A stretch of DNA of 64,000 nt from Sistotremastrum niveocremeum HHB9708 (taxonomy: Eukaryota > Basidiomycota > Agaricomycetes > Sistotremastrales > Sistotremastraceae), in contig KV419408.1 in NCBI GenBank assembly GCA_001630475.1, forward strand, positions 310,001 through 374,000, written 5' to 3'. The notes below the pieces were generated by a model that was not told where the DNA came from, searched no databases, and saw nothing but the letters and a program-made list of their open reading frames with translations. Below, piece after piece: positions 1 to 64,000 of this stretch. How positions within the stretch are numbered: the first letter of the stretch is position 1; each line of letters opens with the position of its first letter. The position numbers and the translations under genes were made by a program.

Positions 1-2904
1 GAGGCGTTCGTGGGGGTTCCATCGTAGATTGCCTGTGTATGAGCGATGCCCGGCGGAGGACTTTGGGCGTCGAAGGCGGTCCATCAGTTTTATTGACTTG
101 GCCATCCCAGAGGTTTACCAGATCATGGACTGAACTTTGACGACCTTTATGTCTTGGGCGCTTGCTTTCGGAGACTCTAACTGTCTTCTCCAGGTCTTCC
201 GGACCTTCGTCAGGATCACTGGATGAATCTTTAGCATCTGCGATCGACGATACAGAGGCAGATGGTTTCTGAGGGGAAGATTGTGAAGGTTCTGAACCAG
301 AACTAATTTTGCTCTCGGTCGTTGATCGCAAAGACGATAAGAAAGCTGGGCTGTTTGGCACACTACTGTCATCGCCCGTCAACCAATCTCTTGGAGGTAT
401 AGAATCCAATCCTTCCCCTTGTGGTGAAATCCCAGAAGCTATGTTCTCGGACGAAGGGGCCGAAAGCAAAGAATGATCTCGCGTGGTACTCCGGATAGAA
501 ACAGAACTGCGATGCCTCCGCTCCAATGGCGGCCGCGGTGATTGTTCTGCCTTAAGTGGCGCAACAGATCGTTTAACGTTGGGTACCTCGGTGGTTGGAA
601 CTATACGCAAGGCTGCGGGAGCTCGACTCAGGTTGCGCATCGCTGTACCCGTAGTCTGCTGAGAACGAGACTTTGATATGGCAATGGAAGCATCCAGGTG
701 AGTTGGAAACTTCAGGTTACCAGTCATGTGAGGCCGAGGTTTATTCACATCAGAATTGACAACGATTTTGTCAGAGGATGGCCGAGGGGGAAGTTCGGGA
801 GCCGGAGTTTCCAGCGAAGGGGATCGAAAGGCAGTGTCTAGTTCCTCAATAGAAGGGAATCGTTCCTCAGCCCGAAGAGAGACTTGAGATAAGGAACGAG
901 GTTGGGGGGATGGACGAGGTGACGTGGAAGATGTGAGCCCGGGTCCATCAGCAGGAGAAAGTGATGGTCCATAGCTCTTTGATGGTTGCAAGGAGCTTGT
1001 TGGAGTCGAGCCACTGGGATGAATTTTAGGCATAGAAGCAGTTGATGGTTGAAAGGAATCCAAGCCATGAAAGGCATCAGGGCGCGTTGGACTTGGTTCA
1101 GGAATAGGCCGGCTCGTGGCCTTACTTCGGGCTGGCATAAATGAATCCCCAAACCCAGTTGATGATTGTGTCGGTTTCATGGCGCCAAATGCTTCGCCGA
1201 ACGAGTCACCAAGTTCATTGGACTGTTGGAGACTAACAGGCTGACGCGCCGTACTCGAAGCGTACGCAACATAATCACCTTTGGCCACGGTGGACAATCG
1301 TTTGCCTGATGTTGAAGGCTTCACGTTCCAGGCATCGTCCAGACCAACGATCTTCTGGGAGCTGTTATTTCTGGAAGTGGAATTGCCAATTCTTGCCGTT
1401 TCCTGCAATTCTTCGGGACTTTCGTTCGAAGGCAATGAATGGGGCTTGGAGTTGTCAGCCGTATGTGAACTGGTTAATCGTCCCCGACGCATGGGAGTGA
1501 TGGCCTCCAAGACCTTTTGTCTCGCCATCTGACCAGTGTTCTGCGACGACGAGCTCTGCATCGACGAGGATGCTACGGTCAAAGGATTTTTGAGTGATGA
1601 CATTTCCCCGGCAGATGACGACAAGGCATGTTCTGATGGCTTCTGTAAACCTCTGTCAATATTGATTTAGAGAAGCTGTAAAGCGCGCTTGCTCACATAT
1701 TTGAACAAAGATTGTGTGCCGCGCATGCGATGCACCACATTCAGAAGATCAAAGACAGACGGTCGCTGTGAGCCGTGTTCCTTCAACATGGACGCTGGAG
1801 AGCATGTTCTTTAGCCAATTATACGTCGAAGTAACTATCTCTCACCGATCAACGCGTTCATCGCATGTGAGTACACAGGGTAAGGTGGAATCTTGAATTG
1901 TGCGTTCAAGATAGCCAAAGGACCGTGTTCTTCGAATGGTGTCGTATAATAACATAGTTTATAGAGCAATACCCCTAGCGCCCAAATATCTATGCGTTTG
2001 GATTCCAAAATTAAGAGCCCAAATCAACAGAAGACGAGAATCACTGACCGCTCTTTTCATCGACTGGCCTTCTTTGGAAGACATCGACCATCTCCGGCGC
2101 ACGGTATTGGAGAGTGGTATGTCGGTTAAGGTCTGCTTCGAGAGCTTTTAGTTCTGTCAAGGTCGAAGGTGGGTGGGAAAGCACAGCGGTCGCTGAGCCG
2201 AAATCACAGAGTTTGAAGAGTGTTGCAGAGGCTTGCAGGATATTTTCTACCTTGTTGAGAGATCATAAGAATGGATGGACGTTGGGATAGCGTGCCTCAC
2301 CTTGAGATCGCGATGTAGCAGTGCAGGTCGAAGATTGTGCATAGCTGCAACAGCTTCGCATACGTCGCAGAATATTTGCAAGATTTCTGACTCTGTCAAT
2401 CTTTCGCGAAGACGACGATTCATCATGTCAATAATACCGCCGCCAGAGCAGAATTCCATGAGAATGAACACTTCGAACGTCCCATTAGAAAGTCGATTCC
2501 AGGATGCGTCAATCAGGTGCACAATATTGGGGTGGCCACGAAGAATTCGCTAGATGCACGGCATTAGGCTTCAAGAATGAGTGGTCAAGTCGAAGTGTAC
2601 CATAACGTCGACCTCCTTCTGAACTTCTTTCAGCATTGTCTCGTCCGCAACAGCGATTCGTTTTAAGACGTGTCGTGTCGTCCCGAGGACCGGTTGCGCC
2701 GATTGCACCAGATAGACATGAGCATATCCTCCTGAGAAGTTGACATTAACGATGGGCAACCATGGGGGTAATTGAAAGGATGCCTTGGCTCAAATACCGC
2801 TCAACTTGGATCGTGTAAGTATTCACGAGGATGGTTTGTCCGGGTTGTAACATGGCTCCGTTTTGGGCCTGTTGTATATAAGTCTGGGGATGGTGCGCCG
2901 TCAT
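1..2904 (-). CDS. Ark1/Prk1/AAK1-family serine/threonine kinase, 3' end cut by window edge
   Basis: The N-terminal half is a protein kinase of the actin-regulating (Ark/Prk, AAK1/GAK) family, which controls endocytic actin patches in fungi. The spliced reading shows the glycine loop (GGYAHVYLV), an ALK-like VLKRI lysine, MEFCSGGG at the hinge, the catalytic HRDLKVEN, DFG in LCDFGSAT, and RAPEMVD. After about residue 330 comes a long Ser/Pro-rich tail, presumably disordered, with a DLVNLW motif like that in the tails of fungal Ark kinases. Position 2904 was chosen as start because its ATG is in frame and gives a Gln-rich leader ([12 protein letters not shown]); a second in-frame ATG lies at 2853. 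The first intron (2783 down to 2732) needs a GC donor, because the GT choices lose the GGYAHV frame. The gene runs off the left edge. Family call firm, exact paralogue not. Confidence 0.85.
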
Positions 2905-3159
2905 GTGGGCACGACCAGCATGCATCGTTCTAAATGTTTAGAGTGTGGTATAGAGCGAAGCAACAACTCTATCGACGATGAACACGGTCGCGTCTGAGTT
3001 GCCCAGCGAGCGTCACCAAAAAACGGCGTTATCGGTCTATCAACACTAATATAGTTCCAACCATGATAATTTGTATTCCAGTACACACAACAGTACATTT
3101 TCATTATGCACGTACATCCATTCGAATCCAAGAAGCCGTATTAGCAAACTGTGTCGAAA

Positions 3160-4535
3160 TTACCACTCAGAGATGCGTCCGTTCGCATCCAGGACGGTGA
3201 TCCCTCGTGCACCTAAACGTCGCTTCCATTGTCCCATTTCTCCCGCTAGGCCAGTAGCTCTGGCATGAGAGTTCATCGTACTGGGCAGCCACCGGGTCTC
3301 ACGTAATCTGACAAATTTCAGATTTTGCAAATAAGGAAGGACGCGTTCGATCTCCTTCAAGAACGTTGGTGTAGGTTTAGGGACCGAAAGACACTGCAAA
3401 GGATGCAGTTGAGTGATGTGGAGCATAGGGAGCGGATTGGCCAGAGACAGATAAGTGAGATTGGGACAGCTTTGTAAGACCGTGGAGGGCATCTGATGAT
3501 GTGATGGAGGAAATGAAGGCTGAGGATCAAAGCGCAAAGACAGCAGTTTCCCGCCATGATTGGCTAAGATCAGAGGCGCAAGAGAAGCCGGGAACGCTAA
3601 GCTGCCATAGGGGGAAAGAGTGAGGCTACGAAGAGAGGGAAGAGGTGAAGAGGCAAGCGCGAGAAAGAGTCCCGATGAGGAAATGGAGCGCAGGGAAAGC
3701 ACACGAAGGTTGGGGAGATGAAGGTGCTCTACAGTTGGGATGTTCGCTTCCTCTGTGTAGATTTCCATCTCATCATCTGGAACGCCATTTCCGACCAAGT
3801 CGAGATGCTCCAGGTTTGTACAGTTCCTCAAAAGATCGAGGATGGGGTCGTCATATGAACTCAGGTTACCGTCGAGTTCTACGAGAGATGGCGCGTGATC
3901 TCTCATACCACATAAGGTCCTGAGACCCGCGCTATTGGGAGAACCAATGAGACTCTTTATTGTTCTCCTGCTCAGCGAAATCTGGTTTAGTAGAAGAGTC
4001 GATAGGAAAGGAAGGGCTGGGAATAGATTTGCCATGGCATCGTCGATTAAGCTGGCGTCGTGGCCAGATTGACATGGGATCTTTGACAGATCAAGGACAT
4101 GGACCCATCTGCCGGGGGTCGAATAAGGGATACGGTCTAAAGCTCGCGGTTTCCTTTCGCGGCTGTTAATGCGACCGCTAAACTGAATGAATTTATCCAG
4201 GGTACGGATCAGTGGATGAGCAAAGAACAATGGAGTAGCGATGGTCTAAGCACGAATGTCAAGCATACCTCTCAGGAAACAAGAGACGGCGCACGAACAT
4301 TGAACAATTTGTTCACTAGCAAAATATCTCTTTCCCATGCAATGTCCTGGATCAGCGAACGGTCACAAGAGTCGAATGCTACTGCAAGGATGCGATGCCA
4401 TGTCTCTGCAGGCAGTTTCGGAAGTTGTTTAGGCTCCGGCAGAAGAGGAACAAGGATGAATTTGCTCGGAACGAGAGCATAAGGTCTTGGGGTCAGAAGT
4501 ATATCGCTTTCAACAAGCTCGGTAGTACTGCTCAT
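3160..4535 (-). CDS. F-box protein with leucine-rich C-terminal region
   Basis: Two exons. The first carries an F-box-like start (LPAETWHRILAVAFD, then LLVNKLFN). A 53-bp intron (about 4277 to 4225) joins it in frame to TIATPLFFAHPLIRTLDK, the usual sequel in basidiomycete F-box proteins. The rest is a run of irregular leucine-rich segments (for example LEHLDLVGNG, LRVLSLRS, LRSLTLS, LTYLSLANP), which suggests an LRR-type substrate-binding surface. By family such proteins are adaptors of SCF (Skp1-cullin) ubiquitin ligases; the substrate cannot be guessed. The protein ends GRISEW. It lies tail to head behind the kinase gene, with about 255 bp between them. Confidence 0.75.
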
Positions 4536-4651
4536 AGCACTGAGAGGCGACCCATGGCTGGACAGACGTGGCCTTTAGGAGTGTTGTTGTCACGCGAGGT
4601 CACCCGGCCCTGCGCGACTTGAAGTTGGTTGCCTAGTCATAATGGCCCCTC

Positions 4652-5595
4652 ATGGCCGCAGTCCAAGCTATCGACTTCAGCGTTATCAATGCATTCACGA
4701 CCTCAGCGTTTAAAGGGAATCCTGCTGCAGTAGTTGTCCTCCAAAAGGAGTTGCCTACGGATCTTCTCCAATCCATCGCTCGAGAGCTCAACCAGCCGGT
4801 CACTACATTCATAACTCCCCTCCCTGGCAGTGGCGCAGATCCAACCAACTTTTCAGTGCGCTGGTTCGTCCCAAGTCTTGAGCTCCCCTTATGTGGTCAT
4901 GGAACAATTGCGGCCGCGCATTACATATTTTCGAGGTCTGCAGCTGCTTTAGAGGCAGGGAGGCTGGTTTTCCAGACCCGCAGCGGATCTGAAGTCGTCG
5001 TTACAAACACGACGGATGGCAGATATGCTCTTCAGCTTCCGGTCGAGGCGATGCAATCTCTTGATCAATCGTCCGAGATCTCACTGAGGGACATATTCTC
5101 GCGGGCGTTGGGTTGCGATCCCAATCTCATCTTATCTATCAGAGCCGGGACGAATTCGACCAAAACTTTCGTTCTGGTCGAGGTTGATAATAGAGCTGAA
5201 CTCGCAAAATTGGAAGTTGACAAGGCTCTACTCGTGAGTCCCCCGTGACCTAGAAAACCGAGTTCGGGATTGACCTTTCTGGTTTACAGCGAGGAACAGC
5301 TCCTTTTGTCATGAACATCGTGACCAGTTCAACCGACACCGAGGACGTAACGTTCGTGTCTCGGGTCTTTGCGCCTCTCACAGGTGTAGATGAGGATCAT
5401 GTATGCGGCATTGCTCATACTTTGCTTGGCCCGTATTGGTCCGAAAAGAAATCTATTCCCAACGGAGAAGAGTTGGTGGCTAAGCAGGTCAGTCCCCGCG
5501 GGGGTGATCTTGGAGTCGTCTGGGAAGCCGCAAAAAATGTCTGCATTCTGAAGGGCTCAGCTCGACTTGCCTTGAAGGGCACTCTTTACGTGTAA
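4652..5595 (+). CDS. PhzF-family (phenazine biosynthesis-like) protein lacking the catalytic Glu
   Basis: Two exons, 4652-5233 and 5290-5595, split by a 56-bp GTGAGT...CAG intron. The start has the family signature (INAFTTSAFKGNPAAVVVL), followed by LPLCGHGTIAAAH and late in the protein VDEDHVCGIAHTLLGPYW. The fold is that of diaminopimelate-epimerase-like isomerases, and the length of about 295 residues fits the family. In PhzF the acid/base Glu sits in the pattern ARE-N-LSE-TF. Here that stretch reads IARELNQPVTTFI, with Val in place of Glu. The TGSA motif is also altered, to CGIA. The protein may therefore bind a ligand without isomerising it, or use different chemistry. It converges on the aminotransferase gene, 86 bp away; a shared pathway is possible but nothing shows it. 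Confidence 0.85.
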
Positions 5596-5681
5596 TGACC
5601 TTTATTATATATACATGTAATACTGCCTCGGTCAACGGCATCTATGGTCTAAAATACAGGCTCAACTCTATCAGATATATA

Positions 5682-7511
5682 CTATAGGTCGAGTGCACCA
5701 AAAATCTCCTCTACCACATCGACGTAGATGGAAACAATCTTCCGCACCTCTTCACGAGTAACGGTATAAGCAGGAGATAATATGGAATGGTCTCCTTTTT
5801 TCCCTGTCAGGTCTGCACCTCCGGTGAAGCCAAGAATGATAAGACCCTTGGACATGCAACGCTCCTGGACGAGCATGGCCAATTTTTGTGAGCCATATTT
5901 TTTCGAGTATGCACTTTGGAATGTGTCATCCTCAGTGGGTGTCGTGAATTCGATGCCCCAGAACATGCCGCCGCCTCGGATGTCGAAGATGTAGGGTGCA
6001 GCTTTTGAGGGAGGGGCCAATCTCTGGCGAAGCAACGACGCCAAGTATTCTCCCTGCTCTCGGCAGTTTGCTAACAGGTCATCCCGAGCAATTACTTTTT
6101 GCACCGCCAAAGAAGCCGCACACGCTATCGGGGTAGCCTACGGGCCAAGATTCAATAAATGCTGCAATCCAACAAAACGGGAGATAACGAACCTGATAGG
6201 TGTGCCCATGAAGCCAGAAGCCCGACCCGTCACGAATACCGTTGACCACTTTTTTGCTCATGAGGATTGCGCCAATGGATGCGTAACTAATAGCATTCAA
6301 CACCGGGAAAAACCAGGTAAGTGCAAGATAGGCTTACCCTCCGCCTAGACCCTTGGCCACGGCTTGCAGGTCGGGCGCAATACCATCGCCGAAGCTTTCC
6401 CAGGCATGCAATGTTCCCATGCCTGTTCCAATATATCAAATTCTGCAGCGACAGAGAAGAAAAAAAATACTAACGGCCCATGCCACACATCACCTCATCC
6501 AGGACAAACAGGGCTCCATACTTATCGCACACGGATTTCATAGCTTTGAAATAGCCTCTTGGTGCAGGGACAACTCCCGTTGTCGCTCCCACGACAGTTT
6601 CCGCAACAACTTTGCTGGAGAGTCAGTCCGTTTCTTTCCGAGACATAAGCTCTGGAACCTACATGCTGCGACAGTGTGCGGCCCAAGTTCCAAGAATTTT
6701 GCTTCTAATTCCGCTCGTAGGCGCTCTACATATTGCTCTTCGGACTCTTCGGGAAGTTGGAATCTGGCGGCATAGGCGGGCGAGACGTGGTGGAAAACAT
6801 TTGTATCAAGGATGTCGGCATAAGGTAGGCGTCGTGTAGGGTGATAAGCCAGCGAGAGTGTGGTGACAGTGTTTCCATGGAACGACAATTTGCGACCGAT
6901 GAAATTCTTTCGTTCAGGATGGCCGGTTTCGTACCAGTACTGAGATTTCCGATAAGGAATTGCTATAGGAAATTGACTGGATGAATACCTGGCGGGCTGT
7001 CTTTATCACTGCTTCCATCGCTTCGGACCCTGGGTTACGTTCAGTTGGGCGATTAGTAAAAGAATAGAAAAGATATACCTCCTGAGACAATGCCAACCAT
7101 GTCGAAGGCACCTTTGCTGGTGGCTATCAGATAATCGGCCAGGTCTTCGGCTGGCTGATTGGACAGCTGCATATTGTAAACATCTGGATAAGAGTCTTAG
7201 TCTCGCCCAACGAGATTTAGTCTAGAAGTCGACTGACAAGCAACCTTTGCCACTTGCTCCTGGATGGCTCGCACGACATCAGGGTTACCCATGCCGATGC
7301 ATGCAACAGATGCACCGCCAACGCCATCAATGAGAACTCTGCCGTCTTCCAGAGTGATATAGCTGCCTTCAGCAGAAGTAGCAACAGAGGGACGCCATGG
7401 AGTGCGGTGGAGGATGTGGGTTGGTCGGGCAGAGGCAAGGGCGGCAACTTTCAAGGGAAGTTTTGTGTGAGTGCGAGACTCAGTGGGGGCAGATAGAGCA
7501 GTGGGAGCCAT
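5682..7511 (-). CDS. Class III PLP-dependent aminotransferase
   Basis: Read over about seven exons separated by roughly 50-bp introns. Characteristic segments in order: LEDGRVLIDGVGG and VACIGMGNPDVV near the N-terminus, SKGAFDMVGIVSGGSEA (cofactor phosphate site), FIGRKLSFHGNT, FVLDEVMCGMGRMG (the Asp that contacts the pyridine nitrogen), and PDLQAVAKGLGGGY with the Schiff-base lysine. The C-terminal domain has IFDIRGGGMFWGIEF. This is the family of 4-aminobutyrate, ornithine and diaminopelargonate aminotransferases; the closest fungal relatives are annotated as GABA or beta-alanine aminotransferase-like. No mitochondrial leader is obvious, although the first 40 residues are Ala/Thr-rich with few acidic residues. 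Substrate not assigned. Active-site residues look complete. Confidence 0.9.
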
Positions 7512-8006
7512 GACTGTTGATGAAATCGGCGAATGCAGCGAAGCTTTATATGAAGGCAGGCCGGGGAGCCCTTATCGCACGCGATGATTTCGTGCTCAGG
7601 CTGTTTCATAGCTAAGGATCGGACGAAGGCCTCCGAAACACCGGATTAGGTCGAGAGAGGGTCTGTAAGGAATCGAAAGGATGTCCGTGCATTCCCTGCC
7701 AGCACGGCTCCTTGTACGTGTATTGGCTGAATTGAGAGAGCATATCTGCATTAGTGGAGAAATAATTGAGACGCAATGACGTGAAGACACTGAATTAATT
7801 CCGCTTTCACATGTGCGGCCTATACGCAACCAGTACGACAGACCGAGGACAACTGGCGTGTTCATTGCGCAATCGTCTCTAGACGCCGTCAAGTGATGGG
7901 GAAACCAGGGAAGCTCGACGCGTACGAAGGCGCTAGCGCGCTCGCCGAACACTGCACGACTCACTCTCAGAGGCACGTGACCCCTTTCGTCTGGCAATTC
8001 TGGTCA
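7512..8006. promoter_or_regulatory. Divergent intergenic region between aminotransferase and TTI1
   Basis: About 495 bp separate the two divergent start codons, so both 5' untranslated regions and promoters should lie here. A minus-strand open frame crosses it (7596-7997). It has no recognisable motifs and overlaps the expected promoter of both neighbours, so I do not call it a gene. I see no TATA box I would stand by. Confidence 0.4.
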
Positions 8007-11000
8007 ATGACCGCTCCCGACCCAGGCCGCCTATTTTTCCAACAGGTACAGTCCATCGTCGTTCTTTCTGCAGCTCAATTGAACGATATCAATAGCTCAA
8101 AGCGTCGTGTGTCCCTTTGTTGGCCAATGCAGTCGTGACACGTACCAACGCCGCGTCGGTCTCGAAGTATCTCCAATCGTTACATGCAACTCTCCAGACT
8201 GTCCCCACCTCAGTGGCTCTGAGCCCATCTCAGATCTCCTATGTATTCTATCCAATATCAGAGGTCCTCCGTCGGAACTCGTTCGAAACTGTCCCCGAAA
8301 GCGTCTTGGAAGGCGTATTTCTCGTTCTCGCCATCTTGACCGACCATTGGTGGTGGACCTGCGAAGATGCAATCTGGGAGCAATTACTAATGCTCTGCGG
8401 AAGCATACTACTCACTCCAGAGCCGCATTCGACCCCTCACGCCAAAGGGAGCATTCCTGAGAGATCCGATGAAACGAAACATGCGGCGACATTGTGTCTA
8501 TTGGCCTTACTTCGAAAGCGAGATAACCCCTCCGATCTCGAGAGATGGGACCGTTCACCCGAAGAGGCGAATCAGCGTTTTCAGGATTGTCAAAAACGTG
8601 CTCAATTGCCCAAGTCTATCCCTATCATCGGTCGCATGCTCGACAGTTCACTCCCGGGATGTTCCTCGAAAGATCCCGTTTTCCAAAAGAGCTCGCTTCG
8701 GCTCGTCCATCTCCTCGTTCGATTCTACCTTCGTCCTGAGTACTATCCGGCAGTTCTGCCGGGTGTTTCCAGCATCATGGTCAATGTTGCATTGGGTCGC
8801 GGTTCTCAGAAGAACTGGGTCAATGGCGACATAGTAACGCCTGCCCTGGAAATTCTCCAGGAGATCATTGTCAATGCCATCGGAGACGATGTGTGTATTC
8901 GTGAAGGAGCCGTCAAGCATGCCGTGAAATTGGAAGATCTGGCTGAACTGACTCCGAGGGACGTCGACTCTCAGGGCATTGAACATGCCATAGTAACGGA
9001 GGCGTCATCGGCTCAGCGCGCGACCCTGCGTACGCCCTCGTGGCATCGAGGGACCTCGACCCAGGTCCATATTGCCTTGAATGCTCTCACTCCTCTGGTG
9101 AAACATCCAAATCTAAACGTCCTACTGGCGTTGAGTTCTTTGGCTGCGTCCCTCATCGAGAAAACCTTCGTAACTCTTCCCGATAGCCAGCCGTTGCTTC
9201 TATCGTTTCTTTTGACGTTGGCAGTGGATCCTTCCCTTAGTGTTTCATCCGGAGCGCGCCATCATCTCAATGTTCTGCTCAAGCCACCAGTTGCAGCACG
9301 GTTTTCACTCACACAGACGTTGTTACACAATACTCGTGACAACCTCTCATTGATGCCACGGCTCATCATCAGGCGATCAGATAGTCACATCGAGCATGTT
9401 GCTCATCAGATTGAGGCTTTGTGTTTACTGGCTCAGGGTGTAGATGGGTTGGAGGCCGTCAAGGCTGGCGTTGGACTTCTTCTGGGGCCTAGTGGTGGCA
9501 TCGAGAAATGGGGTTGGAACCTTCTGAACGCATTGCATTTCCGCACGCTGCCGATTATCGCAGTCCCTGTCAATAACATGCTCCAGTATGAGGGAGTTCA
9601 AACGCCGGTCTTGTTTCCACCATTTCAGCTGGATCATACCAGCTCATCCACTACGCTGAACTCTCTCGCATCCATGCTTCGTGGCCTTGGCTCGGCTGGT
9701 GGCACTAACTGCCTATACTCCGTAGAGTGGCTCATTCGCCTAGCACGCAACGGACGTGGCACAAGAGAAGTGTCTGCGATATGGTGCGCAGCCCGGATCT
9801 TTGAAGGCATCGCGAACGCATCCCTGGACGTAGATGACCGTGAAGCTGGTTTCAAGCAGGAGCGGCAGGTCCAGGCTGTAGCCAAATGGATTGCAAAAAC
9901 CATAGCTGAAATGTGGGATTTGCCAGACGATGAGCCCGCTGACCCCGATGTACCCTCACAAACGGAGGGTGAAGACTCAATCATCGTGGAACACAGCAAA
10001 GGAGTCGAGAGCCTCATCACGAAACTTGACTCGGCCTCGTGGTCTGATAAGCAGCGCACGTCATCCATGCTAGATCAGGAGCAACCCGTGTTGTGGCGTG
10101 CCTTGTGCCTCCATCTTCTGACATTGTCATCTTGTGTACTCGGCGCGCGTTTCACGGGTCTCTTTCTTCAAACCCTCTATCCATTACTCAACTCTCTTGT
10201 TTCTCTCTCACCATTTCTTCGTTCAACGGGCCATGCAGCAATCGATCGCATTGCTCATAACTCATCTTATGCTTCAATAGCTAACCTTCTTCTCGCTAAC
10301 TTCGACTATGCTTTAGACGTTGCGTCCAGAAGACTAACTCGAAGAAACCTTGACCTCTCAGCCACAGAAATTCTTTGTCTCTTAGTGCGGCTTGTGGGCA
10401 AGGACATCGTACATCGAGCGAGTGATATTGTCGAGGAATGTTTCGATCGGCTAGATGACTTCCATGGCTACGATGCGGTCGTGGAGGGCCTCATCCAGGT
10501 CCTCGCCGAAGTGATCAATGCCATACACACAGATTCTGACGAAATTCCCGAGGAGCGGAAGGCATCACGTCAGGCCAAAAAATTGTCTGTATCTGAGCGT
10601 CGCAGTGCCTTTACAGCTTGGCTGGGAGAGAAACATATGCCTCCTGACGAAGTGGAACAACCTTCCGAATCGCATCCGAGAACGGATTGGGGCACTCTGA
10701 ACGAAGATGCTGAGAACGAACAGCATCCTACAAACGCAAGCGCTGATGACGGACCTCCCAAGCTGACTCCACTTCAGAGTCTCATCTCGCAGATAACTAC
10801 TCGATCATTGCCTTTCCTCACCCATCAATCTGCCTTCATTCGGGCACAGATATTGAACTTGCTAGGAACTGCGGGAGAGTATCTTCCGGATGTCAGCCTC
10901 CTTTCGTCCGTGCACAAAGCCTGGCCCTTCGTTCTCAATCGTTTGTCGGATCCTGAGCCCTTTGTCGTCGCTGCCGCGGCTTCCTATATCGAATCGTTAT

Positions 11001-11524
11001 CAAGAGTAGCGGGCGATTTTATCGTCAGACGATTATGGGAAGACGTATGGCCCCGATTCCAGAACTTGTTGAAGAAACTTGACAAGGCCGATGCGGAGTC
11101 CGCCTTGACACGCCGTGGGCCTCAAGGTGGACTGCTGGGGACGCAGTCGGCTTATACAACTTCACATCGACTTTATGTTGCCATCCTGAAGACAATGACG
11201 ATGTCTTCAAGAGAAGCAACCATTCCAGACACGAATGCTTGGGAGGTCATCCTGGCGTTCCGTAGGTTCTTAAATAAATACAATCATGAAAAACTGCAAG
11301 TTCAGGCGAGGCAGCTCTACAACGTTTTGTGGCAGAACAACGAGGATGCGGTCTGGTTGGCCTTGTGTTCTACGATCGGGAAAGATGTTTCTACGGGAAG
11401 GACTGTCCCCGATGAAGAGTTCGAGTCACTCCGCTTTCTTAGGGAGACTTGGGACATTCAGGAAAATGTACAATTGATATTAGCAGGCGGCGATCACTAT
11501 TTAGATAGATCCACGGCGGAATAA
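8007..11524 (+). CDS. TTI1: TELO2-interacting protein 1 (TTI1) homologue
   Basis: A HEAT-repeat protein of about 1,150 residues, the usual size for Tti1. With Tel2 and Tti2 it forms the TTT complex, which helps Hsp90 mature the PIKK kinases (TOR, ATM, ATR). The start was set by splicing: exon 1 (8007-8045, 13 codons, ends GRLFFQQ) joins after a 50-bp intron to LKASCVPLLANAV, matching the conserved Tti1 N-terminus that reads like LRPVCVxLL. The remainder is one exon with helical repeats throughout. An acidic, low-complexity patch lies near residues 870-900. The Tti1-typical block RLSDPEPFVVAAAASYIE and FIVRRLWEDVWPRF lies near the C-terminus. The stop is only ten bases from the stop of the convergent dCMP deaminase gene. 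Confidence 0.88.
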
Positions 11525-11534
11525 TAGAAACCGA

Positions 11535-12979
11535 CTAAGCTTCGTTTGTAAGAACAATCTTTCTGAGCTTCACTCCTACCCGAGCAAAGTGCGCGGCTGA
11601 GGCTTGATCCCTTGTGAGGGTGTAAGAATAGCTGGCGAGATGAAACAGAGATGAGATACTTACACCTTGTAATCGAGACTATAAATCACTTCCTTGATGC
11701 CCATTTGTACAATTCTGACGGCGCAACGCAGACAAGGACAACTGGCATGTCTAGTCAGTATCCTAGTGTCGGAGAGATAAGCGGGGAAACCTACGTGTTG
11801 CAGTACAAAAGGGCACCTTCACCTATCCTCTCACGCCCTGCTTCCAATAGAGCGCTCTCTTCAGCATGAAGGCATTGACAAACATCCAGTTCCTCCACAG
11901 TGTCTGCAACACCATTGCATCGGCGACACCCGCCCTCAATACAATTGATCAAGCCGGTCGCCGTCCCATTGTATCTAGAGGATATGAATGATATATGAGT
12001 GTAATTTTCATTCGCTTTTTAATGCCAATAACATACCCCGTGGCTATGATGCGTTGATTTCTTACAATGATTGCCCCCACTCTTCGTTTCATACAATTCG
12101 ATCTCCCAGCAGTCAAGAAGGCAAGCCTCTGCAAATACAATTAACCTGAATAGCTATTCGCCGGAATTTTGGCGCACCATGAAATAGATATCCCACTGCG
12201 GCCGTAGGCGAGTGTTGTCCAAGAGATTGAGCGTATCCAGGTATTGATAATATTCGGCGACAGTGTCGTAATTGTTCAGAATTTGGACATTCACTAGTTT
12301 CCTCGCTTCTTGAAGAAAGGTCCGTGATGAAGACTGCCCATATAAAGCGCGGTCGTGTTCCCTCAAGAAGCGCTCTAAACTAGGAGGCTTGATATGTGCG
12401 GATCTAAGTCGTCGTTATGAGAATAAACTTCAAGTCCGACTTAACGGGAGCAGTGTAGACGTACCGCTTACATCGCTCGAACCGTTCCAATACGGGGGCA
12501 TCGACCATGACAATGAGGCAGAATGGTCGCCGAGAGAAGGCCGTTAACACAGAAACGTCCTGCACATCGAGAGTAACGAAGTGGGAACGCCAGTTTTTTG
12601 TGACATGAGCAAGCATAGCAGATGGATCATCAAAGTCCAGTCTATGTTTCTCGATAAGTGGCACGTCTCTCTGAGGTGTAGCAGCCGTGTCGGATAAAGT
12701 CCTCCCTCTGAAATAAGAGAGCGCGAACGTCGTTCCCTTGGCTGTGAAAGAGAGTAGCGATAGAGCGGGCTGCGAAGAAGTGATTGGCTGCAAACGACGA
12801 TCAGTATCGATTCCTGGATTAAAATTCATACTTGCCTGATATTCATCATCACTATCTGTACATACAAGGTCGCTCGCTCGCGAAGTCACATGTAAGCTCG
12901 TAAAGCCGTGTTTCTCGACGAGGTAGCGTTGGAGGGTCTTTCGACCAGAGAAAGCTGTTCCAGTGATGATTATGAACAT
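11535..12979 (-). CDS. dCMP deaminase, copy A (diverged paralogue)
   Basis: Deoxycytidylate deaminase makes dUMP for thymidylate synthesis. The N-terminal part is P-loop-like (ITGTAFSGRKT, later RPFCLIVMVDAP), as in fungal Dcd1. After RLRPQWDIYFM comes the deaminase domain: SNCMKRRVGAIIVR, TGYNGTATGL, C-GGCRRCNG, the zinc/catalytic HAEESALLEAGRERIG, and CPCLRC. The last intron splits the codon before DQASAAHFARVGVKLRK, and the stop is at 11537-11535. An intron from 12835 to 12788 has a GC donor with a perfect flank (CAG, then GCAAGT). Its position matches a GT...AG intron in copy B. Copy A differs from canonical sequences where copy B agrees (QWDIYFM versus SWDSYFM, TATGL versus TPRGL), so A looks like the diverged copy. 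All zinc ligands are present. Confidence 0.88.
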
Positions 12980-14219
12980 TGGGTAGGTGGAGGGGAAGAA
13001 GGGATCAATTGCATCGTGTTCAGCTTTTGTAGACTGGAAGAGCTGGATGAAGGGTTGTCGATGGGGACACTACCAGCACCCAGACAGCTGCCAGAGCGTG
13101 TTTCATAATGATGCCTCGTCTACTATGCATGTTGGGAGGTCTGCGCAATGCTAGAAATGAGTTGCACAGCTCGAGCCTTTTCTTTTGGGCGAAAACAAGA
13201 ACGAAAAGAATAAAGTCGGAAACGGCACGTGAGTCGGCCAAAGAGGCTAGCTAGACGCCCGGCGGCTGAAATGCCGGCTTCGATCCGATGTCGTGTTGGA
13301 ATTGACGTCCGTACAAAGTATGACGTCATGATCCGAACATAATCCCGCTCGGGATTACCTCGATTGGTCCGTCCTGAGTGCTTCCAGCCCCGCTTGTTTT
13401 CAATCCCCGCCACAGCTCTTCTCTGCTCACCGTCGTCGCCATTGCCATCGCCGCCCCCCTCGTCCCCGCCGCCCCTCCTCTAGGCCCCCCTCATCCGAAA
13501 CAGACCCCCCCGGCACATCCAGTGACATCAGCCACCCCAAAGAGGCCCCAAAACGGCGCTCAAGACACACAAAAAAAAACAGCAGTCACCATCCAACGCG
13601 CCGCCGCGTTGTCGAGGAGCGAGATATCGCGTCTGAATGGGGTTCACAGCGCGTTGGTAAGCATAGCACGCCGTTATCGTTACTCCCGCCCCTCCCCGCC
13701 CGCCTATCTTCTTCAAAACCCATCATTTTCTGAGTTTCCCCTCTCCCTCCTTTCTTCCCTTCTTTTTTCTCCCCTCCATCCGCCTCCTTACATACCCCCA
13801 GCATGTAATGTATATACTTGAATACATATATACCAGTTTAATTAACCGACCGACCGAAACAAGTGTTTAAAAAGAGAGAAATCGCCAACTAAGAGTGGGT
13901 CAAAACTCGACAGTCTTGACTTAGACACAAAAAACTGATGACGGGCATAACGCTATGATCACCGAAATCAAGGATTATCGGACATAGCATGCTTATATCC
14001 ATATAGACGCTGATCATTATGATGTCATACTTTGTACGGACCTTACATCCGGTGGTGTTCCGCAATTTCGGCTAATTTGAATGGCTCAAATGCCGGCAAT
14101 CAGTGTATAGACCGAGAAACTATGTACTAAAGCTAACAGATGCAGGATATGATACAATGCAGAAAAAATGAAGAAAAAACATTAAGAAATATTCGTGAAA
14201 GACGTGACGTCATGTAGAT
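12980..14219. other. Gene-free stretch upstream of dCMP deaminase A
   Basis: About 1.24 kb without a convincing gene. Positions 13430-13560 are very C-rich on the plus strand and 13700-13800 is a long CT-rich tract followed by an AT-rich patch (13805-13900). An open frame at 13378-13821 encodes only Pro/Ala/Ser low-complexity sequence and is not supported as coding. CT tracts are common just upstream of fungal transcription starts, so an unannotated transcript is conceivable. TGACGTCA, a CREB/ATF-type palindrome, occurs at 13321-13328 and again near 14205-14212. The stretch also contains the inverted repeat listed separately. Confidence 0.5.
13307..14041. mobile_element. Possible DNA-transposon relic or MITE bounded by inverted repeats
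   Basis: The sequence GTCCGTACAAAGTATGAC begins at 13307, and its exact reverse complement ends at 14041. The match continues inward with one mismatch (GTCAT versus ATCAT) and a short gap, and ends in GATC on both sides, giving about 27-30 bp of near-identical inverted repeat. Weaker inverted similarity extends outward (GGCTGAAATGCCGGC at about 13264-13278 against a related form near 14068-14096). The 735-bp interval has no transposase. I cannot identify a clear target-site duplication, so a structural or regulatory dyad remains possible. Confidence 0.35.
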
Positions 14220-15579
14220 CTAGACGGCTCGGTTGATAGTTTTTTCTCTGTTCTGGACAGAGTTCCCGGCCTCGGCACTCCGGGATCGGGTGGTTTCTGT
14301 CAACGCGTTGACTGGGTTATCCGGCGAGAGACTGGGGTCAGAAGAATCTTGGCCTGGGTTGAGATTCCAATAATCAAAGCTGTATGACATTGTCAGCTTT
14401 GTAGATCTTGCAATTGTGCGGCTAATAATCAAACTCACGTCTTCAATAAAGTATAAATCGCAGTCCCTAGAAGGCTCCCCAGGAAAGGTCCAAGCCTTAT
14501 TGTGCAATTGAGACCAGGTAGACGGATCGAGTGGGCACAGAAAGCTCACCAGTAGACCCAGTGACTCTCGTCAAATCCAGCGACGACAGCTATCGAGACA
14601 GCGAGTGAGTGGCATGACACTGTCGATCGCGGGCCAACTCACCTGGACCGAAACTCCTGGCGGTGTTCAGACTTCCACCGGTAAACGACAAGCCCCACCT
14701 GTCCGCAAAGTCAGCACGCCGAAAGATGTCGAAGAGCGTTAGGTTTACAGTTCGGCGGCAAACAATGTCAACCCGACACCTATCTAAATTCGACATAAGA
14801 TTTGTAAACCGAAAGAAAAAAGTGATGAAAGCACTCACAGGAGCCCACGCGGTGCTTTTGTGTTTTTCGGCCGCCAACATGAGAACGGCAAGGACCAACG
14901 ACGTAGTCAAGAACATTTCAATGAAGGTTGCTTGGGCTTTGTTGATGCCAGGGCCGGGCTGAGTTCTGTTATCGGGATGAGTCGATGAATAAAGACTACA
15001 ATAAGAGAGAGGAAAACACACGTCACGAGCAATGGGCCGGGAACCAAGCCCAGCAGGATTCCCGAGGCGACAATGGATCCAACGAGCTGGACCAAGTTCA
15101 GAGAGAGAAGAAAAGGAGTAAAATGAAAAGTACCTGTGCGATACAATACAATACAAATCTGAGTGGACTGATGGCACCGACGAGCAGGAGGGCGAGAGTA
15201 ACGTTTGGGTTGAATCTATTATCAAGATAAGCAAAACTAGCTTGCTTGACGAATTTAGCGTCGAACATACAGTCCCCCTGTAGCACGGAAGAAGAGCCAT
15301 GCACTGACGACGAGTGAGAGGCCAAACGAGGCCGCAATGTACATAAGTCGGTCTAGCAGCAGTGAGCCTCAGAAAACGTGGAATTTGCAGGGAGGGTGAA
15401 TTACCGTTCGCGGGACCGCCTTGGAAGTTGGCATTCTGAGTTCCGCCCAAAGCGAGAAGAAGGAACATTATCTGGACTGGGTTGAACACGGGACATAGGG
15501 CTTAGATGATTTTGTATACCGTGCCCAAGAATTCGAGGATGGCAGCCTTTGCATCTTCGCGCCAGGTGTCGAAGAGCAT
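14220..15579 (-). CDS. Aquaporin (MIP family), unusual NPN and NTA boxes
   Basis: About ten short exons give a six-helix major intrinsic protein. Segments in order: EFLGTIMFLLLALGGTQNA (helix 1), LMYIAASFGLSLVVSAWLFF (helix 2), GGLFNPNVTLALL (first half-helix), FVLYCIAQLVGSIVASG (helix 3), ATFIEMFLTTSLVLAVLML (helix 4), IGVGLTLFAAELWGL (helix 5), FTGGSLNTARSFGPAVV (second half-helix), HWVYWLGPFLGSLLGTAIY (helix 6). The pore asparagines are kept, but the boxes read NPN and NTA instead of NPA and NPA. Arg after the second box, of the selectivity filter, is present. The family carries water or small solutes across membranes. The tail is hydrophilic. The gene sits between the two dCMP deaminase copies in the same direction. 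Confidence 0.88.
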
Positions 15580-15769
15580 GTTGGCAGAGGACGAGAGGCT
15601 AATTAGTGCGAAATTACGGGAGAAGACGAGCAATATTATACGGGCGATCTTATTGATCGAGTGAGGTCATACTGGCTGAATAGCGACATAGTGACATCAT
15701 GACTGAGATCTATCCTAGATAGGCGCCCGTGCCACCAAAGCAGCGAGGCAAGCCAATTCCCTTTTATGG

Positions 15770-17169
15770 CTATATCGAAGTGGTGCGGTGTTTCCGGATA
15801 GTGACACCGGCTGCATTCAACAGTCTCGCAGAAGCCTCGTCCCTTCGGTGCCGGCTGTCAGTCTCTGCAAATCGAGCGCAGAGAGCCACTTACATTTTGT
15901 AGTCGAAACTGTACACAACCTCCTTTATTCCAACTTGCGCAATCTTGACGGAACATCGCAGACAGGGGCAACTATCGCATTCGTTAGCCTCGTCAGAAGC
16001 ACGGACGAAGAGAACGTACGTGTCGCAATACAGAACCGCATTCACTCCCACTCTTTCGCGGCCAGCTTCGAGAAGTGCATTCTCTTCTGCGTGCAAACAA
16101 ACGCACTCTTCCAACGCCGTGCCTGAAGCTGCCCCGCCATTACATCGTCTACAGCCCCCTTCGTTGCAATTCGCCAAGCCACGGGGCGTCCCATTGTACC
16201 TGCGTTTTATGAGCTCATCATTTATATGAAAATGAAGCAACAAATACCCCGTCGAAATGATTCGCTTGTCGCGGACGAGAACTGCTCCAACACGCCGCTT
16301 CATGCAGTTCGAGCGCCGAGCTGCCAGGGATGCGAGTCGCTGTCAGACACAACATGACTTCAGTACCTTCCAAGAACTCCGATACTCCATCCGCACCATG
16401 AAATACGAGTCCCAGCTCGGCCTTGTGCGTTCCGGATCCAATAAATTGAGCTCTTCAAGTTGGGCATGATATTCTGCCAAAGATCCAAAAACGTTTGTAA
16501 CCTTGATATTCGCGACATCAACAAGGCTGGTCAAGGGTGTAGCCTGCGGCAGGGATTGGCTGGAGGAGCTCAGATCCGTGCCCGCGCCGTACACCACTCG
16601 ATCGTGGTCCTCGAGGAAGCTGTGGAGAGACGGCTCCCCACCAATCATCCTATCTCTTCTCAGCCAGCCCGTCTCCGAAACCGAACAAGGCTCCATACCT
16701 TGCATAGCGCTGATATCTAACCGTGATGGGGGCATCGACAGTCACGATCAAGCAGAATGGTCGTCTCGTAAACAGCTCCAAGAATCGTAATTCGGTTAAA
16801 TCAAGAGTCACAAAGTTAGACGTCCATTGTCGAGTAACGTAGTCCAGCATCGCTGGGGCATCTTTGAATCGTAGCTTGGTGCGTCGTTCCTGTTTCGGAC
16901 CAGACGTGGGACCGCCATTCTGCGAGAACGACGACTTGTAAGAGCTGAACGACAGAAATGACGGCGGATCAGACGCTTCCTAGAACTTTGATTACACAAA
17001 TCTAAAGTCAAAGCAACATATGAACCTTTGTGCTTTCCTCATCCTGGTCCGTCTCATCGCCCCCCTGACTCCCGCTGAGCTGCAAGTGAACAAACCCATG
17101 TTTTTCCATCAGAAAATCCCGGATGGTCTTGCGACCAGAACATATCGTGCCCGCAATAGCAATGAACAT
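15770..17169 (-). CDS. DCD1: dCMP deaminase, copy B (canonical-looking)
   Basis: Paralogue of the gene at 11.5-13.0 kb, with the same exon plan. N-terminal P-loop-like segment (IAGTICSGRKTIRDFLMEK), RPFCLIVTVDAPITVRYQ, RTRPSWDSYFM, SNCMKRRVGAVLVRDKR, TGYNGTPRGLANC-EGGCRRCNG, catalytic HAEENALLEAGRERVG, and YCDTCPCLRCSVKIAQ with the zinc cysteines. The last exon (DEASARLLNAAGVTIRKH) is joined by a 51-bp intron whose donor sits at the same codon as in copy A. The stop is at 15772-15770. This copy keeps the residues I recall from yeast Dcd1, so it is the better candidate for the housekeeping enzyme that turns dCMP into dUMP. It is followed by the aquaporin, 190 bp downstream. Confidence 0.88.
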
Positions 17170-17299
17170 GTGCAGTGTAATGTGAAATTTCGTGCTATTG
17201 GGTGTTGCGCCTGTTGCGCTCAGGGGGAGGACAATTACATCCACCGTGACAGAGGACGTTAATTGAATTTGTTGTTGTTGTGACAGACGCGTCGTCACG

Positions 17300-18698
17300 T
17301 CAAGCATCAGCCACAATCACTACAACCTTGCCCCAATTCGTCCCTTTCTGGACACTCACAATCGCCTCTTCTGCATTCTCGAGCCCGATTATGTTCTCCT
17401 CCATGATTTTAAGATGTCCCTGAGCGTACTTGGGCGGTATCTCTTGGAAAAACTCGTCTCGGTATTTCCCGTGAAAATCAGAAGCTATGAACCCTCGAAT
17501 GGTCAGACGTTTGGCAACGATGCTCATAAGATTCTGTGAGTTAAGAATGATATATCTGTAATCGACAAGCTGAAAGGCGTTGACCGACCTTGACATGATA
17601 GGGCGCAGAGTTGTATCCCGACGCCATCCCGCATGCCTGGCACAGAAATATTATTGCATGAGACCCTTTCGACAAGACGAATATCTTCACTTACTATGAT
17701 CAACCCGAAATCAGCCATGTTGGATAACGCGGCTTCCAACGTTTCCCCGCCAACATTATCAAAGTATCTGCCAGTGCATCCCATTGAATCGCATAGGCCT
17801 AGAATCGTGACAGGACGCACATGTGCACTGGACCATGTTTCTGCAGAACATCCGCTGTCTTCTCCGTCTTATAGTTGAACGCTACGTCCGTCCCAATGCT
17901 CTTCAGAAACTCCACCTTCTTCTCCGATCCAGCTGACGCGATGACCTTGTATCCCGCTTCCTTGGCTAACTGGACGAACACGGCACCAACCGCCCCTGCG
18001 CCGGTTGATACGAATGCTGTGTCGCCCTGAAATTTGTCTAAGACATTGTCTCGTAATCGGATGATGACGCACTGGATTTGGTTTCACAAACTCTCTCCAT
18101 GCGTAGTACGCCGTCTGTCCCCTCGAACCGCAAGCTCCAAGGAAACTATGCAGAGGCAAATTGAACTTGTTGTTGATCAACAATAGGGCGTCGACGTCGT
18201 TGCGGACCGTATATTTCTCGAAATCTTGACCGGTTACATCAACAGTCATCCCAACATGCCAGGGCAGATCGCACCTATCAGTCCTACGACGAAATCGCCG
18301 GGTTGGAACTTGTGACTCTCGCTTCTCAGGACTTTCGCGACGCCGTAATTCGAGAGTCTAATCAACTAAATCACATTCTGGTGCAGATCTTGACACTGAA
18401 CACGCACGGCTTTGCAACCTCGTAAGCTGCTGAATAGCTTTTGATAGATGCATCTCGCATCTTTCCCCGCATATGAGGATCAATGCTGAGGGCTATGGTC
18501 TTGAGAAGGACGCCTCCGTTGAGTGCGACATTGTCCAGGTCAATCGTTGGTGTGTCGTCATAAACGGTGGTTTCTCCGGGAATAGGATATCCTTCACCAC
18601 AAAAAGTTGCTCCTTATACCGACGTTGCGAAGTGACTATATCGACGTACCCGTTGGGATTTTATTGAATAGAACTCGCGAATTGTGGACTGGTGTCAT
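17300..18698 (-). CDS. NADPH-dependent MDR-type alkenal/one oxidoreductase
   Basis: Zinc-free medium-chain dehydrogenase/reductase of the leukotriene B4 12-hydroxydehydrogenase / 2-alkenal reductase group. Exon 1 gives MTPVHNSRVLFNKIPTG, followed by the family's typical GYPIPGETTVYDD, TIDLDNVALNGGVLLKT and LSIDPHMRGKMRD. The nucleotide-binding region has STGAGAVGAVFVQLAKEAG and then YFDNVGGETLEAAL. The C-terminus reads GLENAEEAIVSVQKGTNWGK. By family it reduces the C=C bond of reactive enals and enones. No zinc-binding cysteines are seen. About six introns. It lies 130 bp upstream of dCMP deaminase B on the same strand. Confidence 0.85.
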
Positions 18699-18878
18699 TT
18701 TGCGAATCTGGAGACTCGATGGAGTAAGACGATTGCGAAAGAAGCAGGGACACGGAACGATCGCGGGCTCCTTAGCATCGGCTTTCCGATCGTCGTTCGG
18801 GGCATTATATGGCGTTGAGCTACAATGAAGTCTACTACCCAGTGATAGATAAGGATATATTCTCATTAGTGGTTCCGA

Positions 18879-19687
18879 TCATATTTTTCCAATGAGGAGA
18901 TTTCGCAGTGTTTCGCGAGCGGTGATTCTGACCGTATGGTAGAAAGTAGGGAAATCCAATGTGGATGAGAGAGTATCCGCGAGGCCGAAAGGCAGCATCA
19001 ATGGAATCCACCCTAGTTGTCCAGAATCTTAGAAGGAGCAACACGCCTTTATTTGATGAGCTCACCTCGAGCGTATTCCAGAGCAAAGCACCCCTCATGC
19101 ATCTTGTACTGCTTGACGGTACCTCTAGGAAGGAAGTGCACGTCACCCGGTCTATATATCTCCTTTTCGAGATCTCCAGCAGAGAACGCCCATTGTTCTC
19201 CAACTAAAATGTTGAAGTAGTCATCCGCGGTGTGACGTCCAGTATGTCCCTCCGTTCCCAACGGTGTACCGAAAATGATGAGATATTCGGTGATAGACGC
19301 GTGGATGATGAACATGGCACCCATGGCGCCTCCAGCATTGTTCAAAAACCACTCGCTCTTGTCGTTAATGTGCGGGTTGATGGCGATTTGTGGTGATGAA
19401 TAGGTCGAAGTGAGGTTCGTGACGATATGGTTGACTATTGAAGTAGGATCGTCGGGGTATAATCTGACAGCAGTTTGCGCTACCTCGTGTAGTTGTTTGT
19501 GATCAAAGACGTAGAATTTTTCCTAACCTTCTCGTGAGTATAGAACATGGTGAAGTCGAAGAGTGCATACCCGGATAGAATCGAGATAGGCACAGCCTGC
19601 CAAGAACAGAGCAAGCAGCAGACCGTATAGTGGGAGGGCCTGCAGCTTCGATTTTCGCGTCACCTTGAGAGGTTTCTTCGTAGCCAT
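18879..19687 (-). CDS. ERG2: C-8 sterol isomerase (ERG2 / sigma-1 receptor family)
   Basis: About 220 residues in three exons. It starts with a short basic tail and one membrane helix ([19 protein letters not shown]), then [19 protein letters not shown], the family block [36 protein letters not shown] and [12 protein letters not shown]. The last exon ([35 protein letters not shown]) is joined by an intron starting GTGAGC. In fungi this ER enzyme shifts the double bond from C8 to C7 in ergosterol synthesis. The conserved acidic and His residues of the cupin-like pocket appear intact. An in-frame ATG 48 bp upstream exists, but the start used puts the membrane helix near the N-terminus as in the family. 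Divergent from WBP11 over 96 bp. Confidence 0.9.
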
Positions 19688-19783
19688 GATGATACAAGGG
19701 AAGGGCGAGGAAATGGTACGACTCAAACCTCCCAAAGAGAAATAAAAAGTCGGTCACCGGAAGTCGGCTTCCTGATCGCGCAC
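19688..19783. promoter_or_regulatory. Short bidirectional promoter between ERG2 and WBP11
   Basis: Only 96 bp separate the two start codons, so both transcripts must start within this space or inside the neighbour. No clear TATA element is visible. Confidence 0.5.
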
Positions 19784-21352
19784 ATGGCCAAGGGAAAGAA
19801 CGTCAACCCAGCGGATGCGTTCAGTGAGTATATGTTCTGAAACAATTGCGTCGAGTTGACATGGTTTGCAACAGGAAAGGCACAGCGGAAAAAGGAACTA
19901 AAAAAGGCGCGCTAGAGCTCTTCTCAGAGACACGTTTCACTCATTAATGCCAGGCTGCAGCACAAGGCTGAAAGAACAAAGACCAGAGACTTCTCCACAG
20001 CGAAGAAGGACACTTCAGGCTCGTCGTTTTCAGAGAATATTGCTCAGTCCGCAGCTCATGGTCATTGACAGAACTTGAGGCTGAAATCAATGAGCTTCTC
20101 GCGAAAGAGGACAATCTGACGACGGCGGAGTCCAGCAGACTCTCGAGCCTGCGATCCGAATTGGATAGAATCAACAAGAAGAAAGAAGAATATGTTGCGG
20201 CCCATCCAGAAATGCGCAGGCTCATATATCGGACGAGACCTCAGGATCAGGACAAGGACGGTGACCCCGAAGCTCCAGTTAAGAAGGAACGAAAGATATT
20301 CGACAAGAATGGCATACCGGTCCATCCTGAACGAAGCGTCTACTACGATGCAGTCATGAATCCGTATGGTGTTCCGCCACCTGGCATGCCCTATATGGAG
20401 AGACGTGAGTGTGAGCCGACAGTCAGAAATCTTGGCCTGACTCGTTATCAGCCCCAATGCCAGGCGAAGTATACAGCGATGCTGAAGACGACGATGACGA
20501 TGACGAAGGTCTGCCTTCTTGTATTGCGAGGAAATAACAGCTCAATTTTTTTGGTCGCCCAGACGATGATGTTATAATGCCAGAAGGACCCCCGCCGGAG
20601 GATGAGGACCTGGATGATATACCTATGCCGGAAGGGCCACCACCTGGGAAGAACGGAGGTATGTAGCTGTCGTAACGCAGCATGAGGGAGATTTTTAACT
20701 GACAATTTCCTGTCTAGACTTTGAGGAAGAACTACCAGACGGACCGCCACCTCTTCCACCGTTACCACCATTACCACCGCCATCCCAATTCTCACATGTT
20801 CCATTCCCTCCTCCCCCGCCATTTTTGCCTCCAGGGGCATTCGCAGTCCCCCCTCCGCCATTTCCTGGGCCCTCTGCAATGGGCCCTCCCATGCCCTACT
20901 TTCCCCCGCCGCCACCGCCGCCTCCTCGTGGATTCCCAGCATCGCATGTTCCTATGCAAAGCGTATCCGTTTCAGAACACATGCCACCTCCACCGTTCCT
21001 TCCTCGAAAACCTGGTGCAGCAGGTGCTGGAAGCTCAGGCGGAGGTGCACCGGGAGTCATTTCTGCCGAAGCAGAGCTACGTGATTTCAAGAAGGAAAGC
21101 ACATCATTTGTTCCAGCCTCTTTGCAACGGAAGAAAGCGAAAGCTGGACCAGGTGGATCGAAGGTTGACGCGGCTCCATCTGTTGGCCAAGGAAGCGTGA
21201 CAGAAACCGTGGCGAGCGCTCGACCAGATCTCATGAAATCTTTGGGCAAAACACTGGGAGATCGAGTTGCGGCGGCCAAAGCAGACACTAAATCTAGCGA
21301 AGGAGATGATGATTATAGCAAGTTTATTGAAGAGGTTGGTAGTGTATTGTAG
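19784..21352 (+). CDS. WBP11: WBP11-like pre-mRNA splicing factor
   Basis: Homologue of WW-domain-binding protein 11, a nuclear proline-rich spliceosome-associated protein. The N-terminus MAKGKNVNPADAFRKAQRKKELKK is family-typical. A coiled region (LEAEINELLAKEDNLTTAES), an acidic patch with repeated MPEGPPP, and a long polyproline region (about 20730-20935) follow. The C-terminus has STSFVPASLQRKK and ends DDDYSKFIEEVGSVL, matching the FVPTALR and YEAFMKEMEGLL tail of human WBP11. The first intron is GT...AG (19824-19874). The next two need GC donors: best fits are 19909-19953 and 20019-20071, since no GT donor of usable phase exists there. Three later introns are GT...AG. Transcribed away from ERG2. 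Confidence 0.85.
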
Positions 21353-21481
21353 ATGTTTTCTCCGCTATATCCAAGGAAATGTGACGGCCGCGACGTCACG
21401 CAAAGAAATTCATCCGGCGCATGACGTCAAAGTGAGCATATAAGATGGATCGCTGTTCTGCCAGTCTGTATCCCACACACA

Positions 21482-22745
21482 ATGTCCTACGAACAATACG
21501 TACGTTTTTCGTACCCAAGCTCATCCCAGACAACTCACGTCTTTTCCAGAAAAAAGATTGGCGTCCACCCGTCCAAGACACCGAGACGATCCCGGGTAAA
21601 CAGCACGAGATCAATCCACCTCCTCTCGACGACATCACCAGTGATGGCAAACCATACAAGCCAGCGGGAAAACTTGAAGGCAAAAGTGCTATCATCACCG
21701 GCGGAGACTCGGGCATTGGAAAAGCTGTTGCGCTGCTCTTCGGTATGATTTTGTGCGTTTCAATTAAGTTTTGTGGATTCTTAAATGAGCAATAGCTTTG
21801 GAGGGTGCTGATCTGACAATCACGCATCTTCCCGAAGTCAGTTTTCCTCATCCTGGATAGTGCAGACGCTGACAAGTCTCTAGGAGGAGAAAGACGGGCA
21901 AGATGTTGTCGATCTGATTTACAAGAAGACCAAAGGCACCCGCGTCGTCCAGAGAATATCCCTGGATTTGCAGAAAGAGGATGCGTGCAAGCAGCTGGTA
22001 GAGTTCCATCTCAAGAAGTTTGAAAGCGTTGATTCACTGTCAGAACGTTTTCTCAAAAGTCATGGGAGGTGCTGACTGCGGATCGGACAGAGTCTTGAAT
22101 CACGGAACTCAGAAAGCGGAGCAGGACATTACGAACCTGGATTCGCAGCAGTGGCTCGACACCTTCAATACAAACATCCACTCTTTCTTCTTCATCACCA
22201 AAGCAGCGATCCCTCATATTCCGTCAGGTGGGACAATCATATTCAATGCGTCCATCAATCCATCCGTAGGCCACCCGGAGCTTGTCGACTACACGGCCAC
22301 GAAAGGTGCAATCGTTGGATACGCCAGGGCGATCAGCAACCAGCTCGTTGGTGAGAAGGGAATTAGGGTGAATGGTGGGTCTGAAAGCATTCAAGATGAG
22401 TTGCAGTATAGCTGATGAGCGCACAGTCGTTGCACCCGGACCTATATGGACACCCTTGATGTGAGTCTGTATGCCAATCTGTGCCTGTGAAGAATATTGA
22501 CTTGAGCCGTGCTAGACCGGCCACGATGTCGAAAGAGTCGAAGGAGACATTTGGAACGACGACTCCGATGGGTCGGGCTGGACAGCCTGTGGAAGTCGCA
22601 ACGTGCTTCGTGTTCCTGGCTTCAGCAGACTCTGGCTACATCAGGTAAGAAACGTTATCGAGATTAGAGTGTGCTCACCGAGCTCATATTGCTGTTAATT
22701 AGTGGACAAGTGATTCACGTTAATGGAGGGACGGTTATAGCGTAG
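21482..22745 (+). CDS. Short-chain dehydrogenase/reductase (YghA/YhdF-like)
   Basis: Classical SDR with a 50-residue N-terminal extension (KKDWRPPVQDTETIPGKQHE), like bacterial YghA/YhdF and their fungal relatives. The Rossmann loop is ITGGDSGIGKAVALLFA, giving TGxxxGIG. Catalytic residues are the Ser in IIFNASINPSVGH and the YxxxK of DYTATKGAIVGYA. The tail has VVAPGPIWTPL and GQVIHVNGG. About seven exons; the first encodes only MSYEQY. The substrate is unknown; relatives are annotated as sugar or aldehyde reductases. Two TGACGTCA-like sites (about 21392-21399 and 21420-21427) lie 55-90 bp before the start and could bind a bZIP factor. Confidence 0.85.
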
Positions 22746-22946
22746 ATCAGGAGAACGTGTACTGTAGTCTTGGAGACATGCTGTGCGAATAAAGGTCGAG
22801 CATCGAAGCAGTCAAGAAGCCGTGTCACGAAGCCACCGGCAAAGGCTAGCACGTTCGTGGGTCCAGCGTGGTTCGCAGTTCTGCATTTATGAATTTCTCG
22901 CACAATAAAAGGGAAGCGAGCAGAATGAACGAGCAGCGAGGCCAGG

Positions 22947-25839
22947 ATGTTGCTCGTCTCTGTTCTCTGCGTCGCGTCTGCTCTCCAGGTCAGCGCACAG
23001 TCGTCGCTTTCGTTCGGCCCTTCCGCCTTCACCGCGCCCGGCGTCTTCCCGACGACCGCATTCAGCAGCTACTTCAACAACCCGACAGCCACCACTGCTC
23101 AGCCCCAGCCAGTCGTGTCTGACCCAGTCCTGCATACAAAGTATCCTGAACAGCTCACAGACCCCAAGAAGATCCCAGGGAACGACACCACTGATCCCCA
23201 TCCGCTCCCGCCTGCTGCCTCTCACGCGCAGCTTCTCAACTTTGCGCTTACCCAGATCACCAACATCGCCGAGAACGCTGCTCCTGCCTTTGGAAATAGC
23301 ACATGCACTAAGTGTATCGCTGCCCTCGAGGTCGCCAAGTTCCTGGCCCTCGCAGCACCCGAAGAGGTCCCTACTCTCCTCGTCACGTTGTGCAACAAGT
23401 TCAAGTTCTCCGTACGTGACGTCATTCGTCGTCTCTTTGCACTGGTTTGACTCTGGTCGCTCAGTCGACTTGCGGTAACCAGTTCAGCACCTTAGCCCTT
23501 GGTTCAGTCATCACTCAAGTCCTGGCCAATGCCAACGTCGGCGGCTACGATGGTCAACTTCTCTGCCAGAACTTCTTGTCGCTTTGCCCTCTTCCTCCTA
23601 CCTCCGCTCTGAACTTGACCGGATGGTTCGCAAAGCCTAAGCCTAACCCCTTGCCTCCTCCCAAGAAGGCTTCGGGCAAGCGTGCCAAAGTCTTGCATAT
23701 CAGTGACTTCCATCTTGACCCTCGTAAGTACGCGTCAAATCCGAGTATTGGATCCGTTTTACATGCTTCACAGGCTATGCTACCGGAACCGAAGCCAATT
23801 GCACGTCTGGTCTTTGTTGCAGAGAGAATGCACCATTCGCCAACCCTAATGCTTCCAGCCCGCAGTTCCCTGCACCCAGATACGGAGCCTTCAACTGGTA
23901 TGAGTTCAAAAACAGCATATGAGTGAAGCTTACTTTCCCCCCAGTGACGTACCTTATTCCCTGGCATTGGCCTCCCTTGAAGCAATTCCTGTCCTCTCTG
24001 GCACAGAGAAAACCGGTTTCGACTGGGCCGTCTTCACTGGAGATCTTGTCAGTCACGACCCTGACAACCAGCTTTCAAGGTCAGCTTTGCCTCAGTCTGC
24101 ATATGATTTCGTCTGACCTACCCTTTTGAAGAGCATATATTGAATACACAGAGGTATGATGTGCCGCATTGCAAGGTACCGATTAATCCGACAATACTCC
24201 TATAGACTGTCTTGTACGGCCTCTTCAAGAAATACTTGGGCGGCGGTAGCGTGTATGCTGCTCTTGGAAGTAAGTGGCCATTGCTCTTTCAAATACTCAG
24301 CGGAACTCAAGAGACGTCTAGACCACGACAGTTACAATCAGGCTCAAGATGCCCCTCATAATCTCAATGCGCCTCTTGCCGCTCAGTTCAGCTGGTATGA
24401 TCATGTTGGTCCTATCAATACCTGCAAATCTCTCACATGTCGAGTAGGAATTACGACCACGTCGCTGGCCTTTGGCAGCACGAAAACTGGATTCCCGAAG
24501 CGGCCGTTACTCAAGCTAAGGCTCATTACGCTGCCTACAGTGTTCGCAGAGCAGATGGCCTCCGTATCATCACTCTCAACACTGATTTGTGTACGCCCTT
24601 CATTTTCGCTGCGATACAGACGTCTTAGACTTGTTCAGGGTATCGCGCAAACTATTTCAACTACATCAACTTGGATCAACTCGATAACTCTGGCATGTTG
24701 CGTTTCTTGACGGATGAGCTCCAGGAGGCCGAGGATGATGGCGACAGAGGTTAGAAATTTCTATATGCTTAAAGTGCAAACCTCTGAATATGGCCCTTGA
24801 AGTCTGGATCATCGGTCACGTCCTCAGCGGATGGTCAGCGCTGATTTCCATGAAGCTTACTTGGAGCTAACATACCTTTCAGGGATGGAACCAACCCCCT
24901 CGAAAACCCGACCAATCTTTGTAAGTCTTTGATATTGAGATATATGTCTAACGCTCTAATCATAAACTCAGTCTATCAAATGTATGCATTATTGTATCTA
25001 TTCCTCCCCACTCCTCATCGTGTTTCAGTGTTGATCGTTTCTCTCCTCACGTCATTGCCAGTACGTGTTCTTACGCATACATGGTTGTCCGTGGTCTAAC
25101 GCCTTCCTAGACATCTTCTTCGGTCACACCCACGAAGATCAGCTATCTGTAAGCGCTCAGCAAAGCGCGCTCCTTTGACACTCATATGCGGTAGATCTTT
25201 TACGCAAACAACGCAACGAACATTAGCGCCCAGACCGCACAAGCTATCTCTTGGGTATGTTTATCCGGCTCTCCTAACATTGATGCTGACTGGCTGTAGA
25301 TCGGGCCGTCCATCACTCCGTTGACTAACTTGAACAGTGGATTCCGCGTATATGAAGTTGATACCGGCGTACGAGCGTTCGTCTTCTCAAAGGCCAAACC
25401 TAACAAAAGAAATATAGTCATTCGACATCTTGGATGCCCACACTTGGTCTACTGATGTTAACTCGTTCTCCTCATTGGACCACCAAATCGCTCATGGCCC
25501 TACCTATAAATTCGAATATTCAACTAGAGAAACCTACGGCACCAACATTACCGGATGGGGTCCCAACGATCCTTTGAACGCAACTTGGTGGCACCTGGTC
25601 ACTGAACAGTTCGAAGCCAATCCATCTCTGGTCTCGGTACGTTCCCGTCTTCTTCGTCGAGCACTTCAGTATCCTAAATCAATACCCAGACGTTCAACAC
25701 TTTCCAAGGAAAGCAATCTGTTCGTTCGCCCAACTGCACGAGCACCGACTGTGTAGCTGCGAAGATCTGCTACATGAGAAGTGGTTCGGGAAGTATTGCG
25801 AGACAAAACTGTATTCCAGGCTTCGGTTCCGTCCAGTAG
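22947..25839 (+). CDS. Secreted acid sphingomyelinase (saposin B plus metallophosphoesterase)
   Basis: A signal peptide (MLLVSVLCVASALQVSAQ) is followed by a Pro/Thr-rich linker. A saposin-B domain comes next, with its cysteine pattern (STCTKC, TLC, STC, LLC, SLC). The calcineurin-like catalytic domain has all five metal boxes: HISDFHLDP, FTGDLVSHD, GNHDS (codon split by an intron), IIGHV and FFGHTHED. This is the domain order of animal and fungal acid sphingomyelinase, which cleaves sphingomyelin or related phosphosphingolipids to ceramide. Many N-glycosylation sequons (NNAT, NAT, NCT) fit secretion. Around 15 introns. The C-terminus has paired cysteines and ends FGSVQ. It converges on the methyltransferase gene, 144 bp away. 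Confidence 0.9.
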
Positions 25840-25982
25840 TTGATTTCTGGGACTCAAAATCTGTCGGTAACGAAGAACATAATGAAAAAGGATGAACAAT
25901 GAAGAATTACAATCAATCATGCTGGCCCGAGTGCTATTTCACTGTATTTACACGGTACTTTGGTAGTAGTACCAGGTTGAAT

Positions 25983-27131
25983 CTACGATAGTATGGGACG
26001 CCAGCCAATGTGAAAATAACGATAATGAACATCTCCGTGCTCGCCGTCGCCGTACGCAGGATATACAAGATCCTCAGATTTGACGATGAAGAGACCCAAC
26101 TCCTCTTCGTCAACTGGACCGTCTGTGAAATTTCCTTCACTCGTGGGGAAGACGTGCTCGATGGTACTTGATTCTTCGCGATGTGTGGGACGTAAAGGAA
26201 TAATAAGGTGGAACAGCGGTTCCTGGGCGGATCCAGAAAGAGAGATGCCTGGTGATGGTTTACGGAGCAGGGTTTTCAAGCAATCGTAAATCCATTTAGC
26301 ATGTTCAGCTTCATAAATGATGTCCGCGCCGAGAATGAGATCATAGGGTTCCAGAAGATCTTCATCTTTGGTAGGAGAGTCACAGAACTTGGACCAGTCC
26401 AGTGGCACGACTTTGACAAGATCTGGCGACAGATGATTTCTCGATACGTTTCCGCGAAGATTGGCGAGGACAGACGAGTGAAAATCGGTCGCGATGACTC
26501 GTGTATCGGGATGTGGGGATGTGATTTCGAGAATTTTGCCGACGACTAAGCTAACCAGCCCAGTGCCTGCACCCAATTCCAATATCCGGAGATGAGTCGA
26601 GAGTTGTTGGTTTATGCGGAAGAGGGGAGGTGACTGAGCAATTCGTTCGGCGAGGATGCATGACCCGCCCCATGTCTGTGCACCGACGCTCGAAAAGTCC
26701 TGAGACTCGAGCGGAGCATCGTTCACATCTACTTGCACAGTGCCCTCGAAAGGGGCCCCAAGATCGAAGACGAACGTCCTGACGAAGGCGCCAGTGGCTG
26801 CTGCTCCAGAGCACAGGGCCACCAAGGCAGCTGCTTCATCCACGAGTGACTCGATTTCTCCAGAATCGTCGTCTGACTTCAATAGCCCTCCTTGCAGTTG
26901 TGATATGAGAGCAGTAAGCCATTGGATGGCAAAGGATCGCTCAAACGAATCTGCTCGAATATTTTGCAGATCTGTTTCATCCGGTCGCCCTTTGGCTGAA
27001 CGACGAGATCCTCGAACTTCAGGGCAGTAAATTTGCCGCAAATATGCCACATAGCCTCTGATGTCTGTCGCTGAGCGAGAGTATAGCGATCGAATAGGTG
27101 GCAGACATGTCGAAGGCGGCGACAACGCCAT
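25983..27131 (-). CDS. Family-16 (METTL21/FAM86-like) protein methyltransferase
   Basis: A single-exon protein of about 382 residues. The Rossmann-like core shows motif I ILELGAGTGLVSLVVGK, then VIATDFHSS, and motif post-II YDLILGADIIYEAEHAKW. A preceding WGGSCILAERIA matches the WxxxxxLAxxL lead-in of this group, which methylates lysines of elongation factors, chaperones and similar proteins. The substrate is unknown. The first 100 residues resemble a FAM86-like helical region. The ATG at 27131 is the first in this frame; the open frame upstream starts with a non-ATG codon. Confidence 0.8.
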   Translation of the reverse strand: MALSPPSTCLPPIRSLYSRSATDIRGYVAYLRQIYCPEVRGSRRSAKGRPDETDLQNIRADSFERSFAIQWLTALISQLQGGLLKSDDDSGEIESLVDEAAALVALCSGAAATGAFVRTFVFDLGAPFEGTVQVDVNDAPLESQDFSSVGAQTWGGSCILAERIAQSPPLFRINQQLSTHLRILELGAGTGLVSLVVGKILEITSPHPDTRVIATDFHSSVLANLRGNVSRNHLSPDLVKVVPLDWSKFCDSPTKDEDLLEPYDLILGADIIYEAEHAKWIYDCLKTLLRKPSPGISLSGSAQEPLFHLIIPLRPTHREESSTIEHVFPTSEGNFTDGPVDEEELGLFIVKSEDLVYPAYGDGEHGDVHYRYFHIGWRPILS

Positions 27132-27247
27132 GCAAATTGACCGGAAGCGGTCTCCTCCCGGTCCGAAATGTCTACTCAAGGTACAAGGCTACGAGCGGCG
27201 AGAGTGATTGGAACTACCGCAAGTCCATGAACATTAGGTGCGAGCCA

Positions 27248-28090
27248 TCAACCTTTGAAGGCCACATCCCTACACTGGTCATTCTGCAACCAATCCACTG
27301 ATACACGTTCAAGATGATCGTCAAAGTCACCCAGCTTCAAGTGCAAAGACTGCTCGCGTATCAAAGAGAGCGCACGCGCGGGAGAAGTCGCATATTGGAG
27401 CTCGAATGGAGAATATGGGCTGAAGCCAGAAGGATGTTTTTTCCAACGATCCCCGTCGGCAAAAAACGGCTGTCGACCGGTAAGTACGAAATCACATAAG
27501 GAACGAGGGTACACCACTCACAATGAGTGCAGCTTCTGAAGATGCTACACGAGTCCCGTCAATCTATATTTTCAGTCAGATCCAATGAAGCAGGGCGAAC
27601 GGAAATATTGAACACGAACCACCAAAGCCAGTGTCTCCGTAAAAGTCTGACGAATCTGGGAGGCAATGATGCCTCCGACAGGGGATAACGACAGGTCATT
27701 TAATTGCTCAGTTGCCTGATAGAATCCTACAACGTCGAGCGCTCGGGATTTGGCATAAACGTAAGCCTCTCGTGGACGAGGTAAGCTTTATCGAATTGCG
27801 CGCCCTTCTATGGCCATAGATTTTCTTACGAGATCAAGACCAATTGACATGATCGGACTAAGGTTGGTCCAATGGTGTAACAATGGAATGGCATCGGCGA
27901 CTGCGACAGACTTGGAAGAGGAAGTCGATGATAGCGACCCAATCAACACTGCGTTCAACCGTTCAAACTTGGCAAGCCCATAACGAAGAAGAGACTCACC
28001 GCCACAGACTGGTTGATGAGGATATTTGGCGGCATGGAATAACAGCTTCGTATACGCACTGTGGCTGATCTTGTAGGAAACTTGAACCAT
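27248..28090 (-). CDS. ER membrane protein complex subunit 8/9 homologue
   Basis: The start VSYKISHSAYTKLLFHAAKYP, then CGVLIG (codon split by an intron), DAIPLLHHWTNLSPIMSIGLDL, EAYVYAKSRALDVVGFYQ and ASQIRQTF match the MPN-like fold of EMC8/EMC9. The C-terminal LKLGDFDDHLERVSVDWLQN matches the family's D-F-D-HL---DWLN ending. EMC8/9 is a cytosolic subunit of the EMC, which inserts membrane proteins at the ER. The MPN metal ligands are not kept, as expected. Four exons or so. Another in-frame ATG lies 24 bp upstream. The start codon lies in CCATGG, whose other strand is also an ATG. Confidence 0.82.
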
Positions 28091-28217
28091 GGATGCCTTC
28101 GCACTGAACTCCAAACTCCGCCAGCGCTTCCGTCATCTTGAACTTGCTACAAGTTCAGATCTCTCTCAGGCACAGTCACATCTCGGTCCAATATTTGTTC
28201 ATCTACTTCCGGCCCCA

Positions 28218-29909
28218 ATGCAACTGGATGGAACGCCTCTAACAATCATATATGCTGACAGATATTTTGATTCACAGAGCGCAAGCTTTGTAGATGACAG
28301 CCTCGCGATATCAGTTTCCGAAGAGACTGGACTCATCCATAACATTCAGCCACTTTCGGAAGTGGCCAACAATCCACCAAATGTGCCAAAAAAAGTTATT
28401 GATTTACGTGGATTAACTCTTCTTCCTGGTTTTGTTGACACCCATGTGCATTGTGAGAGCGTTTGTCGGAAGCAGTTGCACAACTACCATTTTTTCACCA
28501 GTCTTTCTGCATCCGTACACCGAGACGTCCTGGGAAGACCAACTAACTAAGGAAAGCTTGGTTGAGAGGACTGTGCGTGCCGTCAATCATGCCAAGGAGA
28601 CGCTGCTTGCCGGGTATACCTCAGTGAGGTGCATATACTCTGCGCAAGGCGCCTCCAGCACTAAATGACATGTCATCGCAGAGATCTCGGCACTGAAGGT
28701 GCTGGCGATGCCGATGTCAACCTTCGGCAGTGCATTTCAAGGCCACTTCAACTTATCCCGGGTCCTCGCTATTTTATTTCGAACCGAGCTTTGGTTGTGT
28801 CGGGGAGTTATGGTCAGTTGTATTCCGCCGGCCCTAGACAATAATTATGAATAGCTGATGACAGGTCCTAAACTAAGTCTGCACCCACTTGGTGAGGGCG
28901 TCGAGGGCATTACTGGAGCCCAAGTAGTGGATGGTGTCGAAGAATGCCGAAAGGCTGTCAGGCAGCAAATCGGTGCCGGCGCTGACTGGTCAGTTCCCTA
29001 CTTCTTGATCCCAGATCGATGAGATCTAATACCAGCCTCAGGATTAAGGTACGCGGTTAATACCCAATTTTTGTATTGCATATAGGAGCTCAACTTCTTT
29101 TGGTAGCTTTATGCAGGTAACTGATTACGTTTGGGCAAAGTCTCCCAATAACCGAGTCCCATGATCCAGATTACTCATTCCGATCCCGAATGTCGGGGGT
29201 TTCGACTATCGGCACCAAAGCTCTGCGCCTATTCTCCAAGGAAGAACTGAGCGTTATCATCTCTACAGCTCATTCGCTTGGCGTCAAAGTTGCGGCACAC
29301 GCATCAATTGCAGAAATTATCAAGGAGCTTATAGCATTGGGCGTGGATAGCATCGAACACGGATATCTCATGGACGATGAAGCTCTCAGGGCCCTCCAGG
29401 GATCCAAAACAGTATGGAATCCTACCCTCGCTGCGTATTATTCGCACCCCAGTAATACTTCGGGGGAACGATGGAAGCAGTGTCGCGAGACTTTTCAGAA
29501 AGCGCTCAACATGGGTGGAATCAACTTTGCGTGTGGTGGTGATACTGGCGTGTTTGCTCATGGCCAGAACGCACTGGAGTTGAAGCTCATGGCGGATCTC
29601 GGAATGGATCCTAAGAAAGTTCTCCAGTCGGCCACCCTGGGCGGGTGGGAATGTGTTCGAAGTTTGGGCTGGGAAGGAGATTTAGGTCGGAAAAGGCTCG
29701 AAAGAGTTGGCACCCTTTCAGAAGATCAACGTCTTGTGGGTGAAAATGAGGTGCCTTTCGGAGTCATAGCCAAGGGCTTCGCAGCGGACATTGTGGCGTC
29801 CTCAGGTGACCTGGAGAATGACTTCAGCCATGCTGTATCCCCTTCAGCTATCACTTTCGTTATGAAAGGGGGCAGGGTCTTTAAACAAAATGAGTTCAGA
29901 CAAGGCTGA
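28218..29909 (+). CDS. Metal-dependent amidohydrolase (imidazolonepropionase-like)
   Basis: Amidohydrolase-superfamily enzyme with a beta-sandwich start (TIIYADRYFDSQ, VIDLRGLTLLPGF) and the metal motif VDTHVH at the end of exon 1. Then ETLLAGYTSVRDLGTEG, GADWIK (the lysine often carbamylated), VKVAAHAS, SIEHGYLMDDEAL and the catalytic Asp in CGGDTGVFAHG. The C-terminus GFAADIVASSGD returns to the sandwich. The group includes imidazolonepropionases and Xaa-Pro-type dipeptidases or aryldialkylphosphatase-like enzymes; no substrate can be named. The frame is open upstream to an ATG at 28089, but the family N-terminus fits MQLDGTPLTIIYAD, so 28218 is preferred. About six exons. Confidence 0.8.
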
Positions 29910-30054
29910 CTTCGGTGAAGCAACGTCAGCGTTGTACGTCGGTCAGGGCCTTCATAACGGGGGCCACTTATACCCTGAAGTAATAATACATTGAATGGAT
30001 CCCGTGCTACAAAAAAAGAACGAACAAGTACAACCACATCAGATCCAACAAATC

Positions 30055-31917
30055 TTACAAACGCGTTTTTAATGCACCCGATTGGCTATACTTTCGAGTC
30101 AGGAAATCGAGCAGCACTAACGCTAAATTTGGGCTGTCATTGGTCTGGTGTTCGGAGTTGTAAGACAAGGCACTCACCAAATTCTCGGGGCTTCTCAAGC
30201 GGAACCTGAGAGAGTAAACGTAAAAAAGGCGAGTCGACGTATACAAGGAAATTGTTTACCAGGTGTCCTGCCCCGGTAAGTCGGATGTTCGAACTGTTAG
30301 CTGGCCTTCTCCAGACCGTCTCACGAGCAGTTTCCTCGCCGCCTGCCCTACGGTCACGAGGTCAGAATCCGTCAGTCCTCGAGGATGACGCGAAAGAGGC
30401 ATACGCTGTAGATGGCGACCCGTCCATGACCCAGAAAAGCTCTATGCGTTCGTCCAAGCAAGGAAGAAGTTGCCAAACCTCTTTACCTTGTCTGTGATCC
30501 GCGAAAACGGCCGCCTCCTGAAGAAGATCGCTTAGAGTCAGGGGCTCATATAGAGATTATGCACAAGAAGTCGGCAACGTGCCTGATAGCCGGACGTTCT
30601 GAGCCTGACGACGCCCCTTCCGTCTTTATGTGTTCCATGTTCGGCATAGACGTCCACGACTTCAGGATCCCATCTTCCAAAGAAGGGGGCTTGTAATGAC
30701 ACGATCATCTCTTCGCTTATGAAGATCAGGCCGTAAGTGAATGATAACGCATTGATGATTGGCGGGTTCTTACCGTGAGGGCCATTGAGAACGACGCGAC
30801 AGGGCACCCCGTGTAAGGAGACGGGGACGTTCGCTGGGGAGTTGAGGGGGTGCAATGATAGGGTCGACGAGGACAAGCGAGTCGAATAATTTTGGATATT
30901 CAATAGCTGCGCGAGTTCTGACGGGTGGGCATATTCGGCAACTTTAAGTGGACTGTTTCGAAATGACGCATCACAGCACTCACATGGTGCATCCACCGAG
31001 AGAATGGCCCAAACCCACGATAACTCGATTTTGGAACCCCCGCTCTATAATTTGCCCTGACAAGCTCTCCGACTTCCTGGCTAAATGGGTCGGCAGCGTC
31101 AATTGCGAGATGACAGGGGGTAGATAGTTGAGTAGGAAGTTTAGGAGATCTCGAACGTTATCTGCCCAATCGACTGTACACAGAAGTGTTAGCAAGAAAA
31201 GGCGTGCGGGATCAAGGTACGTACACATATCGCCCAAGTGAGGCTGATTGAGTAGGGCACTCTCGCCATGATTGACTGATTCCATACACCATATCTCGGC
31301 GATGACTGGGGCGGCTACAGATTTGGACGCCGCCGAGATGAAGTGGCCCAAGGTAGGCTCCCATATCTTGATAATAGAGAAGACAAGATGAGGCTTCGCA
31401 AAACATGGAGGGAGCAAACATTGGATGAACTGACTTCTTTAGGAAAGCCATTCGCATGCAGAACGATGAGCGTAAGTCCTCCGCCACCCTTTCTGTCACC
31501 GTCACGGTCCCCTGGACTCGACTTCGTACCCTCTTTCTCTTTCCGGCGATAACGATTCCAGACGTTCCATAGAGTCGCATCGTCCACCTTCCTGCCTCGC
31601 TGCCCGTCATCCATGTCAACATCTCGTTTCTCGAGATCTTCCGCAACACGCTTTATCCGCGCCGTCCGCTGCTCTCGTGTCTCCTCGTCGGCGATAGGCT
31701 CGAATGGCTTTGTCGCCCTTCGCGGGAAAGCTGCGGGGACGATGTGAGTACTCAGCTCGTATGCATCGCTAAACCGGGGTTGGCGCGGTGGAAAGGGGAG
31801 TTGGGGGAGCGGAGTTGCTCGCGCTGGGCCTGGCTGAATGGGGTGGAGGGGCCTAATATCGATGGGCACGAAGGGCCTGACTGTCTCCGGTCGACTGTAG
31901 CTGGGATACGCGTCCAT
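30055..31917 (-). CDS. Alpha/beta hydrolase related to peroxisomal Lpx1
   Basis: Read over about nine exons: LTLIVLHANGFPKE (oxyanion region), IWEPTLGHFI, GDMFDWADNVRDLLNFLL, nucleophile elbow VGLGHSLGGCT, FDSLVLVDPII (acid region), FFGRWDPEVVDVYAEHG, then EAAVFADHRQGKEVWQLL, RLTGAGHLVPLEKPREF with the catalytic His, and the end GALKTRL. Order and motifs match fungal Lpx1-like lipases/hydrolases. The N-terminal 130 residues are Pro/Arg-rich. One intron (30582 down to 30518) needs a GC donor after YQ. The final TRL resembles the SKL-type peroxisomal signal only loosely. Converges with the amidohydrolase gene. Confidence 0.8.
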
Positions 31918-32130
31918 GGCCCACGTCGAGAGGGCGAAACCTGCTAGAGACCAGAGACTGGCCTCCCCACGGCGTCCGGCAAGCGTCTGTCTCCCGAAGG
32001 ATCACGTGCGAATGGGCCACTGCGCTAGAAGTCAGTCGAACTTGTAGATCAGCCCCCAAAATTCCCTCGGAAATGAAAGTTCATTAATGTCGATCTAGTG
32101 TACAATGTTCCATAGATCTAATTCAAAATG

Positions 32131-34167
32131 CTATAGCTCATCGTATTTGTTGAGCGTAAACGGACCTTCCATGCCAGGAACTTTGAGATCGGTACCACCC
32201 TCACGCCAACGCCCGACCCAGTTCTGACCACCATTCAGATATCCACGGAAGAGCCAGCGTCCGTGGACATTGGGCTCGTCAATCGCCTACGATTTGTGTC
32301 AGAAATCAACGAGAGCATTCGACACAAAAAACGTACCCATTCTCGTAAAAGTACAATGAGTCCATCATACAGTCTCACACGACCAATAAACTTGAAACCA
32401 CCCCATGCCTGTGCATGGTCAGGGTCCGTTTCTCCGGTCACGATAACGTCAGTGAATCCAGGGCAAGCCATGTCTGGAATGGAATACCCCGGAGGAGACT
32501 CCCGGTCCTCCGCGGTCGATTCGCCTTCGCTTGGATCCTGACAGAGCGGACAAACATCTGGATCGTGGTGTATGGGCCTGTTAGGTAGCCGTTCGTAATA
32601 TTTATGAGTTGTAGCCTCTGATACGTCATATATGCGCAGAAAGTCGCCTTGTTCGTCGTGACCGGTGGATGTGCGTATTGAACGCGGCAACCATGCGTTT
32701 GACAGTCCGTCGAGAGCATCAACATCTCCACAACTTGTATGACTGTCAGCAAGGTAGGCGCGGAATCAAGCTCACGTACCCTAGAGGATCTTCGGTAGTC
32801 GGACAGTGCCACTCACGAATTCTAATATTTACAAAACCTGTGAAAAATATGGCGTTGAAACCGGCTGGAATGTCGGGTCGACCGATGAGCTCAAAGTGGG
32901 TTTCGGTGTTGCCAGGAACCTCGAAAAAAAATAGGTTATTGGGCTGATATGACGGATGAATTGGCGTCTCACCAGCAATCGACCGGCCCACTGACCAGAC
33001 AGAGAGCCGGGAACATGAGCAAAATGTTTAGTAGCTGGCTCGTCGAACAGATTGCCACATTCGTTCAGGCGTTGCCAATCGACATCGAAGCGTTTGCTTG
33101 CAGATTCGTCGATTCCGGTAGTCAGAGAGACTATAGGATTGAAAGGAGTACGGGATATTGTGTTGAAGTGATCAAAATCTTCTACCGTAGCTCCGTGGAG
33201 GCCATTGGCATCTCTATATGCGCGCGTTGGAGGAGCTTCCGAAGACGGACGGGCGCCACGAAACTCCCAACGAACAAAAGAGAGTAGTTGTGCGGCGTGC
33301 GCAAGGATAGGGGGTGTGAGATAGAGTTTGCATCCAAAATGGATGATGGTTGGAGGGTCGGGGATATGTCGAGCAGTGGTGAGACCGTCGGGATAGATGA
33401 CTTGGGGACGGTAAACTGGGTACAGGCCGTGAGTGGAGCGAAAGGAGAAAGGGAGGGAAAATGATGGTTGAGTGGGTCGAAGAGGAAGCTCGTAGTGCGC
33501 GTCGGGAATGAAAGCATTTGCATACTTGGGAAACTGAGAATGGGGAGAAGGGAAACGAGTGGCGACGTACTTTGAAAGGGGCAAAGAGGAAGGGAGACAA
33601 GAGAAGTGGCATAATGCTGTCGGTCTTGTTGGCGACTTCGTGTTTGACGTCGTCGCGGGATTGGGTGAGCCAGGTTAGCCATAGAACAAGGGAGTTGGCG
33701 GGATTTTCGAGAGGGTAGCCGCCGTTAGTGTCTTTGCCTTGGTTGAGTCGGGAGGTCCGCCATTCGGCGAGAAGGAGAGGCAGCTGAGCGTAGTGGACGA
33801 GCTGAGAGTAGTTGGCGCCGTCGTTTTCAAGGAGCATGACCAGAGACTTCCACAAGTCGAGCTGGACGTTGGGGTGGGCGAGGTCTCGTGAGCGGAGGCG
33901 ACGCATGAGTAGACAGCGTTCCTTGAGCTCGCGCGCGACGTTGCTGGCGTGCATTGCGCTGGCGGGGAGACGACGAGCAGGGGCTGCATGGTCGAATTTT
34001 ATGCTGAATATGTCACGAAAGAGGTTGTGGTTGTTGTGGATGGTGTCGTGCAAGAAGCGGTTGACGGAGAGGAGCGGGACGAGGTTGGCGGGGGGCCCAA
34101 GGACGGGGTCGACGGCGAGGAGGACGATGATGTGGTGGAGGACGTCGTAGGGGACAGCGAGGAGCAT
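32131..34167 (-). CDS. F-box domain protein (basidiomycete family)
   Basis: The N-terminus has an F-box-like helix set (VPYDVLHHIIVLLAVD, NLVPLLSVNRFLHDTIHNN). A long middle region follows with KSLVMLLENDG, PTIIHFGCKLYLTPPIL, LSFVRWEFRGA and EDFDHFN. The C-terminal part has HFELIGRPDIPAGFNA, IIVTGE-like VTGETDPDHAQAWG and the ending HGRWLFRGYLNGGQNWVGRWRE. I know this C-terminal pattern from uncharacterised agaricomycete F-box proteins. It probably forms a substrate-binding domain of an SCF ubiquitin ligase, by family inference only. About four introns; the stop is at 32133-32131. Confidence 0.7.
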
Positions 34168-34251
34168 TGGACGGACTGATGGGAGGAGAGAAGGAACTGA
34201 GGAAAGATGACATTGGCGTCGTCGCGGAGAGAGAAGATGATAGCATTACGT

Positions 34252-35954
34252 CTACGAATAAAGCAGTTCTCCGTAGTCGATCTCATCGCTAACCGAGCCC
34301 GCCTTGACCGTCGGCAACACCGTCAGCCACCCGCCCTCCGCGTCCCACATCGCCGTCTCCCCGTCGCTCCACTCGCTCATCCCGACGACCGTGCCGCGCT
34401 CGCTGTCGTTGACCTCGTTGTCGACCATCGGCGGTGCCCGAAGCAGCCGAGGGTCGTTGATCCAAGCGGCGACCTTGACCAACCCCGTTTTCTCCGCTTC
34501 CGTCCTATCTCCGTCGCTCCGTCGCTCCGTTGACAGCGCCTGAACGCTTTCCCGATCTCCGCCCGTGGTCACCCGCGACTCGACCTCTGCTTACGTCAGC
34601 ACTGTTACATAACCAGAACACTCCGCGCACCTGCATCCATCAGAAAGTCGGACTCGGAGTCTTGCTGCGAGCCGTCGTACTCGACTGGCGCTTCCCTTAG
34701 ATCCCGCACTTCGGGGATGTCGTGCACGTTGTGGTCAATCGTTTCCAGTACCTGAAATACATCATCAGTCTTTCTATACAATCAGCAGACCTGCACCCTC
34801 GACATCGTCTGCAGCTTCACCGTCGCCTCCCGCCCTCCAGCACAACAAACGTCGCGGAACGTGCAGGTCTGCTCTGAACGTAATCCCCGTTCTACACTAA
34901 CCGCTGGTGCCTTGAACCCTCCTTCACCGCCCAATGCTGACTGCATCCAGTAGCAAAGCGTCTGGACCACAGTGGGCTTTGTGCTGTCGTATTTTATCGG
35001 CTCGGACACCACCGCTCTCGTCCATCCTGTTACCTATTAAGTTCATGCACTCTATGATCCGAATGCCACGTACCTTCTGTGAACACTCCAAACACCCATT
35101 CTTCATACGACGTAACCACAAAGAACGGGCATTCGGCATGCGAGCAGGTGTCCCAAAGCTAACATCCATCAGTTGAGCCATTCATCTGCGAACACGGATC
35201 TTACCTTGGCCCAGACCTTGTCATTACTCTTCAAGCTGTATCTCCCTTGCAAGCCCTCCATCTTCACGCCCACTCTCCGTCTCTTCGTAAAGACCTCCAT
35301 ATCCCTCGGCGAGAGCACCCAGGGAGGTTGTGTGATGATCACCATGGCCACTGCACTCTTTCGACATGATGGCGTTGGCGCCGACTCCCCTCGCCTCCAG
35401 AACATCGTATTCCACAGGAACCGATCCATGATGTGACTCTTATTCTCCATAGGTGTGAGCCCATAAGCTTGTGATTCGGGGAATGCAGTGTGGATGATGG
35501 ACTGTGCGGTGGCGAACGCCAGATCTCCAACGTGTGTCACGGCGATGAGGTCGACTTGGTGTGGCTTCATAGGCATGGATTTGTTGGTCGTATAACTGGG
35601 TGCTGTCACATTCCAATAACTTGCGTCTGCCACTGCAGGCTTATGTCGATTAGGCAGGAATTTTTGCCCTGTAGTTATTGATCAGTCGTGTTCTTCAATA
35701 AGATCCACGCGTAACTCACATTTCATGACGGCCTCTCGAAACACGCCAGGCTTGAGGCCGAGAGCAATTAACAGCTTTCTCCACTCTTCTTTCCTCACAT
35801 GGAGCAAGTTACGGTGGCTTTTGTGTCCAGGCTCTGGCATTTTTGGAGGAGCTAGAGCTCCGGTAGGGAACAGTATCTTGGGCAGGATAGCTTTCGATGC
35901 ATAGTCGCGGAGGTTGTCGTTGGGATTGCGCTGGACGAGTGGTAAGGCGAACAT
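34252..35954 (-). CDS. Uncharacterised fungal protein
   Basis: I do not recognise a named domain. Exons read MFALPLVQRNPNDNLRDY, then HKSHRNLLHVRKEEWRKLL, DLIAVTHVGDLAFATAQSII, MENKSHIMDRFLWNTMFWR, PPWVLSPRDMEVFTKRRR, KVWAKLWDTCSHAECPFF, VTSYEEWVFGVFTEGWTRA and PTVVQTLCYWMQSAL. The tail is Asp/Glu-rich and unconserved-looking. The Trp/Cys/His-rich middle (WDTCSHAECPFFVVTSYEEWVFGVF) recalls agaricomycete-specific hypothetical proteins with regulatory-looking compact folds. No signal peptide or membrane helix is seen. About six exons with normal splice sites support a real gene. An ATG 39 bp upstream is also in frame. Confidence 0.6.
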
Positions 35955-36175
35955 GATGGCAGTATAATGAGACGCGGTCCCAACTTGTTGCACTCTTATA
36001 TCCTGAATTCATGGCCTTGTTCTTGAATACAAGGCAACTTTTATTCTTGCTGTTACCGAGCAACGGAGAACAAGAATGCCACACTGATCGGCAGCAGCAG
36101 CCGAAATCCGATTTTAGCCGAGCGACAACGATACGAGCCTACATAATGGAGGATAAGTTTACTAAATACAAAAGT

Positions 36176-38729
36176 CTATCGACTCTTCTCAGTTGACTGA
36201 CGTCCTTTAGTGCCTTTCAGTTTCTCCAACAGCTTGGCCTTGTTACGATTTTTATTCTTCACATTCGCGTTTGTAAAGAAATTCGTCGCTTTCCGCTAAA
36301 TTTGTTGAGTGCGCGTCAGTACTGCAACACCATGAAGGCAAACAGAACATACTTTATTGGTTTTCATCCGAGCTTCTTTAGCAGGCTTCGACTCCTCCTC
36401 GTCATTATCTGCCTCCTTTTTCTTTCGCTTCTTATCGGAGTTGGACTCTTTCTTCTCCTCGTCCGCTACATACACACGGTCAGCGGCCTCAATAAATCTC
36501 GAGGAAAAGAAGAGAAGCACTCACGTTCTGGATAGACGTCACTCCAAACAAGTTCTTCCGCACTCACTGCCTCATCCTCATCAGAGCCCTCATCTTTGTG
36601 GTTCTCATGCTCTTGATTATCATCCAGCGCTTCTTCTGCTTCTTCCAATCTCCGAGCATCCTCGCCCACCAAAGTGTTCTTCTGGATGATCCCACTCAGC
36701 TTCTGAGTCACCCCAGGAACAAGAGGCTCATCCGTCCCCGACGCCTTTGCTTTGTCTTTGATCTCGGTTCTCCGTTTCTGTTCGGCCTCCTTCGCGCTCA
36801 ATTCGTCTGAACGCTCTGGCGGGGGTACAAAGAACGGGATACGACTTCGTACCCAATCTGAAAGAATAATCTTCGACAATCCTTCAAGATCAGGTTCTCC
36901 ACCCTTGAGTATCCTTCCTTTCTTACGGGAGAGTTGGTCGAGCAGTTGGTCGGCATGATACGGCGAGCCGTCTTCAGGGAGGGGTATACCGTACGTTCGT
37001 GAGACGTACAGTGGCTTCACACGTTCTAATAACGGTGCAATGTGTTCGGGGGGTACTGGTGAAGCCTCGACTCGAAGCACCCCTTTCAAGACCGTAGAAG
37101 TGTTTGAGCCGTGAGCAGACTTCGGTACGATTCCCGGGCACTCAATCAAATATATCCTTCTGGCTTCTGGTGAGGGTGATATATTGCCACACCTGTTCGA
37201 TTCAACTCAGTTCGTCCGCTTTCGCTGAAGATCACCAACGTACCTTAGTTTCACCAGGGATCGGAGCAACGCGGCACACCTTGCCGCTTTTCAGCGAGCT
37301 GATGACAGAACTCTTCCCCACGTTAGGGCACCCAATGAAGCCGACACTGATCTGCTTCTTGTCGGAGTGCAATTAGGAGAACTGGCGAAGGAGCTGGATG
37401 AGGGATCCTGTGCCGAACGAATGGTTCGGTGAAGCATGTGAAGACAATAGTCGGGTATTGTAGGCTAAAATATTGGATATAACGTGCCTAAGTGAACAAT
37501 TAAGGCGTCAGCATTGAGTCATAGAAGGGAAAATAGAAGAAAGAGTGTATGTGCCAGAACTAAGAACAGTCCACCAAACTGGCTCGCGCCATGAATCTGT
37601 TCTACTCTTGCAGCACGATCTGAAGCCAGCTTCCATGATCCCCAAGTCCTCATGACGAGGAGCTGAGGTGGAAGACATGTCAACAGGGTTGATCTTCCAC
37701 GGCCGTAACAGTACCCCATGGTGGACAGCTCGAGTGAGCGCCATGGGACCTTGACTTGGAACGTGGATTTTCTAGATATGTGGAAATACTCACAGTAACC
37801 CAGTTGGGGACCAAATCGCATTTGTCAATGATCAAAACAAGTTGCTTATGTGATTTGTCCTTCCTGATGTATTCCAAGACCGAGGTACATATCGTGCCCG
37901 AAGGATCTCGGGCGTCAAGGATATGCAACAAGTCATCCGAGGAGTCAATGACCTTGTAGAGCTCTCCGTATATAAGACGAGATGTTCCTTTGAAATAGAT
38001 AGGTTCGGTCAAGTCCGCGTGCTTGTTCTCTTCTGACGGAGGAAGCACTGATGCTGCAATGCAGTATAAAGATACGTAGGTCAGATCCTGACGAGACAAG
38101 ACTCACTGCAGGCTTCGGGAGCGTCGTGAGTAGCACCCACTTGTCCCAAACTCCTCTGTGCTTCCCACGTCGATCCAAGGTCGTTTTAATTCGAGCCTTG
38201 GGACCAAAGGTGTCGCCGAAAGGCTCTGTTTCCACTATGTGTGGTCTATATTTTCAGCTTAACATCATACAAGAGAACGAATTCGCAGTGACGTGAGAAT
38301 TTGGATTCAAAGCATCGTCGAGGAGACTTATAGGAAGTCTGTTTCGTTGGAGTAAAACGGATTATCGATCATAAGCTCGTGCCCTAGGCTGGTACGGAAG
38401 TGGTCGAGAGCAGTTTGGGAAATAACTCGAGTGTTGCCTGGAAGCGGTTCTATTAATGGGTGTATTGTAACAACATAGAGAGACTAACCAAACCACCGAG
38501 AATCAGGCTGAACACGCCCGGCTTTGGTCTCAGCTTCAGTCTTTTTGAAAGCGGCAGCGTCCTTGATTTTGCCGTCTCTGTCGTATACAGGATGCCGCCG
38601 TTGAGCATCTTAGCCCGAGATGCGGACTTTGCATCTCTGAGAAATCCTCTCCTTTGACTCTTTAAGAGCAATCTTTGAAGTGGAGGAACGAGCTTTCGGG
38701 CTTGCCGCAGTTGTTTTTGTCGGTGCCAT
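36176..38729 (-). pseudogene. NOG2: Broken copy of NOG2/GNL2 nucleolar GTPase
   Basis: Segments are collinear with Nog2, the circularly permuted GTPase of 60S subunit assembly: [157 protein letters not shown], and a basic tail (KNKNRNKAK). The N-terminal half shifts frame at least five times (around IAL/KSQRRGF, GGILY/DRDGK, before LPISLL, before KRPWIDVG, at TIVF/HASPNH), and a TAA lies in RQFS-stop-LHSDKK. G4 reads DKCD for NKCD, and the Asp of DCPG is Glu. Introns are kept, so this is a DNA-level duplicate, not a processed copy. One intron is 306 bp (37793-37488). The part after 37149 is still open. Confidence 0.82.
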
Positions 38730-39235
38730 GAGTGCAAGACCAACTTGAAGGCTCGAATTTTTATTTATTTTAAAGTCCGCCTCGGGCCGAAACGAGCCTC
38801 TGACGGTTCTTGAATATATCCAGTCTGCTGCTTTCTGAACCTTCCTGATGCTTGAATTGACTAAATAAAGCTGCTGTCGACTTCCCGAATCCCCGTGCAT
38901 GCCGCTTCATAACCTTCCAAATTTACATTATGGATCCAGGACCAGGCGACATGAATATCACTGGCATTTTCCTACACAACATGAGCTCATGTCCAATTGA
39001 AGTCGGAGTGAGGTTGTGCTTCAGATGTGCAAACTTTGAAGGTTTTCTGTTGTTGTCTCTTAGGCTGTCTCTTCAACAGTCTCGACGTTGAGAACACCTC
39101 GGACTCTGGCTTGGACTACGCAACGCACGTGCGTTCTATAATCTGCGTGTGTTCTCTGCTTCCGTACCAGGCGAGGTGAGATAACTTGGGATCCGATGCA
39201 CTTATACCGGTCAGGTCCTCTCATGATCTGAAGCC
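38730..39235. other. Intergenic region upstream of NOG2 relic and coiled-coil gene
   Basis: About 506 bp between two divergent starts. A short AT-rich run (TTTTTATTTATTTTAAA near 38757-38773) lies close to the pseudogene start. I see no further gene or structure. Confidence 0.4.
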
Positions 39236-40727
39236 ATGGCTGCCGTCGCTGTTGCTCCTGTTCAGGCTATGCCCTCCCAAATGATGGATGAATCTGTACC
39301 AGCCTACAGTCAACCGATCTCTTTTCAGCAGTGCTGGGACCAATGGCTGCTAGCAGATCAAGCTGCAAAGGAACTACCCGAGCTGTTGGAAGTCAGGGAC
39401 GCTCGGAACAAGGAACTCGACAGTCTCAAAGCTGAACTCAAAGACCTGCATGAACTAAGGTGAGCTCCCTGTTCACCATGTTATTAGTCAATGGGTCATC
39501 TTATGCGCATCCGAGTCAAGTTCGAAGACGTATTCTGAGCTTCATCCTTCAATCGGCCAAGTATGGAAGAAAGTGCTGAGACCTACTCGGGAAGACCGCA
39601 AGTCCAGTCGAGATAGTATGCAGGCCAAATTCGACGAAGCACATGCTGCTGAGGTCTCAAAGCTGCGGGATGTTGAAGAAGCCGAAACATCATTTGCTCT
39701 CGTCGAGTCTAAGGTTCATTTATTGGTCGTGCTTTTCGTTCCCTGCTCAGCGGATGTCAGACGACATCGGTTAGCAAAGTGGCTGAGCTTGTTCCTCAAG
39801 CATTCAATGACTTGCGTGCTTGTCATTTCCGCAGCTCAACCTCGGGTACGCTGTGCGCAACTGCTGTCACTCACTGATTCTATCTTCCGGTCAGCCGATT
39901 CGTCTGCCATGTTGGAGCAACTTGAGGGCGAACTCGAAGCAGGAGAGCGTCAGCTGGAATCTGTAAATCGTTTCGATGCTGGTCACCTCCCATGCGCTCA
40001 TCAGGCATCTAGATACGTCTTAAGGTCAAAAATATGCTTAGAGCGAGGGTCACAGCGCAACACGCGCATCACTACTTTGATACCGCCTTGAAGACCTGCG
40101 ACGCTATTAGGGGGACTGCCGTTGGCAGAGCCCTCTTGGGTGGTTTTAGTGAAATGAGTAAGAATCAGGATTATAAAGGTGGGTGATGTTCTTCTCTTGC
40201 TTCAACCTCTTCTACATGCCATTGCAGAGGCTGTTCAAATTGCTGCAAAAGCCCAAGTCTGTCTTAACGAAACTTTCAAAGTCCTCGAGCCTCATTTGGA
40301 TGATCTTCCTGAGGACATTCGCCAGGACCATGACCAGCTGAAGGAGCTTGGTGTTCTACAGATGACGAAGATCTATCGTTTGATGTTCGGATGGCAATCA
40401 TCAAGCTCTGGCGTTAGCAGTTCGTTCTGCCAGCCTTCCTTTCATACACGGTTGCTGAGTTCAATCCAGAATCGGTGAAGCTGATGCTGGATCGCCAAGA
40501 GAAAGCCTACGTTCACCTCACGAATTTGGCTGTATGGTAAGGCAACCACTTGTGGTGTTTGTCATCGTGTTCAATAAAATTCCTGTCTTTGCAGGATTCA
40601 GAATCGAGTTCCAGTTTGCGAAGAAGACGAGAAAGCCATGTCCATAGAGGTTCAGGGGAAGCGCCGAGCACTGGCTACGATGTGGCATGACATCGCTGTT
40701 ACTGGCAACGCTGACATGCAGCAGTGA
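39236..40727 (+). CDS. Coiled-coil protein of unknown function
   Basis: Not recognised as a named family. Spliced exons give QCWDQWLLADQAAKELPELL, then a predicted coiled coil (RNKELDSLKAELKDLHEL), HPSIGQVWKKVLRPTRED, KFDEAHAAEVSKLRDVEEAE, VSKVAELVPQAFNDLR, MLEQLEGELEAGERQLESVN, FDTALKTCDAIRGTAVGRAL, EAVQIAAKAQVCLNETFKVL, PESVKLMLDRQEKAYVHL and WIQNRVPVCEEDEKA, ending near AVTGNADMQQ. Heptad-like Leu/Ala spacing and high Glu/Lys content suggest an elongated helical scaffold. No signal peptide, membrane helix or catalytic motif is seen. About eight exons with clean GT...AG junctions argue it is real. The gene ends 78 bp from the convergent monooxygenase. Confidence 0.6.
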
Positions 40728-40804
40728 TCACTGTGCCGCTGTGATATCTTCTTCTTTCAGTTCATGTACTATACTACGTTATACTGGGGCTTTGATTGTT
40801 GAAA

Positions 40805-42526
40805 CTAAGTACGATCGTGGGGAGAGGAACGAATGCTTTCGAGGAACATGTTTGCAGCCCTTTGATATGCTTCTTCAAGATCGTAGCCATGCCAGACAGG
40901 ATCCCATATTCCCTCCAAGTCTTGGCGTATGCCGTTCACAGTTGGGCCAGAAGGCCCTCTGCCTTCATATATATCACCTGCTCTGGCGCTCCCCTCAAGG
41001 ACAGCATTGGCCCTAGGGACGCGGATCGCATCATAGGCACGAAGTACAAACTGGCCCGGTGTCAGAAACGAATAAACAGTGGAATAAGGGAGTGCTCACT
41101 TCCACGTTTTCAACGAAGACATCGGGGCGAGTCAAGAGTTGAGTCAATAAGAGAGCGTCCTCCAGACCTTGACCGGCTCCAGCTCCTTATAAAATGTTCG
41201 ATTCCTGCCTCCGTTTTGTGGTTGATGGACGCTCACCTAGATGAGGCAGCATTGCATGAGCCGCATCTCCAACCAACGCGATTCGCCCACTGACGAAACT
41301 TGACAGAGGTGGATCTAACGCATGCAGAGTCCATTTTGTGGGGTTTTCAATAGACTGGGTTCTTGTCAGTAAAGTCTTTGCTTCGTTTACATTCTCATAC
41401 CTGAAGGATAGCCTGGACTTTCGTTCCCCAACCCTCATAATCGCGCTGAACTGTTGATAATTCGACAGTCTCCACCCAATTATTGCGCGCAGAGCTGACG
41501 GCACGCTCGAGCGGAACAACGTTCGCTCGTTTGGCAAAGGCGACAATGTTGGTCTGCATTAAATTAAAATGGGAAGAGATCTAAACAAAGACTTGACTTA
41601 CCATAGAGCCTCCTTTCACGGGGAACGTGATCAGATGCTGTTATTAAGTTCAGTCTGGGAGGCACCAGAGGCTGCATTGGCGAACTTTGTCTTGCCCACA
41701 GTACATTCTTGGACGCGAAAGATCTGCCGTCAGCAATCCATGATCCAATAGCCTCTGCGATGGTACCAGCCCTCGGTAAGCGACATAATTTGTATTCACA
41801 GGTTTAGCAGATCCACTGAGAAGGAATTCTCTTGTCGCGCTTTTGATGCCGTCACATCCTAGCAAGACGTCGGCAGCATAGTTCGTGCCATCTGCAAACC
41901 CCAGAATAATGTTATCTTGATCCCTGACGATGCTGATGCAACGCTTGTTGAACGTTAAGACCCCGGGAGGAAGGATAGATGTGATTGCATCCAGAAGGGC
42001 GGCCCTGGATCCAGTTCAAAAGCAAGAATTGTAACCGAAGGACACAGGCATACCGGTGCATACCGAGGCCGAAATCAGTCTCTGAGGTTGGATACTAATT
42101 CGGAATTCATAAGCAGCTCTTGAAGGTAGGTTTAGCAACGCCGAGACTCACATCGTATATCAATTCATGAGTATCTCCCGTAACAAATTCAAACGATCGC
42201 AATGTCAGGCGACCTTCATCTGATTTCGATACGACAGAATCCAGAAGTCCAAGCCTCTCAAGAGCGAGGCATGCATTTGCACCTAGAGATGACGGTGTCA
42301 GTCTACAACGATACACTGATCTGATTTATTCACCTAAACCAATACCAGCACCAATTTCTTGTGAGGATGCCTAGGATCCCGGGTAAAGGAAAATTCGGGA
42401 CATAAAGAAACCACCGACAGCTTGCTCAAATACGCGGACCGACATCCCCTTCGTAGAGAGTGCATATGCAAGAGCTTGGCCACATATCCCGCCACCTAAT
42501 ATAGCGATCTGCATTTGCCTTGACAT
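40805..42526 (-). CDS. FAD-dependent aromatic-ring monooxygenase (salicylate hydroxylase-like)
   Basis: Class A flavoprotein monooxygenase. The FAD-binding start is MQIAILGGGICGQALAYALSTKG (GxGxxG fold), then GIGLGANACLALERLGLLD, VLLGCDGIKSATREFL (the DG motif binding FAD and NADPH), YVAYRGLVP, WTLHALDPPLSSFVSGR and IALVGDAAHAMLPHLGAGAGQGLEDA with the GD motif. The C-terminus DIYEGRGPSGPTVNGIRQDL and DPVWHGYDLEEAY is typical of fungal salicylate hydroxylase-like proteins. By family it hydroxylates an aromatic acid using NADPH and O2. About nine exons; the stop is at 40807-40805. No pathway partners sit next to it. Confidence 0.85.
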
Positions 42527-43072
42527 GGAGAGCTAATGAAGCGAGATCTTCGTTGACTTGAGGAGGCCATGGGAACCAATCGTCTAAACTTGGATAGAAT
42601 CTCGACGAAGAGGCCAGACCAAGAATACGTAGTCAGAATGCGTGAACGTCCCGGATTCCCAGCCAACGCTGCATCAGCCTCTCAATTGACGAAATGAGGA
42701 CATTTTGGCAAAAACTCAGGGGCGCTCTGGAACGCGACTACATCTCAGTAACATTACAAGTGTTGCGGTAGCAGGTTCGATAAGCGCCCAACCTGAACTA
42801 GTCTACGGTACAAGTAACACATGCGTCATCATGGACGGCCGTAAATATCTATAAGTTCATATCTCGACAGAAGTTCGATCTCTAAGAGGAAGTCTCTGTA
42901 CGCAGACATGAACGGCGAAACAGGAATTATGACAAAAAGCTGACCTAGCACTCATTGCTGACGATGGAAATCGACGCATTGCATGAAATCCGCCAAAGGC
43001 GGCCCACACGTTTCCAGATTCCCTTCGTGGAGATGCCAATGTCCCCTCGTACGACTGGGTCGCGACCACCGA
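42527..43072. other. Intergenic region upstream of the monooxygenase
   Basis: About 545 bp between the monooxygenase start and the F-box stop, both on the minus strand. Short minus-strand open frames (42857-43069, 42945-43160) have no recognisable content. They could be a further 3' exon of the F-box gene, but no junction is convincing. I see no repeat or RNA gene. Confidence 0.4.
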
Positions 43073-44474
43073 TCATGGTGTATCCCTCCATGAGCAGCAC
43101 TCCAGATGATGGCCACAACCTCTGTGAAAATCGGCGAGGAACCCAGACCCGATTAAACAAAGCATCGGAGCGACGTCCACAGTATCAGGAACGTCATCTA
43201 GATTCGGGACGCGGACGAGACATCCAGTGTCTTCGAAGACTAAGGCTTGTCGGCCTCTCCGGATGCTCATCGTGAGTCGTTCTCTGACGGCACGATCTTG
43301 AGATACACCTGCCGCCCACCCGCGCTCAAATTCGTCACGACATACAGAGTGATCTGTCGGCTCTGCAAGGGTGAACGACAGAGATTGCAGACGAACTGGA
43401 GGAGGAATTACGTGGCCCTTTGATTTGGGCTGATCCTTCGGCCAGTTCTCCTTTTCTGAAGAGGTGAGTTCTCTGTCCGCTTCTTTCGCGCGCTGGACGC
43501 CGGCTTGAGCACATTGTTTCGCAATCTCGAAGCAATTCGAGAGGAAACAATCGTCCAATATAAGATGCTTCAGTGTCAGGACAAAGCGGGTCATTAAAGG
43601 CCCGATCTCTGATTCCGAAAGTTCAGTAGTGGAGATGTCAAGAAGTTGGAGGGATGGGAAGGCATCGCGGCTGGGATAGAGGGCGGCCGCTACTCTGCGT
43701 CGAGGGATCCGCAGACGAAGATGTGTTACCGTGGCTCCGAGAGGCGAGCACGCCAAAGAAGAAATGTTTTGCAACGAGAAAAATACGATCGGTTGTGCAA
43801 AGCGGGCGGACAACATGGGATGCACGCCTAGCTCTTCTGGATCCTGGACCAAGGAAAGGTGATGCAAGCGGCTGCTGGGCCACAGTGACAACAGTGTGAG
43901 GACTGAGTCGAAGTAAAGACCCTGTCGATGAACGATCAATATATATCACATTGGAAACAAGCTTGGATAGACTTACCTTAAGAAAGGGTAGATGGGTTAC
44001 TTTGTCCACACTGGGTGACGATAAGCAGGCAGTGGCACTGGGAAGAGAAACACCCTACTATGGACGAAATCGAAGAGATAGCATGGAAAGATCAGGACGA
44101 GGTATACGCAGAATATCTTGGAGGTGCTCCGGCGTGAAGGTAGAGCCAATGTTGAGTCGTAAAGCGGTCAAATCTGGCAGCTCCTCCAAAAGAATGACTT
44201 GAACGTCAGGAGAGCAAGTCCATGGACATATTTGGAGATAATGGATCCATGAGCGAGGTAGCAATGTCGAAGGCGTCTTCCTGATCTTGTCCGAGAAGAG
44301 AGCTACTTCCCTGGTTGTCGAGAGCACGACGTCATTGAACATGAGGCGGACAGGGACGGGTGCTCTGGGCAATGCACGCGACAACGCCAACGTAGTGCTC
44401 TTGAGCTCGCGAGCACGGAGGTGGCTGAGTATCTCGACATATATTTCGGATGGCAGAGCTTCGAGTTTGGCCAT
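43073..44474 (-). CDS. F-box protein with leucine-rich repeats
   Basis: The N-terminus LEALPSEIYVEILSHLRARELKS is a clear F-box, followed by VQVILLEELPDLTALRLNIG, LQDILRIPRPDLSMLSLRF and later leucine-rich stretches (FPSLQLLDISTTELSESEIG, LKHLILDDCFLSNCFEI). A lysine- and glutamate-rich insert (about KEADRELTSSEKENWPK) and a charged tail follow. Two or three exons. The 3' end may lie further downstream. Expected role: SCF ubiquitin-ligase adaptor. An in-frame ATG 12 bp upstream (44486) is possible. Divergent from the BTB gene over about 100 bp. Confidence 0.72.
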
Positions 44475-44574
44475 GAGAGAGAACACGAGTCAAGCGCCGG
44501 ATGAGGCACTGATTGCCCCACACGGGCGATGTTGATAAGCAATATCTTCTGCTCCCGTCCCCTTTCTCGCCGAC

Positions 44575-45551
44575 ATGCTCGAACGACATTCTAAATATTG
44601 GTTTGAAGATGGCTCAGTCGTCTTGCAGGTAATGTTCTCCAGAGACTGCACACCAGCTGCTTGACGAGATCTGGCGTCAGGTCGAAAACTCGGCCTACAA
44701 TCTGCATCGGTCGTTCTTAGAAATGAAGTCTCCAGTCTGGAAAGATATGTTCACAATGCCTGTGGAACAAGGCTCATCAGAAGGAGTCTCCTTGGACAAC
44801 CCAATCATCCTGCCTCAAATCACGACTGCCGAGTTCGACGAGCTGCTGTCATTTCTCTATCACCAGTACGTGTCACGACCCCACGTCTTTGAGTCATGAG
44901 CTTACGATGCATAGATGGACCCCGCCTCCAGACAGGACAGAACGTCTGGTTGCGCTCCTACGACTGGGCAACCTCTATCAGATTGACGATGCCAAAGAAT
45001 TTGCTATCACATCCCTGTCGACACATCCCACTGTTCACCCTTCCCTCCGCCTCCAACTCTCACGAGAATATTCACTTGACGACTGGCTTGCTCCTGCATT
45101 TACAAGGCTAATGGTCCTTCCATTAGCGTCTCTCTCAGAAGAAGATGTCAACAGATTAGGCCTCTTTGCTTATTCCGTTCTTGCTAAAGCAAAAGAAACC
45201 GTCGAGGCGCATAGGAAGAGTGTGGCACAGTCATTCCCAATAGTACATCTCCCATATCGCCATCCCAATTGTTACAAGTCGTGGAAGTCCACATGGTTCG
45301 TAAATCCCTCCCTCGGTAGTACCCTCGAGCTCAGAGACATCATCTATAGGTGGACCGAAGTGGGACAGATTCTCCTTCATTTTCCTTGGACTTCATGGCA
45401 CGATGCGATGAGCCGTGTTGCAGGGGCTGAAATGGCCGGTGTATGCGAGTCTTGTAAACCTCGATATGCGCACGAGGTCGGCGAGCAGGCCAAGGTGTGG
45501 CATGAGCAGGAAATGGCTATAGTGGACAAGGCCATTGCACGACTTCGCTAA
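44575..45551 (+). CDS. BTB/POZ domain protein
   Basis: Three exons. Exon 1 (HSKYWFEDGSVVLQ) joins after a 52-bp intron to VENSAYNLHRSFLEMKSPVW. This is the basidiomycete BTB start, in which DG-VVL and the Y-VHRSFL segment form the dimerisation fold. LPQITTAEFDELLSFLYH closes the domain. The C-terminal half has LVALLRLGNLYQIDDAKEFA and two Cys pairs or so (GVCESCKPRY), without a named domain. Agaricomycetes carry large families of such proteins, some acting as cullin-3 adaptors. No DNA-binding or Kelch region is seen. Confidence 0.8.
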
Positions 45552-45694
45552 TAGTAACAATTCATATCGTCTCGTTGTAGTAGTCCCTGCCTGCATCGCT
45601 CTCACATTGTACATGTATAATACTCATTCACGATTATTTATGTTATTTATCCACCTTCCTGCGTCCGAACGCATTAGCGCCCACCGGAGTCCTT

Positions 45695-47347
45695 ATGGGA
45701 GACGACTCAAGCACGCTCGTCGACCTCCTGCGGTCGTCAGAGGCTGCCAGGAATTCCGGTGCTCTCGATGATAAACAAACGCCCTCCTATCTTTCCCATC
45801 TGGCCTCACTTCCGCTTAAGGAGTTATTGGCGGAGCCAACGAAGCTTTCATCTGAAGCAGCAGTCCTGACCACCTCCCTAACGCAGCTCTGCCTGAATGA
45901 ATACCCCACATTCCTATCGCTTCATGACACCTCTTCCGTCCTGTCCACCTCCTTCGACTCCATATCCGACTCCCTAGATACCCTCCTATCTTCCATCCCA
46001 GCCATCGAGAACGAGGCTCGCGACTTTGCCTCAGGCACGAAACAAATCCAGGAGGAACGTCGAAAAGCTAACGTTGTTCTTGAACAACAAGAGAAACTCA
46101 TCGATATACTGGAGATCCCCCGTTTGGTCGACACTTGTGTTCGAAATGGCTATTACCAGGAGGCCCTGGATCTCTCTTCACACACCAAGCTGCTATTGCG
46201 GCGCTTTCCCGACATACCCATGATTCATGATGTGGCTCTGGAGACCGAACAAGGTGTCAGATTGATGAATATACAACTCCTTTCTTCGCTCCGCGAACCA
46301 CTCAAGCTTCCTGCTTTGTTCAAAGCGGTCAATTTCCTACGTCGTATGAAAGTATTCGAGGAGGAAGAGCTGGCTCTCATCTTCCTCACCTCTCGATACG
46401 CCTATGTCACGGGACTGTTAGGATCCGTCGAAGGTGAAAGGCACGACCCAACAAAGTATCTTCGACGGTACATTGATATCTGGAGAGAGGGCATATTCGA
46501 TATTGCTACCCAATTCAGAACCATCTTCATTGAGGCCTCGGACGAAGAGGTGCCATTCACCTTGGAACGCCTCTTTTCGTTATCGATGCACAACGCGCTG
46601 GACAGTCTCTTGAAGACGTGCGAAGGCGTCCTACCCCGCATCGACGATCCGACCTCTCTCACCTCCATTCTTACTCAACTCTCCTACTGCTCGTCGTCCT
46701 TTTCTCGCATCGGGATGGACTTCCGGCCTCTTTTGGCGCCGTTGTTCGAAAATGCGGTGATTCATATCATCAGCACGTCAGTCCAGGATGCCACAGCTCG
46801 CCTTACCTCACAAATAGCTGAAGCGGGGAAGCTCCGCAAGCAGCCCTCCTCATGGCTTTTGTCCGAAGGCGCACAAGTCAGGCGTGATATCCCGGCGAAC
46901 AGCTCAGCACATGCTCCTCCTGCCCATGTTACAACATATCCCCCGCTTGCGCATTACTTAAACGCCCTCATTACGACTCTGAATAACGTGCGCTTGTTGG
47001 CTCCGACTTCTATCCTGGAAGAGTTGCTGGACATATTCGACAAGTCACTAGCGGAATGCGCGCAGTCGTTTGTGGAGTACAGCAAGATTATTGTCTCGGG
47101 GGATCCGTCCGAAGGTCGGAGAAGCACAGACGGGAAAGGGCAGGAGCGAGAAGAGGAGATTCTCTTTTGTGCTGGGCGGGTGTATATCCGGTCGATAGTG
47201 CCGTTTGTGAGGGAAGGACTGGTGGTGCGGGTTTACGAGGCTTCTGTGGCGGAAGTCGATGCAGTGTGCGGGAGCTCGAAGCTGGTGCGGCGGACGTTGG
47301 ACGAGTGGGATGAATGGATGCAGAGTCATCTGAATCTGGATCTGTGA
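45695..47347 (+). CDS. COG8: Conserved oligomeric Golgi complex subunit 8
   Basis: A single exon of 550 residues, unusual here for an intron-rich genome. Segments such as YLSHLASLPLKELLAEPTKL, LNEYPTFLSLHDTSSVLS, LDILEIPRLVDTCVRNGYY, EALDLSSHTKLLLRRFPDIP and VEGERHDPTKYLRRYIDIWR are hallmarks of Cog8/Dor1. The N-terminal 160 residues are coiled-coil-like, and the rest is a helical-bundle tether domain. Cog8 links lobes A and B of the COG vesicle-tethering complex, which recycles Golgi glycosylation enzymes. The gene starts 143 bp after the BTB gene on the same strand. Confidence 0.9.
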   Translation: MGDDSSTLVDLLRSSEAARNSGALDDKQTPSYLSHLASLPLKELLAEPTKLSSEAAVLTTSLTQLCLNEYPTFLSLHDTSSVLSTSFDSISDSLDTLLSSIPAIENEARDFASGTKQIQEERRKANVVLEQQEKLIDILEIPRLVDTCVRNGYYQEALDLSSHTKLLLRRFPDIPMIHDVALETEQGVRLMNIQLLSSLREPLKLPALFKAVNFLRRMKVFEEEELALIFLTSRYAYVTGLLGSVEGERHDPTKYLRRYIDIWREGIFDIATQFRTIFIEASDEEVPFTLERLFSLSMHNALDSLLKTCEGVLPRIDDPTSLTSILTQLSYCSSSFSRIGMDFRPLLAPLFENAVIHIISTSVQDATARLTSQIAEAGKLRKQPSSWLLSEGAQVRRDIPANSSAHAPPAHVTTYPPLAHYLNALITTLNNVRLLAPTSILEELLDIFDKSLAECAQSFVEYSKIIVSGDPSEGRRSTDGKGQEREEEILFCAGRVYIRSIVPFVREGLVVRVYEASVAEVDAVCGSSKLVRRTLDEWDEWMQSHLNLDL

Positions 47348-47700
47348 CGCTTAACTTGCGGAGGGCTAGGCTCCGCGGATCCGGATGTAAAAAAAAATTC
47401 TTGGATGCAGGGTCGTGCGGAATATTTGTTGTAATAATTGCAACGCTTGTCCCTCGTGTTTCATAATTGGCAACCTGCAAGTCATTTCCGCCCGCATTTT
47501 TTGTTTCAGGAAGTCAAGCGCGCCGCCGGCAAGCTTCAAAGCGAGACGGCGAGTATCTCCACCAGAGTGAATCTTCGCCGCCGTCGCTATTATTTCCTCG
47601 TTCCATAACATATATAAAGAGCAGGTGCCGTCAACTGTCTCCTTTACCCCCCTTCCGCTCTCCCCCTCCTCACGAAACTCACGACTTGACATCCGCCATC

Positions 47701-48909
47701 ATGTTCCCTTTTTCCCTGATTAACCGCGCCCGAGTGAGTCTCCATTACACGTATCCAGTCCGCATATATTCTGACGATGTGTTACAGTTGTACTTATATC
47801 CCTCGCAAGCACCAAACAAGAACGCAGAATCACCAAAGCTGCCGTCGGACATTATCTTCAACGTCATCGACGAGCTCGCAGCGTCGGGCGACAGTCGCAC
47901 ACTAGCAACGGTCTCGTTGCTTTCGACGACCTTCCGCGACTACGCCCAGACCCGAGTATTCGGCTCCGTCTCGATCACTTCACGCGAGACGCTCTTCTCG
48001 TTCCAAGATTCGATCAAGCCTTCCTCGGCCCGGGGATCCCGACTCGCGTCCAAAGTCAAAGCGCTCGCCGTCGTGCTCGACTACGACGACCCGTTCCACA
48101 TCACCGAAGACCATTTCGTCTCTCTCGTCCGTGCATGTCCGTCTCTGCGCTCGTTGTCGGTGTCGATACAAGGGTGCAAAGACCCCATCTGTGCCGCTCC
48201 CCTCGTTGACCAGCAGCAGCGCCCTAAAGGATGTCCCGCTCCTTCGTTCAATAGGTCGACCATCGCCCAGTTGCGCAGATTAGCACCGCACGTATCACAC
48301 CTCGAGATGACCAACTGGTCTGACAACGGCGACATGTCCATCCAGCTCCTCGAAGCATTGCCTTCGCTCAAGTCGGTCGTCCTTCGCGGGACTATTCCAC
48401 AGACACTTCCCGCCGTCCATCAGGCCGACGCGCCGTGCTCTCTGGACTCGCTCGCATTCGAATTGTCCGTACAGCCTACGTCTGACGTCGTTCAGTGGCT
48501 GATAGGACGATATGCGACGGACCTGTTGACATTGTCTTTCGGATTCGAGCCGTCGTCAGCTTTACTCGAAACTGCGCTCGCCCAGTGCACATCTACCCTC
48601 CAAACGCTTTCCCTCCCCTCCTGCCCACCCCTCCGCGACAATCTCCTCCATGATTGCGCCGAATTAACGTCTCTGGAAATCCAGAGTTTCTCAACTACTT
48701 CTTCCACTCTCGATAATCTTCCCAAGTCTCTTCGACGTGTTTTACTTGGTGTCTCGGATCTGCTATTTGATCCCGAGTCATTCGAATTCTTGCGCCAGCT
48801 TCCCCGACTGACAACAGTCTCGCTGTCATTCCTGCGGGCCATTGACGGACAGCGAGTTGTCCGCGATGTTGTCAGAGCACGGGGAATTGGCTGCGAGGTG
48901 TTTCTGTGA
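47701..48909 (+). CDS. F-box-like protein with leucine-rich region
   Basis: Two exons: MFPFSLINRAR, a 54-bp intron (47734-47787), then LYLYPSQAPNKNAESPKLPSDIIFNVIDEL, where KLPSDIIFNVIDEL is F-box-like, followed by LATVSLLSTTFRDYA. The rest has LRR-like stretches (RACPSLRSLSVSIQG, LEALPSLKSVVLRG, LQTLSLPSCPPLRDN, LTSLEIQSFS). Overall GC is higher than in most neighbours. The intron length is a multiple of three and its frame is open, so a retained-intron form would also be translatable. Presumed SCF substrate adaptor; substrate unknown. Confidence 0.72.
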   Translation: MFPFSLINRARVSLHYTYPVRIYSDDVLQLYLYPSQAPNKNAESPKLPSDIIFNVIDELAASGDSRTLATVSLLSTTFRDYAQTRVFGSVSITSRETLFSFQDSIKPSSARGSRLASKVKALAVVLDYDDPFHITEDHFVSLVRACPSLRSLSVSIQGCKDPICAAPLVDQQQRPKGCPAPSFNRSTIAQLRRLAPHVSHLEMTNWSDNGDMSIQLLEALPSLKSVVLRGTIPQTLPAVHQADAPCSLDSLAFELSVQPTSDVVQWLIGRYATDLLTLSFGFEPSSALLETALAQCTSTLQTLSLPSCPPLRDNLLHDCAELTSLEIQSFSTTSSTLDNLPKSLRRVLLGVSDLLFDPESFEFLRQLPRLTTVSLSFLRAIDGQRVVRDVVRARGIGCEVFL

Positions 48910-49068
48910 AACCTCATGTCCATGTCTCATGCCAACAAACGTTATCTTACAGCAAACCTTAATCTTCTTCGTATTCAGAGCGCATGCGCTCCTTGACTCT
49001 TACATTATGTTCTCCCTTAATATTTCCAAAAACACCCTTGGTATTACGATTCCCCATAATAAATGATG

Positions 49069-50315
49069 CTATGTCAAGTCCGTGCCTTCTTTACCCATGT
49101 CCCACTCTCGTACACTGCCGCGACTCTTGTAACGCAAGTCCATGATGCCGACTTCCTGCTCGTCTAATTTCTGGCGTCGTTTCTCAACATCCTCCCAAGC
49201 AAGAACCAAGCCTTTGTCTTTCTTCTTTTTCTTCTTCTTGCTGTCGTTGTCACTGATGCCATACAGCTTCTCTAGTCTCTTCCGCTCCGCCTTGTCTTCG
49301 CGTCGCTTCTTGATGAGATCCAACATGGCGTCCCAGCCTTCGAAGCCCTCGGCAGGAATCAAGCCTTTGTCGGGTACGTCGGGTTTGAGGGATAAAGGGG
49401 CAGTATCGAGACGGGGATCGTACTGTTCGGAAAAGTACTTGTCCATCTTGGATGACGGCATTGGATCTGGATCTGGCGAAGGGGAGGGGGAGGGTGTTGT
49501 AATTTTCAGGGGCAAAGTCGAACCTGAAGCGATGGGAGATGGAGATCGGGGAACTGTGATTGGTCTGAATTTTGGTTTGGGTGGTGGAGATGGAGAGTTG
49601 GGCCTGGTAGACCTTGTCGGCTTTGGAGAGGGAGGCGGAGAGGTACGGGAGTGCCGGCGATCGCGGGAAGAAGAGCGACGGGATCTGTGTTTGCGTGACG
49701 ACGAGTGTCCTTCGTTGCTTGTTCGAGATTTGTGAGATCGACGTGAAGGGGAGCGCGATCTCGTCCTGTCCGATCTTGAGCGACCCTTGTCGTCGTCGTC
49801 CCAGTCTCTCTCTTTCCGCTTCCCGCCTCTCCGGTCGCGCTCCCGACGCACGTCCCACCGCTCATCGTCGCTGTCTCTCCGCAAACTCGAACCCAAGAGT
49901 CGCTTCGTTCGAGAGTCGGTCGCTTCCCGGGCCCGGGCCGCCCTTTCGCGTCGCTCCTCTTCCTCTCTCGCCGCCTTGGCTTCCGCCGCCAACAACGCCT
50001 GTGCCCGCAACACGGACTTGTTATGGTCGTCCGTACTCTTGATCACAGAACTCAGAAATCGTTTATTCGTCTTTGGTGCATTGCTCTCCCTTTTGAGATA
50101 GAAATTAGAATATATTCATGGACAGACAAACATGTCACGTACGTAGGAAGGTAGGCCCGTACGCCCTCTGTAGAATATTGTGTCGCCTTCTTCTTCGCCT
50201 CCTGTACAATAAGTTCCGCAATGTGTCGGTCCAGCTCTTCGTCTGTCACATTCGTAGGCACCGACGCCCCCATTGATGCCCGCACCAATTGAGATACGAC
50301 GTTCGAGAGCGCCAT
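49069..50315 (-). CDS. RS-rich nuclear protein, probably splicing-associated
   Basis: Two exons. The N-terminus (VTDEELDRHIAELIVQEAKK, then TEGVRAYLP) is joined by a roughly 50-bp intron to SNAPKTNKRFLSSVIKSTDDHN. A Glu/Arg-rich coiled stretch follows, then a long RS/RD region (about 49640-49830). Proline-serine repeats and a compact C-terminus come last, with KMDKYFSEQYDPRLD, GFEGWDAMLDLIKKRRED and GIMDLRYKSRGSVREWDMGKE. I know the MDKYF--YDPRLD block from fungal and animal RS-rich nuclear proteins but cannot name the family. The RS repeats suggest a role in pre-mRNA processing. Divergent from KAP114 over 111 bp. Confidence 0.65.
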
Positions 50316-50426
50316 TGCTGTTTGAGATTATTTGTCGCCAACGCTCGCCTTCCATTCACTTCCGAATTCCGCCTTTGCCTCCTTTCTTGGTCTCGCCCTG
50401 CATTGTCTCTTGCACTCTGCTTCAAC

Positions 50427-53400
50427 ATGTCTTTAGATCTCCTTACGCCGCTTGTGGGCACGTTGAGTCCAGATACCAACACCCGAATGTCCTCAGAACT
50501 CGCTTTGGCCGAACTTTCAAAAAACCCAGGTACTTTCGTCTTCAGTCCCGATCACCCTGGATCTCATTCACGCGTAATCTGCTTCTCAAGAGAGTAGCAT
50601 TGCTCTCGCCAGAGTCCTTTTGTCCCAAGAAGCGGATATTAGCGTCAGACAGATGAGTTGCGCGCGTTTTCTTGCCAGAATTTGTCGCTTACCTTTCTTG
50701 TGTTATGCACTCTGCGGGCACTGTCTTAAGAAAGTATATCAACGAACACTGGTCACCATACTTTCCATCTTTCAAGGGCAACGCGCCCTCGATAGAGGTG
50801 CTTCCTACCTCCCCTTTGCCCGAGTCATTCCTCACGTGGTTCTAGATAAAATCGGTCGTCCGCGAAGCCATCTTGCAAGGACTCTCAGATCCAAATAGAA
50901 AGATCAGATCACTATGCGTTAGCACTTTGTTCGTCGTTCACGATCTCCCTCTGATGAATACTAGGCCTACATTCTCTCCACTATTGCACACAGCGATTGG
51001 CCAGACGATTACCCTGCTCTCCTCGATCAACTCGTCGCCCTCATATCCTCCAATAATAGCGACAGCATTCACGGAGCCATGCAAGTCTTTGCCGATTTCA
51101 TCAAAGCCGACTTGACAGAAGATCAAGTGCTGCCGTTGTTACGACAACTCCTTCCAGTCATGATCACCATCATCATGTCACCTCAGGCAAGTTCCCATTA
51201 TCAGCCAGAAACCTCAACTAACACTTGTCACAGAGCCACTCTCCCCTGACGCGTGCGAGGACAGTAAAAGTGTTCCGACAATGCGTAGAGTCACTATACA
51301 TGGTCCAAGAACAACACCCGCAAGCCGTCAAGGAAGCAGTTGCTAATGTCCTTCCCAGCTGGATCGACGCTTTCCAAAAGCTTCTCGAAGTAGACGTTCT
51401 TCCAGAGGTTCAAAATACCGCAGACTGGGATGCTTTGGTGTTACGAGTGCAACTCTACAAGGTATGTGCCGCCAGCTACACTCATCGTTCGTCTTTAACT
51501 CTCGTTGCAGACTTTGGAGACACTCCATACTACGTTCCCCAAAGCCTTGGCATCTTCTCTCGTCAACCTCCTTCAATTAAGCGTCCTCCATCTCGTCACT
51601 CTACTCCCCGCCTTCACGACTTTTCATCTCCCACCCACCGAATCCGCACCTGGATGTTCCGAGCCCGACGAGAGCGTTTCTCTGCCTCAACTTTCCACCA
51701 CGATCCTAGATTTCATCGCTGCTATCGCGCGCGGTGGGAAATCTAAAGCCTGGTTCGCTAATACTTCCAATCTCGAAACTCTCATCCAAGCCATTTTTGG
51801 CTGGTCACAGATGTCTGAAGATGATGTACGTGCTTCTTATGCATTGGGTTCTTCTAGTCTAACGCTGCTCGTTTTAGGAAGAAGAGTGGGCAGAGAATGC
51901 AAATGCATTCGTGGCGCAAGAGAAGGATGAGAACCTGGAGAAATATGGTCCGCGAAGTGCAGGGTTTGATTTAATCGGCGTATGTTCTATAATTCTCTGT
52001 TCAACCGTTATTGATGATGTCGAAAGTCTTTGATCGAGCGTTGGCCCTCAGTCACTGTGAAGTGTCTGCAAGCAGCTACTCAGCAAGCTTTACAGATCTC
52101 GCAAAACGCTCGTCAATCTGGACAGGATGATTGGTATGTTAGTGGCTTGTAAGATATGCTCTATTTCTCACTGCGAGTAGGTGGCGACCTTTGGAAGCTT
52201 CATTGGCTTGTTCTGCAGCCAACTCGGAGTCCATTACTGAGTACCTGGAAGAGGAAGATGGTGTGCAAAGCTTCGACGTCAAGAATTTGTCATCGGAGAT
52301 TCTGCCGTCTCTCCATCAGCTCTCAGGTTAGTCCGCCTTGCTACCAGTCCAAAACGAAGCCTAGCTAAGACTTCACCAGCGACTCCTTTTCTACAGGGGC
52401 GCAGCTTTGTCTTCGCGAGCAAATTCGCGTCTCTTCTTTCCTCTGACGTCGCTCAGCAATATTTCTCGGCTGCCATCGAGGTGGTGGAATCAAATAATGT
52501 CGGTGTCCCTGTCAAATTGTCTGCGGTCCTCGCAATCAAAGAGTAAGACAGCAATATACAATTGCCACAGATTTTGATCTGACACTTATTTCAAGCTTCT
52601 GCCGTTATGTGGATGGTAGCCGGATGAGTCAAGTCGCACCACGTCTGGCGAATGATCTTGGTCCTCTGCTCTTGGTAGCGACTGAAGATACATTGTCACT
52701 TACTCTAGAAACAATCGGTGTTTTACTGGAAGTTGACAAGGGCGCATGGTTAGACTCTACACTCGCAGTCTCCTTGGCTACAGCCTTTCTTGAGGTGTGG
52801 AGGAAGAATCTGAAAGGTACCTTTCACGGCATACGAATCTCGCCAATTCTGAAGTTGCGCAGATCATATCATGATGTCTATCCTTGAGAGCAATTTCTTG
52901 ACCCTCGTATCCGTCTCGGCCGACGGAGTGTACGAAGCCGTTCTGAATGCTACTCTGCCCCCATTGTGCCAGGCCCTGTTGTCAACGACCGCTGACGAGA
53001 GCTGGGTTGCTGGTTCTGCGCTTGATCTTCTGGCGAGTCTGATGAGCAGTACATCCCGCCCGGGACTTTTACCCGGTCTATTCGAAGTCATCGCTACGCC
53101 CCTGTTCCACGCATTAGACAATACGGAGGACCGAGATGTCATTCAGGTATCTTCTACTCTGTTCTCCGAATCTAGAAAGCCGCTTATTAATGTTTTCAGG
53201 CTGCCGTGACGTGCTTGACCCTTGCTGTGAAAAGAGACTTTGCTCAGGTCCTCGGCTGGCATCAGGCTGATGGACGGACAGGCCTTCAGCGTATTCTAGG
53301 TGTTATTGCGCGATTGCTTGAACCGTCGAAAGATGAATCAGGAGGATTGGTGGTTGGAGATCTCATCGTTCAGCTCATCCGACAAGGCGGGGACTCTATC

Positions 53401-54501
53401 AAGCCTCTACTCCCCGAATTAATCCAAGCTATGGTCCTCCGTATGCCAACCGCCAAAACGGCGACTTTCTCACAGGTATGTTCCGAGACTGTATTATTCA
53501 TATACTTTTCTGACGGACATGAAGAGTTTGATCGTTCCTATCGCTCTCTTGATCTATCTCGATTCAACGGCTGTCATCCAGTTATTGGAAGAGACTTCGA
53601 TTCCGTCTCCTGATCAGGGTACGCGCAGTGCTTTGGACGTGTTCTTGAATACTTGGTGTGAGAATGCGGTGACGATACAGGGCTTGTGGGCTTCCAGAAT
53701 TAGGTGCGAGAGTCTTAGCCTGGATTTTATGCGAACGAAGTTGACCTTGGGTTAGTGTTCTCGCGTTGTGCCAGCTATTTGCTTCGGATCGGTCGAGTTT
53801 GAAACAGGTGCATGTTCAAGGTGATATGCTCATAATGCCGGAAACCAAAGATGGTATGACTTTACATCCTCGGATTCGGTGCTGAACTAAATCTGGTGCC
53901 AGTTATAGTCACTCGCGCACGGGCTAAGAAAAGTATGGTAAACGTTGGATCTCTGGGCACGATATTGACAAGCCTTATAGCCCCTCACAAATTCGCTTCT
54001 ATCCCTTTCCCACTCAAAGCTCTGAAGTTGATCTTGAGCGAACTTCGATCGGAGGGTGACGGTGAGAGGGTAGACGGACAAGGCAATCCTGCTGTAGATC
54101 TCGACTCAGATGACGGAGTGAGTTCTAGCAGACTTTGCACATACGAATGCTCATCAGGTGCTCTAGGATGAGGACTGGGCCGACGAAGAGACTCAATACC
54201 AGGGATTCAAGAAGGATGAATTCGAGTTTTTGTCTGAGATGTTGGGCCCTGGGGGTGCTAATTTCGACAATGACGAAGATGTGGATGAAGACGAAGATCT
54301 TCTCAACGATCCTGTTTCCCAGATGGATATCAAAGTACGTCAATTGCCCTTGATTCCCATCAATGGCTCAATTCGTATCAGGGGCATCTGGTGTCTTTCC
54401 TTCGAGAGTGTGGTGCTAGGAACGTGAATGATATCTCTCAGCTAACGAATGAATTAAATGCAGAAGAAATACTAATACTACAAAGAGCCGTACACCAGTA
54501 G
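50427..54501 (+). CDS. KAP114: Importin-9 / Kap114 karyopherin with an AT-AC intron
   Basis: A large importin-beta-type HEAT-repeat receptor in about 18 exons. Exon 1 is MSLDLLTPLVGTLSPDTN through LSKNP. Later blocks follow Kap114/Ipo9: YFPSFKGNAPSIEVK, GLSDPNRKIRSLCAYILSTI, SIHGAMQVFADFIKADLTED, LTRARTVKVFRQCVESLY, LWASRISVLALCQLF, and an acidic C-terminus ending EEILILQRAVHQ. By family it imports TBP, histones H2A-H2B and other cargo into the nucleus. One junction cannot use GT...AG. Removing 50653-50710, which starts ATGAGT and ends GCAC, restores VRQSAGTVLRKYINEHW exactly. All other junctions I checked are canonical. Confidence 0.85.
50653..50710 (+). other. Candidate U2-type AT-AC intron in KAP114
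   Basis: A 58-nt stretch lies between the codons for VRQ and SAG. It starts ATGAGTTG and ends TTATGCAC, with a branch-like CGCTTAC and a pyrimidine-rich tract before the end. Excising it in phase 0 gives the family reading RQSAGTVLRKYINEHW; no GT...AG pair of normal length keeps the frame. The ends look like an ordinary GTGAGT...CAG intron with the first G changed to A and the last G to C. That combination is known to splice on the major spliceosome. Confidence 0.7.
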
Positions 54502-54589
54502 AAGGCTTCTATAGACCGTTTCGCGAGAGTCATACGAGTAGTACTAGCTAGAGTGGATTAATGGTGTTGCAGCCCATAGCCGATCTAAG

Positions 54590-55554
54590 TTAGACGGTCA
54601 CATTAAGCTCTCCTTCCACAGCCTCTGGTTCTAATCCCAAGCGGTCGAGGCATGTTCGCCATCGCTCGTAATCCACTCTTTTCAAGTACTTGAGCATTTT
54701 TGCCCGTCGATGGACCAGGCGTTGCAAGTGACGCAGGTTGCCTTTGTCTTTTCTCGCTGAACTCAGATGCTGCCACAAGTTACGAATCTTCATAGTGAAG
54801 AGTGCCACTAGCAAGATCCCGTTAGCTGATAGGTCAACAGGCATGGAATGCAAGAAGCTCACCCTGGACTTCTGGTCTACCCGAATCGTTAGGCTGACCT
54901 GGTTCCGAAAAGACAGCAATGATCCGCCGTCGATTCTCAAAAGCCAAACCGTCCGCGTTCGTATTTCGAAGGTCGGTCAAACGAGCAAGCATATGCGCCT
55001 TATGCATCTCTTTGAAAATGACGCCAGGTCTGTCTGCCTCGAGATATTTGTCCGATTTTGCCTTCCCCTGCTGGGCGACGGATTGATAGAGGGTATTCTG
55101 CACTGAAACTTGTGGTAGTCTCTCAAATAGCAGCTTCTCCTCTGGTTCTCCGATACCGAACGCCTGGTATCTCGGAAGTACGAGTTGATCGTCAGGCGAG
55201 ATGTCGGGTGATAGGAGAGGTGCGGAGTCGAGCTTTTCGGGGGTTATGAGGACCTTCGCGAGGTCACAATTCTGCCATTTCGAATCGTCAGATATTGGAT
55301 GGCCGAGAACATTGTGTGGCTTGTTCTGCTGAATTTCGAGCGCTCTTCTCTGCCTTCCTGCTTGGTTTTTCTCTTTAGCGATTCGTGCTATACGAGCGCG
55401 ATGAGACTCGATGGATTGCGACGCCGACGCGTGAAATTTGCAAGACGAAACGGAAGCGAAGCGTTCCAAGGCCCTGTATAAGGGGTTTTCTACATAAAAA
55501 GTCAGAGATCGTCGTACTCCTCGCAAACCACTCACGTCTCTGACACTGCAGCAT
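54590..55554 (-). CDS. Mitochondrial ribosomal protein uS15m
   Basis: Three exons. The N-terminus (MLQCQRQNPLYRALERFASV, then CKFHASASQS) is Arg/Ser-rich like a mitochondrial leader. A fungal-specific middle region (LVLPRYQAFGIGEPEEKLLF) precedes the S15 domain: HMLARLTDLRNTNADGLAFE, VALFTMKIRNLWQHLSSARK, DKGNLRHLQRLVHRRAKMLK and YLKRVDYERWRTCLDRLGLE. The HLQ-LV--R-K-L-YL core is the signature of S15/uS15, a 16S-rRNA-binding small-subunit protein. An in-frame ATG far upstream (55710) would add an acidic, non-leader sequence and was not used. The gene ends 88 bp from KAP114's convergent stop. Confidence 0.88.
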
Positions 55555-56271
55555 TCGCGCCTGAGTTGACGAGTCGCCTAAATTGGATCTCAGCGTGCGA
55601 GTGTTCGGAGTTTGAATTGGGTCCCAAATGCTATATAGCCGCGGTCGCGTCGTCTCTTTCTCTTCTTCACGAGAACTTGCCACGCTGCTCGATGTAGTCT
55701 CCTCCACCATCGAAACAGTGCCATTAGCTCCTTTACTGGAGTAATGATCATCTCAAGAGCATCTCATACTCAGGCATAGGAAATGTCGCGATCTCCAACT
55801 TAGGACGCGGCATGTCGACAACGCACTGGGACAGATTTTCATACGGGCTTTGCATGTGCACATGGTATGTTTGCAGTCTTATTCTACCCCCCCTTCTGTT
55901 CAATGATTCTTAAAATTATACTGATTTTAATGAGTCTGACGATTCGTCGTTTGGAGACATTTTTATTATTACTGAGCTCCTCCTTACATTCATACATTCC
56001 TTCGTGGTTCATATGCTTATTCTTGTCCACAGGATATCTGGGCGTGCATGGTTGAGTAGTGCTAATAGAAGTAGTTATTACTATGTCCTTCACTCCAATA
56101 AGAATCCATCCCTCTATCCATATGACCGTGTCGCGTTCGTTCACCGACTATCGTGCAAGTTCGTGTGTATCGGGTCATAATGAGTAAATCTGATGAGACC
56201 ATCTATTACAAGCTTACATGTAGTCGAAAGCGAAAGTAGGTAAACTTATACTTCATGCATTACATGCAAAT
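55555..56271. other. Intergenic region upstream of uS15m
   Basis: About 717 bp, AT-rich in the middle (55900-56000). Only short open frames without family features are present. It holds the uS15m promoter and the 3' end of the mARC gene. No repeat, tRNA or further gene seen. Confidence 0.4.
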
Positions 56272-57846
56272 CTACTCATCGTCTGCAGGTAATAGCTGCA
56301 AGACTTTTATCTGATCTCCAACACGAATGATTCCACTGGATTCTGGGACAGCATTGCACGCGAAACAAACTTCAGATTTCTTCAGCGGATCAGCTCCCTT
56401 TCTGAAGGCCTCTAGCACCTTTTCGCAAGTCAGTCAGATTTCTCATGCCCTGTCAACTGTACGCACTTGGAAGGGAACAATCTTGTCAGGGATGCCGGTT
56501 ATTGGATCAATGTTTGGTAGCTGCGACCGGTGTCAATGCCTCTCAGTTCCATGTTCTCCCTCAACACGACTTACTCTACATCGGGTGCATTTCGAGACAA
56601 GCATGATGCTTTGATCTGCCGAACCAATGGCAATGGACTCCCATGTGTCTTCCTCGAAGGGCTCACTGCAGCCAGAGAGAACGATGTTGGGCCGAAACCT
56701 ACGGAATCACCCCGTATCAATAAAGTATCCTGGACGTTTCCAAGATCCCTGACCTTTCCATCGGTATTGGCTTATCTCGCCATTGCACGTCGAACGGACT
56801 GTTGTCCTGCATGGCCAGGGTCCGCAGCTGCGTCTGTACCGCCGACAGGCTTTCGGTGCTAGCGACTAGGAGTGGATAGCCATCTTGGAAAACGGCAGTG
56901 GAGAAGGAAGGGAGGTCGGCATGTGTCGTGGTCGCCTGTACCTTTCTCGGTGTCGGTCCTTTGTATATTAGGTGTACAGAGAAGCCAAAATATTGGGATA
57001 GTATGGAGGATGGTGATTGTGGTGATGAATTAGGATAAAATAAATTTCGAGTCCTGCTCCAGAACGTCGCGGTTGCCCCAGGCTTGAGAGATTCGCAAAT
57101 ATAAGCATCTGTTACATCCTTCCAGATAGTCACCGCATCTAGCCTGAATAAAAGTCTGTTAGCGGGTGTTGGGGTGTGCATGGATAAAATACAAACAATT
57201 TCCAGCATTTCAATGCTTTCTTATTCGGTCTGAGAGGAATGGTGAATGAAGCGCAGCCACTGTCGGATGGGAAGTTGACCGTCAGGAGACCTCCCCATGG
57301 CGAAGACTCGTCTATATGGATTTCGGGGGCGATAAGGAGCATCTTGAGGGAACAAAAGAGGCATAAATTTTTATGTTTCGGGAGCTGGGAGTTCTGGTAC
57401 CTTGGGTATCTTGCGAGCCGTCACAAAACGATTTGTTCTCGCATCTATGATCATGAAAACGCGGTCGTTCTGTTTCAAAGATCATGGTGAAAATTAGACT
57501 GCGATCACGCGAGACGTTCAGTCGTTGTCGCCCACCTCGAGTCCTTGGGTGGTGTACTTTGCCTCGGCTACTGGAATGCCCTTGCAGCTCTTCAAGAAAC
57601 AACGTTTTGCATGAGTCATAGCATGGATATCGACTTCCAATGTGGATGGACCTTTATAGGATGCACAAAAAGCTGTGTGACTGAGGGACCACTGGGGTCA
57701 GAAATAATTTGTCTAGGCGGATAAGCATTCTGGAGCGACTGCACAGGATCCGTTTTTCGTAGTCTATGAAGATAGAGAAGCCCTAGAGAAAGTCCAAATA
57801 GCGTTAGAGAAGTCAAGAAAGAGGCCAGGCTGGCTTCCACCCCCAT
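56272..57846 (-). CDS. mARC-like MOSC-domain protein (molybdenum cofactor)
   Basis: An N-terminal membrane anchor (ASFLTSLTLFGLSLGLLYLH) is followed by a beta-barrel start (VTQLFVHPIKSCKGIPV) and WMFHRWCIIDARTNRFVTAR. The MOSC domain has LPSFSTAVFQDGYPLLVAST, a DVQWRDKPIPMERFRPNIVL block (R-RPN-V) and KCTRCRLPNIDPITG carrying the Cys that ligates molybdenum. The tail FQVLEAFRKGADPLKKSEVCF matches Y-----D-----P-FG sequences. Animal mARC reduces N-hydroxylated compounds on the outer mitochondrial membrane with cytochrome b5. Here the anchor orientation suggests the same. About six introns. An in-frame ATG lies 168 bp upstream, but the family start fits 57846. Confidence 0.85.
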
Positions 57847-58084
57847 GCTAGTGGTCGAGAGGTGAGAGTGAAACAAGCTGATTACATCATTCCTGTCGTT
57901 TCCCTCGCTCTGCTGCCCGGTGCCTTTACAAGCAGTCAAACTGGGGCGGGCGACCCTTTCAAGCGCTTCTTCGTGACAAGGCTCATTGGGGCTTGTGTGG
58001 CCGTGACTGGACACTCAAGGACATCGGGTTCCATGCTCCCAGGAACAATACTGCGAAACAATTTTGTATTCACTTCATCTGGCT

Positions 58085-58109
58085 GTAGTAGAGTAGAGTA
58101 GAGTAGAGA
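58085..58109. repeat. Pentanucleotide microsatellite (GTAGA)
   Basis: Four to five tandem GTAGA units lie just past the 3' end of the Pin1/Ess1 gene, in noncoding sequence. Likely slippage-prone and polymorphic. Confidence 0.8.
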
Positions 58110-58119
58110 CGTATCGAGC

Positions 58120-58756
58120 TCAACCGGTCCTCATTATCAGGTGGACTCCGCTGTCAGTCGAAATTATATCGCTCGTCTCTCCAACTTTGAGAGCATATGT
58201 CGCATCCTCGAATGGCTTTTGCATCTGGCCTCGACTAAACCAGCCGAGATCACCTCCACGATCATGTGAGCTACAGTCGGAATGGATGTTGGCCAGCTGA
58301 GCAAAGGTCCCGGGTGTCCCATCCAACTGGCTTTGGAAGTCACGGAGGGTGGCAATCGCCTCCTCCTTAGACCGTGTAATGTTGGCCTTCAAAGGATATG
58401 TGAGATCGGGCGGGTCTGGATAATATCCAATCCACGCACCTCTTTCCAACTGGCCGGTCTCCTGCTCCCCGAGTGTTTGACCAGCAAGTGAGAAGCGCGA
58501 ACTTGGCCAGGCGGCGCATAAGTCGGTCCAGATCTCTCCTGCGCTGTGCCTTTCCCCAGATATTTCTCGGCTCCTGGAAGCTGCATGATCTCTCCTTGGG
58601 AGAGCCCAGCTGGCGGGTCCCAGACAGATTCACCAGTTGACGAGTTGTGGAAGTAGGGAGCCTTCCTGGAGTTCGAGAATCGGACTTGCCAGGATGACGA
58701 CTAGAGATCCAATTGAGCCACTGAATATTTTTCGAGAGCGATGCCTAACAAACCAT
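58120..58756 (-). CDS. ESS1: Peptidyl-prolyl isomerase Pin1/Ess1
   Basis: WW domain: WQVRFSNSRKAPYFHNSSTG then ESVWDPP, with both Trp residues. Parvulin domain: VRASHLLVKHSGSRRPASWK, IHSDCSSHDRGGDLGWFSRG with catalytic Cys, FEDATYALKVGETSDII, and DSGVHLIMRTG with the final His. The order and length of about 175 residues fit Ess1/Pin1, which isomerises phospho-Ser/Thr-Pro bonds, for example in the RNA polymerase II tail. The only start I can find is an ATG at 58756 followed directly by an intron (GTTTGT...CTCTAG) that joins to SSSWQVR. Exon 1 would then carry only the start codon. Divergent from proteasome alpha-5 over 147 bp. Confidence 0.85.
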
Positions 58757-58903
58757 GGGTTGATTGGATGTTTGAGTGAAAGATGGGATAGATCTTACAT
58801 GATCAGATTTCTTTTTCCTTCTTGAGGCTGCAGCCAAACAACGGACAAACCTGCCGCGCGTCGCTATAGAGGGTTTGTCCAGCCTGCCTTGCGTCAACCC
58901 ATC

Positions 58904-60053
58904 ATGTTTCTTACGCGCTCAGAATACGGTCGCTATATTTCCTGATCACTGAATTACATTCATTACTCATTGGGACGCGTTGTAGACCGTGGCGTGAACA
59001 CCTTCTCGCCGGAGGGCCGACTCTTTCAAGGTAACTCTTAACTGATTTGTTTGTGACGTAGTCCTAATCCATTCTTGGTGTCTGAACAGTCGAATATGCT
59101 ATTGAAGCCATCAAAGTGTGTTCTAAACATCTTGCGCTTAACCTCTATTTATCTGGCCGAACAGCTTGGCTCGACAACCGTTGGCGTGCGCACGCGGGAT
59201 GGTGTGGTTCTTGGGGTGGAGAAACGGACACAATCACCGCTACTCGAATCCTCATCTGTCGAGAAAATCATGGAGATCGACCGTCACCTTGGTTGCGCTA
59301 TGTCAGGTGTGAAGTCTTGATCCTTGCCGTCCTTTCTTTGGCTAAATAAGGACTAGGTTTGACCGCTGACGCAAGAACTATGATCGACCATGCTCGTGTC
59401 ACGTCTCAAAATCACGCATTTACCTACGATGAAAAGATCAAAGTGGAGAGTGTAACACAGTCCGTCTGTGACCTTGCTCTGCGATTCGGTGAGAGTGTTG
59501 AAGACGAGGGCGCAATGATGGTGTGTTTTCCTTCGAAACGTTGTCAAGGACAAGGCCCAAATTGTTACAGAGTAGACCCTTTGGTGTGGCCCTGTTAATA
59601 GCAGGGATCGACGAACTGGGCCCGCAATTGTAAGCATGACATCTTTCCTGTCCGATGTAGCTCACCAAACATGCAGATTCCACACAGATCCGTCAGGGAC
59701 ATTCATGCGCTACGAGGCAAAAGCTATTGGTAGTGGTTCAGAAGCTGCACAGAGTGAACTACAAGACAAATACCATTCGGTACGCACTTGTGTATCGCCG
59801 GGTTTTCCTATCTCATAATCTTGCATGTTAGCAAATGACGCTGGAGGAAGCCCAAAATCTTACATTAAGGGTATTGAAGCAGGTCATGGAAGAGAAACTC
59901 GATCAACATAATGTGGAACTGGCTCAGGTGAGAACTGTCTACTTCCGGTGACGGTCATGCTGATTCATTGGTATGTAGGTAACCGTTGACAAAGGGTTCG
60001 AGATTCTAGACGAGGAGAGCCTTAAGGCCGTCATTGATAGGATGCAATCATAA
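58904..60053 (+). CDS. PUP2: 20S proteasome subunit alpha type-5
   Basis: The start [20 protein letters not shown] joins to [19 protein letters not shown], the alpha-subunit signature (F-PEGR-QVEYA). LEKRTQSPL-like [79 protein letters not shown] and [20 protein letters not shown] are alpha-5 hallmarks. The end is [15 protein letters not shown]. Seven exons or so, all with GT...AG junctions. It forms part of the outer ring of the core proteasome. Length near 250 residues is normal. Confidence 0.93.
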
Positions 60054-60322
60054 TTGGGCTTCGTATCAGCAGTCGTCGTCGTTCTCATTTGTTTGTTAAA
60101 TCGCTCATCAACTTATTTCCGTCTTTCTGCAATGTATTGTCAATCACACAACGGCGTGGATATCACAGACGGACACTTGGCGGATCATGCATGGGGCCGT
60201 AAAGCTTGGCGCCGTGGCAAGTTTCTTTCCCGCTCAGAGTGATCTGGGACGAAAGCACGCAATGGAACCAAGAAAGATACATTTTATTGTGGAAGATTCA
60301 AGAATATCTCAAGACATTGGAT

Positions 60323-60862
60323 TTATTTGTCCGCACTGAGAGCGATGCACTCGACTTCGACCAAGACGTCTTTGGGCAGACGAGCGACCTCGACGGCAGA
60401 ACGAGAAGGTTTGTGATCGCCAAAGATCTCAGCGTACGCCTTGTTCATGACAGGGAAGTCGGACATGTTTTTCATGAAAACCTGCTATCGATGTCAAAAA
60501 CAAGGAACTGTGGCGACTATTCGCGTTGGATCGTCGGTACGCACAGTAGTCTTAACAACCTTGTCAATCGAGCTGCCGCTGCTTTTGACGATCTCTCTGA
60601 GATTTATGAGGGCTTGCTTTGCTTCAGCCTCGATGCCGCCTTCGACTATAGATCCTGTTTTGGGGTCCATCCCAACACAACCAGATACGAAGACGAAACC
60701 ATTAGCAGAGGTCGCCTGAGAGTAATGGCCGATGGGCGGGGGCGCGTCTACATTCTAAGTCAGATGTACTCGAGACCGCGCACAAGACGATCTACTTTGG
60801 GTGGAAACGAAATTGATTGACATAGCGCGACGAGCAAGTTGGAATGGACGGAGTCGGAGCAT
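60323..60862 (-). CDS. RidA/YjgF-family enamine/imine deaminase, mitochondrial leader
   Basis: Exon 1 reads [20 protein letters not shown], an Arg-rich leader like that of yeast Mmf1. It joins after a 41-bp intron to [77 protein letters not shown], and [20 protein letters not shown], which contains the Arg that binds the substrate carboxylate. RidA proteins hydrolyse reactive 2-aminoacrylate and similar imines. A second Met (MSINF) could start a cytosolic form. Three exons; the stop is at 60325-60323. Divergent from the deubiquitinase over about 162 bp. Confidence 0.9.
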
Positions 60863-61024
60863 GTCGGAATGCGGCAGGGAAGATAGTCGGCATAAACTGG
60901 GAAGATTACGTCAGCGCGCCGCCCCTGGGAGCATGCGAAATCAAGCGTGACGTGGTTCTGTCACACGTGTACCTGATCTTGTGGACGTGCGGGACCTGAG
61001 AGTGCTCCTCGTCTCTGCTCTCTC

Positions 61025-63561
61025 ATGACTCTACTACGATGGATGGGCGTCGCCCCTTCGTCCGCTACTCCCAACGTTCCACAGCAAGCTAAACCCCCAG
61101 TCATCAACGGCGCCGATTTCAAGCAGTTTGGGCTCGAGAATGTGCGTACCTGGTCATCCGTCTTCTTCGCAAAGATCTGATTAATGTCACCAGTTTGGAA
61201 ATACATGGTATTAACGTCTTCTGTATGCAAGGTTCATGTCCTAATGCCGTTGGTCTAGCTACATCAACGCTGTCGTCCAAGCTCTATATTTCTGCCCACC
61301 ATTTCGAGAACTAGTCTGCAATGTGCCTGACAGATCTATACCGCCTCCGCCGTCTCCCGCTCCCGTCAACATCCCATTGCCACTATCACCACCCCCAGCT
61401 CAGGTGTCTCCAGCCAAAAGTCCACTCTTTAGTCCTGCTCGAGCCCCATTCCGGCGCAGGGAGTCCATTCTTGCACCGACTGAATCCTCGGATCATCAGC
61501 CCAACGCAGCACCTTCCGATCCAGCACCTTCTGGGCCTCCAATACCAACTGCCCCTCCTACCCTGTTCTCTGCGCTTCGATCTCTATTCATGCACATTTC
61601 CCAGAATCCGCAGGACAAGGGCAAAGTTTCCCCGACCGCATTCGTAAAGAAGGTCAAGGAGGAGAACGAGCTCTTCCGCAATTCTGATCATCAGGATGCT
61701 CATGAGCTCCTCAACTATTTGCTGAACAAGATCATTGAGGATTTGGAGCACGAGGGAAATGTCTCTCGCGAGGATCGTGAGATCATTTTTCACAGTGATT
61801 TGTTAGCATCCGACTGACGCGTATTCACCAGTTTCAGCGTCCATCGGCTCCTTGATCACCAATGGCAACGGTCGAGCGTCTTCAGATGGCTCTTCCGGAT
61901 CTTCCAACAGCAAGACGCTCGTTCACAGCCTATTCGAGGGCACGCTCACCAGCGAAACCCGCTGCTTGACTTGCGAGACGGTGTCTTCTCGAGACGAGTC
62001 ATTCTTGGATCTCTCGATAGATATCGAGCAGAATTCGAGCGTCACGGCATGCCTCCGCCAATTCAGCGCATCCGAAATGCTGTGTCAGCGCAATAAGTTT
62101 TTCTGTGACTCTTGTTGTGGTCTACAGGAGGCAGAGAAGCGCATGAAGATCAAGACTTTGCCCAACGTCTTGGCTCTTCATCTGAAGCGCTTCAAGTATC
62201 AGGAAGACGTGCGAAAGTACATTAAACTCGCGTATCGGGTGGCCTTCCCCTTCGAGCTTCGTTTATTCAATACGGTGGACGATGCAATCGACCCCGATCG
62301 TTTGTACAAGCTCTTTGCTATCGTGGTACACATCGGCGGCGGCCCCAATCACGGTCACTATACCACCATTGTCAAGTCTCGCGGGTCGTGGCTTGTCTTC
62401 GACGACGAAGTCGTTGGCACGATCAAGGAGAGCGAGATTCCGAAGTATTTCGGCGAGTCAAACGTTGGCGCTGGATACGTTCTTTTCTATCAAGCGGTGG
62501 ATCTGGACCCCGTCTCGCTTGGGCTGTCTGTTCCTACGCCGCCAGTCAGTGTCCCTCAATCGACTCCCTTGCCTTCGGAACAGAGATCTGTCAGTGATGA
62601 GGGCGACGGTGACGGCGACGGTGAAACGGATAGCACGGGTGCGTCTGCCGGGCCGCAAACGCCAAGCGTATCTGCGCACATGCTGCCGAGCCCGGCACGT
62701 CCTCAGAAGAAGAACTCCAAAGTCGATCTCCCCGCGGTCTTAGATCCTCCAGTGGCGCCTGAACCATCGCCCGGACCTCCCAACGGCACCGAACCGGAGC
62801 CCACCGGCTTGCTTGCACGGACCCTGCGACACACTCGGTCAAACAAGTTTGAGACTAACCGAACAAGCCTTCACAATCCCACCCTACCGACAATCCCATC
62901 TACTCCCACCAAGTCATCGAATGGCGACGCTTCCTTTTCCAAAGAAGAGAAGGAGGTTCAGAAAGGTGCAGGGTGGTTTTCCTCGCGAAGAACTGCGCGA
63001 GCCAAGAGTCTAAAAGTAACCCCTCCCTCGAAGCTGACCACCCTTCCCGATACCGCGGCTTCAGCACTTCAAACTCGTATCAATACTTTACACATTCCCG
63101 GGCAGGCAAATGGAGCAATGCACAATGGCACTGATTCCATGTATCCTCCGAGTCCAACCAGCCGTGGCAATGACTCTCGACCACTTTCCGCACTAGGCTC
63201 ATCAGAGAGTCATGGCCGAGAAGAACCTCATGCACCCCTTTCGACAAGGCCTTTACAGTCTTCTCTCACCTTCCCCTTAACAGCGCCAACAGGTGGTGAA
63301 TCAGGGACAGGGTCGCAGCAGTCTGAACCTCTAGCTACCTCCAACCCCCAGTTCCCGACGCCCTCTCAGAGGGAATTGGCGCAGGGCTCAGAATCGGCAC
63401 CTCTTTCGCCTCCCACGACCTGGACTGAAGAGCGCGGCAATCTCAGTCCTCGACCCTCGGCCGGCACTGAGGCAAAATTGACAAAGAAAGCCTCACGGAA
63501 GATGAGCTTATCCAGCATGCCATTGAAAATCTCTGGTCTCATGCGAAGGGACAAAGAGTGA
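61025..63561 (+). CDS. Ubiquitin carboxyl-terminal hydrolase, USP12/46 (Ubp9/13) type
   Basis: A USP-family cysteine protease. Exon 1 (61025-61141) ends KQFGLEN. A 14-nt microexon (61194-61207) supplies FGNT plus two bases of the Cys codon. Exon 3 (from 61259) resumes with [19 protein letters not shown] Pro-rich insert interrupts the fingers, then [55 protein letters not shown] (zinc CxxC pairs), [31 protein letters not shown] with the catalytic His, and [10 protein letters not shown]. The last 330 residues are Ser/Pro-rich, presumably disordered. Human USP12/46 and fungal Ubp9 act with WD-repeat partners. All catalytic residues are present. Confidence 0.9.
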
Positions 63562-64000
63562 TATCGGGAACCGTCTGCTCATTCGCTCATAGCGATCATC
63601 TACCGCCCTCATCACCGAATATCAGATTAAACCGACAGACGCCGGATACTGTATTACCACCACCGATCATATCTTGCATATACTAGATTGACAATCAACT
63701 AAATCGCGGCTTCAGTTCTCTCGATTTAGAGCTTCGCATTACAGTTTTATGCATTTGCCCCGACTTTTCGACAATATTTCTTATTCACTTTGCTTTCTTG
63801 TACATCATTGCTTTCTTCTATTATATCACATTCTGTAATCGACTGACAAAATGGAATACGACTTCGATAGTCATAATCATATACTGTAGTCGGAAATGTA
63901 CTAAAGTGTCTCTGCACACATCCTGGTGTACACGTGGGTTGGGTGCCTCAATAAAGGTGAGTGAAGTCGACCACGTGCATACACGAGTTATGCGCGGTGG
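63562..64000. other. Gene-free 3' flank at right edge
   Basis: About 440 bp after the deubiquitinase stop, moderately AT-rich, without a convincing gene, repeat or RNA. It probably holds the 3' untranslated region. Confidence 0.5.

Follow-up and report, generated by a model that had tools for sequence, protein, structure and literature searches.

How a 58-nt segment bounded by AT and AC might be removed from the transcript of a conserved karyopherin gene, and by which spliceosome, is the question raised by this locus. The gene lies in a window of 64,000 nucleotides, the whole stretch of DNA that was analysed, and its model comprises 19 exons and 18 introns (16 GT-AG, one GC-AG and one AT-AC), the intron ends from 50798 onward being taken as the ab initio model predicts them. 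Residues 5–1023 of the predicted product align with human Importin-9 (E 2.2e-91), and the Pfam IBN_N profile matches residues 24–97 (42 bits). An IBN_N domain together with a full-length Importin-9 alignment places the gene in the KAP114/importin-9 family, the identity proposed in the preliminary description. Judged by this alignment the gene looks intact, and the end-to-end agreement of the rest of KAP114 with Importin-9 counts against gene decay. Coordinates are collected in Table 1.

Table 1. Features of the KAP114 locus, in window positions; a slash marks a splice boundary.
Feature	Position	Strand	Basis
KAP114/importin-9 family karyopherin gene	50427..54501	+	spliced model, 1,051 aa; Importin-9 alignment
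Intron 1, GT-AG, 61 nt	50530..50590	+	joint NP/ESSIALARV inside gap-free Importin-9 alignment
Exon 2, ending ...ISVRQ	50591..50652	+	spliced model and homologue alignment
AT-AC intron, 58 nt, major-spliceosome type (proposed)	50653..50710	+	joint, donor score, IBN_N
5′ splice site ATGAGT, exon CAG before	50653..50658	+	donor score against 226 GT donors
Branch-like site CTTAC	50688..50692	+	19 nt from its A to intron end; putative assignment
3′ splice site AC (TGCAC)	50709..50710	+	no AG from branch-like site to here
Exon 3, SAGTVLRKYINEHWSPYF...	50711..50797	+	spliced model and homologue alignment
GC-AG intron, CAG/GCAAGT...CACAG	51187..51233	+	gene-finder prediction and donor scoring

The complete segment at 50653–50710 reads ATGAGTTGCGCGCGTTTTCTTGCCAGAATTTGTCGCTTACCTTTCTTGTGTTATGCAC; it begins ATGAGTTGCG and finishes TTATGCAC, confirming the ATGAGT...GCAC sequence first described, and its terminal dinucleotides are those of a U2-type AT-AC intron. 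Its length is not divisible by three, and the reading frame shifts across it. Joining the CAG of exon 2 to TCTGCGGGC yields SVRQ/SAGTVLRKYINEHWSPYF, a joint that may also be written VRQ/SAGTVLRKYINEHW, and the predicted spliced junction is ...GTCAGACAG joined to TCTGCGGGC. This joint is gap-free against both human Importin-9 (RQLASVILKQYVETHW) and yeast Kap114 (RQFALLSLRKLITMYW), so that VRQ stands as it does in the karyopherin family, and residues 5–55 before it align without a gap to Importin-9 and with one two-residue gap to Kap114. We regard the segment as very probably a U2-type (major-spliceosome) AT-AC intron, also called AT-AC II; we infer its excision, its use of the major spliceosome and the choice of its branch point each from the sequence. 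Its ends may have arisen from a GT-AG intron by a change of the first G to A and of the last G to C, a compensated pair. The segment has a single match in the assembly, as would also be the case if a sequencing or assembly error had altered the ends of a real GTGAGT...GCAG intron. Such an error would need two independent substitutions that fall exactly on the two terminal bases of one intron, and in precisely the combination that the spliceosome tolerates, and we hold it to be highly improbable.

To place these signals among local introns, we trained a gene finder on the window together with C1:1-200000 (264 kb); it gave 49 genes above threshold with 232 introns, 226 of them GT-AG and 6 GC-AG. 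The GT-AG introns have a median length of 52 nt (5–95%, 46–69 nt; 1st percentile, 43 nt; n = 227, within a finder range of 40–150 nt), and 58 nt stands at the 86–89th percentile of the 222 that are at most 100 nt long, a length like that of neighbouring introns, as had been claimed. When its first two bases are ignored, CAG/ATGAGT scores 4.11, above 220 of the 226 predicted GT donors, on donor and acceptor matrices trained on the same introns later used for ranking. Outside intron position 1 the donor context is thus that of the major class, in keeping with its description as GTGAGT with the first G changed to A, and the acceptor context outscores 170 of the 232 predicted introns. The branch-like CGCTTAC had likewise been called typical of its neighbours: CTNAY sites occur in 128 of the 222 GT-AG introns up to 100 nt, and the 19-nt distance falls within their 5–95% range of 7–24 nt, but the CTTAC form is unusual, with T in third place in just 3 of 61 CTNAC sites. 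The donor of the GC-AG intron within KAP114 outscores 223 of the 226 GT donors, and five further GC-AG introns are predicted in above-threshold genes within the 264 kb.

A donor context as strong as that at 50653 occurs at 20 of the 35,370 AT dinucleotides on both strands of the 264 kb, and two of these 20 have AC at +58, the KAP114 site and position 22396. The latter segment (22396–22453, AAG/ATGAGT) overlaps a canonical GT-AG intron at 22375–22426, in a short-chain dehydrogenase-like gene. This chance site at 22396 lies inside the canonical intron, so the end pattern by itself is no proof. Sliding the 232 predicted introns from −9 to +12 made 19 of 4,872 false boundaries AT-AC, none with a comparable donor, and the 58-nt removal, slid over the same range, shows a recognised end pair (GT-AG, GC-AG or AT-AC) at the zero position only. 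Because the end pattern is not unique, the main weight comes from the protein, which requires a removal of 58 nt.

Canonical splicing could satisfy the reading frame in several ways. Enumerating the GT-AG and GC-AG removals of at least 15 nt around the segment that preserve the frame and leave no stop codon gave 42 choices, 9 GT-AG and 17 GC-AG with intron 1 spliced as in the model and 9 and 7, respectively, with exon 2 skipped. SVRQ is kept in nine of them and VLRKY in 14; RQ and TVLRKY survive together in a single case, and in none of the 42 do 2 to 5 residues separate RQ from TVLRKY. That single case is the 22-nt GT-AG removal at 50657–50678 on the plus strand, which had been named as the alternative and is indeed present and in frame, at the cost of a 12-residue insertion. 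Its length is far under those predicted, lying below both the 1st percentile and the 40-nt floor of the finder, and its donor, TGA/GTTGCG, scores −7.49 against 4.11, below all 226 GT donors.

We then scored ten readings with the Pfam IBN_N profile, three of them from the 42 canonical choices. The AT-AC removal at 50653–50710 ranks first (35.1 bits), ahead of GT-TG 50657–50714 (30.7 bits), GC-AC 50662–50710 and GT-TG 50657–50702 (26.0 bits each), AT-AC 50653–50692 (25.7 bits), the 22-nt GT-AG removal (22.0 bits), GT-AC 50644–50710 (19.2 bits) and GC-AG 50662–50734 (13.4 bits); two readings, one of them canonical, have no IBN_N match. The 22-nt intron was rejected on its donor and profile scores, and with the two other canonical readings at 13.4 bits and without a match, we consider splicing by any canonical choice, exon 2 skipping included, very unlikely. 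The AT-AC removal had been presented as the only clean reading. It is the best on IBN_N, but a gapless rival had gone unlisted: the second-ranked GT...TG intron, also of 58 nt and in frame, would give RQMTGTVLRKY. That intron would share the poor TGA/GTTGCG donor, would require an exceptional 3′ site to end in TG, and would replace the A of RQxA that Importin-9 and Kap114 have in common, which leaves it improbable.

A further possibility is that there is no intron here, translation beginning at the ATG at 50705 (MHSAGTVLRKY...) or the first exons being dead. The gene finder does predict the start at 50705, even with AT-AC introns allowed at priors of 0.001 and 0.01; a prior of 0.1 makes it choose the AT-AC intron, and one of 1.0 adds to this intron a second AT-AC pick upstream, which we regard as spurious. 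With no prior penalty in 50301–51300, allowing AT-AC gains 3.63 nats, seventh of 255 dinucleotide pairs behind TC-AC (5.03), GC-AC (4.64), AT-GT (4.61), AG-GC (4.2), AT-AT (3.81) and GC-GA (3.72), some of the higher-gain pairs acting through introns at other places. Coding statistics by themselves are weak and fail to pick the AT-AC intron at a prior of 0.01. A start at 50705 would, however, discard residues 24–55 of the IBN_N match, and the alignment of residues 5–55 to Importin-9 and Kap114 is coding-like; we give an intronless reading very little credence.

Removal by the minor spliceosome, as a U12-type AT-AC intron, would account for the AT and AC ends. The U12 branch has a longer form, TTCCTTAAC; the closest matches in the segment agree with it at 6 of 9 bases and are two in number, followed by 34 and by 17 nt of intron, the one with 17 nt overlapping CTTAC, and the branch region thus favours neither type. 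The donor ATGAGTTG, however, fits the U12 consensus ATATCCTT at only 3 of 8 positions, in agreement with the earlier statement that a U12 donor is lacking. The U12 donor, which may also be written [AG]TATCCTT, is given as ATATCCTT in the excerpt of PMC2846911, and the U12 branch as CCTTAAC in that of PMC3033335.

We searched the fungus's own genome (34.7 Mb, 111 contigs) for the spliceosomal snRNAs. U6 was found as five genes (85.3 bits) and U2 at eight places over the cut-off; all eight U2 matches lie on one contig (C6), and the five U6 genes are spread across four contigs. U12, U11 and U4atac gave nothing at E ≤ 10 among the first-look candidates scored (42 of 996, 39 of 1,751 and 48 of 695, respectively), and U6atac reached at best 17.2 bits against a cut-off of 33 (46 of 1,447 scored), with five of the ten listed U6atac sites overlapping U6 genes. 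U1 was also missed, and with candidates scored only in part, the absence of minor snRNAs is supported short of proof. Neither the SCNM1 zinc finger (no match over the cut-off) nor PDCD7 (no match) was detected, results of little weight given that the control genomes were also silent. This fungus seems to be without a minor spliceosome, and with a poor U12 donor and no U11, U12, U4atac or U6atac match over the cut-off among the candidates scored we judge a U12-type intron extremely unlikely. DUF6534, a domain typical of mushroom-forming fungi, has 16 matches in this genome, 12 of them over the cut-off. One fungus that counts against a general absence, Cutaneotrichosporon oleaginosum, is a basidiomycete. 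The excerpt of PMC7072748 reports minor snRNA genes in it. On the other side, in the parts of these articles at hand, Basidiomycota are named as a lineage without U12 introns (PMC2846911) and no convincing minor introns are recorded in Ascomycota or Basidiomycota (PMC10639083).

If the segment is spliced as a U2-type AT-AC intron, U1 and then U6 would read a normal donor, CAG/NTGAGT, in which intron position 1 is the sole departure from GTGAGT. The branch point would be an A some 19 nt from the 3′ end of the intron. During the second step, the initial A and the terminal C would form a non-Watson-Crick pair in place of the usual G-G, and exon ligation would be directed to TGCAC/TCT. According to the excerpted text of PMC8283771, a non-Watson-Crick pair between the two terminal bases of the intron couples one step of catalysis to the other; yeast accepts A-C as the sole replacement for G-G, and A-C is occasional in human introns. 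For a mutated yeast intron, AT-AC ends are described as second in efficiency to GT-AG alone (PMC6726248, in part), and the yeast exchange and its efficiency suggest that the same may hold for the KAP114 intron. The passages seen of both articles thus bear out the earlier statement that in yeast a change of the first G to A is offset by a change of the last G to C.

That the major spliceosome removes some AT-AC introns is already known (PMC7072748, in part), with Wu and Krainer 1997 and Dietrich 1997 given as references in the excerpt of PMC3584512. Known AT-AC II introns share the ends and the major-class donor context of the KAP114 intron, which differs in being fungal, 58 nt long and in a karyopherin gene, and in that its splicing is predicted whereas theirs occurs. 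The same ends were engineered in yeast as the pair of first G to A and last G to C (Parker and Siliciano 1993, as cited in the available parts of PMC8283771 and PMC6726248). Yeast is an organism without a minor spliceosome, and its AT-AC cases in these sources are either engineered or, like the natural protointron in SUT635, in a non-coding transcript; alternative AT-AC use is also described in RPL30, and no standard yeast intron is normally AT-AC (PMC6726248, in part).

Among other fungi, the portion of PMC2846911 at hand counts two 'other AT-AC' (non-U12) introns in Phakopsora pachyrhizi, next to some 570 others and with the entry '-?' for minor-snRNA status, and 31–32 non-U12 AT-AC introns in Phycomyces, which has U12 snRNAs. 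In Trichoderma longibrachiatum, AT-AC makes up 69 of 14,305 RNA-seq junctions, with classes unsorted (PMC4324775, in part). These junctions are rare as well, and the excerpts give them as counts, without descriptions of single introns; AT-AC is stated to be much rarer in fungi than in animals and plants (PMC7072748, in part). GC-AG introns, such as the one in KAP114 itself, are likewise rare donor variants that are otherwise of the major class, but they retain the pair of first and last G, whereas the KAP114 AT-AC intron changes both ends. Literature searches made without the gene name returned no report of an AT-AC intron in KAP114. The intron type is therefore already known, fungal counts included, and what is new is this KAP114 case.

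If spliced as read, the intron would be a natural counterpart of the yeast experiment, set within the coding region of a conserved gene in a fungus seemingly without a minor spliceosome. Relatives could reveal in which order the two ends changed, and so whether evolution goes by way of a poorly spliced form. Where AT-AC is forbidden or carries a heavy penalty, a gene finder loses the first two exons and begins the protein within the intron. In our runs the start fell at 50705 unless the AT-AC prior was high, with the loss of the first 55 residues, an error that other annotations might share.

Elsewhere in the 264 kb, the finder at a prior of 0.01 placed four AT-AC introns in genes with a score of more than 15, the KAP114 intron not among them, and the same test with 17 other dinucleotide pairs gave 0 to 4 introns (AC-AC 4, TA-AC 3, five pairs 0). 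AT-AC picks at this prior show no excess over these null pairs, and none of the six made at any gene score was accepted. The best-looking candidate, ATGAGT...TGCAC/AG, lies at C1:165015-165075 on the minus strand in an inositol polyphosphate multikinase gene, where a 103-nt GT-AG alternative is also in frame. Against the solved homologues the AT-AC and GT-AG readings score 77.7 and 76.1 bits (2iew), 41.4 and 44.6 bits (4o4c) and 31 and 38.7 bits (5w2g), and the GT-AG reading appears to fit about equally or better. It is doubtful, though conceivable, that AT-AC introns with major-class donors form a small but stable class in this lineage, recurring through paired end changes with the multikinase intron as a second candidate, and that a slow second step could brake Kap114 expression. 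Also on C1, near the contig end, a long open frame is predicted at 107–4920 on the minus strand, which we take to resemble a retrotransposon Gag-Pol.
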